This document shows positions 1-47,359 of a stretch of DNA of 47,359 nucleotides, one piece after another (within the stretch, counting starts at the first letter, position 1; each line of letters starts with the position of its first letter). The stretch lies in contig JACRLB010000033.1 in NCBI GenBank assembly GCA_016235445.1, positions 1-47,359 on the forward strand, given 5' to 3'. The stretch comes from Chloroflexota bacterium. GTDB lineage: Bacteria; Chloroflexota; Anaerolineae; Anaerolineales; Villigracilaceae. The position numbers and the translations under genes were made by a program. The notes beneath the pieces were generated by a model. It was given only the letters and a program-made list of their open reading frames with translations, was not told the origin of the DNA and made no database searches.

Positions 1-2
1 CA

Positions 3-131
3 AAAACCTTCTGTGCCATTCGCGGCTATATTTCCACTGCGCGTAAAAATGATCAACCTGTCTTGCATGTTTTACATGCCGCTTTTGACGGGCGTCCTTA
101 TATTCCTGCTTTTGTCTCTTTGAATGGCTGA
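3..131 (+). CDS. IS66-like transposase, C-terminal end only
   Basis: An open frame enters from the left edge and stops with TGA at 129-131. The 42 visible residues contain [17 protein letters not shown] and a hydrophobic tail, which resembles the C-terminus of IS66-family transposases (the RGYIST.RK segment). Only the last tens of residues are in the window, so the catalytic DDE residues cannot be seen and it is not known whether the gene is intact. Directly overlapping the stop is a sequence (126-139) that could be the element's terminal repeat. The family call rests on memory of the family's tail and is moderate. Confidence 0.55.
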
Positions 132-139
132 GTAGTTAC
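126..139. repeat. putative terminal repeat of the IS66-like element
   Basis: The 14 bases read GTAACTACTCAGCC on the minus strand and overlap the transposase stop codon. Nearly the same ends (GTAACTACCTCAG and GTAACTGCTCAG) bound an inverted-repeat element at 41869-42050. This suggests both are ends of one element family. No flanking duplication can be tested because the left end is outside the window. Confidence 0.35.
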
Positions 140-179
140 CTCATGCCTCTATTATGGCATATTTTCTGACTTTCATATT

Positions 180-308
180 TCAAAAATCAATAGGACGCGG
201 AAGTTTGCCAAAGTCTGTTTTGGCGCGTGTCAAATCCTGAACGAGGCTTCGCAGTGTCAAGTGATCCCGTTTCAATACGGCTTGGGCGAGTTGTTCGAGT
301 GTTTCCAT
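180..308 (-). CDS. small hypothetical protein (42 aa)
   Basis: An ATG at 308-306 opens a 42-codon frame (METLEQLAQAV... to IDF) ending with TGA at 182-180. It begins 9 bases after the stop of the decayed frame at 318-449, on the same strand, as if the two were once an operon. The product is charged and helical in look, with LRSLVQDLTRA in the middle. No family is recognised. It lies between an IS end and a gene remnant, so it may itself be a relic. Confidence 0.3.
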   Translation of the reverse strand: METLEQLAQAVLKRDHLTLRSLVQDLTRAKTDFGKLPRPIDF

Positions 309-317
309 AAATTTATT

Positions 318-449
318 TTACCCCACCATAATTTCAACCCCGCTCAATTTGACATCTGTCCCTGCCCGGAGTGGATTCTGTATTTCGGCGGGCGTGTCCA
401 TGTGCTTCATCAACGCGTGGATATTGCTTTCATCAAATCGATCCCCAAA
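318..449 (-). pseudogene. C-terminal remnant of an unrecognised gene, copy 1
   Basis: Reading the minus strand, a frame opened only by an upstream TGA (452-450) encodes about 43 residues ending QNPLRAGTDVKLSGVEIMVG and a TAA at 320-318. There is no plausible start. The last part is repeated at 1222-1314, where it again ends a frame. I read both as leftover 3' ends of the same gene family; the family itself is not recognised. Confidence 0.35.
334..380. repeat. 47-bp direct repeat, copy 1
   Basis: Positions 334-380 and 1238-1284 are identical except for one base (T/C at the 23rd position). The two copies lie in the same orientation and flank the ArsR/YCII-like pair. The repeat is the coding tail of the two gene remnants. 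Confidence 0.85.
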
Positions 450-453
450 TCAC

Positions 454-482
454 TTGACAAAATAGAACGCCTGTACTATAGT
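454..482 (+). promoter_or_regulatory. sigma70-type promoter of the ArsR-like gene
   Basis: TTGACA at 454-459, a 17-bp spacer and TATAGT at 477-482 match the vegetative consensus closely. Transcription would begin near 489, only about 14 bases before the ATG at 503, and there is no Shine-Dalgarno sequence, so the mRNA would be nearly leaderless. Confidence 0.75.
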
Positions 483-499
483 TAACTTATAAGTTAACT
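480..499. promoter_or_regulatory. 20-bp perfect palindrome, candidate operator
   Basis: AGTTAACTTATAAGTTAACT is a perfect palindrome that overlaps the -10 box and covers the expected transcription start. ArsR-family repressors bind such AT-rich inverted repeats over their own promoters. Autoregulation by the protein encoded 3 bases downstream is the simplest reading. Confidence 0.65.
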
Positions 500-502
500 A
501 TC

Positions 503-814
503 ATGACAACGACTCAGAACTCGCAAGACTTGGACAATGTTTTTGAAGCTCTTACCAATAAACACAGGAGAGAGATCGTATACCTTTTAAGTTTAAGCCT
601 GGAACCCTACTCGATAAATAAGCTGGCTTTTTTGAGGAATCTCTCTCTGCCTGCAATTCACAAACATATTGTCATACTTGAGAAAGGAGGCATGGTCACC
701 CGTAATAAAATCGGACAAACCAATTTTCTTACACTTAATCGAGAATCATTAAATGGTCTTCAAGATTGGCTTAATCGGATTAATACCGTTGGAAAAGTGA
801 TGAAGCTGCCATAG
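503..814 (+). CDS. ArsR-family winged-helix regulator
   Basis: The 103-residue product has the ArsR/HTH_20 layout. A first helix (DNVFEALTNKHRREIVYLL) leads to a helix-turn-helix around residues 36-60 (LSLPAIHKHIVILEKGG) and a beta-wing (MVTRNKIGQTNFLTLN). No cysteine cluster for metal binding is present, so it resembles the non-metal ArsR members that sit beside small dimeric alpha-beta barrel or SRPBCC genes. It starts 3 bases after a palindrome on its own promoter. The next gene, a YCII-like protein, follows after 52 bases and probably shares the transcript. ArsR plus YCII/activator pairs are common; the effector is unknown. Confidence 0.8.
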   Translation: MTTTQNSQDLDNVFEALTNKHRREIVYLLSLSLEPYSINKLAFLRNLSLPAIHKHIVILEKGGMVTRNKIGQTNFLTLNRESLNGLQDWLNRINTVGKVMKLP

Positions 815-866
815 AAAAACCTGCTCGATTGTTGAGTAGTGAATTAATCAAAAACAAGGAGAAAAA

Positions 867-1157
867 ATGAAAAAATTTGTAATCTTTCACTACGGATTTG
901 AAATGCCCACACCTGAAATTATGGGAGCTTGGAGCAAGTGGTTCGAATCGATTGGCGAGAAGATCGTTGACCCTGGCAGTCCGCTGGGAAATGGCAGAGA
1001 AATCTCCCGTTCAGGCACAAAAGAATTATCCATGGGGCTGGATTCCCTGACAGGTTATACGGTCATTAATGCGGAAAGCATGGAAGAAGCGGAAAAAATT
1101 GCAAAAAGCTGTCCGATGATCACAAGTATTCAGGTGTATGAAGCAATGTCGATGTAA
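867..1157 (+). CDS. YCII-related small protein
   Basis: The 96-residue product has the features of YCII-related (YciI-like) ferredoxin-fold proteins: an N-terminal strand (MKKFVIFHYGFEMP), a helix (MGAWSKWFESIGEKI), then DPGSPLGNGR, and a C-terminal ESMEEAEKIAKSCPM helix plus strand. AAGGAG stands 5 bases before the ATG. It follows the ArsR-like gene on the same strand and is closed by a strong terminator at 1169. Close relatives are annotated only as YCII-related; an enzymatic role is not established. Confidence 0.7.
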   Translation: MKKFVIFHYGFEMPTPEIMGAWSKWFESIGEKIVDPGSPLGNGREISRSGTKELSMGLDSLTGYTVINAESMEEAEKIAKSCPMITSIQVYEAMSM

Positions 1158-1168
1158 AGATGTTTGAC

Positions 1169-1212
1169 AAGAAGAGGCCGCCCCATCCTGATGGCGGCCT
1201 CTTCTTTATTTA
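1169..1212 (+). terminator. intrinsic terminator after the ArsR/YCII pair
   Basis: A perfect 14-bp stem (1169-1182 with 1193-1206, AAGAAGAGGCCGCC) and a 10-base loop are followed by an AT-rich run. It ends the 503-1157 transcript. Confidence 0.85.
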
Positions 1213-1221
1213 TAAGTTGGA

Positions 1222-1314
1222 CTATTTTGTGATTGCCTCAACCCCGCTCAATTTGACATCCGTCCCTGCCCGGAGTGGATTCTGATTTTCAGGGACCGTG
1301 CGTGTGCCGCAACC
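1222..1314 (-). pseudogene. C-terminal remnant of an unrecognised gene, copy 2
   Basis: On the minus strand the segment reads ...TVPENQNPLRAGTDVKLSG and stops at TAG (1224-1222). Its last 20 residues nearly repeat the remnant at 318-449. No start codon context is visible upstream. Confidence 0.3.
1238..1284. repeat. 47-bp direct repeat, copy 2
   Basis: Second copy of the repeat at 334-380, one mismatch, same orientation. Confidence 0.85.
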
Positions 1315-1387
1315 TGCTCATGGCAGGTCACGTGGATGGATTATACTTTTGGATAATTATCCATCCCCCATAAAAAAGGAAACCCGC

Positions 1388-1891
1388 ATGTCAACCCGAT
1401 ATAAAATCCGCCAAAATCTGATCTCCATCGGAGATGATTTCTGGATCGAAAATGAAGAAGGTAAAAAAGTTTTCAAAGTGGACGGCAAGGTACTGCGCAT
1501 CCGCAAGACGCTGGTCTTTGAAGATATAAACGGCAGGAAGCTGGCTCAAATTCAAGAACGTCTGCTGACGATCAAAGATACGATGGTTGTCGAAGATGCC
1601 GAAGGCAAAGATATTGCCACGATCAAAAAGGCGCTCATCGCCCCTCTGCGTGACAAATGGAACGTGAAGGTCAAGAACGGGGCAGACCTTGTTGTGCAGG
1701 GCAATATCCTTGATCATGAATATGCGATCAGGGAAGGGCGTAACAAAGTCGCCGAGATATCCAGGAAATGGTTTCGCCTGACGGATACCTACGGCGTGGA
1801 GATCGACCCTGGCCAGAACGACATTCTCATTCTGGCCATTGCTGTTGCTGTGGATATGATGACGCACGACGATAATAAAAAGAGTAAATGA
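1388..1891 (+). CDS. LURP-one-related (Tubby C-like) protein
   Basis: The 167-residue product starts MSTRYKIRQNLISIGDD and consists of repeating beta-hairpins (FWIENEEGKKVFKVDGK, MVVEDAEGKDIATIKKA, DHEYAIREGRNKVAEISRK). This is the pattern of the LURP-one-related (LOR, DUF567) family, which adopts the Tubby C-terminal barrel. The C-terminus has the typical hydrophobic helix DILILAIAVAVDMM. AAAAAAGGA lies 7 bases before this ATG; an in-frame start 90 bases upstream has no ribosome site and was not used. The next gene overlaps its stop by the ATGA motif. Biological role in bacteria is unclear; some relatives bind membrane lipids. Confidence 0.8.
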   Translation: MSTRYKIRQNLISIGDDFWIENEEGKKVFKVDGKVLRIRKTLVFEDINGRKLAQIQERLLTIKDTMVVEDAEGKDIATIKKALIAPLRDKWNVKVKNGADLVVQGNILDHEYAIREGRNKVAEISRKWFRLTDTYGVEIDPGQNDILILAIAVAVDMMTHDDNKKSK

Positions 1892-2277
1892 AAAAAACAA
1901 TTCTGAAATTATTGTCCTGTGGTTTTCTTGTCATATTCTCCGTGATTTTGCTTGGCGCCACTTTCGTTTGGAAAAGGGTGTGGCGCTCGGTGGGTTTGAG
2001 GGCGGGGGAGACCTGCCTCTATTCCCTTCAACCTGTCAGCAAAGGGACTTTTTGGAATCGCGGCGAATGGCATCATTATGTTGATTTTGCAATTGATATC
2101 GGCAACCCCAGGGAGTATCGCTGGCGGCTTACCCGCGCGCCACTGCCATCCTCGATCTTGCGCCTAAATGCGGAGGAAGATACCCTTCGGGTAACTTATC
2201 GCTGGCCTTCAAATTGGGCTGACCCGTTTTCCATGGATCGCTGGGAAGTTTGTTTTCTTGATTCGCAAGAAGAATAA
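1888..2277 (+). CDS. small membrane-anchored hypothetical protein
   Basis: The ATG at 1888 overlaps the stop of the LURP-one-like gene (ATGA), so the two are translationally coupled. The 129-residue product has one N-terminal membrane helix (residues 7-29, LLSCGFLVIFSVILLGATF) that could be a signal anchor. After it comes a beta-rich extracellular part with several Trp residues (WNRGEWHHYVDF, YRWRLT, WPSNWADPF). No family is recognised. Coupling to a LOR protein suggests the two work together at the membrane. Confidence 0.6.
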   Translation: MKKTILKLLSCGFLVIFSVILLGATFVWKRVWRSVGLRAGETCLYSLQPVSKGTFWNRGEWHHYVDFAIDIGNPREYRWRLTRAPLPSSILRLNAEEDTLRVTYRWPSNWADPFSMDRWEVCFLDSQEE

Positions 2278-2353
2278 AAAAAGGTTCATTGGGTATCGCC
2301 GTGATCAACCAGTACATCTTTCAGCGTATCACGGCAAACCTCAGAGAGCCAAA

Positions 2354-2433
2354 AAATGTGGCGCAAGTCTCTGACTTGCGAGGCAGGTCAGAGACTTGCG
2401 CCACGCGGAGCGCCGAAAAAATATTCCACACCC
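2354..2433. mobile_element. MITE-like palindromic element, family A copy 1
   Basis: This 80-bp non-coding element is flanked by a perfect 9-bp direct repeat, AGAGCCAAA (2345-2353 and 2434-2442). Its core is an 18-bp perfect inverted repeat, GTGGCGCAAGTCTCTGAC (2358-2375 with 2387-2404), followed by a tail with AAAAAATATTCCACAC. The same core and tail recur at 20813-20916, also between 9-bp direct repeats. This is good evidence for a short element mobilised in trans. Confidence 0.75.
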
Positions 2434-2578
2434 AGAGCCAAAGAATTTATCTGTATTTTCTGCGTTCAAAAGAAGGTAGTGGGTCGAAATAAATGTTGGC
2501 AACCGTAGCGTGAGATATTATCTCGCGCTACTTCATTTACGCAATGCCACTATCCAAAAAGAAATCTATAAGGTAATC

Positions 2579-2613
2579 AAAAGCGCCTCTGGAATTTTCC
2601 AGAGGCGCTTTTT
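2579..2613 (-). terminator. terminator of the propeller gene
   Basis: A 16-bp perfect stem (AAAAGCGCCTCTGGAA, 2579-2594 with 2597-2612) with A and T tracts on both sides works on either strand. It lies 8 bases past the stop of the minus-strand propeller gene. Confidence 0.8.
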
Positions 2614-2620
2614 AAGTTAC

Positions 2621-5600
2621 TTACGGAACAGTGTACTCGATGATCAGCATCGGTCGGTAGCCGGCGGTGGCGTAGTTGCCGCTGAAGAACTTCATATAAT
2701 CTGCGCCGTTGTCATTGTTATCGTCGGTGGCGAAGCGCAGGCGGAACTGGGTGGTGCCAGTCTTGTTGACGTAGGCCCGCCCGGCGGCATTCATCAAAGC
2801 GCTGTACCAGTTGCTGGCGGGCGTCACGCTGAATGTGGCCGCGGAGGTTTTGCCTGCCGCCGCTTGAAAATCGTTGGCATACAAGCCGGCATCTGCCCCA
2901 AAGAACGGCTTGCGCATGTCCACCCTCAAACCGCCGAGGATGGTGAATGGATCGCTTCCCACCAGCCCCTGTTTTCGGATCTTGAGCGTCACTTTGGCAA
3001 TCACGGCATTGTCTGGCAATGTGGCTGTATTGAACTGCAAGATCGCGCGATACTGTTTGTCTGCGGCATCATCGCCGAGGTTGAAGGTGGTGGCTGTGCT
3101 GTTCACCGCGCCGCCCGCATTGCTGTTTTCGGCAGATTCGAGAATCCAGCCGTCGTTGGCGGCAGTCGAGCGGAAGGAGGCGATCTGGTTCTTGCTCACG
3201 GTGTAAACCTCGCCGCTGGTGAAGCCGGCGCTGAACGGGTTGCTGTTCGCATCCACGATGCCAGTGCCGCTGGAATTTACATCCAGGCGGATGGTGCCGT
3301 TGCCAGTGCCAGTGTTGACACTCACAGTGTAGCTACTGCCTGAGCCGCTGAATCCGCTAACGGCGGAGCCTGATACGCCTGTCGTCGTAGGGATGAAGTC
3401 GCTTCCGTCCACCCCGGTCACTGCTTCTGAAAAACTGACGGTGAAGTTCACGCTGGTAGCGGAGGTGGGGTTGGCGGAGGCGCGGGTGATGGAGGTCACG
3501 GTGGGCGGGGTGGTGTCGTCGCTGACGAGGGTCCACACGCTGAAATCTGTAATGTTGTTTTTGGTGACGCAATGGTTGACGAGGTCGCGGCTGTCGAAGC
3601 CCATGGCTGTCCATGTGCCGCCCGCGTAGCGGTATAGCGCGAGGTTCGCTTCATCCACACCTGCGGGGATGTCTGCCAGCGAATAGCATAAGGTCAGGCT
3701 GACGTTCAACCCGCTGTTGACGGCGGCATCAATATCAATCCAGAAGGAGAGTTGATCGGGGACAGGGGTAACGCCAGCGGGGGGGGTGTTGGTGCGGGTT
3801 ACAGTAACCAGCCCTGGGGCATTTCCGCCTGCCGCGTCTGTGATCGTGATTCCTTCGGGGCCGAAGGTTTGGGTTCCGCCATCGCTGATGGTTGCGCTGG
3901 AAGGGAATGTGGCAAATGACAACCCGCCTATTGTTGCGGCGTAGACGGTAGAGCCGCTGGCGTAGATGTCGTTGATGCCGCTGGTTGCCATTCCGTCCCC
4001 GGTCTTGTTGACAAAGGTTGTGCCGCCATCGGTGGAGATGGACACGCCGCTAAATGTTGCGGCATACACGGTGGAGCCGCTGGCATAGACGCCGCCCACA
4101 TAATTGGATCCCAGCCCGTTTGCGGTGGTCTTGTTGGTGAAGGTTGCGCCGCCATCGGTGGAGATGGACAAGCCGCCATCCGTTGCGGCATACACCTTGG
4201 AGCCGCTGACAAAGATATCGGTTACGTTGTTGCTTCCCAACCCGTTCGCGGTGGTTCTGTTGGTAAACGTCGAGCCGCCATTGGTCGAGATGGACAGTCC
4301 GCTCAGTGTGGCCGCGTACACCGTGGAGCCGCTGGCATAGACATCGACTGTAAGATTGTTTCCCAGCCCGTTTGCGGTGGTTTTATTGGTAAAGGTCGAG
4401 CCGCCATTGGTCGAGATGGACAAGCCGCCAGTTGTCGCGGCATATACGGTGGAACCGCTGGCATATACGCCGTATACAGAGTTGCTTCCCAACCCGTCTG
4501 CGGTGGTTTTGTTGGTGAAGGTTGAGCCGCCATCGGTGGAGGTGGACAAGCCGCCATTTGTCGCGGCATAGACCGTCGAGCCGACAACATAAACGCTCCC
4601 CACAGTGTTGTTTCCCAGCCCATTGGCGGTGGTTTTGTTGGTGAAGCTTGAACCGCCATTGGTCGAGATGGACAAGCCGCCAGTTGTCCCTGCATACACA
4701 TTGGAAGCGCTGACATAGGCGTCAAATACATAGTTGCTTCCCAGTCCATTGGCAGTGGTCTTGTGGTACCAGGTACCCACGGTCACTGTGACTGTATAGT
4801 TCTGGGTTGAAGCGTCTTCTGCCGTGACTGTATAGATTACCGGGTTGGTGAAATCTTGCGCCACGCCGCTGTTGGGGCTGACAGATGCCCCGGTATGGGA
4901 GATCGTTGGAACCAGCGTAGTGACATCCGTTCCGTTGGGAACAAGAATTGCAATGTCTGTTCCAGAAATATCACCATACACTGCGGGGCTGGCGAAATCG
5001 AAAGCGGTAATATCCTTTTCGACGCTAAGTGGCGCCACTGTGACCGTGACTATATAATTCTGGGTTGAGCCGTTGACGGCTGTAACGGTATAGGTAACGG
5101 GGGCGGTGAAATCGTTCGGCGTTGTCCCGCTGACTTGGTTTGTTGCGCCAACTTTTACCGAAAAACCGTTCGTTCCAAAGACTGCCACGAGAGCGGTAAC
5201 ATCTGTTCCAAATGGGACAGTGACCGCAACATTCGTTCCAGAGAAGACACCGGTTGCTGAAGGGCTTGAAAAACCAAACCAGGTAAGGTCTTTTGTGGAA
5301 ATATCGCCGCCGAATGACAATCCATCCTTTGTGGCGGCGAAGATGGTTGTGCTATTGACAAAAACGCCGTACGTACGGTTGTCTCGAAATCCATTCGCCG
5401 TGTTGTAGTTGGTGAAGGTCGCGCCGCCATCGGTGGAAATGGATAAACCGCCGCTCATTCCGGCGTAACCGCTATTTGTAGCGGCGTATATACTCGAGCC
5501 GCTGGCATAAACATCACTCACGACTATGCCTCCCAGCCCGTTTGCGGTAGTCCGGTTGGTGAAGGTCGCGCCGCCATCGGTGGAAATGGATAAACCGCTA

Positions 5601-6340
5601 GTCGTTGCAACGTATATATTTAAGCCGCTGGCATAAACGCCGTATAACCCGCTCCCTCCGCTGATGCCCAGGGTTCCGGCGGTCTTGTTAGTGAAGGTGT
5701 TTCCGCCATCGGTCGAGATGGACAAACAACTGGTAGCCATTGCGACGTAAATCGTGCCTCCGCTAACGAAGACATCCGTCACGTTGTTGCTGCAGAGTCC
5801 GTTTGCTGTCGTCTTGTTAGTGAAGGTATTTCCGCCATCGGTCGAGATGGACAAGCCGCCACCTCCGCCGCCAATGGAGGCGGTGGAGCCATCTGTCGCG
5901 GCATATACATTCGAGCCGCTGACAAAAACGCCATTTACCACGTTGGATCCCAGCCCATTCGCGGTAGTTTTGTTGGTGAAGGTATTTCCGCCATCAGTCG
6001 AGATGGACAAGCCGCCCCATGTTCCCGCATAGACATTGGCGCCGCTGACGTAAACACTATACACAGTGTTATCTCCCAGCCCCTCACCCATCGTTCTGTT
6101 GGAAAAAGGTATGCTGTTGATATTTGGCGATATGGACAAACCGTTTATGGTCGCGGCGTAAACGGTTGTGCCATCCACAAAGACGTCAAACACCCACGGG
6201 TCTCCCAGCCCAAATTCGGCGCCTCTGGTAAACCAATCCAGTGCGTGGGCAGGCCTGACCCCTGCACCGCCAAAGATCATTGCCAGAAGCGTTAAGAGTG
6301 TAAAAATATTGAGTGCAAATTTGGAACGTGATTTATTCAT
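2621..6340 (-). CDS. secreted double beta-propeller / Ig-like / CBM96-like protein
   Basis: The 1239-residue product begins with a signal peptide (FALNIFTLLTLLAMIFGG, cleavage near AHA). It carries seven propeller repeats of the form VYASGSTVYAAT..GLSISTDGG, then two Ig/cadherin-like DUF5018-type units (FGTDVTALV..., NGTDVTTLVP...). Seven more propeller repeats follow, then a PGI-like strand region, a TPPTVTSITRASANPTSAT Ig-like domain, and a C-terminal jelly-roll like DNRLRE/CBM96 domains (AILQFNTATLPDNAVIAKVT). The start was set at the ATG with AAGGAG 8 bases upstream; an ATG 18 bases earlier lacks a site. An inverted-repeat element ends 28 bases before the start region. It probably acts at the cell surface in adhesion or binding; no catalytic motif is seen. 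Confidence 0.75.
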   Translation of the reverse strand: MNKSRSKFALNIFTLLTLLAMIFGGAGVRPAHALDWFTRGAEFGLGDPWVFDVFVDGTTVYAATINGLSISPNINSIPFSNRTMGEGLGDNTVYSVYVSGANVYAGTWGGLSISTDGGNTFTNKTTANGLGSNVVNGVFVSGSNVYAATDGSTASIGGGGGGLSISTDGGNTFTNKTTANGLCSNNVTDVFVSGGTIYVAMATSCLSISTDGGNTFTNKTAGTLGISGGSGLYGVYASGLNIYVATTSGLSISTDGGATFTNRTTANGLGGIVVSDVYASGSSIYAATNSGYAGMSGGLSISTDGGATFTNYNTANGFRDNRTYGVFVNSTTIFAATKDGLSFGGDISTKDLTWFGFSSPSATGVFSGTNVAVTVPFGTDVTALVAVFGTNGFSVKVGATNQVSGTTPNDFTAPVTYTVTAVNGSTQNYIVTVTVAPLSVEKDITAFDFASPAVYGDISGTDIAILVPNGTDVTTLVPTISHTGASVSPNSGVAQDFTNPVIYTVTAEDASTQNYTVTVTVGTWYHKTTANGLGSNYVFDAYVSASNVYAGTTGGLSISTNGGSSFTNKTTANGLGNNTVGSVYVVGSTVYAATNGGLSTSTDGGSTFTNKTTADGLGSNSVYGVYASGSTVYAATTGGLSISTNGGSTFTNKTTANGLGNNLTVDVYASGSTVYAATLSGLSISTNGGSTFTNRTTANGLGSNNVTDIFVSGSKVYAATDGGLSISTDGGATFTNKTTANGLGSNYVGGVYASGSTVYAATFSGVSISTDGGTTFVNKTGDGMATSGINDIYASGSTVYAATIGGLSFATFPSSATISDGGTQTFGPEGITITDAAGGNAPGLVTVTRTNTPPAGVTPVPDQLSFWIDIDAAVNSGLNVSLTLCYSLADIPAGVDEANLALYRYAGGTWTAMGFDSRDLVNHCVTKNNITDFSVWTLVSDDTTPPTVTSITRASANPTSATSVNFTVSFSEAVTGVDGSDFIPTTTGVSGSAVSGFSGSGSSYTVSVNTGTGNGTIRLDVNSSGTGIVDANSNPFSAGFTSGEVYTVSKNQIASFRSTAANDGWILESAENSNAGGAVNSTATTFNLGDDAADKQYRAILQFNTATLPDNAVIAKVTLKIRKQGLVGSDPFTILGGLRVDMRKPFFGADAGLYANDFQAAAGKTSAATFSVTPASNWYSALMNAAGRAYVNKTGTTQFRLRFATDDNNDNGADYMKFFSGNYATAGYRPMLIIEYTVP

Positions 6341-6368
6341 TGCATTTTCTCCTTGCATAATTTGAATA

Positions 6369-6479
6369 GGGCGTGTTTCATTTCAGTTGAATCAACCGTC
6401 CCGAAGGTTTGAAAAACGGTTAAAGTCTTCGAGAAAACCTTCGGGACGTTCCATCCTTCAACTCATTTGAAACACACCC
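6369..6479. mobile_element. MITE-like element, family B
   Basis: This 111-bp element has ends GGGCGTGTTTCA and GGGTGTGTTTCA (minus strand) and an imperfect inverted repeat of about 40 bases reaching to an inner GTCCCGAAGGTTT arm. It is flanked by a perfect 9-bp direct repeat, ATTTGAATA (6360-6368, 6480-6488). It has no coding capacity. It sits in the promoter region of the propeller gene, 28 bases from its start codon. Confidence 0.8.
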
Positions 6480-6493
6480 ATTTGAATAAGTAC

Positions 6494-6823
6494 TTAAATT
6501 GCGTTTTTCAACGCATCCAGCACGCCCTGCGTGGAATTCAATGGACGGGTTCGCCCCGTCAACACGGTCAGCGTGTTTGCAATGGCATCCACACCGATCA
6601 GAACGACTCCGGGCAGGCCGCACAAAATGGGCAGGGCAATCGAAGTGGCTGAGTCACAAAGATCGGCGACGATAAAATCCGCATAGCCGATATCATGAAT
6701 TTCCCCGCCTGCTATCTGTGCCACTTCCCAACTCTCGATCTTTTGTAATTTGGATGTCAAAGTTTCCATCAATATGGAATTGCCGTAGAGCAGGATTGTG
6801 AGGGTTGGTTTCGCGTTGCTCAT
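6494..6823 (-). CDS. hypothetical protein, receiver-like alpha/beta fold
   Basis: From the ATG at 6823 the product has 109 residues and begins MSNAKPTLTILLYGNSILM. Alternating strands and helices (TILLYGN, ADFIVADLCDSATS, GVVLIGV) look like a small Rossmann or receiver-type domain. No family is recognised and the aspartate pocket of a true receiver is not evident. A TTG start further upstream would overlap the AIM24 stop but would run through the hairpin at 6841-6881, so the ATG is preferred, although its ribosome site is weak. It follows the AIM24 gene on the same strand. Confidence 0.5.
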   Translation of the reverse strand: MSNAKPTLTILLYGNSILMETLTSKLQKIESWEVAQIAGGEIHDIGYADFIVADLCDSATSIALPILCGLPGVVLIGVDAIANTLTVLTGRTRPLNSTQGVLDALKNAI

Positions 6824-6840
6824 GGAAATTTTTTCTGTAT

Positions 6841-6881
6841 CCCCAGGATTTTCGTGTTCATGTAATTTGAAAATCCTGGGG
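6841..6881 (-). terminator. hairpin after the AIM24 gene
   Basis: A perfect 13-bp stem, CCCCAGGATTTTC (6841-6853) with its complement at 6869-6881, with a 15-base loop lies between the AIM24 gene and the next gene. It may terminate or protect the AIM24 transcript. There is no clear U tract. Confidence 0.5.
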
Positions 6882-6915
6882 TTGAAAGAGCGAACATTTG
6901 AGAAAGACAAACGGA

Positions 6916-7590
6916 TCAATTACTTTTTTGGGGAACTTGCGGAATGATCCATGCGATCAACGCATGAGGCGAGCGTGTCTGGATGTACACATGGCCGGGA
7001 CCGGTCATTACCACCACAAAGCCTTCGCCGGAGAACAAATTGGATTTGGCCCCGCCGACGCCTTTTCTTTCAACGTTCATACTGGCGTCGAAAGCCACCA
7101 GATGTGAGGTGTCTACGATGTATTTTTCATTTGGGCCGAGGACTTTCTCGAAAATCGCCCCGTAGGAAGTGACCAGCATTTTTCCTGTGCCAGTGGCTTC
7201 CAACATGGAGAAACCTTCCGCGGCGACGAAGGCTTTGGAACTTATCTTGGCGTCGATATCCACCCCGTTTTCAGATGCAAGATAGGAACCCGACTGCACC
7301 AGCATCGGCGCGCCTTTCATCTCGATCAGGATAATGTCGCCGGGCAGGTCGGGAGCCAGGGTTAATTCGCCGCCATTCGGGCCAGCTTTCCAGAAATTCT
7401 GAAAGAAAGACTCGCCTCCCAGCACGGCGCGGCCCAACGATTTTAGGAAGCCGCCTTCGGCTTTGGTTTCGATTTCAAGCCCATCCGAATAACTGACCAT
7501 GGACCCAGAATCCGCGCGGATGCGTTCGCCGGCGGCCAATTTAACGATAGCCAAAGAATACGAAGGGCGGTGTTGAATGTCAATTTCCAT
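6916..7590 (-). CDS. AIM24 family (TIGR00266-type) protein
   Basis: The 224-residue product has the repeated beta-hairpin architecture of AIM24/TIGR00266 proteins. Recognisable parts are SGSMVSYSDGLEIETKAEG, a glycine-rich FLKSLGRAVLGGESFF, LAPDLPGDI, then EATGTGKMLVTSYGAI and GVGGAKSNLFSGEGFV. AAAGGAG stands 6 bases before the ATG. These proteins form trimeric beta-barrels of unknown function. It lies 100 bases downstream of the TM2 gene on the same strand, and AIM24-like and TM2 proteins both associate with stress or membrane clusters in other bacteria. Confidence 0.85.
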   Translation of the reverse strand: MEIDIQHRPSYSLAIVKLAAGERIRADSGSMVSYSDGLEIETKAEGGFLKSLGRAVLGGESFFQNFWKAGPNGGELTLAPDLPGDIILIEMKGAPMLVQSGSYLASENGVDIDAKISSKAFVAAEGFSMLEATGTGKMLVTSYGAIFEKVLGPNEKYIVDTSHLVAFDASMNVERKGVGGAKSNLFSGEGFVVVMTGPGHVYIQTRSPHALIAWIIPQVPQKSN

Positions 7591-7690
7591 AGAAAACTCC
7601 TTTGTTTCGCTTACCTGGTTATGACGAATATCCTTCCCTCCGCCGGGCGCGAAACAATCGGCACCCAGCGGAGGGGGATTTCATCTTTCG

Positions 7691-7894
7691 TTACTTTGCG
7701 AGCGGCTGTCCACTGCGGTCGGGCAGTTTATTCAAGAGAATCATTACAAAATCATAGAGCGCCCAAATGCCAAAGCCGCCGGCGGTGATCAGTTTGAGCC
7801 ACCAGTTTCCATATCCAAGGTAGAGGCGGTCAACGCCCAGCGGGCCAAGAAAAAATGAGAGCAATAGGGCGGTCATCCAACTTTTTTGTTCCAT
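7691..7894 (-). CDS. TM2 domain protein
   Basis: The 67-residue product consists almost wholly of a TM2 domain. A first membrane helix (TALLLSFFLGPLGVDRLYLG, residues 8-27) carries the conserved G..G.DRFYLG-type turn, and a second helix follows (LITAGGFGIWALYDFVMIL) with the W..D motif. AAGGAG is 7 bases before the ATG. TM2 proteins are small membrane proteins, often with unknown partners. It is the first gene of the minus-strand group that continues with AIM24. Confidence 0.85.
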   Translation of the reverse strand: MEQKSWMTALLLSFFLGPLGVDRLYLGYGNWWLKLITAGGFGIWALYDFVMILLNKLPDRSGQPLAK

Positions 7895-8303
7895 CGTAAA
7901 TCTCCTTATTAATCAAGTTTGAAGGGACAATGCGCGCGCCAACCTTTGGCTGTTGGGGATTGAAATATTTTCAGGAATTGCGCGGCGTCTTACGGGCAAC
8001 AGGTTGTGTTGAATGAACATGAGCCAGTACAGTTTTGTGAATCACATCCTTTCTTTTGCCAGCTAATCAATTCGTTTTTATCTGCCAGATTGTGCGCCAG
8101 CGAGGAGATGCCGATACCCACGGCCTGAATTGCCTGATTTCAAGCGGGCGTGACTAACTTATCATAAACAGCCCCCGCCCCCTTGCCCCTATTCCCCGGT
8201 ATAAAAGCGGGTATAGGAAAGGCATAGTAATTCAATGGAAATGCAAACACGCCGTAAAAACGGCGTGTTTTGAAAAAAACTGTCACAATAAAATGATATT
8301 ACC
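7895..8303. other. intergenic region, no gene seen
   Basis: These 409 bases separate the TM2 gene from the end of the kinase-regulator fusion. Apart from the hairpin at 8245-8270 nothing coding or repeated was recognised. The promoter of the TM2 gene should lie near 7900-7960 but no strong match is visible. Confidence 0.5.
8245..8275 (-). terminator. hairpin after the kinase-regulator fusion gene
   Basis: AAACACGCCG (8245-8254) pairs with CGGCGTGTTT (8261-8270) around a TAAAAA loop. It sits 34 bases past the stop of the minus-strand gene at 8304. The U tract on that strand is poor. Confidence 0.5.
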
Positions 8304-11300
8304 CTACCCCCTCGGTTTAGCATCCTTCTTCTTGCGCGCTTCCTGAACCTGGCGCAAATAAGCAATTGCCTGTTCGCGGTTCTTCACTTGCAAGCGGTCT
8401 AAAATTTGCGCCATGTGATATTTGATGGCTTGTTCGGTCACGTTCAATTCGCGCCCCGCTTCTTTATATGTCAGGCCGCGCGCCACCAGCCGCAAGACCT
8501 CCCACTGACGCACCGTCAACTCAGCAGGGATCATTTCATCCACATCGCCTGCCGACCGTACAACTGTTCCAGCGTGGTTGAACTCTTTCAGTAAACGGGA
8601 GGCAAGCTCGGGCGCGATCTGAACCTCGTCACGGGCCAGCCCTTCCAGCGTGGAAAAAAGCTGGTTCGCATCCAGATTTTTCAACAGATAACTCGAAGCG
8701 CCATATTTGATCGCATCCAAAAGATGTTCATCATCTTCGGAAACCGTCAACAGCACCACTTTGATTTCAGGAAATTCGGTTTTGATCAGGCGCGTCGCTT
8801 CGATCCCATCGCACTTCGGCATTTGAACATCCATCAACACCACATCAGGGCGCAGCGCCTTTACCTGCTCGCAGGCATCCAGCCCATCGCAAGCCGTACC
8901 AATCACCGTCAAGCCGCGCGCCGTCAACAGGTTTCGCATCCCATCCAAAAAGAGCGGCTGGTCATCCACCAGCAGGATGCGCAAACTATACATATCTTTT
9001 GGATTTTCACGCGAAGCAGATGCAGGGGTCGAGACAGTTGGAATATAGATGAAGACCTGCGTACCATGCCCGATGACAGACCGCGCCTCCATCCGCCCCC
9101 CAACCTGCTCGGCCCGCTCACGCATGATACTCAGCCCGAAGTGTTCCCTCTCCGCGCCGGGCGCAAGCTGTGGGTCGAAGCCCTGCCCATCGTCGCTGAT
9201 GATCAAAGTCATCTCGCCGGGCCGCAGGCTGATCAAAACCTCCACCCGCCGCGCTTCGGCATGTTTACGGATATTGACCAGCGCCTCCTGGACAATATGC
9301 AGAAGTTGGTCTTCCACTGCCGCGGGCAAAATGGGCAGTTTATCCTGCGGCGCGCTGAAGTTGGTTTCGATGCCCCAGGCCTGATGAAAGGAATTCAAAT
9401 ACGCCTGCAAAGCCTGGTAAAAATCCCGCTGTGGTGAAACCGAATCGCGCAAGCCTAAAATGGTATGCCTCAGGTTGGCATGGGCATCCTGCGCCACCTG
9501 AACGATCTCTCCCAAATTTTTCCGCGCCGCTTCCAGTTGATTTTTCTCCAAAAGCGTTTGGGTGGCCTGTGTTTGCACGTTGACATAGCCGAGCGTCTGC
9601 CCGATGCCATCGTGCAACTCGCGCGCCATTCGCTCGCGTTCCTCGAAAGTGGCCATCGTGCGCTGTTGCTCGATTACCTGATTCTGTATCTGGAGCAATT
9701 CTTTTTCCGCCTGCCTGCGCTCTGTAATGTCACGGATAATGGCGGTATAAAACTGGGCATCATCCACCCACCATTCAGACAGCGACATTTCCAGTGGAAA
9801 TTCACTGCCGTCCTTCCGCTGTCCCTGCACTTCGATAGTTTTGCCGATAATGCGTTTCTCTCCGCCGCCGTTCACGCGCGCCATGCCCGCAAGGTGCTCA
9901 TCGTGATGGCGGGGCGGCATCAGGAAGGTCAGAGGCTGATTCAGCGCTTCGGCCTCGGAGTAGCCGAAGATGATTTCCGCGCTGTCGTTCCATCCGACAA
10001 TCTGTCCCTGGCTGTTGGATGAAATGATGGCCTCGCTGGCAGATTGGGTCACTGCGCGGTAGCGCGCCTCACTGCTCTTCAGCGCTTCTTCCGCCATTTT
10101 GCGCTCGGTAATATCACGCACCACGGCGGTTACAAAAGTCTTGCCGCCCAATTGGAGCGGGCTTAAAAGAATATCCACGGGGAACTCGCGCCCGTCCCTT
10201 TTTATGGCGAATAATTCCCGCTGGCCGCCCATGGGACGCATGTGGGGTTCCGCAAAAAAATCAACCTGTTCCTGCGCGTGTCTGGAATGGAAACGCGTTG
10301 GAATGAGAATATCAATTTGTTGGCGCAGTAATTCCTCGCGGGCGTATCCAAACATGATTTGAGTCTGTTTGTTGACGCGCGTGATCCTGCCAGTCTCGTC
10401 CACCATTAGCAAAGCATCCGGAGTGAATTCAAACATATCTTCCGCAATCTGTTTGTTTTCCTTCAGCGCTTCCTCGGCTTGTTGGCGTTCGCGGGCTTCA
10501 GCTTTCAACTGCGTATTGATAATTTGTAATTCCTGCGTGCGTTCGGCCACACGCTGTTCCAGTTCTGTCACATACAGGCGCAATTGCGCCGCCATCGCGT
10601 TGAATGAATAGGTCAGTGAACCAATTTCATCGCGATGTTGGATGGGCATTTCCACGGTCAGGTCGCCGCTTTCCACCCGCCCAATACCAGTGAGCAGGGC
10701 GTTTAACGGCTTGACCAGGTTGAAGTTGACAAGAAACGGCAATCCAAAAATGATAAACAGACTGCTGATAACGATCAACCATGCCAGCGGCGAAATAAAA
10801 TCATGGAGATGATGGCGGAAATCCATGTAGAAATCCTGAATGACGCCCTGTGATGTACTTTGCATGGGCTGTGAAAGATCGTCCACTTGTTCAACGGGCG
10901 CTATCGACCCCGAAGTTATCCCTCTCAACCATGGGTTGGATGAAGCCAGTGCATCCGGGGAAAATGTCAGCGGATTGGGCAGGCCATTATAGGTAATATC
11001 GAAACTGCCGTCCCGATACAGAACCGCCTGAAACGTATATATGGAACTGGGATCGTCAACAGCCGGCAGGTGATCCCAGGTAACAATCAGGCGCTCTGGC
11101 TCCACACGTGCAAACATGCCTCCGCCGCTTTCTGGTTTCAAGTCCACCAGCAGTGGAAATATGCCCGGAAAAGCTTTGTAGTCATATTGCAAATTGGGAT
11201 GGTAGAACTTTTGCCCCATGCTAAGAACGCCCAGGCTGGTTACATAAATTTCGGAATAGGTTTTTCCATAAAATGAAAAAGTGAAATTTACCGGCCGGTT

Positions 11301-12275
11301 GCGGATATCAGTGCTCGATGTTGGCACAGGCAACCGGTCTCCCAGGTCTGTTTCAAAGATAAAGGGAATCGAGATGACATCGTACCCGCCGGGCAGATTG
11401 GGCGTAAAATGCAAAGTTTGGTGATCGATGATTGTAGGCTGGAAAGCGGCAACGTAAGCAGGCGACACCGCCCAGCCAACCAGTCCTAACACAGCCAGGA
11501 GCAGGGTCAATGTTATGCCGGATAGTTTGACCAGGAACGAAGTCTTTTCCGGCAGGAAGTTGAGATAGGCTCTGGTGAATAACCAGATCGCCGCCAGAAT
11601 CCCAAAAGAGAGGGAGGCGCTGAAGATGGCAGGGGAGATGAAAGAGAACCCTTCCAAAATGTTAATGACGCTCAAGGTAAGAAGCAGGATGAAAACAAGC
11701 GCAAAGGAGCGCGCGCCGCGCGCTTCCAACCCTTGCGGCTTCCACAGCTTGCGAAGCCAGTGAAGAGGGCGTTCATCGGCCAAAATCGTCTGGCGCAAAA
11801 ACACCACTGGCGTCCACACAAACAATACTGCCAGCGCATAGTCGGCTTCCAGAAAGCGGTATTCCACCATGCCCTGCTTCAACAACAAAGAAAAACGATA
11901 CACTGCGAATAGCGCTTCATAAAGCGTGTACAACAGACTCAACCCCAGCGTCACATAAGATTCTATTTTGCGATGTGGAAACAGGGAAGGAAAGCGATAG
12001 GCGAATTGAAGCAGAAGCACAAGCACGACCCCCAGGACGGTATTTTCCAGATAGACGATATATAAGCGCGGCGCAGGTAACAATACCGCATCCAATAATA
12101 ACAACCCGATAAACAGTGTGGAGGCGGCAAATAAGCTGGTAAGCAGTACAGTTTGCGTACTTTGGTTTTCGCGTTTGCTTAAACCGCGCTGGACGAGATA
12201 ACCAGTAATCGCCAGACTTAGGATCAACTGAGTCAGGTAGCCGATGGAAGCGGGGGTGAAATACAAGGCTGGCAT
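8304..12275 (-). CDS. membrane histidine kinase fused to NarL-type response regulator
   Basis: One uninterrupted frame of 1323 residues holds a whole two-component system. Residues 1-275 form seven or eight membrane helices. About 300-480 is an extracytoplasmic beta-rich domain with SLGVLSMG, LIVTWDHLPAVDD and DGSFDITYNGL, similar to nidogen-like (NIDO) domains. A membrane helix and HAMP follow near 500-560, then two PAS domains (about 610-850), a HisKA_3 helix with the phosphoacceptor in RELHDGIGQ (about 880), and HATPase_c (QEALVNIRKHAE, DDGQGFDP). From about 1095 comes a receiver (LVDDQP, VLMDVQMP) and a LuxR/NarL helix-turn-helix (VTEQAIKYHMAQILDRL) at the C-terminus. A DNA-binding domain tied to a multi-pass membrane protein would act at the membrane unless processed or internally initiated (Met at about 1095, weak ribosome site). 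Confidence 0.85.
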   Translation of the reverse strand: MPALYFTPASIGYLTQLILSLAITGYLVQRGLSKRENQSTQTVLLTSLFAASTLFIGLLLLDAVLLPAPRLYIVYLENTVLGVVLVLLLQFAYRFPSLFPHRKIESYVTLGLSLLYTLYEALFAVYRFSLLLKQGMVEYRFLEADYALAVLFVWTPVVFLRQTILADERPLHWLRKLWKPQGLEARGARSFALVFILLLTLSVINILEGFSFISPAIFSASLSFGILAAIWLFTRAYLNFLPEKTSFLVKLSGITLTLLLAVLGLVGWAVSPAYVAAFQPTIIDHQTLHFTPNLPGGYDVISIPFIFETDLGDRLPVPTSSTDIRNRPVNFTFSFYGKTYSEIYVTSLGVLSMGQKFYHPNLQYDYKAFPGIFPLLVDLKPESGGGMFARVEPERLIVTWDHLPAVDDPSSIYTFQAVLYRDGSFDITYNGLPNPLTFSPDALASSNPWLRGITSGSIAPVEQVDDLSQPMQSTSQGVIQDFYMDFRHHLHDFISPLAWLIVISSLFIIFGLPFLVNFNLVKPLNALLTGIGRVESGDLTVEMPIQHRDEIGSLTYSFNAMAAQLRLYVTELEQRVAERTQELQIINTQLKAEARERQQAEEALKENKQIAEDMFEFTPDALLMVDETGRITRVNKQTQIMFGYAREELLRQQIDILIPTRFHSRHAQEQVDFFAEPHMRPMGGQRELFAIKRDGREFPVDILLSPLQLGGKTFVTAVVRDITERKMAEEALKSSEARYRAVTQSASEAIISSNSQGQIVGWNDSAEIIFGYSEAEALNQPLTFLMPPRHHDEHLAGMARVNGGGEKRIIGKTIEVQGQRKDGSEFPLEMSLSEWWVDDAQFYTAIIRDITERRQAEKELLQIQNQVIEQQRTMATFEERERMARELHDGIGQTLGYVNVQTQATQTLLEKNQLEAARKNLGEIVQVAQDAHANLRHTILGLRDSVSPQRDFYQALQAYLNSFHQAWGIETNFSAPQDKLPILPAAVEDQLLHIVQEALVNIRKHAEARRVEVLISLRPGEMTLIISDDGQGFDPQLAPGAEREHFGLSIMRERAEQVGGRMEARSVIGHGTQVFIYIPTVSTPASASRENPKDMYSLRILLVDDQPLFLDGMRNLLTARGLTVIGTACDGLDACEQVKALRPDVVLMDVQMPKCDGIEATRLIKTEFPEIKVVLLTVSEDDEHLLDAIKYGASSYLLKNLDANQLFSTLEGLARDEVQIAPELASRLLKEFNHAGTVVRSAGDVDEMIPAELTVRQWEVLRLVARGLTYKEAGRELNVTEQAIKYHMAQILDRLQVKNREQAIAYLRQVQEARKKKDAKPRG

Positions 12276-12561
12276 GTGGAACTCTGAGGAGGAGTTGTAG
12301 GGATGGCTATTATACCGTGTGCTTATTTACCCAATCCTAAAATTCCGCAATCAGTGTGCAAGCAAAGGTAGTCAGGGGAGGTAGATTGTTCGCTGGGCTG
12401 TGAAAACCCCTCACCCTGCCCTCTACCCTACGGGCACACGTCCCTCAGGGAGAGGGGGGAGTCGACACGGCGAAAAGTCTTCATACTTGGGGTCAGTGAA
12501 AAACCAAATATGTATAATGAATTTAATCATTTTGTAAATCACATCAACGAGGATCAACCTT
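12276..12561. other. divergent intergenic region
   Basis: The 286 bases between the fusion kinase and the TPR gene contain a pyrimidine/purine inverted stretch (CCCTCACCCTGCCCTC, later AGGGAGAGGGG, about 12410-12465) of a kind common in intergenic DNA. TATAAT at 12513-12518 is a good -10 box for the TPR gene; no clear -35 box is at the usual distance. Confidence 0.45.
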
Positions 12562-13848
12562 ATGGTGAATTATCAACCCGATGATTTTGGAGAAAGCCCC
12601 TCTGAACAAAACAACGCGGTATCTCCCGTTGAGCAATGCCCGCATTGTGGAAAGGCAATCGAGGGGACTTCTGCGATATGCCCTCATTGCAATTTGCCCG
12701 TGGATGAATTGATTCAGGTGGATTTGCACCCAGAATTTCCGCGCCAGCGCCTGCACAGGCTTTTACAGCCCCGGAATATTATTGCGGCGGTGGCAACGGT
12801 TGCATTGGCCCTGGGGGTATATGGCTTCTTTGTCATTCAACGCTTTTCAAGCGATTACTACATCACAGCCGGGGACCGTTCGATGACCGAAGGAAACAAT
12901 GCCGCCGCGGTTGAATATTATCAACAAGCCGTACGGTTCGGCCCGCAAAACCCCGAAGCGTATGAAAAGCTTGGGTGGGCCGAGTATCAACTCACCCGTG
13001 ATGCCGATGCGCTGAAACATTTCGAGAATGCGCTTTCACTAAATCCAGGTCAAATGTTAAGCCTCTATGGCGCCGGGCTGTCTGCGTATCGGTTGCGTGA
13101 TTATGAAAACGCAATTTCTCACCTCAACCGCTTTATTGATATCGTACCCCGCTATGCAGGCGCGTACGAATACCTGGGGCTTGCCGAATACCGTCTCGGT
13201 AATTATGAAGCCGCCTACGCATATCTCAATGAAGCCTGGGTGTACAACCCGCAAAACGCGACCACCCTGTATTATTTGGGCCGTATCCTTGCCCTGCGCG
13301 GGGAGGCCAGCCTGGCAATCGAAAATTTTAATCAGGCAGGCGAATTGGGTTTCGACCCAGGCTCCGTCGCTTATGCCCGCGGGCTTGCCCAGATGCAGGC
13401 GGGAAGTTATGAATTCGCGCGCGACGATTTACAAAAAGCCCTGACCGCCTTCCCAACCCGAAAGGATGTGACCCTCGCGCTGGCAAAATCCTTTTACCTG
13501 CTTGAGGATTATTCAGCCGCGCGGGATCAGCTAACCACCATCCAATCCAATGTGCCGCTTCCCTATCAGCCAGACTACCTTGCTTTATCGGGTTGGGTTT
13601 CACTGCGCCAGGGAAACACCGCCGCCGCCCTGGATGCCTTCAACCAGTGGTTGAATTTGAACCCAAATAACGCCGAGGCATTGAATGCCCTGGGCTGGGC
13701 AACCTATTACTCAGGGAATTGCCAGACAGCAAATATTTATTTTCAAAAAACCAGTCAACCAGCAAAAGATGAATGGATCGTTACCAACGATTCCCTTAAC
13801 ACCGCAGATGAAACCCCTCAAGCTGGCTTGGAACTTCAATGTCAATAA
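12562..13848 (+). CDS. zinc-ribbon, single-pass TPR protein
   Basis: The 428-residue product opens with a zinc ribbon: CPHC (residues 26-29) and CPHC (40-43). A membrane helix follows (about 74-94, IIAAVATVALALGVYGFF). The rest is a chain of about eight TPR motifs, for instance NPEAYEKLGWAEYQLTRDAD, AGAYEYLGLAEYRLGNYEAA and NAEALNALGWATYYSGN. The TPR part is probably outside the cytoplasm. GAGG lies 9 bases before the ATG. The Flp-pilin-like gene follows after 22 bases, so the TPR protein may be an assembly or scaffolding partner of that pilin, as TPR proteins are in Tad-type systems; no Tad ATPase or secretin is in the window. Confidence 0.7.
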   Translation: MVNYQPDDFGESPSEQNNAVSPVEQCPHCGKAIEGTSAICPHCNLPVDELIQVDLHPEFPRQRLHRLLQPRNIIAAVATVALALGVYGFFVIQRFSSDYYITAGDRSMTEGNNAAAVEYYQQAVRFGPQNPEAYEKLGWAEYQLTRDADALKHFENALSLNPGQMLSLYGAGLSAYRLRDYENAISHLNRFIDIVPRYAGAYEYLGLAEYRLGNYEAAYAYLNEAWVYNPQNATTLYYLGRILALRGEASLAIENFNQAGELGFDPGSVAYARGLAQMQAGSYEFARDDLQKALTAFPTRKDVTLALAKSFYLLEDYSAARDQLTTIQSNVPLPYQPDYLALSGWVSLRQGNTAAALDAFNQWLNLNPNNAEALNALGWATYYSGNCQTANIYFQKTSQPAKDEWIVTNDSLNTADETPQAGLELQCQ

Positions 13849-13870
13849 ATAATCACAAAGGATAAATGAT

Positions 13871-14473
13871 ATGAACAGATCCCATTTCGATTCTTCCCAT
13901 CGCCTGCCCAAAGAAAAAGGCCAGGGTCTGGCGGAATACGCAATCTTGATCGCCATCATTGGCGTGCTCACGATCTTTGGGTTGGTGCTTGTGGGCGGGT
14001 CGGTTCAGGGAGGGTTTATCAAAGTCTGCGCCGCATTGGGCAATGAAGGCTGTCAGGCCATCGAAACTGAAACCGTTGTTGCAGGTACCACCACCCCCAC
14101 ACAGCAGGTTTCTGCAACCCCTTCCATGATCCCCACTGCCACCGCAACATTATCGGAGCCTGAGCCTACCCGCCCGCCCAGTGTCCCTCGACTGACCCCC
14201 GAACCCACCCCTGCCAGAGAATTAATAACCATGAGAATCAAAGTGGTCATCAATGAAAAGGGCGGCGGGAAAAATTCCCCGGCAGGAATACGAGTGGTGA
14301 TCTATAATGCCGCAGGCGAATACGTCGCCGAAGGCGTAACGGATGAAAAAGGAAACCTGTCTTTATCAGTGCCGAGAGGAAGTTATACCGTCGCCACTTT
14401 TTATAACAACGTTTGGAAACAAAATGGCCCATTCATGGTGACGAATTCAAGAGAGAACGTCATTCATCGTTAA
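13871..14473 (+). CDS. Flp-type pilin-like protein with C-terminal CNA-B/CarboxypepD_reg-like domain
   Basis: The 200-residue product has a class III prepilin signature: a charged leader ending KEKGQ, then GLAEYAILIAIIGVLTIFG, a hydrophobic helix at about residues 18-40. Cleavage by prepilin peptidase would follow the Gly before QGLAEY. After a Thr/Pro-rich linker (residues 75-115) comes a domain like Cna-B or carboxypeptidase-regulatory domains (GIRVVIYNAAGEYVAEGVTD, GSYTVATFYNN). A pilin-like membrane anchor on an adhesin-like domain is not the usual 50-70 residue Flp pilin. It forms an operon with the TPR gene. Confidence 0.7.
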   Translation: MNRSHFDSSHRLPKEKGQGLAEYAILIAIIGVLTIFGLVLVGGSVQGGFIKVCAALGNEGCQAIETETVVAGTTTPTQQVSATPSMIPTATATLSEPEPTRPPSVPRLTPEPTPARELITMRIKVVINEKGGGKNSPAGIRVVIYNAAGEYVAEGVTDEKGNLSLSVPRGSYTVATFYNNVWKQNGPFMVTNSRENVIHR

Positions 14474-14534
14474 CGGAAAAAATACCGCGCGCCTCGCCCC
14501 CCGCCGACAGTTGAATCTGTTCAAGCTGCAGAAT

Positions 14535-14575
14535 CCTGTCTGGAAGATTTACCCCATTTCTTCTAGACAGGTTTC
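14535..14575. terminator. hairpin between convergent genes
   Basis: CCTGTCT (14535-14541) pairs with AGACAGG (14565-14571), with a further GAAGA/TCTTC pairing inside. It lies between the convergent pilin-like and PxKF genes and could terminate either. Confidence 0.45.
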
Positions 14576-14625
14576 TGCTATTTTATTCACCGATGTTGCA
14601 GTAGCCATCTGCGTAACTAGTTCAT

Positions 14626-16938
14626 TTATTTGAACTTAAAGTTTGCTCGATGATACGTACCATCATTTAGCTTGATGACTAATGTACGGCAAGTGCCTGC
14701 CCAAGCTTTGTTTGTTTTCCACACATAGGTATATTGACCTGTAGTTGTATTGTAGGAGAGGCTGCTTGAACCAGCTGTAACAGTTTCCTCTATCACATCC
14801 TCAGCAGTTGTTCCACATGCCACGGAAGTGGAAGCTGGGTAACCTATAGGGAAGATGTTCAAACCCTGATCTCCAGCTAATTTGAATTTCACCGGTATAG
14901 CTCTCCCCGCATTGACGATATTTAGCGTGGGAAGATTGTCTACTGGTTGAAAGAAGCCTGTGAAGGGGTAAGGAATTTGCTCGGCGACTACAAAGGGGGA
15001 GAGGCTGTTGACTTCACCACAAATCACGCGAGTATTTCCACCGACGACATTGTAATTGTAGTAAGTCCATTGTGTATCTGAAAGTTCGCTTCCATCGGCA
15101 GAAAGCGTCGCAACTATTGAGCCATCCCACTTGACTTCAAGAAGATTATCCAGAACACTTGGGCGAGGAGAAAAGGCAAGACTAAGGGTGTAGACCTGTC
15201 CCGGCATAGTTAAAATATCCTGAGATATACCAATTGGTGGACCAGAGTCTAATTCTACATACTGCTCACCGTCAGCAGCCGCATAATTATTCCACAGTCT
15301 TTGTATTTCAATCCCAGAGCCATAAGTTGAACTCCAACCAAGGATTGAAGGTTCTACTGCCCAACCTCCGGAAGAGACAATGGGTTGCTCGAAGCTACCG
15401 TTAACTATAATATTTTGGGAAGGGGTAGATAAAGAGGCGACACTGATGTTGTCGATTAATGTGCCAACTGAATCTGGTGCGCCGCGATCCCCCAACTCCA
15501 AACGCGTTATGCTTTGTGGATTGGCAGAAGAAGTAATGTCAACCCATACGTTATTCTCATAATGCATTAACCGTATGTTATTTGGGTTGCTGTACTGAGC
15601 AGGATTATAAGGAACACAGACTGTAACTGGTGATGAATAAATAGCTGTTGTTTCGATGTCGTAATAGTTTGGGGGATTTCCAAGGGTGAATCCAGCAGGC
15701 AATGCTAGACCTTCACTATCCGTAGTTACAGTTGTGATGCCAGAGAAAGAAACATTAGGAAATGTTAAAGACGTTCCATTTGGTGCTATTTTTATATTAT
15801 CTCCTGAAGGGGTATTGTTTGAAATTACCACATTGGCCGTGGCAGTTCCTACATCTCCATCATTGTCAATCACCGATAAGTTGATTGTGTAAAATCCTTC
15901 TGCATACCGGTGAGAGATAACTATTGGACTCACAACTGACCCAATGGAATCTGAGTTTCCATCGCCCCAGTCAACACTGGCAGTAGTGTGATTACCAAGC
16001 AACCCAGGATCACTAAAATTTCCCTGTAAAATTACTTCTCCACCATTTGTAGTGATTTGATCTATATAAACTGAAGGGGGCACATTTGACACATACACAT
16101 TTAGTGTAGTGAACTCCGTCTCATTTTCATTATTAATAACTGTGACGGTAACTACAAATACCCCGTTATCATAGGTGTGATTTCCGCCTAATATCTTGTC
16201 TGGTACACCCGGGCGGGCAGAGTAAGCAAAGCGTAAGAGATAAATATTACCGGGTATAGTGGAAATATCCTGAAATATGCCACTTGATGAATAAGAGTCC
16301 AATTCAACGTATTGTTCTCCGTCAGCAGCTGAGTAGTTGCTCCATAGCCGCTGGACTTCAATGCCAGAACCATAGGACAAACTCCAACCAGTTATGGATG
16401 ATTCCACACTGAAACCGGGTGAGATATCTGGCTGCTCGAAGCTGCCGTTAATGGCCAGATTTGATAATGTATCTGACAATGCAACAACACTAACATCATC
16501 AATAAATGTGCCGAATGAATCTGATAAGCCTCGATCACCAAACTCAATTCGTGTTGTTGTCTGTGTTGCCATCAGACTATATTCGTAATATATCCATAGT
16601 GGGTCTGTGAGTTGTGTTCCGTCTGCGGAAAGTGATGAAACGACAGAATCGTCCCACTTAACTTCAAGTAAATTTCCCGAATTAATCGAGAGTTGTTCGG
16701 TAGCGGATCCATCTCCATAGTCAATTGTCGCGATCCAGCTAGTACCAATCGGGTCATTAAAACTTCCTGAAAAGGATACGATTTCACCTTCATTGATGTG
16801 AATATCCTGCCCCATATTAAGAACGAATCCTTGGGCATATGCCAGAATCGTTGGTGACAACTGAAGCATCAATGCTAGGATGATGCATAGTCGAATCACG
16901 ACGAAGAACGATTTGGTTGAAATTGATTTTGTGTTCAT
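14626..16938 (-). CDS. secreted PKD / DUF642-like / PxKF domain protein
   Basis: The 770-residue product starts MNTKSISTKSFFVVIRLCI with GGAGG 5 bases upstream and has a signal peptide ending near LAYAQG. It then has a PKD domain (IDYGDGSATEQL ... HTYDNGVFVVTVTV), a second PKD domain (VDWGDGNSDSIG ... ISHRYAEGFYTI) and a region ending VICGEVNSLSPFVVAE. The C-terminus has the PxKF signature (GRAIPVKFKLAGDQGLN, YVWKTNKAWAGTC). Two DUF642-like jelly-roll domains are embedded, one inside the first PKD domain and one before VICGEV, and both are circularly permuted (see findings). Base composition is clearly more AT-rich than the neighbours, suggesting transfer. Its promoter at 17060-17088 and a possible structured leader precede it. 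Confidence 0.75.
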   Translation of the reverse strand: MNTKSISTKSFFVVIRLCIILALMLQLSPTILAYAQGFVLNMGQDIHINEGEIVSFSGSFNDPIGTSWIATIDYGDGSATEQLSINSGNLLEVKWDDSVVSSLSADGTQLTDPLWIYYEYSLMATQTTTRIEFGDRGLSDSFGTFIDDVSVVALSDTLSNLAINGSFEQPDISPGFSVESSITGWSLSYGSGIEVQRLWSNYSAADGEQYVELDSYSSSGIFQDISTIPGNIYLLRFAYSARPGVPDKILGGNHTYDNGVFVVTVTVINNENETEFTTLNVYVSNVPPSVYIDQITTNGGEVILQGNFSDPGLLGNHTTASVDWGDGNSDSIGSVVSPIVISHRYAEGFYTINLSVIDNDGDVGTATANVVISNNTPSGDNIKIAPNGTSLTFPNVSFSGITTVTTDSEGLALPAGFTLGNPPNYYDIETTAIYSSPVTVCVPYNPAQYSNPNNIRLMHYENNVWVDITSSANPQSITRLELGDRGAPDSVGTLIDNISVASLSTPSQNIIVNGSFEQPIVSSGGWAVEPSILGWSSTYGSGIEIQRLWNNYAAADGEQYVELDSGPPIGISQDILTMPGQVYTLSLAFSPRPSVLDNLLEVKWDGSIVATLSADGSELSDTQWTYYNYNVVGGNTRVICGEVNSLSPFVVAEQIPYPFTGFFQPVDNLPTLNIVNAGRAIPVKFKLAGDQGLNIFPIGYPASTSVACGTTAEDVIEETVTAGSSSLSYNTTTGQYTYVWKTNKAWAGTCRTLVIKLNDGTYHRANFKFK

Positions 16939-16977
16939 ATTGACCTCCATATCATTTCCATTGGCGAAAAAACTCCA

Positions 16978-17036
16978 ATAGCATGCTTGAGGTTCAGTGC
17001 TTTGGTGCATCCCCCAAGCTATGTTTATGCAGAACC
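16978..17036 (-). ncRNA. possible pseudoknotted leader of the PxKF gene
   Basis: In the 115-base leader, GGTTC (17036-17032) can pair with GAACC (16995-16991), and inside it TGCAT (17031-17027) with ATGCA (17010-17006). The enclosed loop contains ATAGCTTG (17022-17015), which can pair with CAAGC (16989-16985) or GCTAT (16982-16978) outside the first helix, giving a pseudoknot. No known riboswitch class was recognised. Short pairings such as these can be accidental. Confidence 0.25.
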
Positions 17037-17059
17037 ATTCCTGATAACCACTTACAATT

Positions 17060-17088
17060 AGTATATCACCAACCTCAAACAGAATCAA
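17060..17088 (-). promoter_or_regulatory. promoter of the PxKF gene
   Basis: On the minus strand TTGATT (17088-17083), a 17-bp spacer and TATACT (17065-17060) match the vegetative consensus. Transcription would start near 17053, about 115 bases before the ATG. The -35 box lies against the terminator of gcvPB. Confidence 0.65.
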
Positions 17089-17121
17089 AAAGAGCCTCGG
17101 AGAATTTCAGCTCCGAGGCTC
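17086..17121 (-). terminator. terminator of the gcv operon
   Basis: GAGCCTCGGAG (17092-17102) pairs with CTCCGAGGCTC (17111-17121). On the minus strand the stem is followed by TTTTTGATT. It lies about 28 bases past the gcvPB stop. Confidence 0.8.
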
Positions 17122-17148
17122 ACTGTTTCACTGATAACTGTTCACTGC
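17120..17148. repeat. heptanucleotide array after the gcvPB stop
   Basis: The segment reads TTCACTG ATAACTG TTCACTG at 17127-17147 with a partial further unit before it. It lies one base past the stop codon of gcvPB (17151-17149). Confidence 0.6.
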
Positions 17149-18663
17149 TTATTGGCTTGCATCATAATTTTCAGGCAACCAGCAACACAACACCAACTCC
17201 CTCGCCGCTTTGACTTCATCCATTCTTCCAAAAGGAGTGATATGGGGCGCATCGTGCAAGAGTTCGGGTTGGGACTTGGCTTCTTCCGCGATCTTGATCA
17301 GAGCGTCTGCGAAACGATCAAGGGTGTCCTTGTTCTCGGTTTCGGTGGGTTCGATCATCAACGCTTCGTGGACGATGAGCGGGAAGTAGTTTGTGGGTGG
17401 GTGGAAGTTGTAATCCATCAGGCGCTTGGCGATGTCCAGCGCGCGGATATCCGAGCCTTCAAATTGACCTTCCATCACGAACTCGTGCATACAGATGCGG
17501 TCATACGGAATCTTGTAGGTATCGCGTAAACGTGCTTGCAGGTAGTTGGCGTTGAGCACCGCGTACTGAGAGATGTCCTTCAAGCCATCAGGGCCGTGCA
17601 TGGCGATGTAGGTGTAGGCGCGGACCAGCCCGCCGCCGAAATGACCGTGGAAGGCTTTCATGCGTCCGATGGAATTCTTGGGGGTGACGAAGTCGTACAG
17701 CGGAGCGGTCTCATCATCGCCTTCTTCTACAATGCCCACGAGGGGTGAGGGCAGGAAGTCCACAAGGCGTTGGCTGACTCCCACAGGGCCAGAGCCAGGG
17801 CCGCCGCCGCCGTGTGGCACGGAGAAGGTCTTGTGCAGGTTGAAGTGCATCACATCGAAGCCGAGGTCGCCGGGGCGGACAATGCCGAGCAGGGCGTTGA
17901 GGTTTGCGCCGTCGCCATACATCAGGCCGCCGCAATCCTTCACCATGTTCACGACTTTTTCGATGTTCTCGTCGAACATGCCGAGGGTGTTCGGGTTGGT
18001 CAGCATCATCCCAACGACAGTATCGTCGCAGGCGGCTTTGAGTTTTTCCAAATCCACATTGCCGCGTGAGTCAGATGGGATGGTGATGACGGTGAATCCC
18101 AACATGCCAACGGAGGCGGGGTTTGTCCCGTGCGCGGCATCGGGGATGAGCATCTTGGTGCGTTTCAGATCGCCGCGAGATTTGTGATAGGCGGCCATCA
18201 TCAACACGCCGGTGAATTCGCCGTGTGCGCCAGCGGCGGGTTGCAAGGTGACGCCCTCAAAGCCGCTGATCTCTTTGAGCCATTCCTGCATTTCGAACAT
18301 CAATGCGAGGTTGCCTTGCACGGTTTCAATCGGCTGTAATGGATGGGTGAAAAGGAAACCCGGCAGGCGGCAGGTGTCTTCGTTGATCTTTGGGTTGTAT
18401 TTCATGGTGCAGGAACCCAAAGGATAGAAGCCATCGTCCACGCTGTAGTTGAATTTGCTGAGTTTCATGTAGTGGCGCACAACGTCCACTTCGGCGAGTT
18501 CGGGCAGGGGCAGGTCAGAGCGGAGCAAATGATTGGGAGGCAGAGCAGTTGTCGGCACGTCTGAGGCGGGCATCTTCACGCCGCGTCGCCCGGGGGAGGA
18601 GAGTTCAAAAATGGTGGGTTCAACTATTTTCGCGCTGAGAGTAGCCGAAGCGGCGTTATTCAT
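17149..18663 (-). CDS. gcvPB: glycine dehydrogenase (decarboxylating) subunit 2, P-protein
   Basis: The 504-residue product is the C-terminal half of the split P-protein of the glycine cleavage system. With GcvPA it decarboxylates glycine and passes the aminomethyl group to the lipoyl arm of GcvH. The PLP lysine is in HFNLHKTFSVPHGGGGPGSG (about K278), and other hallmarks are PLGSCTMKYNPKINE, LQPAAGAHGEFTG and PDAAHGTNPASVGM. Its ATG overlaps the end of gcvPA by 8 bases, so the two halves are translationally coupled. The gene closes the operon and is followed by a heptamer array and a terminator. Confidence 0.97.
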   Translation of the reverse strand: MNNAASATLSAKIVEPTIFELSSPGRRGVKMPASDVPTTALPPNHLLRSDLPLPELAEVDVVRHYMKLSKFNYSVDDGFYPLGSCTMKYNPKINEDTCRLPGFLFTHPLQPIETVQGNLALMFEMQEWLKEISGFEGVTLQPAAGAHGEFTGVLMMAAYHKSRGDLKRTKMLIPDAAHGTNPASVGMLGFTVITIPSDSRGNVDLEKLKAACDDTVVGMMLTNPNTLGMFDENIEKVVNMVKDCGGLMYGDGANLNALLGIVRPGDLGFDVMHFNLHKTFSVPHGGGGPGSGPVGVSQRLVDFLPSPLVGIVEEGDDETAPLYDFVTPKNSIGRMKAFHGHFGGGLVRAYTYIAMHGPDGLKDISQYAVLNANYLQARLRDTYKIPYDRICMHEFVMEGQFEGSDIRALDIAKRLMDYNFHPPTNYFPLIVHEALMIEPTETENKDTLDRFADALIKIAEEAKSQPELLHDAPHITPFGRMDEVKAARELVLCCWLPENYDASQ

Positions 18664-20008
18664 GGCTCATCTCCTGTAAAATTTCAACGAGGGTGTCAAT
18701 TTCATTTTTACTGTTCATTTCAGTGACGGCAACGAGCAGATGATTTTGCAGTGCGGGATAATCTTTGCCGAGATCGTATCCGCCGATGATGCCGTTATCG
18801 AGCAGGTATTGGTTGACTTCGCTGGCGGGCTTGGGCGTACATAAAACAAACTCGTGAAAGAACGGGTCGGGATAACACAGACCGAAGCCGTCGAGCTTGC
18901 TGAGTTCGCTGGCGGCGTAGTGGGCCTTTTGATAGCAGAGGTTCGCAACTTCCTGCAAGCCTTGTTTGCCAAGCGTGGACATATACACTGCGGCGGCAAG
19001 CGCGAGCAAACCCTGGTTGGTGCAGATGTTGGAGGTGGCGCGTTCGCGTTTGATGTGTTGTTCGCGCGCGGTGAGGGTCAGCACGTATGCGCGCTGTCCA
19101 CGCGAATCCACGGTTTCGCCGATGAGGCGCCCCGCCATTTTGTGAACGTAGGATTTTTTGGTGGTGAAGAAACCAAGATACGGCCCGCCATACCAAAGCG
19201 GAATGCCGAAAGGCTGGGCTTCGCCGACGACAATATCCGCGCCCATTTCGCCGGGCGTTTTGAGCATGAGCAATGCAGTTGGATTCGCAACGATGCAAAC
19301 CAGCGCGCCTCTTGCGTGCGCATCTTCGATGAGTTTTGTGTAATCGTGGATGCGGCCAAAGAAATCAGGATATTGCACGACGACGAGCATGGTGGATTCG
19401 TCGATGAGGGGAGTTAACGCTTCAGGACTTAACTCGGAGCTGGTCGGTTCATCCCCGGCTTCTTCCAGTCCCATGCCTTGTGAATACGTGCGGATGACTT
19501 CGCGATATTGCGGGTGTACGGTGGGCGACATGACGATCTTCTTGCGTTTGCCGCGGAATTGGGCATACGCAAGGTTGACCGCTTCGGCGGTGGCTGTCGC
19601 GCCGTCATAATGAGAGGCGTTGGAGAGTTCCATGCCTGTGAGAGTTGCCATCAGCGATTGATATTCGAAGATGGCTTGCAATGTCCCTTGCGAGATTTCT
19701 GGCTGGTAAGGGGTGTAGGCTGTGTAGAATTCTCCGCGCCTCAGCATATGATCGACTACGGATGGCACGTAATGATGATACGCGCCTGCGCCGAGGAAGG
19801 AGACGAGATGCTCGCGCACATTCTCATTGCTGGAGGCCATTTCGCCTAAATGTGCGGCGGCTTCCATTTCAGTGAGGGCGGGGGGCAGGTTTAATTCGGG
19901 GAAGCGATGTTTCTTTGGAATGGCGTCGAAGAGATCGTCCAGCGATTTGACTCCGACGGTCTTGAGCATCGCATCCCGTTCGGTGGGGGAGATGGGGATG
20001 TAGGTCAT
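18656..20008 (-). CDS. gcvPA: glycine dehydrogenase (decarboxylating) subunit 1, P-protein
   Basis: The 450-residue product is the N-terminal half of the split glycine decarboxylase. It begins MTYIPISPTERDAMLKTVG and shows the family signatures FLGAGAYHHYVPSVVDHM, YTPYQPEISQGTLQ and LSNASHYDGATATAEA. It forms a heterotetramer with GcvPB. The start with GGAG 5 bases before it was chosen; a longer frame upstream is made of the heptamer repeat and encodes only repeat-derived residues. It lies 51 bases after gcvH. No gcvT aminomethyltransferase gene is in the window, so the T-protein must be encoded elsewhere. Confidence 0.96.
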   Translation of the reverse strand: MTYIPISPTERDAMLKTVGVKSLDDLFDAIPKKHRFPELNLPPALTEMEAAAHLGEMASSNENVREHLVSFLGAGAYHHYVPSVVDHMLRRGEFYTAYTPYQPEISQGTLQAIFEYQSLMATLTGMELSNASHYDGATATAEAVNLAYAQFRGKRKKIVMSPTVHPQYREVIRTYSQGMGLEEAGDEPTSSELSPEALTPLIDESTMLVVVQYPDFFGRIHDYTKLIEDAHARGALVCIVANPTALLMLKTPGEMGADIVVGEAQPFGIPLWYGGPYLGFFTTKKSYVHKMAGRLIGETVDSRGQRAYVLTLTAREQHIKRERATSNICTNQGLLALAAAVYMSTLGKQGLQEVANLCYQKAHYAASELSKLDGFGLCYPDPFFHEFVLCTPKPASEVNQYLLDNGIIGGYDLGKDYPALQNHLLVAVTEMNSKNEIDTLVEILQEMSHE

Positions 20009-20020
20009 GGGAACTCCGAG

Positions 20021-20060
20021 ATTGGTAATTGGTAATTGGTAATTGGTAATTACCAATTAC
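20021..20060. repeat. heptanucleotide array between gcvH and gcvPA
   Basis: Four units of ATTGGTA (20021-20048) run into an inverted part that makes a 22-bp palindrome (20039-20060). The array touches the stop codon of gcvH (20062-20060) and ends 12 bases before the gcvPA start. Transcribed, it could form a hairpin between the cistrons. Confidence 0.85.
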
Positions 20061-20434
20061 TAATGACTTCTGCCTTCGCAATACTTCTCATAGGCGACTG
20101 AGTCCATTACATCGCCAGCGCCGCCTTCGATCTTGATCATCCAGCCTTCGCCATAGGGATCAGAGTTGAGGGTTTCGGGCTTGTCGGAGAGTCCCTTGTT
20201 CACGGCGCTGACTTTGCCTGCGGCGGGGGCGTAAATTTCAGAGGATGCCTTGACGGATTCGACGGAAGCGATGGCTTTGCCAACGGTCACTTCTTCACCT
20301 TCATCTACAAGCAGTTCCACGAAGACGATATCGGATAATTGATTTTGGGCGTAATCGGAAATCCCGACTGCGCCAGTGGCGGGATCGAAATATTCATCAG
20401 ATTTTGTGTACTTTAGATTGGTAGGGGTATTCAT
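20060..20434 (-). CDS. gcvH: glycine cleavage system H protein
   Basis: The 124-residue product is the lipoyl carrier of the glycine cleavage system. The lipoylated lysine is in ESVKASSEIYAP (K62), with VGISDYAQNQLSDIVFVELL before it and the acidic DPYGEGWMIKI segment after it. AGGAG stands 7 bases before the ATG at 20434. It is the first gene behind the tandem glycine riboswitch and the heptamer array follows directly at its stop. Order here is gcvH-gcvPA-gcvPB, without gcvT. Confidence 0.96.
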   Translation of the reverse strand: MNTPTNLKYTKSDEYFDPATGAVGISDYAQNQLSDIVFVELLVDEGEEVTVGKAIASVESVKASSEIYAPAAGKVSAVNKGLSDKPETLNSDPYGEGWMIKIEGGAGDVMDSVAYEKYCEGRSH

Positions 20435-20470
20435 GTTTTGTCTCCTGAGCGAAATGTGATATTGGCGAAT

Positions 20471-20508
20471 CAAAAGAGGACGCAAGGTTCTATAAACCTG
20501 CGTCCTCT
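20471..20508 (-). terminator. riboswitch-controlled terminator before gcvH
   Basis: On the minus strand AGAGGACGCAGG pairs with its near complement CCTTGCGTCCTCT, followed by TTTT. The first arm (20508-20504) shares bases with the 3' side of P1 of the second glycine aptamer, so the two structures exclude each other. Confidence 0.8.
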
Positions 20509-20750
20509 GTAATGGAACCTGAGAGATTAGTCTGCTAGTTGCCAGTCTCCTAGTCGGCATGACTAGCGGACTATTTGACTACCCAAACTTTACACCGTCG
20601 GTGTCTCGATGAGTTGAGACTTTCCAGAGTTTGTGCGGATGCAGGGTCCTTTTGCCTGAGAGATTCATCTGGCTTCGCCTGTTCCAGATTTGCACCTTCG
20701 GCGTCCTTCGGCTTCGCTCACGCGTCGCTTAGGATCTCTTCCCTGTCATC
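20505..20750 (-). promoter_or_regulatory. tandem glycine riboswitch
   Basis: The minus strand carries two glycine aptamers. The first (about 20750-20635) has GAAGAGATCC near its start, GCCGAAGGTGCAAATCTGG and later AATCTCTCAGGCAAAAGGAC. The second (20629-20505) has GACGGTGTAAAGTTTGGG and AATCTCTCAGGTTCC. These are the family's conserved blocks. P1 of the second aptamer pairs CTCTG (20629-20625) with CAGAG (20509-20505). Because CAGAG is also the 5' arm of the terminator, glycine binding should prevent termination and switch on gcvH-gcvPA-gcvPB. Confidence 0.93.
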
Positions 20751-20767
20751 CGTTGAATTGTGCTTCC

Positions 20768-20796
20768 ATTTTATGGTTGTGGGGGGTGAGAGTCAA
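20768..20796 (-). promoter_or_regulatory. promoter of the gcv operon
   Basis: TTGACT (20796-20791), a 17-bp spacer and TAAAAT (20773-20768) on the minus strand place the start near 20760, just ahead of the first glycine aptamer. A MITE lies 8 bases upstream of the -35 box. Confidence 0.7.
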
Positions 20797-20812
20797 GGGG
20801 GGAATGTCATGT

Positions 20813-20916
20813 GGGTGTGGACTAAAATTTCGGAAATGTGGCGCAAGTCTCCGACTTGCGAGTCAAATCAGAGATTTGCCCCACGGGGGGGGGAGGCGAA
20901 AAAATATTCCACACTC
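20813..20916. mobile_element. MITE-like palindromic element, family A copy 2
   Basis: This 104-bp element is bounded by perfect 9-bp direct repeats ATGTCATGT (20804-20812 and 20917-20925). Its ends are GGGTGTGG and, on the other strand, GAGTGTGG. The core GTGGCGCAAGTCTCCGACTT and tail AAAAAATATTCCACAC match the element at 2354-2433. It sits between the divergent gcv and ftsH promoters. Confidence 0.8.
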
Positions 20917-21047
20917 ATGTCATGTCGATTGTTTTTGCAACCAGCCCTCGGGTGGAAAAGGAAGCGGGTTGGGTCTGCCAGTCCAAAAAGGCCATATTAG
21001 AATATCATATAAAATTCCGCCCGCACGCATCGTCTATGGGGTGGACT

Positions 21048-21056
21048 TGGTATAAT
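21048..21056 (+). promoter_or_regulatory. extended -10 promoter of ftsH
   Basis: TGGTATAAT is an extended -10 box (TG one base before TATAAT). No -35 box matches at the expected distance. The predicted start is about 20 bases before the GTG start codon. Confidence 0.55.
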
Positions 21057-21085
21057 CCAGCCGCTAGTCAAATTTGGAGGATTCC

Positions 21086-22945
21086 GTGAATTCCCGTAGT
21101 CAATCGTTTTTTGTGTATTTCCTTCTACTTGTTGCCATTGGCGCAATGCTTTACATGGGTTTTAACCAGAATGCCAATGCGGCAGAACCGCTAACCCTTA
21201 GTAGTGTGGCGCAGCAAGTACAAAATGGAGAAGTTGCCCGAATTATTATTTCCGGCGACGATACCATCCGTGTGGTGAGAGCCAATGGCGCTGAAGAAGA
21301 TGCTGTTGAATCTCGTATTGAATCAGGCACGACTTTTGTGGAGCAACTCCTTCGTTTTGGAGTGACGGCCGAACAGCTTGCCAGGGTGGATGTGGAGGTC
21401 AGTGAGCCTTCACCGTGGGGCGCGGTGTTGAGCGGCGCGGTCTATCTTCTGCCGATCTTGTTCATGGGCGGTTTGCTGTGGTTTATTTTCCGTCAGGCGC
21501 AGGGCAGTAACAATGCCGCCATGTCCTTCGGGAAGAGCCGCGCGCGCATGTTCAGCGGCGAGCATCCTACAGTGACCTTTGCCGATGTGGCTGGCGCAGA
21601 AGAATCAAAGCAGGAACTTGCCGAAGTGGTGGAGTTCTTGAAAGAGCCGCAGAAGTTCATTCAACTCGGCGCGCGTATTCCGAAGGGTGTTTTATTGGTA
21701 GGGCCTCCCGGCACCGGTAAGACTCTTTTGGCAAAGGCTGTTTCAGGCGAGGCGGGCGTGCCGTTCTTCTCGATCTCTGGTTCTGAATTTGTCGAAATGT
21801 TCGTGGGCGTGGGCGCAAGCCGCGTGCGCGACCTGTTCGATCAGGCCAAGCGCCATTCCCCCTGCATTATTTTCGTAGACGAAATTGATGCCGTCGGTCG
21901 TCAGCGCGGCGCGGGCCTCGGCGGCTCGCATGATGAACGCGAGCAGACCCTCAATCAAATGCTCGTTGAAATGGACGGCTTCGACACAGACACCAACGTC
22001 ATCATCATTGCCGCCACTAACCGTCCCGACATTCTCGACCCAGCCCTCATGCGCCCCGGCCGCTTTGACCGCCGCGTAACACTTGACCGCCCCGACGTGA
22101 AGGGACGCGAGGCCATTCTCAAAGTGCATGTCAAGGGCAAGCCGTTGGATCCGCAAGCCGACCTCGCCACGATTGCGCGCGGCACACCTGGGTTCGCTGG
22201 CGCGGACTTGGAAAACCTCGTCAATGAAAGCGCCATCCTCTCGGCCCGCCGAAACAAGAAAGCCATCGGCCAATCGGAATTAGAAGAGGCCATTGAGCGT
22301 GTGGTGATGGGACCGGAACGCAAGTCCCGCCTCATCTCTGAGGAAGAAAAGCGCATCATTGCCTACCATGAAGCTGGTCATGCCATCGTGGCAAATGCCA
22401 TCGCTGAAGCAGATCCCGTCCAAAAAGTGACCATCGTAGGCCGCGGACAGGCTGGCGGTGTCACCTGGTTCCGCCCCGACGAAGACCGCATCCTCATGTC
22501 CCGCAAGAAGATGCTCGCCACTCTCGCCATGGCCTTGGGTGGACGCGCCGCCGAAGAATTGATCTTCGACGACATCACCTCCGGCGCATCCAATGACATC
22601 GAACAGGTCACCCGCATGGCGCGTGCCATGGTCACCCGCCTCGGCATGAGCGTTGAACTTGGCACCATGACCTATGGTCAAAAGGAAGAGATGATCTTCC
22701 TCGGGCGTGAAATCTCCGAACAACGCGATTATTCCGAAGCCGTCGCCGAGCAGATCGACCGTGAAGTCCGCAAGATCGTGGAAGACGCATACAAACAGGC
22801 AAAATCTTTGGTCAAGAAATATCGCAAACAACTTGACCTGATCGCAAAGAAACTTCTCGAAGTTGAATCCCTCAACCGTGAAGATTTTGAACAACTCTTC
22901 CCCTCGCCATTCGGCAAGAAGAGCGGCACACCGCAGGTTGCGTAA
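21086..22945 (+). CDS. ftsH: ATP-dependent zinc metalloprotease FtsH
   Basis: The 619-residue product is a membrane-bound AAA+ protease that degrades misfolded and regulatory membrane proteins. It has two membrane helices (about 8-24 and 115-135) flanking a short extracytoplasmic domain. Next come the Walker A motif GPPGTGKT (206-213), Walker [10 protein letters not shown], the AAA second region of homology ([20 protein letters not shown]) and the zinc site HEAGH (428-432). Length is normal. Translation starts at GTG with GGAGG 5 bases upstream; a TTG four codons earlier lies inside the ribosome site and was rejected. Heptamer repeats begin one base after the stop. Confidence 0.96.
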
Positions 22946-22946
22946 A

Positions 22947-22974
22947 AGTAATTAGTAAATAGTGATTAGTAATT
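22947..22974. repeat. heptanucleotide array after the ftsH stop
   Basis: Four units, AGTAATT AGTAAAT AGTGATT AGTAATT, start one base past the TAA of ftsH. The period is exactly seven. Confidence 0.85.
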
Positions 22975-22981
22975 TTTATAT

Positions 22982-23016
22982 AAAAGAGGCTTCCTATTTG
23001 GGAAGCCTCTTTTATA
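22982..23016. terminator. bidirectional terminator, ftsH / acyl-CoA ligase
   Basis: AAAAGAGGCTTCC (22982-22994) pairs with its complement at 23001-23013 around a 6-base loop. A and T tracts on both sides let it serve both convergent genes. Confidence 0.9.
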
Positions 23017-23021
23017 TTTAA

Positions 23022-23042
23022 ACCAATTACCAATTACCAATT
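23022..23042. repeat. heptanucleotide array after the acyl-CoA ligase stop
   Basis: Three exact ACCAATT units end on the stop codon (23043-23041, minus) of the acyl-CoA ligase gene. It faces the array behind ftsH across the shared terminator. Confidence 0.85.
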
Positions 23043-24741
23043 ACTTCCCGCCCTCTTTATGCTGTCTCACCAACTCGCGGCGCAGAATCTTTCCAACCGT
23101 CGTCTTTGGCAATTCACTGCGGAATTCGTAATGGGTGGGTACTTTGTACGGAGCAAGATGTTCCTTGCAGAAAGCCTTGAGTTCCGCTTCGGTCAGCGTT
23201 TCGCCGGGCTTCACCACGATCCACGCTTTGACAGTCTCACCGCGCTGTGGGTCAGGGATGCCGCCCACGCCCACTTCCAGCACTTTGGGATGATCCATAA
23301 TCGCTTCTTCCACCTCGCGCGGCCAGACTTGGAATCCGCCGGGCTTGATGAGTTCCTTCTTGCGGTCGACAATGTAGAAGTAGCCGTCCTCATCCATGCG
23401 GGCGATGTCCCCGGTGAACAACCAGGTTTGCCCCTTCCATTGCCTTAAGACGTTGGCTGTTTCGGTGGGCATGTTGTGATAGCCCTTCATTACCTGCGGC
23501 CCGTTGATAATGATCTCGCCGATCTCGCCTTGCGGCATTTCGGTTTCGCCGTCATCAAGGTTGATAATCCGCACATCCATATCGGGCAAAGGCATCCCAA
23601 TCGAGCCTACTTTATTTTCGCCGTTCAGCGGATTGCAATGTGTGCCAGTCGGCGCCTCGGAAAGCCCGTACGCCTCGAACAACTTCCCGCCTGTCAAACG
23701 CTCAAACTCTTCCTTGGTTTCGCGCATCAAAGGGGCCGAACCGGAGATACAAGCCTTGATGGATGAAAGATCATACTTCCCCGCTTTTACATCGGCATGA
23801 TTATTGAGTCCGTTGTACAGCAAAGGCACGCCAGGGAAAATGGACGCCTTGTATTTGCTGATGTTGACCAACACATCTTTCAAGTCTCGCGCGTTTGGCA
23901 CCATCACCAAACTCGCGCCAATCACCATGCCGAAATTCATCCCCGCCACCATGCCATACACATGGAAAAGCGGGATGCCCATCAGCACAACTTCCCCGCC
24001 TTCCACCAAACCTGTCATCCAGCTTTTGATCTGAAGCGTATTCGCAACCACATTGCGGTGCATGGCTACTGCGCCTTTTGGAGTGCCCGTTGTCCCGCCG
24101 GAGTATTGGAAAAGCGCGGTGTCATCAGGCGTTACTTCCACATTCGGTTTCGGCGAGTTCGCGTGTTTCGCCAGCAGGTCTTTCATCCACACATCGCCAG
24201 CCGCAAGCGACTCCACCCGGTCGCCTTCCTTCTTCTCCTTCACCAGAGTGAACAGGAGGCGCGTGATGGGCGGCAGGGTCTCTTTGATATTTGTAACAAT
24301 GATCCGCTTTAGTTTGGAGCGTTCGCGGACCGTCTTCAATCTATCGTAAAAACGGCTGAGCGTGAACATGACCTCGATATTCGCATCGTTCACAGGAATG
24401 AGAACTTCATCCACCGGGTAGGTTGGGTTTACAGCCACCACCACGCCGCCAGCTTTCAGAATGCCAAAATACGCGATCATAAACTGCGGCGTATTCGGCA
24501 TGAAGAGTCCCACCCGATCCCCTTTCTTCACACCCATATCGTTGACGAGCGCCGCCGCCATGTGATCGGTCAGCGCGTTCATCTCGCGATACGAAATGAC
24601 CGCACCCTTGAAGATCGTACAGGCGCGGTCAGGATATTTGCGCGCGGCTTCCTCTAAAAAATGAAACAGCGGCACTTTCGGGTATTCAATTGTGGTCGGC
24701 ACCCCTTTGTCATAATTCTTTAACCATAATTTACTGTCCAT
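23041..24741 (-). CDS. long-chain acyl-CoA synthetase (FadD-like)
   Basis: The 566-residue product is an AMP-forming ligase that activates fatty acids with ATP and coenzyme A. It has the P-loop-like YSGGTTGTPKGAVAMHRN, the YGLSEAP motif, the FTGDIARMDEDGYFYIVDRK hinge and the C-terminal catalytic lysine in LPKTTVGKILRREL. MDSKLWLKNYDKGVP is the start, with GGAGG 4 bases upstream. The length fits FadD-type enzymes. Chain-length preference cannot be read from the sequence. A promoter with an overlapping palindrome lies at 24781-24811. Confidence 0.88.
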   Translation of the reverse strand: MDSKLWLKNYDKGVPTTIEYPKVPLFHFLEEAARKYPDRACTIFKGAVISYREMNALTDHMAAALVNDMGVKKGDRVGLFMPNTPQFMIAYFGILKAGGVVVAVNPTYPVDEVLIPVNDANIEVMFTLSRFYDRLKTVRERSKLKRIIVTNIKETLPPITRLLFTLVKEKKEGDRVESLAAGDVWMKDLLAKHANSPKPNVEVTPDDTALFQYSGGTTGTPKGAVAMHRNVVANTLQIKSWMTGLVEGGEVVLMGIPLFHVYGMVAGMNFGMVIGASLVMVPNARDLKDVLVNISKYKASIFPGVPLLYNGLNNHADVKAGKYDLSSIKACISGSAPLMRETKEEFERLTGGKLFEAYGLSEAPTGTHCNPLNGENKVGSIGMPLPDMDVRIINLDDGETEMPQGEIGEIIINGPQVMKGYHNMPTETANVLRQWKGQTWLFTGDIARMDEDGYFYIVDRKKELIKPGGFQVWPREVEEAIMDHPKVLEVGVGGIPDPQRGETVKAWIVVKPGETLTEAELKAFCKEHLAPYKVPTHYEFRSELPKTTVGKILRRELVRQHKEGGK

Positions 24742-24780
24742 GCTTCCTCCGTTGGGTTGTTGAGTGAAGATGATTTGACG

Positions 24781-24811
24781 CAAGTATATACTTGAAAATA
24801 TTAAAAGTCAA
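24781..24811 (-). promoter_or_regulatory. acyl-CoA ligase promoter with palindromic operator
   Basis: On the minus strand TTGACT (24811-24806), a 17-bp spacer and TATACT (24788-24783) form a strong promoter. A perfect 14-bp palindrome CAAGTATATACTTG (24781-24794) covers the -10 box, as expected of a repressor site. Fatty-acid responsive TetR or GntR regulators bind similar positions in other bacteria; the actual regulator is unknown. Confidence 0.65.
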
Positions 24812-24826
24812 TTACAACACCTGAAT

Positions 24827-25753
24827 TCATAACGAGTTACGAATAAATTGCGCGATTTCTCCACCCGCATCTTTTTCATTTGGATCGAACCACCGAATTT
24901 GCGGATCGGACTCTTTGAACCAATTCGCCTGCCTGCGCACGAAGATGCGGGTAACGCGCTTCATCTCCGCCTTTGCCTGCTCGGTGGACAATTCACCTTT
25001 TATCACTCTGACGCATTCCCGATACCCAATCGCAGACATGCCTGGCAAAGCAGGGGAGTAGTCTTTATCCAGCAGGCTTTTCACTTCATCGATGAATCCA
25101 TTGGCGAACATCATGTCAATGCGTTCATCCACCCGTTGATAAAGCTCGGCACGCGGACGGATCAACCCAACTGTAATTAAATGATAGGGCGAATCTCCCC
25201 GCCCGCGCTGATCGGAAAATTTTCGTCCCGTTGTGAAGATCACCTCCAAAGCGCGGATGGTTCTTCGGTAATTCCTTGCATCAATTTTCTCGGCGGCCTG
25301 TGGGTCAAGAACTCTCAGTTTGTCGTGTAGCCAGTATGGGCTATTCTGTTCCTTCATCCTTTCTAATTCATCCCTCATCTTTGCATTTGGCGTTACTTCG
25401 GGCGGCATCCACCCCTCCGTCACCGCACGGATGTATTGTCCTGTGCCGCCCACGAGGAATGGCAAATGATTGCGGGAATGAATCTCTGCAATCGCGTCCC
25501 TTGCTTTTTGTTGAAACACCGCCAGGCTCAACGTCTCATCTGGGTTGACGATATCAATTAAATGATGCGGCACACGCGCCAGTTCTTCGCGGGAGGGTTT
25601 GGCGGTGCCAATATCCATGCCGCGGTAAAAGAGACGTGAATCAGCAGAGATGATTTCGCCGTTCAATTGCTCTGCAAGTTGAATGGCAAGTTCCGTTTTT
25701 CCAACCGCGGTCGGCCCAACGATGAGGATGAGGGGAGGCTTCGTTGTTGTCAT
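24827..25753 (-). CDS. miaA: tRNA dimethylallyltransferase
   Basis: The 308-residue product transfers a dimethylallyl group to A37 of tRNAs reading UNN codons. It has the P-loop GPTAVGKT (13-20), ISADSRLFYRGMDIGTAKP, the LVGGTGQYIRA segment and ARNYRRTIRALEV. The start MTTTKPPLILIVGPTAVG agrees with family length, although the ribosome site is weak. An ATG 36 bases earlier overlaps the DUF3592 gene by 19 bases and remains possible, which would couple the two genes. Confidence 0.94.
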   Translation of the reverse strand: MTTTKPPLILIVGPTAVGKTELAIQLAEQLNGEIISADSRLFYRGMDIGTAKPSREELARVPHHLIDIVNPDETLSLAVFQQKARDAIAEIHSRNHLPFLVGGTGQYIRAVTEGWMPPEVTPNAKMRDELERMKEQNSPYWLHDKLRVLDPQAAEKIDARNYRRTIRALEVIFTTGRKFSDQRGRGDSPYHLITVGLIRPRAELYQRVDERIDMMFANGFIDEVKSLLDKDYSPALPGMSAIGYRECVRVIKGELSTEQAKAEMKRVTRIFVRRQANWFKESDPQIRWFDPNEKDAGGEIAQFIRNSL

Positions 25754-25770
25754 TATTGCCGGGTGAAATA

Positions 25771-26199
25771 TTATTTTTCCAGGGCGCATTCAGCAGGGTT
25801 GGATGGGTTGTAGTAAACCGTAACAGTTGTCCCGATGGGGTAGCGGTTTACTGTCGCCTGCGCCTGCCCTGAGATGCGGACATTGAGGAATTGCTCGCCA
25901 GCTTTAATTCTCTGGCTTTGATAGCTTTTTCCATGCACGCTGTAGGTGTAAACGACAACGGGATAAATAGAGCGGCTTCTGCCTGTGCGATGCGATTGCA
26001 CGCTGGACATGAGAATCGTTCCCGTTGTGTCGAGCCACGTCTGCGTGGACTGGCGGTATGCCATGCTTTGCTGGTTGCGTTTATAGAGAAAGTAGCCAAG
26101 CCCGCCGATGATGAGGATGGGAATGACGGTAGTGCAGATGGCTCCTGCGATTCCTGCAAATAACCCAAGGCCTGTAATGATCCAATCCAAGTTACCCAT
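25771..26199 (-). CDS. DUF3592 membrane protein
   Basis: The 142-residue product has one or two N-terminal membrane segments (WIITGLGLFAGIAGA and VIPILIIGGLGYFLYKRN). A soluble beta-rich domain typical of DUF3592 follows (TTGTILMSSV, YPVVVYTYSVHGKSYQSQR, VTVYYNPSNPAECALE). AAGGAG is 7 bases before the ATG. It is upstream of and probably co-transcribed with miaA. The function of DUF3592 is unknown. Confidence 0.8.
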   Translation of the reverse strand: MGNLDWIITGLGLFAGIAGAICTTVIPILIIGGLGYFLYKRNQQSMAYRQSTQTWLDTTGTILMSSVQSHRTGRSRSIYPVVVYTYSVHGKSYQSQRIKAGEQFLNVRISGQAQATVNRYPIGTTVTVYYNPSNPAECALEK

Positions 26200-26308
26200 A
26201 AAACATCTCCTTGTATCCTAAATATTTCCAATGGTTTAATATCGTTGGCTTTCTGGTAAACTCCAGGAAGATTACCCGTCCATCCATTTTAACACCGAGG
26301 GAGCAGAT

Positions 26309-27157
26309 ATGATCAACTGGCAGGAACTTACCATTGACATGTTCGTCCAGCAATTGCGGACTGTGTATCAGCGCACGTATGGGGATATCAACAGCGATTA
26401 CGGCCGGGTTGTGGCGTGGTGCGGAAGACTGGCGCTCGAAAATATCGCAAACTCGGATGCGCTCTATCACGACATCGAACATACGGTCATGGTCTCGCTG
26501 GCGGGGCAGGCAATTATTGAAGGGAAGCACCTGCGCGAAGGGGGAGTGACCCCGCGTGACTGGATGCATTTTATGATCGCGGCGCTTTGCCATGACATTG
26601 GCTACGTCAAAGGAGTGTGCAAGAATGACAGCCGTGAAATGTTCTCCACTGGCGTGGGGGATGAAATGGTTTATATCTCTCCTGACGGCACGGATGTTGC
26701 GCTGACGCCGTATCACGTCAACCGCAGTAAGATGTTCGTCCGCGAACGCTTTGGCTCGGGGCTGTTGGAAGGGATGACCAATCACCTGGACGCGGAACTG
26801 GTCGCTTCATATATCGAAATGACCCGCTTCCCCTCGCCCGATGAAGAAATGTACAGGGATACAAAAGGATTTGGCGGCCTGGTCCGCGCCGCAGATTTTA
26901 TCGGTCAGTTGGGTGACCCGGATTATTTCCGAAAGACCCCCGCGTTATTTTATGAATTTCAGGAGTTGGGTTTGAACGAAAGATTTGGCTATAAATTCCC
27001 GAACGATCTGCGCAAGGGGTATGCCAGTTTTTATTGGGAAAGGGTCAGCCCATTCATAAAGGATGCCCTGCAATATTTGAGGCTGACGGAAGACGGCAAG
27101 CAATGGGTCGCCAACATGTACTCGCATGTGTTCGATGCCGAGCATGGAGTGGGGTGA
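26309..27157 (+). CDS. HD-domain metal-dependent phosphohydrolase
   Basis: The 282-residue product has the HD motif spread as H58 in YHDIEHTVMV, the H95-D96 doublet in AALCHDIGYVKGV, and a late Asp in RAADFIGQLGDPDY. This is the layout of HD hydrolases that bind two metals and cleave phosphate esters. Upstream is GAGGGAG, 7 bases before the ATG. It faces the aldo/keto reductase gene with 19 bases between the stops. Substrate is unknown; there is no GGDEF, REC or RelA domain attached. Confidence 0.8.
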   Translation: MINWQELTIDMFVQQLRTVYQRTYGDINSDYGRVVAWCGRLALENIANSDALYHDIEHTVMVSLAGQAIIEGKHLREGGVTPRDWMHFMIAALCHDIGYVKGVCKNDSREMFSTGVGDEMVYISPDGTDVALTPYHVNRSKMFVRERFGSGLLEGMTNHLDAELVASYIEMTRFPSPDEEMYRDTKGFGGLVRAADFIGQLGDPDYFRKTPALFYEFQELGLNERFGYKFPNDLRKGYASFYWERVSPFIKDALQYLRLTEDGKQWVANMYSHVFDAEHGVG

Positions 27158-27176
27158 TTCTTCCCCATTGGGTTGC

Positions 27177-28121
27177 TCATCCTTTCGAGTATTCGCGAAT
27201 GGTATCCGTGGCTTCATCCAATTTTGCCACTTCGTCTTCGGTCATTTGCCAGCCCGCGCCGCCGGCGTTGATCTCTGCCTGCTGGGGGTTTTTCGCCCCA
27301 GGGATGGGCAATGCCCCTTTGCAAATGAGCCAGTTCAAAGCGACTTGCGAAGCGGCCTTTCCATCGTGGTTTTGACCGATCTCCTGCATTAATCGAATGA
27401 CGGGCGGTAGTTTCTTGAGCATTTCCGCATATCGGGAAGCGCGCACTCCGGGCGGCGGATTTTCCACTGAATATTTTCCCGTCAGCAAGCCTTTTTCCAG
27501 CGGCGAATATGCAATCAAACGAATGCCAAGCTCCTTACAGCGCGCCAGCGTGCCGTTCTTTTCCACTTCACGGCTGAGCAAGCTATAGTGGACTTGGTTG
27601 GACGCCAGTGGAATTCCATGCTGTGCCAGCGTGGAATATGCCCGCAACATTCTCTTCTGCCCGAAGTTGGAAACGCCCACGGTACGCGTCAGCCCCTGCT
27701 TTATACATTCCACCATGCCTTCCATCAGAGTCTCCGGACTCATAACCAGCGAAGGCCAATGAATTTGATACAAATCCATCGATTCCAAACCGATGCGTTC
27801 CAAACTTCCTTTCAAGGCGCGCGGAATAAATCCTTTGGAAAATCTCCACGGCCAGGGGAAGAATTTGGTTGCAACCAGCACGGGTTGTTCCGTCTCCTTT
27901 ATAAATTTTCCTAAAAATCTTTCCGACACACCGGAACCGTAGATCTCGGCGGTGTCTACAAAACGAACGCCGAGGTTGAGTGAAACGTCAAATGCCTCGC
28001 GAATATCCTTTTCTGTGTGGGTCTGCCCATAGCCCCAAATGACCCTGTCGCCCCATTGCCACGCCCCCAGCCCTATTTGAATGGCGTGTAAAAACCGTGT
28101 CTCACTGCTCACTTCGGTCAT
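27177..28121 (-). CDS. aldo/keto reductase
   Basis: The 314-residue product is a TIM-barrel NADPH-dependent oxidoreductase. The catalytic set is visible as the Asp and Tyr in RFVDTAEIYGSGVSE, the Lys in VATKFFPW and the His in DLYQIHWPS. GVSNFGQKRM and a late PIPGAKNPQQAEIN cofactor segment complete the family pattern. Start MTEVSSETRF was chosen because AAGGAG lies 6 bases before it; 28 upstream in-frame codons have no ribosome site. Substrate cannot be assigned. Confidence 0.88.
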   Translation of the reverse strand: MTEVSSETRFLHAIQIGLGAWQWGDRVIWGYGQTHTEKDIREAFDVSLNLGVRFVDTAEIYGSGVSERFLGKFIKETEQPVLVATKFFPWPWRFSKGFIPRALKGSLERIGLESMDLYQIHWPSLVMSPETLMEGMVECIKQGLTRTVGVSNFGQKRMLRAYSTLAQHGIPLASNQVHYSLLSREVEKNGTLARCKELGIRLIAYSPLEKGLLTGKYSVENPPPGVRASRYAEMLKKLPPVIRLMQEIGQNHDGKAASQVALNWLICKGALPIPGAKNPQQAEINAGGAGWQMTEDEVAKLDEATDTIREYSKG

Positions 28122-28280
28122 TAATGACTCCTTCGACGAATTGCCCGATTTTATCTTAAAAAATCGTCTTCCCCAAAAATTCAGGTTACAATTCAGCCCG
28201 CTCAAAAATTTATGGAACTACGTGAACGCGAGCCTCCCCGGGGGATGAGTCTGGCGCTCCCTGAGTTCTGGGAGGTTCCC

Positions 28281-29006
28281 GTGACACCGAACAATCAAAA
28301 GCGGGATATAGAACCCGCATCCAGCCTTAACGAGAGGCTGGGTCTGTCCTTTTCAAATTTATCCCTGCTGACGCGCGCCCTCACGCATCGTTCCTATGCC
28401 AATGAAAATAATGAAGTGGAAGACAACGAACGCCTTGAATTCCTCGGCGACGCCGTCTTGGATTTCATCGTGGGGGAGTGGGCTTATCATCGTTTCCCTG
28501 AGATGCCGGAAGGTGACCTGACCAAGGTCCGTTCTTCGCTGGTGCGAAATGAACGGCTTGCCGAATTTGCGCGTAAACTGGATATTGCCCCTGCGCTCCG
28601 TCTGGGACGCGGCGAGAAAACCTCAGGCGGCCACCTAAAAGACAACCTGCTTGGCTCCACCTTCGAAGCGTTGATTGGCGCATTATATTTGGACAGGCAG
28701 AATCTTGAAGAAGTAAAACATTTCATCAAACCGTTTTTGGAGTCGCTCTACACATCCATTCTGGATGAACTTCACGACCCCAAGAGCGACTATCAGGAAC
28801 TCACACAATCGTTGAAACTGGGGACGCCGATCTATCGTGTGGTCGGCTCCAGCGGCCCAGACCATGCCCGCACCTTTGAAGTGGAAGTGGAAATCGCTGG
28901 CGAGGCCAAAGGCCGCGGCACAGGAACAAGCAAAAGCGCCGCCGAGCGCGCCGCCGCCAAAGACGCGCTCGCCACCAATCTCCAATCTCCAACCTCCAAT
29001 CTCTAA
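28281..29006 (+). CDS. rnc: ribonuclease III
   Basis: The 241-residue product cleaves double-stranded RNA in rRNA and mRNA maturation. The RNase III signature NERLEFLGDAVLD (about 49-61) contains the catalytic acidic residues, EALIGALYLD follows, and a C-terminal dsRNA-binding domain spans about 165-232 (DYQELTQSLKL ... SAAERAAAKDAL). GTG at 28281 has GGAGG five bases upstream; an ATG at 28212 has none and would add an unusual 23-residue extension. The last residues NLQSPTSNL come from a heptamer array that has run into the coding sequence. smc begins 29 bases later. Confidence 0.93.
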   Translation: MTPNNQKRDIEPASSLNERLGLSFSNLSLLTRALTHRSYANENNEVEDNERLEFLGDAVLDFIVGEWAYHRFPEMPEGDLTKVRSSLVRNERLAEFARKLDIAPALRLGRGEKTSGGHLKDNLLGSTFEALIGALYLDRQNLEEVKHFIKPFLESLYTSILDELHDPKSDYQELTQSLKLGTPIYRVVGSSGPDHARTFEVEVEIAGEAKGRGTGTSKSAAERAAAKDALATNLQSPTSNL

Positions 29007-29030
29007 TTACAAATCAAAAATCGAAAATTG
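28975..29030. repeat. heptanucleotide array across the rnc stop
   Basis: Units CCAATCT CCAATCT CCAACCT CCAATCT then drifting units of the same length fill the last ten codons of rnc and nearly all of the gap before smc. The array supplies the stop codon of rnc and the bases upstream of the smc start. Confidence 0.8.
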
Positions 29031-29035
29031 AGCCC

Positions 29036-32000
29036 ATGCCCCTTCGTCTAAAATCCCTCGAACTGCAAGGATATAAAACTTTCGCCTCCCGCACCGTGTT
29101 TGAATTTGCGAGCGGCATCACGGCCATTGTCGGACCCAACGGTTCGGGCAAATCGAACATCGCCGATTCCCTGCGCTGGGTGTTGGGCGAACAGTCCTAC
29201 CTGCTGCTACGCGGCAAGAAAACCGAAGACATGATCTTCTCCGGTTCCGAGCATCGCGCGCGGGCAGGCATGGCGCAAGCCACCATCACCTTTGACAACA
29301 CCGAGCAATGGCTTCCGTTGGACTTCTCCGAAGTTGCCATGGCTCGTTTTGCCCACCGTGATGGGCGCAATGAATATTTGATCAACTCGCAACACGTCCG
29401 CTTGCGTGAGATGAACGAACTGCTTGCACAAGCTGGCCTGAGCGAACGTACCTACACCATCCTCGGGCAGGGACTTGTGGACGCGTCCCTCGCGCTCAAA
29501 GCCGATGATCGCCGCCGCCTGTTTGAAGAAGCCGCAGGCGTTGGCCTTTACCGCGCCCGCCGCGACGATGCCCTCAAACGCCTCGACAACACCAAACGGA
29601 ATCTCGAACGCGTGCTCGACATCATGGCCGAACTCGAGCCGCGCATCAAAAGTTTGGAACGGCAGGCAAAACGCGCCATTGACTTTGCCCGCGCCCAGAC
29701 GGATATGAAGGCAGTCCTGCGCGAGTGGTATGGTTTCCACTGGCATCGCGCCCAGCGCGATTTGTCCGATGTGCGCGAAACCGTGCGCGGGCAGGAAAAC
29801 CGTGTGCGTGAAGCGCGTGAATCCCACGAGAAAACACAAGCAGCTTACACAACTTTTCGCGAGCGTCTTTCGGGTTTGCGCGCGCAACTCAATGGATGGC
29901 ATCGCCAATCTGCTGAATTGCATACCCAGCGCGAATCCATCAGCCGCGAATTGGCTGTGCTTGAAGAACGCCGCCGCGCATTGACCGGCACGCAGGCATC
30001 CATTCTGTCCGACCAGGAAAAGGCAATGGATGAATTGCATCTCGCCAACGACAGATATGGCGAAGCCGAGCAGGAACTTGCCCGCATTCAAGCCGAATAT
30101 GAAGAAGCCAAATCTCAATTTGCCAATGCGCAAGATGCCTTGCAAACCCGCGTGGGGGAGCGCACGGGGTTTGAAGAACAGCTTGCCGCCATCCGAAACC
30201 AGATCGAATCTCTCAGCCAACAGCGCGCCGAAAATAACGCGCGTTTGGATGAGTTGAAGTCGCGCATCGAATCACAAACCCAAAAGATCGAACACACAAA
30301 ATCATCCATCGCCAATGCCGAGAATTTAACCGCGCAGGCGAAGGCGCAATTTGAATCTGCGAAAGAGGCTCGCGAGCTGGCTATCTTTGCCTTGCAGGAT
30401 GCCGAAGAAAAAGCAGTTGCAAAACGAAACGAAGTTGACACCATCGAGCGCACGCGCCGCGAGGCTCTCGAACGCCGCACAAAGGAAGAGTCCGATCACT
30501 CGCGTTTGAAGGCGCAGCTTGAGGTACTCGAACAATCCGAGCAATCGCTTGCAGGGTATGCCGAAGGCGCGCGTTATTTGCTCGATGCCTCCCGAAAACT
30601 TTCAGGCGCGCGCGGCGCGCTCAGCGCCGCGCTGGATGTGCCCGCCGAACTTGAAGTTGCCATTGCTGCCGCTCTCGGCGACACCCTTGATGCTGTTTTG
30701 CTCGATGAGAATCAACTCGAAGATGCGTTGAGCTTGCTTGAGTCGGATGAAGCTGGGCGCGCGGCGTTGCTTCCACTTGTGGCGCAAGATGGCATCTTGC
30801 GCTACGAACCTGCAAACAACTGTCTTGGCGTTGCCTCCGAACTCGTGAATGTGGCCGACGAACTTCGCGGCGCGGTGCGGTTGATGCTCGGTCAAACCCT
30901 CATCGTGCGGGATCGCGCAACCGCTCGAAATTTAATTAAGGATATTCCGACTCACGCACGCGTGGTGACTCTGCGTGGAGAAGTCTTCCGCGGTGACGGT
31001 TTGGTCATCGCTGGGAAAACCGCCTCTTCCTCGACTTTGGGCAGGTCACGAAAAAAACGGGAATTTGAATCCACGCTGAGTGGACTCCTCGTGCGCCTTG
31101 CGGAATCAAATGAATCCGTGGAGCGGCTGTCGAATCAACTGGCGGCGGTACAGCGTGAACTGGCGCAAGCCGAGACCGATGCGCGCGAAGCCCGCGTCAG
31201 GTTAGGCGAATGCCAGGAGACCGAGCAGCAGGCCGGTCTTGAGTCTGAATCGATGGCGCGTCAGCTCGAGTGGCAGAAAAATCAATTCGTTCAGTTGGAT
31301 GCTGAGGCGGGTGAATCTGCTTCGATCCAACAAAAAATAATTGAATCTCAAACGGATGTGGAAGCGCGTTCTGCCGAAGCGCAATTGGAGTTGAAGGATG
31401 TCAGCGCGAAGTTGAAGGAAGTTTCTGCGGACGAGTTGCAGGAGCAGGCTTCGTACTGGAGCACGCGCGTGGCGGTTGCCGAGCAGTCGGTGGCGGGCGC
31501 GGGCGCGAAGAAGGAAGAACGCGAGAATGAAATCACGCGGCTGGATGTGCGCCGTGTGGAGTTGGCTTCGCGTTTGCAGGAAGCGCAAAATTCGCTGAAC
31601 GTGTTGGACAACGAAAAGACAAACCTGCGCGAGCGCGAAAGCGGCTTGCACGGACAAATCGAAGAAATGCGCGTGTTGATCGAGCCTGCTGAAAAAGATT
31701 TGGAAATGGCCGAGCAGGAAGAAACGCGCTTGCAAGAGTCTGAAAATAACGCGCAAAAAATATTTGCCAATGCCGAGCGTTCGTTTGGACATGTGCAGTT
31801 GGAACAGACGCGCAAAGCCGAAGCATTGGAGAACCTGCAACAGAAGATCACCGATGATTTTGGTCTGGTGATGTTCGATTATGCGGCGGATGTTTCAGGC
31901 CCCGTGCCTTTGCCGTTGGATGGCATGGTGGAGCAGTTGCCGATTGTGACCGAACTCGCGCCTGAAATCGAAGACCAGTTGACGCATTTCCGCGCACAAC

Positions 32001-32632
32001 TGCGCCGCATGGGGCCGATCAACCCTGATGCAAAAGTGGAATACGAACAGGAAAAAGAACGCTTTGAGTTTATGAAGACTCAAGTGGAAGACCTGAACAA
32101 AGCCGAAGTGGATTTGAAGCAGGTGGTCGCCGAATTGGATGAAGTGACCAAGCGCGAATTTGTGCGCACCTTTGATGCGGTGGACAAGCAATTTCGTGAG
32201 ACATTTGTCCGTTTATTCGGCGGCGGTTCGGCCCGCCTCGCTTTGACCGACCCTGAAAACCTGGTGGACACGGGTATAGAAATCGAAGCGCGTTTACCTG
32301 GCAGGCGCGAACAAGGCTTGGCCTTGCTCTCTGGCGGTGAAAGAAGTTTGACCGCGATTGCGCTGGTCTTTGCTTTGCTCAAAGTTTCGCCCACCCCCGT
32401 CTGCGTGATGGATGAAGTGGATGCGATGCTCGACGAAGCCAACGTGGGCCGCTTCCGCGACCTGCTGGTGGACTTGAGCAAGGATACGCAGTTCATCATC
32501 ATCACCCACAACCGCAACACCGTCCAAGCCGCGGATGTGATCTACGGTGTGACGATGGGACGTGACTCGGCGAGTCAGATCATTAGTTTGAGGTTGGATC
32601 AGGTTACGGATGATATGTTGAAAAGGGGATGA
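29036..32632 (+). CDS. smc: chromosome segregation protein SMC
   Basis: The 1198-residue product is a full-length condensin-type SMC ATPase. It has Walker A GPNGSGKSN (33-41), an N-terminal coiled coil, a hinge domain around 505-660 (GYAEGARYLLDASRKLSGAR, AALGDTLDAVLLDENQLEDA), a second coiled coil, the signature LLSGGERSLTAIALVF (about 1098) and Walker B VCVMDEVDAMLDEAN. It organises and segregates the chromosome with ScpA and ScpB, which are not in the window. rnc is directly upstream, a common bacterial neighbour. A heptamer array starts directly after its stop. Confidence 0.97.
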   Translation: MPLRLKSLELQGYKTFASRTVFEFASGITAIVGPNGSGKSNIADSLRWVLGEQSYLLLRGKKTEDMIFSGSEHRARAGMAQATITFDNTEQWLPLDFSEVAMARFAHRDGRNEYLINSQHVRLREMNELLAQAGLSERTYTILGQGLVDASLALKADDRRRLFEEAAGVGLYRARRDDALKRLDNTKRNLERVLDIMAELEPRIKSLERQAKRAIDFARAQTDMKAVLREWYGFHWHRAQRDLSDVRETVRGQENRVREARESHEKTQAAYTTFRERLSGLRAQLNGWHRQSAELHTQRESISRELAVLEERRRALTGTQASILSDQEKAMDELHLANDRYGEAEQELARIQAEYEEAKSQFANAQDALQTRVGERTGFEEQLAAIRNQIESLSQQRAENNARLDELKSRIESQTQKIEHTKSSIANAENLTAQAKAQFESAKEARELAIFALQDAEEKAVAKRNEVDTIERTRREALERRTKEESDHSRLKAQLEVLEQSEQSLAGYAEGARYLLDASRKLSGARGALSAALDVPAELEVAIAAALGDTLDAVLLDENQLEDALSLLESDEAGRAALLPLVAQDGILRYEPANNCLGVASELVNVADELRGAVRLMLGQTLIVRDRATARNLIKDIPTHARVVTLRGEVFRGDGLVIAGKTASSSTLGRSRKKREFESTLSGLLVRLAESNESVERLSNQLAAVQRELAQAETDAREARVRLGECQETEQQAGLESESMARQLEWQKNQFVQLDAEAGESASIQQKIIESQTDVEARSAEAQLELKDVSAKLKEVSADELQEQASYWSTRVAVAEQSVAGAGAKKEERENEITRLDVRRVELASRLQEAQNSLNVLDNEKTNLRERESGLHGQIEEMRVLIEPAEKDLEMAEQEETRLQESENNAQKIFANAERSFGHVQLEQTRKAEALENLQQKITDDFGLVMFDYAADVSGPVPLPLDGMVEQLPIVTELAPEIEDQLTHFRAQLRRMGPINPDAKVEYEQEKERFEFMKTQVEDLNKAEVDLKQVVAELDEVTKREFVRTFDAVDKQFRETFVRLFGGGSARLALTDPENLVDTGIEIEARLPGRREQGLALLSGGERSLTAIALVFALLKVSPTPVCVMDEVDAMLDEANVGRFRDLLVDLSKDTQFIIITHNRNTVQAADVIYGVTMGRDSASQIISLRLDQVTDDMLKRG

Positions 32633-32674
32633 AAGAGCAAGGATGAAATGTGAAGGATGAAGGATGAAGGATGA
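32633..32674. repeat. heptanucleotide array after the smc stop
   Basis: AAGAGCA AGGATGA AATGTGA AGGATGA AGGATGA AGGATGA follows the smc TGA without a gap and in exact seven-base register, leading into the terminator. Confidence 0.85.
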
Positions 32675-32713
32675 AAAAGTGCCCGCCTCAAAATGAGACG
32701 GGCACTTTTTTTG
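32674..32713. terminator. bidirectional terminator, smc / PpiC isomerase
   Basis: AAAAAGTGCCCG with CTC pairs with GAG and CGGGCACTTTTT (to 32710) with one mismatch and is followed by T residues. It serves both convergent genes. Confidence 0.85.
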
Positions 32714-32752
32714 TTACGAAGGGCTTGAATAAGATTTCAGAATGATTTTTTC

Positions 32753-32787
32753 ATTCATCCTTCATCCTTCTGCATTCATCATTGCTC
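32753..32787. repeat. heptanucleotide array after the PpiC isomerase stop
   Basis: Reading plus, ATTCATC CTTCATC CTTCTGC ATTCATC ATTGCTC abuts the stop codon (32790-32788) of the minus-strand gene in perfect register. The unit is close to the reverse complement of the one behind smc. Confidence 0.85.
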
Positions 32788-34236
32788 TTACGGTTTCGGT
32801 GTTTCCGTTCCTTCGAGAGCTTTCAGAGCTTCAGCCTGTGCAGTCGACTGGGCGTTGGCGGCATCGGTGGCAATGGTGATGAAGTTAGGCTCGCTGGGAA
32901 TGTGGGTCTGCCAAATGTCGAAGATTTCCACGCCAAATTCTTCACGGGCGGCGGTGAGCCAGTCTAAGAAGGCGGTATCTTTAGCCGCCTGGAGTTGTTC
33001 GGGGCTGTACGCGCGATCCATGAGCTGGATAATGTGATAACCAAAGCTGCTTTGTACAGGCGCGTCGGTGAAATCCCCCGGGGTTTTCAGGGCATAGGCC
33101 GCAACTTCAAATTCAGGGACCATTGCGCCTCTTCCAAACCAGCCGAGATCGCCGCCTGCTTCTCCGGAACCAGTATCCGTTGAAAATTCGGTGGCGAGCG
33201 CCGCAAAATCTTCGCCGCTCTTCAAGCGTTCGATGAGTCCGCTGGCTGTCTCAAAATCGTCCACAAGGATATGGCGTGCCCGAACCTGTTCTTCCTCGGT
33301 GTCGGAAGGCAGGGCGTCTGCGCCGATCACTTCCCTGAGTTTCTTTTCGAGAATCTGCGCCTCGAAGAACTCGCGATAGATATTTTCTTCAAAGCCGAGA
33401 TTTATCATTCTATCGTTCGCGTCTGAAACCTGTTTCTCAAAACCTTCGAGAGTGTAGGGGGTTGCTGTCGGCGTCGCTGTGGATGTGGGTCCTGTGGTTG
33501 GGGTAAGGGTGGGTTCAACCGTTGCGGTTGGGGTCAGCGAAGCAGTAGCCGAAGGTTCGGCGGCTGGTGTGCCATCTGTTGGGGTTTCGTCAACGGCCTG
33601 GATGGTGGCTGTGATAGTTGCGGTCACAGGTTCGAGGGTCGGCGTAAATTGGAGGGTGGCCGTGGGGCCTGGGGTGAATGTAGCGGCTCCCACATCAGCG
33701 GGGTTGTTTGTCAAAACAGCTTCCGTTGGTGCGGTCGTCGGCGTTGGCGTGCCGCCCGGGAAGTACTCGAAGGCGGCTTCCAGTTCCGCTTTGATCTCTT
33801 CCTCGCTTGCAGTAATACCGCGTTTCGTGGCTTCCTGGCGGATCAACTCTTCGGTAATCATTCGTTCCAGCACGGTATTGCCAAGAGTCGCGGGATCATC
33901 CAAATTGGATTGGATTTGCTGTAACTGCGCGTCCACGTTCATCCCGAACTGCTGGTATTGCGAATACAGACTGTACTGGCTCAATAACTGCTGGCGTTGC
34001 AGGCGCACACGCGGCTCGAAATCCCTGACGAGAATCTCCACCCCGCCAACTTTTGCCACCGGGCGCAGGGACTGGAAATAATTTATGTCCAGCCAGCCGT
34101 ATACCAACAGCAAAACCACTACGGCCAGAATGCCGAAGAAGGTATACAGAATGAGACGTCCCTGTTGCTGTTCGCGCTGGAGGCGGGCAACATGTTTCTT
34201 GTGTAAAACAGGCTTCTTGCCCTGTTCATTAGGCAT
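32788..34236 (-). CDS. membrane-anchored PpiC-type peptidyl-prolyl isomerase (SurA/PrsA-like)
   Basis: The 482-residue product helps fold exported proteins. A basic N-terminus is followed by a membrane helix (about 28-48, LILYTFFGILAVVVLLLVYG). Next is a SurA_N-like helical part (LERMITEELIRQEATKRGI) and a parvulin domain (RARHILVDD, ATEFSTDTGSGEAGGDLGWF, SSFGYHIIQLMD). A stretch of roughly 85 residues rich in Thr, Pro and Ala (about 170-255) is inserted into the SurA_N-like part, which is unusual. AAAGGAG lies 7 bases before the ATG. Confidence 0.85.
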   Translation of the reverse strand: MPNEQGKKPVLHKKHVARLQREQQQGRLILYTFFGILAVVVLLLVYGWLDINYFQSLRPVAKVGGVEILVRDFEPRVRLQRQQLLSQYSLYSQYQQFGMNVDAQLQQIQSNLDDPATLGNTVLERMITEELIRQEATKRGITASEEEIKAELEAAFEYFPGGTPTPTTAPTEAVLTNNPADVGAATFTPGPTATLQFTPTLEPVTATITATIQAVDETPTDGTPAAEPSATASLTPTATVEPTLTPTTGPTSTATPTATPYTLEGFEKQVSDANDRMINLGFEENIYREFFEAQILEKKLREVIGADALPSDTEEEQVRARHILVDDFETASGLIERLKSGEDFAALATEFSTDTGSGEAGGDLGWFGRGAMVPEFEVAAYALKTPGDFTDAPVQSSFGYHIIQLMDRAYSPEQLQAAKDTAFLDWLTAAREEFGVEIFDIWQTHIPSEPNFITIATDAANAQSTAQAEALKALEGTETPKP

Positions 34237-34319
34237 GGTTATACTCCTTTATGAAATTTATAGCGTGTTTAACTCGCCTCAATAAGTAGGGTTGCCTGCT
34301 GGCAAGGCGAGTCATTAAC

Positions 34320-34445
34320 TCACCTTAATCACCTGCGCTTCGACTACGAGCGGGAAACACCACCCGCGCTCCGTTCAGCGCGAACTTCGTCCTCCCGAAG
34401 TCGAAGGACATGCTGTGGAGCATACTTGTACTGAATAAAAGGTGA
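34320..34445. mobile_element. MITE-like element, family C
   Basis: Perfect 9-bp direct repeats GTCATTAAC (34311-34319 and 34446-34454) flank a 126-bp segment whose ends are TCACCTTAATCACC and, on the other strand, TCACCTTTTATTCAG. Inside is a second inverted pair (CTTCGACT / AGTCGAAG). It lies between the PpiC isomerase and rpsR. Confidence 0.6.
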
Positions 34446-34460
34446 GTCATTAACATAAAT

Positions 34461-34491
34461 GCAGGGCATGGAATTGTGTCCCATGCCCTGC
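34461..34491 (-). terminator. hairpin after rpsR
   Basis: GCAGGGCATGG (34461-34471) pairs perfectly with CCATGCCCTGC (34481-34491). It lies 17 bases past the rpsR stop and probably ends the rpsF-ssb-rpsR transcript. The U tract is weak. Confidence 0.65.
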
Positions 34492-34507
34492 GAAAATCTA
34501 TTGGCAA

Positions 34508-34801
34508 TCAGGAACGGTTATCGTCCAATGCCCTGCCGCTGAAGGGCAGAAGCGCCACGTGGCGCGACTGCTTGACAGCCGCCGCCACCACACGCTGGTG
34601 CTTGGCACACGCACCGGTCTGGCGGCGCGGGCGGATCTTGCCATCTTCAGTTATGTATTTGCGAAGCAAGTCAACTTTCTTATAATCAATGACCAGTTGC
34701 TTGTCCGCGCAAAACTGACAAAATTTAGGCTTTGCGAAAAACTTGCGGTCACCGCCGCCTTCGCCGCCAGAGAAATTGCGCTCATTGCGTTCGTCACTCA
34801 T
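34508..34801 (-). CDS. rpsR: 30S ribosomal protein S18
   Basis: The 97-residue product carries the S18 core ([36 protein letters not shown]). CQFC near residue 28 and a later Cys-x2-His (ACAKH) make it a zinc-binding type S18. The glycine-rich N-terminal extension is longer than usual. It is the third gene of the rpsF-ssb-rpsR operon, 55 bases after ssb. Confidence 0.96.
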
Positions 34802-34856
34802 GGGTTACTCCAAACTTACTTGTGTCACAACTGCCTTCTAAAGAAAGCGGTCACAA

Positions 34857-35276
34857 CTAGAACGGAAATTCATCCTCCGCCGCACCCACTGTCGGGTCGG
34901 CGGAAGCGTTGTCCACTTCCTGTGCATGGTTATTCGAATCGCGTCGGTCGCCCAGCATCATCATCTCACTGGAAACAATCTCCACACTGGTATGTTTCAT
35001 GCCTTCTTTATCGTCCCAGCGGCGGGTTTGCAGGCGTCCTTCAATGTAAACCTGCTGTCCCTTTACGAGATACTGCTTGCAAATTTCAGCGAGATTACCC
35101 CAGGCCACCACATTGAACCACTCGGTCTCGTTGTGGCGCTCACCGTCCGCGCTGTTCCACGAACGGCTGACCGCCACCGAAAACGTGGTGACAGGTTTGC
35201 CGGAAGGGGTGTAGCGCATCTCGGGGTCTTTCCCAAGATGCCCAATGATCTGAACTTTATTAAGACCTCGGCTCAT
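34857..35276 (-). CDS. ssb: single-stranded DNA-binding protein
   Basis: The 139-residue product has an OB-fold with KVQIIGHLGKDPEMRYTPSG, FSVAVSRSW and EWFNVVAWGNLAEICKQYL. A short disordered linker and the acidic tip DEFPF, which recruits partner proteins, form the C-terminus. AAGGAG-type ribosome site precedes the ATG. It lies between rpsF and rpsR in the classical operon. Confidence 0.96.
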   Translation of the reverse strand: MSRGLNKVQIIGHLGKDPEMRYTPSGKPVTTFSVAVSRSWNSADGERHNETEWFNVVAWGNLAEICKQYLVKGQQVYIEGRLQTRRWDDKEGMKHTSVEIVSSEMMMLGDRRDSNNHAQEVDNASADPTVGAAEDEFPF

Positions 35277-35314
35277 ATCGATCTCCTTGGTAAATTACCG
35301 GGCAATTCTAAAAA

Positions 35315-35599
35315 CTAACCAACAACAGAAAGCATATGACGCATGATCGATTCCTGGTAACGCAGGTTGCGTTCCAGGCCGAACGTAGCGGCGGGCTCCA
35401 TGGTCACGTTCAAAAGAACATACTGACCTTCACGGTGCTTTTCGATAATGTAAGCCAGCTTGCGGCGTCCCCACACCTCGGCCTTATCCACACTGCCGCC
35501 TGATTCGCTGATCCAACCTTTCACCTTGTCGAGCACGCCGTTAAAAGCAGTCTCGTCCAGGTCGGGCTGGATGATGCACATCAATTCATAATTACGCAT
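35315..35599 (-). CDS. rpsF: 30S ribosomal protein S6
   Basis: The 94-residue product has the S6 ferredoxin-like fold (MRNYELMCIIQPDLDE, WGRRKLAYIIEKHREGQYVL, LERNLRYQESIMRHML). S6 pairs with S18 on the ribosome and both are encoded in this operon. AAAGGAGG stands 8 bases before the ATG. Confidence 0.96.
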   Translation of the reverse strand: MRNYELMCIIQPDLDETAFNGVLDKVKGWISESGGSVDKAEVWGRRKLAYIIEKHREGQYVLLNVTMEPAATFGLERNLRYQESIMRHMLSVVG

Positions 35600-35611
35600 T
35601 GGGAAATCCTC

Positions 35612-35690
35612 CTTTCCATGGGTTTGATCCTGTCCAGGCCGTGGGCCTGTCGGGAACGGAAAGGCACGTGTATTAAGACGTACCTATTTA
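35612..35690 (-). promoter_or_regulatory. rpsF leader, possible S6:S18 autoregulatory site
   Basis: The leader contains CAGGCC CAC GGCCTG within a GC-rich hairpin (about 35632-35652) close to the start. Many bacteria regulate this operon by S6:S18 binding a leader hairpin with a CCG bulge. The consensus could not be checked base by base. Confidence 0.25.
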
Positions 35691-35855
35691 ATTAGCGGGC
35701 GAAGTTTACCACAAAACCTTTTCATTTGGATGAAGCACATCGCCTCATCTTTAACGGAAGGCTGGTCCCGTCCGAAGAGCATTTAACTCACCTTGCGCGA
35801 TTTTTCATCCTGTCCGGGATAGAGTCCGAAAGACATATCAAGTAAAATCCTGCTT

Positions 35856-36491
35856 ATGCCCAAACCCTATCTCGTCCCGTTGACTGAAATCCGCCGCGAG
35901 CAGATCGTTGTCAACTCGCGCTTCATTGCCACGCTCGCGCCTGCCTTTTCCATAGACGAAGCGCGGGCATTCATGGCGCGGGTCAAAAAAGAATTTGCGG
36001 ACGCGAGTCATAATGTGCCCGTCTATGTTATCGGCGGCGGGAATACTGTGACGGAATATTTTTCGGATGACGGCGAGCCAGGCGGCACTTCGGGAAAGCC
36101 TGCGTTAGCCGTCCTGCGCGGCAGTGGACTCGGCGATACCGTTCTCGTCATCACCCGCTATTTCGGCGGGACTTTGCTCGGCACGGGCGGGCTGGTGAAA
36201 GCGTATACCGAGTCGGCCCAGGCGGTTGTCAACGCAGTGGGGCGCGGGCGGAGAGTCTCCGTCCACTTGGCGTTGCTGGCAATCCCGTACAATCTGTTGG
36301 AGCGTGTGCGGCTGGCAGTGGCGCGCCAGCGTGGGGAAATTCTGGGGGAGGATTTTGCAGGAGACATTACCCTTACGATTCGTTTGTCAGTGGATATGTT
36401 CGAGGCGTTTCAAAAGGATTTACGTGAGTTATCTGCAGGCAGGCTACAGGCGGAAATTGTTGAAACCAGCGAGATGGTTATGCCAATTTGA
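35856..36491 (+). CDS. yigZ: YigZ / IMPACT family protein
   Basis: The 211-residue product has the N-terminal UPF0029 domain: NSRFIATLAPAFSIDEARAF, SDDGEPGGTSGKPALAVL and VLVITRYFGGTLLGTGGLVK with YTESAQAVV. A ferredoxin-like C-terminal domain follows (IPYNLLERVRLAVARQ ... VDMFEAFQKDLREL). Yeast relatives affect Gcn2 signalling; the bacterial role is unclear. TAAAAT lies 6 bases before the ATG with no ribosome site, so the mRNA may be leaderless. Confidence 0.9.
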   Translation: MPKPYLVPLTEIRREQIVVNSRFIATLAPAFSIDEARAFMARVKKEFADASHNVPVYVIGGGNTVTEYFSDDGEPGGTSGKPALAVLRGSGLGDTVLVITRYFGGTLLGTGGLVKAYTESAQAVVNAVGRGRRVSVHLALLAIPYNLLERVRLAVARQRGEILGEDFAGDITLTIRLSVDMFEAFQKDLRELSAGRLQAEIVETSEMVMPI

Positions 36492-36588
36492 CGCAGAGCT
36501 TCGCTTCCAGTTTCTTCACAATTACCCCACAATTCCCGTGTGGACAAGCCAGTAAAATTGCGAACATAAAATTTCAAGGAGAAAAAGT

Positions 36589-37107
36589 ATGTCAAATGAA
36601 ACAGCGCAGAATACCTCGAATCAAGCCATATCCAAACTGTGGGTGGATATCCTGATTTTTGCTGTATTTTTAATCACGATGGAGCCACGCCTAAGTCGTT
36701 TGCCTGTCCATGAATGGTTGAGTCTTTCCATGATCTTTGGAATGATCGTTCACCTGCTTATCAACTGGGACTGGGTCGCGCAGGTCTCACAGCGTTTTCT
36801 GGGCAGATTGGGCGGACAAACCCGCATCAACTATATTTTGAACTGGCTGTTCTTTATTGACGGAACCCTCATTATAGTTTCCGGGGTCATGATTTCTGAG
36901 GTAGCCATGCCAGCGCTGGGACTGGATTTAAGCATTGGCCGAGGCTGGGGTGAACTGCACGAACTATCCACAAACCTGGCTTTGATTCTGCTTGGCTTGC
37001 ACACTGCCCTGCATTGGAGTTGGATCGTGAACACGGTCAATCGCTACATGATTCAGCCGGCCTTGAGGATATTTCTCCCTGAAAACAAGAAGGACGGTGT
37101 TGCATGA
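36589..37107 (+). CDS. DUF4405 membrane protein, copy 1
   Basis: The 172-residue product has four membrane helices with paired histidines: VHEWL and VHLLINWDWV in the first half, LHELSTNLALILLGLHTALHW in the second. This is the DUF4405 / cytochrome b561-like pattern and suggests one or two b hemes and quinone or flavin-linked electron transfer. AAGGAG is 7 bases before the ATG. The next gene overlaps by ATGA. A paralogous module lies at 40860-41662. Confidence 0.8.
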   Translation: MSNETAQNTSNQAISKLWVDILIFAVFLITMEPRLSRLPVHEWLSLSMIFGMIVHLLINWDWVAQVSQRFLGRLGGQTRINYILNWLFFIDGTLIIVSGVMISEVAMPALGLDLSIGRGWGELHELSTNLALILLGLHTALHWSWIVNTVNRYMIQPALRIFLPENKKDGVA

Positions 37108-37427
37108 AAGCTCTGATACGATCGTTTTTCATCCTGTTGGTGTTTGTATTCCTGGGGGCATTGATGGTTGTCTCTGACACTGCCGCGTCTGGAGTTGCTG
37201 TATCTCTGGGGTTGATTCACGCCCCGAGAATTGAGCGTCAGCCTCCGCCTGAAAATGCTCAACAAATCAGGGAGAGTAACCAGCACGAGAAGCCCAGCCT
37301 GCCTTACCTCATGGGGCGTTGGGTTCTTAGCACAGGCAAAAGTGTATTTGTGATATCGATCCTGGTTGTTCTTATCGTCTTCCCAAAGAGCGTAGCTAAA
37401 AAAATCAGAAAAACCACAACAACTTGA
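37104..37427 (+). CDS. small two-helix membrane protein, partner of DUF4405 copy 1
   Basis: The 107-residue product overlaps the DUF4405 stop (ATGA). It has an N-terminal membrane helix (IRSFFILLVFVFLGALMVV), a hydrophilic middle rich in Pro, Gln and Glu, and a second helix (VFVISILVVLIVFP) followed by a basic tail. No family is recognised. The paralogue at 41354 has the same layout and position but little sequence identity, so the pairing itself seems to be conserved. Confidence 0.65.
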   Translation: MKALIRSFFILLVFVFLGALMVVSDTAASGVAVSLGLIHAPRIERQPPPENAQQIRESNQHEKPSLPYLMGRWVLSTGKSVFVISILVVLIVFPKSVAKKIRKTTTT

Positions 37428-37809
37428 GCGGGGGTAATTCTGTAAACTCTGTTCTTTTCAGTGACTCCACTGCAAAAAGGTCTTTCGCTTTTGAACTTCC
37501 TTCGTGAACTCACCTGCACTGCATCCGCAGCGCGGTGCAAGTGTCGTGCCCTTCGTGGTTAAAAAAGGTTTTTTCAGTGAAGTCTTCCGTTAAATCCGCG
37601 TACAAAAATGATTCCCAATGAGCCTTTTACGGCTTTCTCAAAGTAGCTTGACCATTTTACAAGTTTATGGCAAAGGCTTAACGCGAATTACGCAAACTGG
37701 GTGAATTTCGCGAAAATAAAGAAAAATTCGCGCCATTCGTTTCATTCGCGCCATTCGCGTTAAAGATTTTCAGACTTTGAGAAAGCCGTAATGAGCCTTT
37801 TTATTGATG
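37428..37809. other. intergenic region with MITE, family D
   Basis: No gene was seen. The region holds a 161-bp inverted-repeat element at 37629-37789 and short phrases such as TCCGCGTACAAAAATG that recur in similar form near 42070 in this window. Confidence 0.5.
37629..37789. mobile_element. MITE-like element, family D
   Basis: A perfect 16-bp terminal inverted repeat, ACGGCTTTCTCAAAGT (37629-37644) and its complement (37774-37789), bounds a non-coding 161-bp segment. The direct repeat AATGAGCCTTTT occurs on both sides (37617-37628, 37790-37801). Because the repeat ends TT and the element could begin TT, the true duplication may be 8 to 12 bp. Confidence 0.8.
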
Positions 37810-37838
37810 TTGATTAGCCCTGTGGAACGGTATATAAT
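37810..37838 (+). promoter_or_regulatory. promoter of the Ser/Thr kinase gene
   Basis: TTGATT (37810-37815), a 17-bp spacer and TATAAT (37833-37838). The start would be near 37845, giving a leader of about 160 bases. The family D element ends 20 bases upstream. Confidence 0.65.
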
Positions 37839-37904
37839 AAACGAATTATTTATCAGGCATTCGAGCGGTTAACGGTTAATTTCAGTAAATTACAAATTGA
37901 GCGG

Positions 37905-37929
37905 AATGCAGACTTGGTCTGCATTTTTT
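37905..37929 (+). terminator. terminator-like hairpin in the kinase leader
   Basis: AATGCAGAC pairs with GTCTGCATT around TTG and is followed by TTTT, an intrinsic-terminator shape lying between promoter and start codon. It is enclosed by an inverted repeat ATTTCAGTAAAT (37879-37890) / ATTTACTGAAAT (37976-37987). Either this is an attenuator or the pair marks another small inserted element. Confidence 0.45.
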
Positions 37930-38004
37930 GCAGGGGCAAAGCGGACTGAAGTCCGTGCTTCGGAGCAAATTCGAGATTTACTGAAATCAAATAGAGGAGA
38001 GCGT

Positions 38005-39570
38005 ATGGATCAACCTACCTGGATCGGTCGGACGTTAAGCGGGCGTTACAAGATCGACGCCCTGCTCGGGCAGGGCGGCATGTCGGCTGTCTACAAGGCC
38101 ACCGACCCGAACCTGAAACGCGCGGTTGCCGTCAAACTGATCCACTCCCATCTTTCGTCCGACCCTGCCTTTGTTCTTCGTTTCGAGAGTGAAGCCTCTG
38201 CGGTAGCCAGCCTTCGCCATCAGAACATTGTGCAGGTTTATGATTTTAATAACGATAACGGGGTCTATTACATGGTGCTGGAGTTCATCCCAGGCGAGAC
38301 GCTTCAAGACCGCATGAAGCGCCTGGTGGTTGATAACCGTCAATTAGCCCTCGATGATGTTTTGAAATTTACCGCCAATATCAGCGACGCAATGGGATAC
38401 GCCCATCAGCGCGGTATGGTCCATCGTGACATCAAACCTGCCAACATCATGCTGGATGTGCAGGGACAGGCCATCCTGATGGACTTTGGGATCGTGAAAA
38501 TTCTCGGCGGAGACAGCCACACGACCACCGGCGCAGTGGTTGGCACGGCGCGCTACATGTCACCTGAAATCATTCGCGGGGAATCTGCCGATCATCGCTC
38601 TGATATTTATTCGCTGGGCGTCACGTTGTACGAGATGCTGAGCGGGCGCCCGCCGTTCATGTCTGACTCTGCCATGACCCTGATGATGATGCACTTGAAC
38701 GACCCCGTGCCCAATGTGCGTGATTTCAGGTCGGATGTTCACCCGCAGATCGTCGCCATTCTCGAGAAGTGCCTCGCAAAAAATCGGGATGACCGCTATT
38801 CATCCGCCGCTGAACTTTCGGCGGATTTAAGACGCGCGCTTGCGTATCTTGGCGGGCAGTCCACTTATATTCAGGTAAAGAAAGAGTCCCAGCCTGCCGA
38901 CCAGCCCAGGGCGGAGTCTGATGCGGCGGCTCTTTCCCCGCTGACGCCTGCTTCCGTCAACGTGACATCCTCTTCGCCCCAGCCTTCATCGCCCAATACT
39001 TCCGCAGTGTATTCCGCTCCACGCAAATCTTCGGGTTCATCCAAATTGTTTTGGGTGTTTGGCGCTGGGTTTATCGCGGTTGCATGTTTCGCGGTTTTGT
39101 TCTTCCTCGGAAGCGTGTTGTTTAACCGCCCAGTCGCCGAGCCGACCAGCGCGCCGACGCACACCGCTGAATTGAGCACGGAGGTGGTAGCTACTGAAAC
39201 GCTTTCGATCACCGAGGCGCCTTTTGAAATTCCCACCCCGCATGTAACGGCAACCCCCGCAGGGCCGTATGTCGTCATCACGGGCATTCGGGTTGACAAT
39301 AATTTTTACGCCGTGGATTACGAAGTGCATAACTTTGCCGGAGACTCACCCCTGCATGTTCACATGTTTTTTAATACTGTCGCGCCTGAACAGGCAGGCT
39401 CGCCAGGTTCCGGCCCGTGGAAGTTGACCTGGGGCGTTTATGGCGACCCGCCTTTCACGCAATATGGAATTGCGAACCGCCCCGCAAACGCCACACAGAT
39501 GTGTTCGCTGGCGGCGAATAGTAATCACTCGGTAATTTTAGGAACTGGCAATTGTGTGGACCTGCCGTAA
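38005..39570 (+). CDS. PknB-like Ser/Thr protein kinase with extracellular domain
   Basis: The 521-residue product has a Hanks-type kinase domain at about 10-275: LLGQGGMSAVYKATD, the invariant Lys in AVAVKLIHSHL, HRDIKPANIMLD (about 140-151), DFGIVK (about 160) and GTARYMSPE. A Ser/Pro-rich linker leads to one membrane helix (about 349-372, FWVFGAGFIAVACFAVLFFL), a Thr-rich stalk and an external beta-rich domain (YVVITGIRVDNNFYAVDYEV) with two late cysteines. No PASTA repeats are present, so the sensor domain differs from typical PknB. Start MDQPTWIGRTLSG has GAGGAG upstream; the longer in-frame extension runs through the leader hairpin. Confidence 0.9.
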   Translation: MDQPTWIGRTLSGRYKIDALLGQGGMSAVYKATDPNLKRAVAVKLIHSHLSSDPAFVLRFESEASAVASLRHQNIVQVYDFNNDNGVYYMVLEFIPGETLQDRMKRLVVDNRQLALDDVLKFTANISDAMGYAHQRGMVHRDIKPANIMLDVQGQAILMDFGIVKILGGDSHTTTGAVVGTARYMSPEIIRGESADHRSDIYSLGVTLYEMLSGRPPFMSDSAMTLMMMHLNDPVPNVRDFRSDVHPQIVAILEKCLAKNRDDRYSSAAELSADLRRALAYLGGQSTYIQVKKESQPADQPRAESDAAALSPLTPASVNVTSSSPQPSSPNTSAVYSAPRKSSGSSKLFWVFGAGFIAVACFAVLFFLGSVLFNRPVAEPTSAPTHTAELSTEVVATETLSITEAPFEIPTPHVTATPAGPYVVITGIRVDNNFYAVDYEVHNFAGDSPLHVHMFFNTVAPEQAGSPGSGPWKLTWGVYGDPPFTQYGIANRPANATQMCSLAANSNHSVILGTGNCVDLP

Positions 39571-39599
39571 GCCGACTTGTTCATTTTATGGTGTGAAGA

Positions 39600-39720
39600 G
39601 CTTTCTTGAGATTTAACTCAAAGTCGCAGAGTCGCACATCGTCCCGTTGTTTTTCGGGAAAGAAAAAAACATTAAATCTTAGCGTCTTGGCGACTTTGCG
39701 TTAAAATCTTCAATCATTGA
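39600..39720. repeat. octanucleotide-like intergenic repeat pair
   Basis: CAAAGTCG CAGAGTCG (about 39620) and, inverted, CGCAAAGT CGCCAAGA CGCTAAG (about 39680-39707, minus) show an eight-base period. They flank a short gap before the VapB-like gene. Confidence 0.5.
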
Positions 39721-39736
39721 AAAAGGAGTACATCTT

Positions 39737-39997
39737 ATGACTCTCATGGAACAGATTGAAAAACAAATCCGCCAACTCCCGCCTGAAAGCCAGCGTGAGG
39801 TCTTGGATTTCGCCACCTTCCTGCAATTGCGGACGCATTCCGCACCGCCTGTTTCTGTCGAGGAGGAACGTGGAAGGCGCATCAAAGCCGCTTTTCTAAA
39901 ACTGGCTGAGTTGAAGGTCTTTGCTGATATCAAAGATCCTGTCGAGTGGCAGAGACAGATTCGCAAAGACAGACCGCTCCCAGGCCGTGAAGTATGA
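39737..39997 (+). CDS. DUF2281 / VapB-like antitoxin
   Basis: The 86-residue product starts MTLMEQIEKQIRQLPPESQ and has EVLDFATFLQLR, the pattern of DUF2281 proteins found next to PIN toxins. Its C-terminus (VEWQRQIRKDRPLPGREV) could wrap the toxin, as VapB tails do. AAAGGAG is 10 bases before the ATG. Its stop overlaps the PIN gene by ATGA. Confidence 0.75.
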   Translation: MTLMEQIEKQIRQLPPESQREVLDFATFLQLRTHSAPPVSVEEERGRRIKAAFLKLAELKVFADIKDPVEWQRQIRKDRPLPGREV

Positions 39998-40362
39998 TTC
40001 TTGCAGACAGTAATCTCATTATTTATGCGGCGTCTGGAAATTACCCCAGCCTGTTGGACTGGTTTGCAGAAAACCAACCTGTCGCTTCGGCGGTGAGCCT
40101 GGTGGAAGCGCTGGGATATTACAAGCTTACCGCAACGGAAAAGGCCGCACTTGAAGCCCTGTTTGCCGAATTAACCGTACTTTACCCAACTGTTGAAGTA
40201 TTCCAAATTGCAGTTGACCTGAGGCAGCAGCGTTCTGTTTCTGTTGGCGACGCCCTGATCGCCGCAACTGCGCTTCATCACAACCTGACCCTTGCCACGC
40301 ATAACGCCAAAGATTTTGAATGGATTACATCCCTGTCTTTGGTGGATCCTCTTGCTGAATAA
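39994..40362 (+). CDS. PIN-domain toxin, VapC-like
   Basis: The 122-residue product has the PIN acidic set: D5 in MILADSNLIIYA, E38 in SLVEALGY, D86 in VSVGDALIAATAL and D107 in HNAKDFEW. These residues bind Mg2+ for RNA cleavage. It is coupled to the antitoxin by an ATGA overlap. The antitoxin-before-toxin order matches a type II vapBC module. The RNA target is unknown. Confidence 0.85.
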   Translation: MILADSNLIIYAASGNYPSLLDWFAENQPVASAVSLVEALGYYKLTATEKAALEALFAELTVLYPTVEVFQIAVDLRQQRSVSVGDALIAATALHHNLTLATHNAKDFEWITSLSLVDPLAE

Positions 40363-40390
40363 CTGATGTTGCGCAGTTTATTTACTCATC

Positions 40391-40558
40391 TTACGCAGTC
40401 GATAATCCCGAAGGGAAGGCAGGATTATAGAAAATGGCGCGAAAGAATCCAAATCCCGAAGGGGTGATATTGATTTTACAAACGATGACACCCCTTCGGG
40501 GTTGAATTCGCTGTATTCCAAAAACTATAATCATTTGACCCCTTCGGGGTCATCAGGC
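40391..40558. repeat. REP-like array of CCCGAAGGGG units
   Basis: Four units containing TCCCGAAGGG or its complement ACCCCTTCGGGG lie at about 40405, 40454, 40490 and 40539, two in each orientation, with TATAGAAA and TATTGATTTTA spacers. The first 89 bases recur inverted at 45050-45135. Similar intergenic repeats in Bacteroidota and cyanobacteria are moved by RAYT (IS200-like) transposases; none is encoded here. Confidence 0.7.
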
Positions 40559-40630
40559 CTTTTGCGTAATATCAGTAAATAACTCATGTAGGCCGTATTG
40601 TTTTGGGGATGGAGCTGAGCTGCATATTAA

Positions 40631-40665
40631 GACCTCGGAGATTTTCAAAATCTCCGAGGTCTATT
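40631..40665. terminator. strong hairpin in the VapC-DUF4405 gap
   Basis: GACCTCGGAGATTTT (40631-40645) pairs perfectly with the 15 bases at 40647-40661 around one base, an unusually tight inverted repeat. T-rich sequence follows. Confidence 0.6.
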
Positions 40666-40668
40666 TCT

Positions 40669-40740
40669 TCAATTAACAACAAGTTCTTTGAAACGAGAGT
40701 CGCTGTGGAGGTTTTCAAGGATTTCGTCTTTATCGAAATT
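40669..40740 (-). pseudogene. C-terminal scrap of a TPR-type protein
   Basis: The minus strand reads NFDKDEILENLHSDSRFKEL and two more Val-Val-Asn codons before TGA (40671-40669), with a stop just upstream. LENLHSDPRFKEL is a common ending of long TPR-type regulators and cyclases. No other part of such a gene is present. Confidence 0.35.
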
Positions 40741-40807
40741 TTACAACTTCTTCACGATTCGTTCGCAATTCATCCACCTGAAAGACGGGTAAATCCATAG
40801 AATAAGC

Positions 40808-40838
40808 GACAGTCAGCCTCGTGAAGCGGCTGGCTGTC
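40808..40838 (+). promoter_or_regulatory. hairpin before DUF4405 copy 2
   Basis: GACAGTCAGCC (40808-40818) pairs with GGCTGGCTGTC (40828-40838), one G-U pair. It ends 13 bases before GGAG of the next gene and may affect its expression. Confidence 0.4.
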
Positions 40839-40859
40839 ACTTTGAATATTGGAGAAAAA

Positions 40860-41351
40860 ATGTCGAGCTCAAATCGTACAAAATTACTTTTGGATATTGG
40901 AACCTTTCTGGCTTTCCTCGTTGCGATGGATCCGCGTTTCAGCGGGATTGCAATTCATGAATGGCTGACCATTGCGCTGGCGGCGACGATCATCGTCCAC
41001 CTGCTGTTGAATTGGGGATGGATCGTGAACGTCACCAAACGCCTATTTGTCAAGTCTACAAATGGGGCGCGGGTGAATTATGTGTTGAACTGGCTGTTGT
41101 TCGTGGATGGCATCCTCCTCATGCTTTCGGGCATCATGATTTCAGAGGCGGTTGTGCCAACGCTGGGGCTGACCCTGCCGACGAATTTTACATGGCTCGG
41201 TTTGCATGAGGTGTCTGCGAATTTGTCCCTGCTTATCATGGGTTTGCACATTGCCCTGCATTGGAATTGGATCGTAACCACGGCCAGGCGTGTTTTCCTG
41301 GGAGGCAGGCCTGTAAAACCGATTGCCCTGGGTCTGGAGAATGAGGCGTAA
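40860..41351 (+). CDS. DUF4405 membrane protein, copy 2
   Basis: The 163-residue product is a paralogue of the protein at 36589. It has the same four helices and histidine pairs (IHEWLTIAL, VHLLLNWGWIV, LHEVSANLSLLIMGLHIALHW) and the shared VNYVLNWLLFVDGILL segment. GGAG lies 5 bases before the ATG at 40860; an earlier in-frame ATG includes the hairpin and was not used. The small membrane protein gene follows after 2 bases. Confidence 0.8.
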   Translation: MSSSNRTKLLLDIGTFLAFLVAMDPRFSGIAIHEWLTIALAATIIVHLLLNWGWIVNVTKRLFVKSTNGARVNYVLNWLLFVDGILLMLSGIMISEAVVPTLGLTLPTNFTWLGLHEVSANLSLLIMGLHIALHWNWIVTTARRVFLGGRPVKPIALGLENEA

Positions 41352-41353
41352 CT

Positions 41354-41662
41354 ATGAAAACGTTATTTCAGATTTTTGTAATTCTGGCAGTCGCCACCCT
41401 GATTGGCGGGTTGATGTTCGCGAGTGTGAATGCCTCCAGCCCTGCCCTTGCTGATGGACAAGACACCGTCAGTGTGGAGCAGGTCAACCCCGAAACAGAC
41501 GGGGATGCCTTCCGTCCTGAAAGTGAGGACAGGGATGAGGGCGGGATATCTGGGTTTCCCGCGGGAGTGATCAAGGCGCTGGTTCTTATGTCTATTTCGG
41601 GGGGCGTCTATTCCGCTGTTGCAAATGCAGGGAAAAAAGCAAAGAGAACGGTTTCAGCATAA
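41354..41662 (+). CDS. small membrane protein, partner of DUF4405 copy 2
   Basis: The 102-residue product has an N-terminal signal-like helix (LFQIFVILAVATLIGGLMF), an acidic middle (DGDAFRPESEDRDEGG) and a second hydrophobic helix (VIKALVLMSISGGVYSAVA). It starts 2 bases after the DUF4405 stop without its own ribosome site, so it depends on coupling. Topology and position match the gene at 37104. Confidence 0.65.
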   Translation: MKTLFQIFVILAVATLIGGLMFASVNASSPALADGQDTVSVEQVNPETDGDAFRPESEDRDEGGISGFPAGVIKALVLMSISGGVYSAVANAGKKAKRTVSA

Positions 41663-41685
41663 ACAGGAAGAGAAAGCAAAAAACA

Positions 41686-41724
41686 AAAGACGCGCCTGAT
41701 GTACGGGCGCGTCTTTCGTTTTCT
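41686..41724 (+). terminator. terminator of the second DUF4405 module
   Basis: AAAGACGCGCC (41686-41696) pairs with GGCGCGTCTTT (41706-41716), followed by a T-rich run. Confidence 0.85.
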
Positions 41725-41868
41725 TCGGTTCTTTGGAGTCTGGTGGGGTTGACCTCGTTTTACCACTGAGATCACGGAGTTCACAGAGAAAAACCTCTCA
41801 GAGACTGTTTCTTAACTCTTTTTTGGGACACGGACAGCACGGAGTAGACAGAAATGTACGGAAGAAAC

Positions 41869-42050
41869 GTAACTACCTCAGGCACTTTGCTCCGCCGTGG
41901 GCTAAAGCCCGCGGCTATGTTTACGAAGTCGCCTAAAGGCGACTAGCCCGCTTTGCGAAGCACCCTGTGGGTTAGTGGACTTTGTAACATAGCCTGGATG
42001 TTTACATCCAGGCGGGCAGGGAACGCGCAGGTGCTTGCCTGAGCAGTTAC
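41869..42050. mobile_element. inverted-repeat element with IS66-like ends
   Basis: GTAACTACCTCAGGCA at the left and GTAACTGCTCAGGCA (minus) at the right bound 182 bp with inner hairpins (GTGGGCTAAAGCCCGC, GTCGCCTAAAGGCGAC, GGATGTTTACATCC). The ends resemble the one beside the IS66-like transposase at 126-139. No target duplication is visible. Confidence 0.5.
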
Positions 42051-42098
42051 AAAAAGCCGCTCTTTTCCGTGAATTCCGTGTACAAAAAGAAGGGCAAT

Positions 42099-42203
42099 TT
42101 GCTACCGTACATTTTCCTCGTAAAAAACCCTAAAGGTCTTTCTTGCCAATCAGGAATTTGCGAAGGGAATGAAGACCTTTAGGGTTTGCGTGTACGGTAG
42201 AGA
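42099..42203. mobile_element. MITE-like element, family E
   Basis: Perfect 9-bp direct repeats AAGGGCAAT (42090-42098 and 42204-42212) flank 105 bp. CTACCGTACA lies 3 bases in from each end in inverted orientation, and an inner arm AAACCCTAAAGGTCTT is a perfect 16-bp inverted repeat. Confidence 0.8.
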
Positions 42204-42318
42204 AAGGGCAATAAGACTTAAGAAACGCGCCCTAAGAATCTCCGTGTTCTCAGTGCGCTCTGTGGTAAGACCGGGTTTCACCCCACTAATCCCAAAGAGC
42301 CTCTTTTTCTTTCTTCTT

Positions 42319-43665
42319 TCATTCGGCTGGCAATTCGATCACCACCCGCAAGCCTTTGCCTTTTTCGCTCTCTGCCCAAATTCGTCCCTTGTGCATTTCA
42401 ACGATGGATTTGGCGATGGCCAGCCCCAGCCCCGAGCCGCCATCGTCGCGGGTGCGGGATTGGTCGGCGCGATAGAAACGGTCGAAGAGGTGGGCGGCTT
42501 CTTCGGGGGTGACGCCTTCGCCGCTATCTTTAACGGAGAGCTGGATTCTGTCTTCGATGAGGCTGGCCGCCAGGGTGACTTGTCCGCCGGCGGGGGTGTA
42601 GCGAGTGGCGTTGTCCAGAATATTGTTGAGGACTTGCGTGAAGCGGCCGGGGTCGAGATTCGCTTTCACGCGAAGCGTACCGGGAGCAGGTTCGAGATTA
42701 AGGGTGATGCGTTTTTGATTGAACAGGGTCAGGTAATGGGTGTGGATGTCGCTGATTAAGTCGTTGATGTTCACGGGTTGGAAATCCACCGAGAGTTCGC
42801 CCGCATCGGCAAGCGAGAGGGTGCGCAAATCGTTGACGAGTTTTTCGAGGCGTTCGGCTTCTTCGCGGATGATCTCGAAGTTTTCGCGGGTGGGTTCGAG
42901 CACGCCGTCATGTACGCCCTCGGCGTGGCCGATGATGAGGCTGAGCGGGGTGCGAAGTTCGTGGGCGATGTCGGCGGTCATTTGTTTGCGGAGGTTGAAG
43001 GAGCGCGAGAGATCGCCGCTCATTGTGTTGAAGGACTCGGCCAGTTCGCCGATCTCATCGCGCGAGCGGACGTTTACCTGTTGATGCAGATTTCCGCCAG
43101 CCATGGCGCGCGTGGCTTTGGTGAGTTCGCGAATGGGGCGCGTGATACTGCGCGAAAGGATGATGGCGAGGACGAGCGCAAGCGCGATTGTGCCAGCCGC
43201 GCTGAGAAAAATGGAGCCGTTCAGGCGGCGCAGGAATTCATCTTCCATTGGGTTTTGGCCGGGCGCAATGGCAAGCAGTAAAAAGCCGACGGTTTCATTG
43301 TCAACTTGAATGGGGGTGGAGTGACCCAGCGACTCGGCGCTGAGGAGTTCGCCAAGTTGATGGTCGGGGCCTGCCACGAGGATATTTCCATTTGGGTCGG
43401 CGATGGAAAAGAAGGGGGGATGTTTGTCTTCGTTGTGCCTGACGAATTCACGCCCGAATCGTTCGAATTCATTTTCCACGCCATCCCAGGTTTGACGTTC
43501 CTGGTAATACCGCGCGAGGTCTTCGGCAAGCTCGGCTTTGTAACGCTGGCTGATGAAGTTCTCGAATTCGCGGTTGGTGGCAATGCTGGTGAACAGCACA
43601 ATGATGCCCGCGCTGACGAGGCTTACCAAAAGAAACGCGAGAATCAATTTTGCGGTCAGTTTCAC
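42319..43665 (-). CDS. HAMP-domain sensor histidine kinase
   Basis: The 448-residue product has two membrane helices (about 7-28 and 153-173) around an extracytoplasmic sensor domain, then HAMP (RSITRPIRELTKATRAMAGG). HisKA carries the phosphoacceptor in TADIAHELRTPLSLI (about H234). The HATPase domain shows N (NNILDNATRY), G1 (DSGEGV), F and G2 (GGSGLGLAIAK) boxes. It belongs to the BaeS/PhoR-like class. Its ATG overlaps the stop of the response regulator gene by ATGA, so the two form one unit. Confidence 0.95.
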   Translation of the reverse strand: MKLTAKLILAFLLVSLVSAGIIVLFTSIATNREFENFISQRYKAELAEDLARYYQERQTWDGVENEFERFGREFVRHNEDKHPPFFSIADPNGNILVAGPDHQLGELLSAESLGHSTPIQVDNETVGFLLLAIAPGQNPMEDEFLRRLNGSIFLSAAGTIALALVLAIILSRSITRPIRELTKATRAMAGGNLHQQVNVRSRDEIGELAESFNTMSGDLSRSFNLRKQMTADIAHELRTPLSLIIGHAEGVHDGVLEPTRENFEIIREEAERLEKLVNDLRTLSLADAGELSVDFQPVNINDLISDIHTHYLTLFNQKRITLNLEPAPGTLRVKANLDPGRFTQVLNNILDNATRYTPAGGQVTLAASLIEDRIQLSVKDSGEGVTPEEAAHLFDRFYRADQSRTRDDGGSGLGLAIAKSIVEMHKGRIWAESEKGKGLRVVIELPAE

Positions 43666-44351
43666 TTTTGGCCTTTTTGTAAACGGTAGCCCACCCCGTA
43701 GATGGTTTCGATGTAATGCGGCTTGCGCGGGTCGGCTTCGATCTTTGCGCGCAGGTTTTTGATGTGCGTGTCGATGGTGCGTTCGTAGCCTTCGTAGCGC
43801 ACACCCTGAATGACATCCAACAGGTCGAGCCGTGAAAAAACGCGGCCGGGCGCGCTCATCAATGCGGCCAGCAAATCGAATTCAGAGGGGGTCAGGTCAA
43901 CCGAGCGCGCGCCCGCAAACACTTCGCGGCTGTCGCGATCGAGGGTGATGTCTGAAACTTTTAGCGTTTTACCTTTGGGCTCGTTTTTCCCTGCGCGCCT
44001 CAGCACATTGCGCACACGCGCCATCAACTCACGCGGCTTGAATGGCTTGGTCACGTAATCATCCGCGCCGAGTTCCAGCCCGATGATCTTGTCATCATCC
44101 TCCACTTTGGCGGTGAGCATGATAATGGGCGTGTCTTTTTCGGCGCGGTGTGCGCGCATGAATTCATACCCGTTCATTTCGGGCATCATAATATCGAGGA
44201 TGATCAGGTCGGGGGTTTCTTTTTCGGCAACGGCGAGCGCGTCTTTTCCATTGTAGGCCGCGAGCGCGCGGTAGCCTTCCTGCGTCAGATAACTCTGCAC
44301 AAGCGAGACAAGTCTTTTTTCATCGTCGACGATTAGGATGGTCTGTGGCAT
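43662..44351 (-). CDS. OmpR/PhoB-family response regulator
   Basis: The 229-residue product has a receiver with the acidic pair DDE near residue 9-11, phosphorylation site D53 in LIILDIMMPE, the Thr in MLTAKVEDD and the Lys in VTKPFKP. A winged-helix DNA-binding domain (LTPSEFDLLAALMSAPGRVF, IDTHIKNLRAKIE, YIETIYGVGYRL) forms the C-terminus. It is coupled to the kinase at 42319. A small membrane protein gene is just upstream on the same strand and may be a target. Confidence 0.95.
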   Translation of the reverse strand: MPQTILIVDDEKRLVSLVQSYLTQEGYRALAAYNGKDALAVAEKETPDLIILDIMMPEMNGYEFMRAHRAEKDTPIIMLTAKVEDDDKIIGLELGADDYVTKPFKPRELMARVRNVLRRAGKNEPKGKTLKVSDITLDRDSREVFAGARSVDLTPSEFDLLAALMSAPGRVFSRLDLLDVIQGVRYEGYERTIDTHIKNLRAKIEADPRKPHYIETIYGVGYRLQKGQK

Positions 44352-44394
44352 GTTTGGATTATCTCATAAGGTTGTGAAGAAATCATGTGGATTA

Positions 44395-44426
44395 AAGTGC
44401 GCCCGCCTCAACCGAGACGGGCGCTT
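44395..44426 (-). terminator. hairpin between the small membrane protein and the regulator
   Basis: AAGCGCCCGTCTC pairs imperfectly with GAGGCGGGCGCACTT around GGTT on the minus strand, 24 bases past the stop at 44450. The T run is short. It may reduce read-through into the regulator gene. Confidence 0.6.
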
Positions 44427-44449
44427 GATTCTGCTCGAAAGAGCTTTTC

Positions 44450-44884
44450 CTACTCTGTTTCTTTTTCCTCGTCACCAGCCGCCGCTTCGGACGGTTGTTC
44501 GGTTACTGACGCAGGGCTTTCACTTGCGTTGGCCTTCACCAACTTCCAGCCGCTGTTCCGGACGAGTTTGTATCCCAGCCAGGCCAGCGCGCCCAACACC
44601 ACGAGGCGGATGAGTCCGAAGATGGGCGAGAACCCGCCGCGATCTCTGCCGCGTCCGCGATCAAACCCGTGGGACGAGTTGCCGCGTTCCATGCGGTTGA
44701 AGTCGCCGTCGAAGCCGTGACCTTGGGCGAAGGAAGGCGAATGGGCCGACTGACCATCTGTCAGTTTGGCGAAGGATGCGCTTTGCGTCACACCCATGCG
44801 GAAGCCAAATCCGCCAACTGCGGCGAGGACAATCAGCGTGAGCAAAATGCCCAGCGTGTACGTTAACCATTTTTTGCTTTTCAT
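44450..44884 (-). CDS. single- or two-pass membrane protein, unknown
   Basis: The 144-residue product starts MKSKKWLTYTLGILLTLIVL with GGAG 6 bases upstream. A first membrane helix (about 5-25) is followed by a Gly, Arg and Asp-rich stretch (FDRGRGRDRGG), a second helix (IFGLIRLVVLGALAWLGYKLV, about 90-110) and a Glu-rich tail. No family is recognised. It precedes the two-component system on the same strand, and direct TTCAC repeats lie upstream (minus strand about 44990-44965), so it may be a regulated output gene. Confidence 0.6.
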   Translation of the reverse strand: MKSKKWLTYTLGILLTLIVLAAVGGFGFRMGVTQSASFAKLTDGQSAHSPSFAQGHGFDGDFNRMERGNSSHGFDRGRGRDRGGFSPIFGLIRLVVLGALAWLGYKLVRNSGWKLVKANASESPASVTEQPSEAAAGDEEKETE

Positions 44885-45011
44885 TGTTTTCTCCAGTAAT
44901 TTTTTGATGTGGTTCATAAAGCCATGCTTTATTGATTGTATTATCCCGCTGGAGAATTACAAGACGGTGAAGGAATTGTGTGAAACTTGTGGGGGCGATC
45001 CTTTCTTGTAA

Positions 45012-45163
45012 GACTGGTACACAGTTAAGCCTTGTCGGGTCGCGCTCGTAAAATCAATATCATCCCTTCGGGATTTGGAATTCTTTCATGCAATTTTCTA
45101 TAATCCTGCCATCCCTTCGAGATTGAACTGCGTAAGGTCAGTAAGGACGCCGAGTTGTGGAAC
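45012..45163. repeat. REP-like repeat, inverted copy
   Basis: Positions 45050-45135 match 40391-40479 in inverted orientation with scattered differences (ATCCCTTCGGGATTTGG, ATTTTCTATAATCCTGCC). It borders the Rhs fragment, and that fragment's frame runs into it before stopping. Confidence 0.75.
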
Positions 45164-45371
45164 GGTGTATTTTCTGGCGGCGATGCGGGGCGTCCCTGCG
45201 AAGTAGTATTTCGTGACTGTACCATTTGTCAGTTCGTAATGAGCGCCGACGAAGGTGGTGGTGATGCCTTGCCCAGAGCCTGTCGAAGGGTATTCTGTGG
45301 CTTTGACTCGCCTTCCATCCCCGTCATAGACGAAGATGGTGATGGGGAGTGGGTGGGTAAAGGTGGTGTGT
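45164..45371 (-). pseudogene. displaced Rhs core fragment
   Basis: On the minus strand this reads IFVYDGDGRRVKATEYPSTG and GAHYELTNGTVTKYYFAGT, closely matching residues 14-60 of the Rhs protein at 45978-47159. The DNA match covers 45164-45334 versus 46953-47126. It has no start and soon leaves the family pattern. It lies downstream of a tip and candidate immunity gene, the arrangement of displaced Rhs remnants. Confidence 0.8.
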
Positions 45372-45383
45372 AATACAATGCAA

Positions 45384-45968
45384 TCAGTGCAGCTCTTCTA
45401 AAATTCTATACATAAACAAACTTAGCCACATCTGAACTGTTTCTTTCTTTACTTTCGTGGGCGCAGTAATTTCCAGGTGAATAGATATTTCCTTTAAATT
45501 TAACAGTGATATACATGTTGTATCATCTCCCATATCAATACATTGAGTAGCATCGCTATTTTCCACTGGCAAATCAAAGGATGGGAATACTTGCCCGTTG
45601 GTTCTGAATTTTATATTTTCAGAGGAGATTTGAGGCGCCGCCTCCTGATAGCGAGAAAGTATTTGCCATATTGTTACAGGAATATCTTTATTTTTGTAAT
45701 ATGCAGTAATATGAAGAATAGATTCTTCTAACAAACCATGAGTATTATCTACGGAGCTATTATTAACTTGTTTTAATTGCGCAGAATACCAGTGCCATTC
45801 TGGTGAAAAATCTTCAACAGTTAACATAGCTGGAAGCAACTGCGAGTTCTTATTTTCAATTCTTACTATGCTATAAATTTGCTCTTGTTGAGGTTGCACT
45901 GAACAACCAATTAAGAAAGAACATAGCAACATTAAGAGAAGTGCGTGTGGAATATTTATTTTTTTCAT
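45384..45968 (-). CDS. lipoprotein, candidate Rhs immunity protein
   Basis: The 194-residue product has a lipoprotein signal (KKINIPHALLLMLLCSFLIGC, lipobox LIGC with Cys at about 22). The mature part is beta-rich with no recognised family; WLSLFMYRILEEL forms a C-terminal helix. It begins 9 bases after the Rhs stop and is as AT-rich as the Rhs tip. By position it should be the cognate immunity protein. Its lipid anchor suggests the toxin would be met outside the cytoplasmic membrane. This role is inferred only from position. Confidence 0.6.
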   Translation of the reverse strand: MKKINIPHALLLMLLCSFLIGCSVQPQQEQIYSIVRIENKNSQLLPAMLTVEDFSPEWHWYSAQLKQVNNSSVDNTHGLLEESILHITAYYKNKDIPVTIWQILSRYQEAAPQISSENIKFRTNGQVFPSFDLPVENSDATQCIDMGDDTTCISLLNLKEISIHLEITAPTKVKKETVQMWLSLFMYRILEELH

Positions 45969-45977
45969 AAAAACCTT

Positions 45978-47168
45978 TTATTTGAGTACATCATTAAGAG
46001 TGTTTATTGTGTATGAAAAATAAAATTCATACATGGCAATTATTTGACTGTGACCTGTGCTGTTCTCATGTATACTTACAGCATACCTGCCATTATCTAA
46101 ACCATCTTTGTCAGCAAGTTGTGTAGTAAAAACCACATCAAATTCACCATTTCTATTGCTCTCAAAATAGAAATCTTCTACAGCTATTGTAAACACACGA
46201 GATGGTCTTTCTACTAATTCTGTAGCTGTGCCAGTGCCATTTGGTATTTTCGGTGATAAGTCAAAAACCATATCGAAAAGAAATTCAAATAATGGTGTTC
46301 TTCTAGACAAATTACTAATCCATTTATCCACATTTTCACCAGATATGTTGCTGTATGTATATTGAATAGAATTGTAAAACCAATTCCCGTCATAATCTTG
46401 TGTTAGAAACAACTCATCTCCAATGCGAATCTCTTCGCCCTCTGGAACTTCCTCAACAACTCCCTTTGGTTTGCCCCCTTTCCCATTGCCATGTACTACA
46501 TCAGTCCCATTCGCGTTTTTACAATTTATTTCATAACATGCGCCTTCACCATACTTGGGTTCATGCCCGCTCGGGTCTGTGTAATTAACTGGCGAGTTAT
46601 TGACATACGCATAGCGATCATACCCCTGCACCCCGCCAGGGACAATGGTGTCAGCGGAGGTGAAGCGTCCTAACGCGGGATCGTACATCCTTGCGCCGTA
46701 ATGCATTAGGCCGAATCCCTCACTCGCGGGGGTGGACGGGTCGTCCATGTGGGAGTACTGTCCCGTGAAGGTGTATCTGGTCAACGCGTAGGCGGGACTT
46801 GTATTCGCTGGAGCGTTTGTCCACGCATATCTCACTTCCCCCCAGGGCTTGTATCTCATCTCAGAGACTTTCACTCCAGCAGTGTCCGTGCTGATGCTGG
46901 TGGAGCCGAGATGATCGCTCAAGAAATACTCCACTTTCATGATTTCAGGGGTGGTGTATTTACCCATGGCAATGCGGGACGTCCCTGCGAAGTAGTATTT
47001 CGTGACTGTGCCATTTGTCAGTTCGTAATGAGCGCCGACGAAGGTTGTGGTTATGCCTTGCCCTGAGCCTGTCGAAGGGTATTCTGTGGACTTGACTCGT
47101 CTGCCGTCCCCGTCATAGACGAAGGATGCGATGATTGCAGTACCCTTCTTCACTTCCACGAGGCGGTT
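45978..47168 (-). CDS. Rhs-family protein, 5'-truncated, with unknown C-terminal tip
   Basis: The open frame begins after an in-frame TGA near 47186; the first possible ATG is at 47159 but the homologous core starts before it (SNRLVEVKKGT), so the 5' part is missing. The core has YDGDGRRVKSTEYP, YFLSDHLGSTSIS and FGLMHYGARMYDPALGRFTS, ending at the YTDPSG boundary (about 193-198). The remaining 195 residues are AT-rich, unlike known toxin families, and contain two cysteines just after the boundary (ACYEINC). Without a signal sequence or upstream core this is probably an inactive or orphan cassette. Confidence 0.75.
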   Translation of the reverse strand, partial: NRLVEVKKGTAIIASFVYDGDGRRVKSTEYPSTGSGQGITTTFVGAHYELTNGTVTKYYFAGTSRIAMGKYTTPEIMKVEYFLSDHLGSTSISTDTAGVKVSEMRYKPWGEVRYAWTNAPANTSPAYALTRYTFTGQYSHMDDPSTPASEGFGLMHYGARMYDPALGRFTSADTIVPGGVQGYDRYAYVNNSPVNYTDPSGHEPKYGEGACYEINCKNANGTDVVHGNGKGGKPKGVVEEVPEGEEIRIGDELFLTQDYDGNWFYNSIQYTYSNISGENVDKWISNLSRRTPLFEFLFDMVFDLSPKIPNGTGTATELVERPSRVFTIAVEDFYFESNRNGEFDVVFTTQLADKDGLDNGRYAVSIHENSTGHSQIIAMYEFYFSYTINTLNDVLK

Positions 47169-47359
47169 TGAAGATTTTTTTCAAATTTAGGGAGAAAAAA
47201 TTATCCATACATAAAAACCTAACTGCGAACCGACAGTACATAAGCGTATCTATATTGCATGAAATTACCGACAGTACATCGTATAGATTTTCGAGTTACG
47301 AAATACGCAATTTGAACGTGATGGATTTTATCAAACGTCCATTACAATAGACCTTAAGC
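47169..47359. other. AT-rich breakpoint region with a direct repeat
   Basis: Directly upstream of the Rhs truncation the sequence turns AT-rich and non-coding. CCGACAGTACAT occurs twice in direct orientation, 38 bases apart (47230-47241 and 47268-47279). Spaced sites like these are seen at transposon or recombinase-bound ends; the window ends too soon to tell. Confidence 0.4.

Follow-up and report, generated by a model that had tools for sequence, protein, structure and literature searches.

Two different circular permutations of a choice-of-anchor-C-like unit inside two host domains of a single bacterial gene

How does a whole protein domain come to lie inside another domain with its second part in front of its first, and how could this happen at two different points of rotation in a single gene? 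The question is raised by a gene on the reverse strand (14626..16938) of a 47,359-nucleotide stretch of Chloroflexota DNA, called the window here. The gene encodes a protein of 770 residues, P0001, starting at an ATG at 16938 (in the list of open reading frames its start is placed further upstream, at a TTG at 17088) and ending with a stop codon at 14626-14628. P0001 consists of a PKD domain, a second PKD domain, an unnamed domain and a PxKF domain, plus two full-length units that resemble choice-of-anchor C and DUF642 domains. Because its N-terminal hydrophobic stretch resembles a Sec signal peptide by eye, the protein is probably secreted. The second PKD domain (15826..16083, reverse strand, residues 286-371; PF18911) is uninterrupted, and the C-terminal PxKF domain (14629..14961, reverse strand, residues 660-770) matches NF038114 with 148.5 bits, above the cut-off of 35.

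A circularly permuted unit is expected to present its second part first, with nothing doubled or lost. This is what we observed in both inserts, although with different cuts. Insert 1 (16198..16674, reverse strand, 159 codons) starts with NLLEVKW, ends with RPGVPD and contains the end-to-start seam DDVSVVALSDTLSNLAINGSFE. Insert 2, when its limits are taken as 15034..15513 (reverse strand, 160 codons), starts with SITRLELGDRG, ends with YNVVGGN and contains the end-to-start seam DNISVASLSTPSQNIIVNGSFE. The unit is therefore cut before NLLEVKW in the one and before SITRLEL in the other. Rotation was assessed with a model built on copies from outside the window. Unrotated, insert 1 scored 88.2 bits in its best stretch; with the NGSFE end placed first, it reached 150.6 bits. 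For insert 2 (160-codon limits) the score rose from 113.3 bits for the best stretch to 141.2 bits; each rotated unit matched the whole model. Likewise, all positions (1-157 of 157) of the NCBI model for choice-of-anchor C, TIGR04362, were covered by each insert only once rotated, with 68.1 and 48.9 bits compared to 59.4 and 40.9 bits unrotated. Since these scores are below the curated cut-off of 120 bits, the inserts are best described as related to choice-of-anchor C rather than filed as members. The original prediction had proposed two whole units of different rotation inside host domains, and rotation indeed restores one full-length match for each. Its label for them, DUF642-like, is loose: against DUF642 (PF04862; gathering cut-off 27) the whole protein reached 26.1 bits and insert 1 alone 21.5, and insert 2 alone gave no match. 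When both inserts are rotated, 95 of 160 aligned columns are identical, and the single gap lies away from both cuts.

A domain insertion is expected to leave a host domain that resumes beyond the insert and that runs without a break in relatives. Both were found for the first PKD domain and for the unnamed domain, hereafter host domain 2. The first PKD domain is split into a first part at 16675..16830 (reverse strand, residues 37-88) and a second part at 16081..16197 (reverse strand, residues 248-286, KILGGNHTYDNG...). Against PKD_4, with a cut-off of 27, the first part alone reached 22.5 bits and the two parts joined reached 31.6; the second part alone gave no PKD match. The GDG-to-H spacing of the joined domain is 17, as in the uninterrupted PKD domain of a relative from the same genus (L025), although this spacing varies among PKD domains (of eight measured, three have 10, three have 14, and L025 and L108 have 17). 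The empty site is spanned by alignments of eight loci, with gaps near the site in most of them.

Host domain 2 is likewise split into 15514..15816 (reverse strand, residues 375-475, NTPSGDN...SSANPQ) and 14977..15033 (reverse strand, residues 636-654, TRVICGEVNSLSPFVVAEQ). It has no match, and hence no name, in Pfam, and is a candidate for an unnamed domain family. The domain is uninterrupted in four relatives (L107, L145, L146 and L147), and L107 is 44% identical to P0001 over 242 alignment columns, running from host domain 2 through PxKF without interruption. Closing up host domain 2 at the 160-codon limits of insert 2 gives a W-to-CG spacing of 14. The same spacing was found in L107, L146 and the second copy in L145, and in L147 it is 14 before TG; with a spacing of 17 in the first copy of L145, four of five uninterrupted copies thus have 14. 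The continuation of both host domains past the inserts, which had been read from the sequence alone, is therefore borne out by the joined PKD score and by this spacing, and the uninterrupted relatives that it called for exist for each of them. The reading frame, also as proposed, stays open across all four insert/host junctions. The pattern NTPSG...YYDI.TTA.Y...W.D.T..CG..SLSPFVVA recurs among relatives of host domain 2, twice per frame in L145 and L149, and PxKF follows host domain 2 both in the window and in L107.

The places first given for the inserts proved right, while their limits shifted. Insert 1 had been put at about 16196-16675 (160 codons) and is now placed at 16198-16674 (159 codons). 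For insert 2, about 15034-15507 (158 codons) had been proposed, and an end at 15513 fits better. With 158 codons, the insert is two residues short relative to insert 1 and the host domain two residues long, with a W-to-CG spacing of 16. Adding the residues SI makes host and unit exact, raises the rotated match from 135.2 to 141.2 bits and removes the two-residue gap against insert 1. We therefore place insert 2 at 15034-15513, a boundary set by alignment alone, and regard the 158-codon boundary, with its fewer bits, its gap and its host spacing, as a less likely alternative. With the best-fitting boundaries, both insertions appear to be length-exact: no host residue is lost or doubled and no unit residue is missing. 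The bases shared between circle and target would then be AA (two bases) at insert 1, as originally noted, and A (one base) at insert 2. A longer overlap claimed for insert 2, ACNCG, vanishes with the better boundary and is probably a coincidental likeness of two codon pairs for TR. Bases at the junctions may have been altered since insertion, and no sign of a target-site duplication was seen there.

Relatives of the unit are expected to show which order is natural to the family. Outside the P0001 gene, 148 loci yielded 103 matches, representing 88 distinct units. In this census, which is biased toward the natural order because most loci came from natural-order queries, 79 of the 88 units (30 of them viral) are full length and in natural order, nine are partial and none looks permuted. 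An earlier scan gave 83 matches and 76 distinct units, with 74 at full length in natural order. Among the partial units, five have a unit start upstream (by eye) and three are pieces of one L099 unit, in natural order and in shifted frames; the start of the L044 unit was not recognized. The family was found in 17 of 301 genomes of the phylum, this genome included. Each of the 18 matches in genomes other than this one forms a single stretch, and 13 cover positions 3-156 or more. Of the five that cover less, our own model finds three to be complete and in natural order, and two have the start upstream (by eye). Only in the window's gene was a wrong-order split seen among the 301 genomes. Similarly, at least 80% of a natural-order query was covered by 14 of 16 plasmid records, compared to none of five for a rotated query. 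In this genome, we found no further copy, permuted or unpermuted (the original prediction had suggested looking for unpermuted ones), and no donor array or circle.

Phage records searched for the domain gave no match. Two scans of viral contigs detected no domain, and two others gave proteins with one domain each, in natural order; a scan with the PKD stretch returned ten loci, and one with host domain 2 returned nothing. The 30 distinct natural-order units on viral contigs (L049-L083) lie in frames of about 193-265 residues, and the four viral units placed in the tree described below group together. In Pseudovibrio flavus (L090), a 2868-residue frame contains three choice-of-anchor-C-like units that follow one another at intervals of 546 and 539 residues, forming a large module repeat.

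A unit that entered in natural order would leave no junction between its own end and its own start. Each insert holds such an end-to-start seam, so that there was a precursor with units joined head to tail, either a tandem array or a circle. The seams of inserts 1 and 2, compared by length alone, are equal. Adjacent units of this domain were found in L100 and L031, and the L100 units, from a Methylococcaceae MAG, form a genuine tandem pair whose seam is shorter by one residue. A tree of 50 units groups insert 1 with insert 2 as sisters (support 98/85); their branches measure 0.21 and 0.35, compared to 0.51 and 0.33 for the L100 pair. Identical units entered this tree once, matches of fewer than 140 model positions were dropped, and 31 of 35 viral loci were excluded to limit their number rather than for measured likeness. 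A comparison of the two inserts gives a dN of 0.28 and a dS of 2.15. Because dS is near saturation, both inserts look old, and they look to have been kept by purifying selection.

Rotated units are expected to fold if their cuts avoid secondary structure elements. A predicted structure of the natural-order relative L084 (pLDDT 95.7) places cut 1 between residues 90 and 91, within a loop (82-92), and cut 2 between residues 129 and 130, within a turn (127-130). Since both cuts lie in loops between strands, rotated units would be able to fold, and we infer that their ends are close in space. In a model of the first PKD domain with insert 1, computed from an alignment of 15 rows that included the L100 tandem pair, the strands of the insert follow one another in rotated order. 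Only the insert was modeled confidently (ten-residue means of 65-95), in contrast to the host part. A 46-row alignment of split relatives was dropped for modeling, since MAFFT had misaligned it. Foldseek returned nothing at E < 0.001 for the model of PKD domain and insert, probably because the host part is poorly modeled. The L084 model, however, resembles the carbohydrate-binding modules CBM4, 16, 35 and 61 (best E-values of 5e-6 to 1e-5; TM-scores by query length of about 0.5-0.67). With a sequence identity of just 13-21%, this is a predicted likeness at the level of the fold, and the inserts were presumably retained for sugar binding.

The gene lies beside glycine-cleavage genes, of which gcvPB and gcvPA were identified by eye and GCV_H through Pfam. 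Six relatives were fetched downstream of gcvPB; one was too short, and in none of the five testable relatives, each reaching at least 5.6 kb downstream of gcvPB, was a P0001 gene found beside it. Matches to P0001 in the other 300 genomes of the order were partial at most, and no intermediate with one insert was found. The P0001 gene is accessory. Its third-position GC is low throughout (0.31-0.43 across the parts of the gene, compared to 0.54-0.71 in four neighbors), which, with its absence beside gcvPB in all five relatives, suggests that the gene was probably gained horizontally or belongs to a class with fast turnover. No clear difference in third-position GC separates inserts from host parts, and since the low value is gene-wide, composition does not date the inserts. 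A neighboring 200-residue frame (13871-14473) without a match in Pfam starts like a Flp-type pilin by eye (GQGLAEYAILIAIIGV), followed by a linker rich in Pro and Thr and by a C-terminal domain.

How, then, might the two units have arrived? We propose, giving it an even chance, that circles of one unit each, derived from a tandem array, were integrated twice with next to no homology, and that the hosts closed up around rotated units that could fold. A probably secreted surface protein (PKD, PKD, an unnamed beta domain and PxKF) would have gained two units in two events, each gain adding one complete CBM-like beta-sandwich unit inside a host domain. Both units would stem from a precursor in which the end of the unit was already fused to its start, whether in a tandem array or in a one-unit circle. 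Recombination between neighboring units of an array would set a one-unit circle free, and the circle would join the chromosome with two shared bases at one site and one at the other, opened at a different point each time. The outcome would be exactly one whole rotated unit in an intact host. We prefer a circle because this outcome follows wherever it opens. The original prediction had likewise proposed that a small circle integrated twice, and the rotations, whole units, exact ends and seams, together with continuous hosts and the sister relation of the inserts, fit this proposal. The circle, its source and the separateness of the two events we infer, as neither a donor nor an intermediate was found. 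The mechanism is plausible and sharper than its rivals, and the exactness may be partly due to selection for complete folds.

Several other routes could lead to the same arrangement. A linear piece of an array, or a template switch into one, could have entered at many lengths, with selection for folding keeping whole units; no circle would be required. This capture would account for both seam and rotation, L100 shows such a tandem pair, and selection would retain cuts that, like these, fall within loops. Small gains or losses of residues in loops, however, should be tolerated by selection, yet both sites are exact with the best boundaries, and template switching alone does not return to the same host base; we consider this route unlikely. 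A natural-order unit could instead have entered each host loop, duplicated in tandem and lost its outer halves. Duplication followed by trimming is the classic route to circular permutation (PMC3320104), and the adjacent units in L100 and L031 speak for it. However, it needs one duplication and two trims at each site, with matching trim points and unchanged host length; neither site holds a remnant of a second unit, and seams matching in length would need to have formed on two occasions. We regard it as unlikely.

The sister relation, the equal seams and the shared gene would also be expected if one insert derived from the other, through a circle excised at one site and reintegrated at the second. 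Such an event would be old, since 65 of 160 columns differ and dS approaches saturation; the tree separates the two L100 units by no less than the two inserts, and the first insert would still require a head-to-tail precursor, so that this origin seems distinctly doubtful. In favor of an assembly or binning artefact, the assembly consists of 55 contigs, and the window lies on contig 22. The inserts, however, have no exact word longer than 11 bases in common, which is short for a misjoin and makes misassembly unlikely. Insert and host share words of at most 10 and 9 bases; at one of the four junctions a spanning word of 10 bases occurs again in the window, and at the other three no word of 10 or more does. 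With all junctions in frame and both host domains closing up, an artefact is very improbable. Still less credible, to the point of being negligible, is that the rotated limits are natural to the family: nothing was found in its favor, and the census, drawn mostly from natural-order queries, the phylum matches and the plasmid records all speak against it.

Permuted units within host proteins have precedents. Swaposin, the plant-specific insert of plant aspartic proteinases, is a saposin in circularly permuted form, and its relatives occur as repeats in prosaposin (PMC3320104). The likeness to P0001 is that a permuted unit lies in a host protein. Swaposin, however, represents one permutation in plant proteinases, whereas P0001 has two permutations of one unit, both exact, in one bacterial gene, and, unlike swaposin, these sit in two different host domains. 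In the RNA polymerase beta' subunit, many lineage-specific insertions are HABAS domains, which occur in three topologies related through circular permutation (PMC11515920). HABAS domains form a small four-stranded sheet, and their topologies are spread across different proteins; in P0001, a single gene carries both permutations, and the units are plainly related in sequence. A survey of domain insertions describes inserted domains that can be permuted as well (PMC13114784). Term searches of the open-access literature returned no account of the P0001 gene or of circle integration as an origin of permuted inserted domains. Permuted inserted domains are thus already known; what is new, within the literature searched, is two different residue-exact rotations in one gene.

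These observations touch two old questions, the origin of domains nested within domains and the origin of circular permutants, for which the usual answer is duplication followed by trimming. Two residue-exact rotations with equal seams favor a head-to-tail precursor opened at random. More generally, and tentatively, at a little less than an even chance, one-unit circles shed by tandem-repeat genes may integrate nearly without homology and give bacteria a working route for placing whole domains within other domains, P0001 recording two such events. If this is true, a genome-wide survey should find permuted inserted domains to be exact in both unit and host far more often than under trimming, and random opening of circles would account for the circular permutation of inserted domains.
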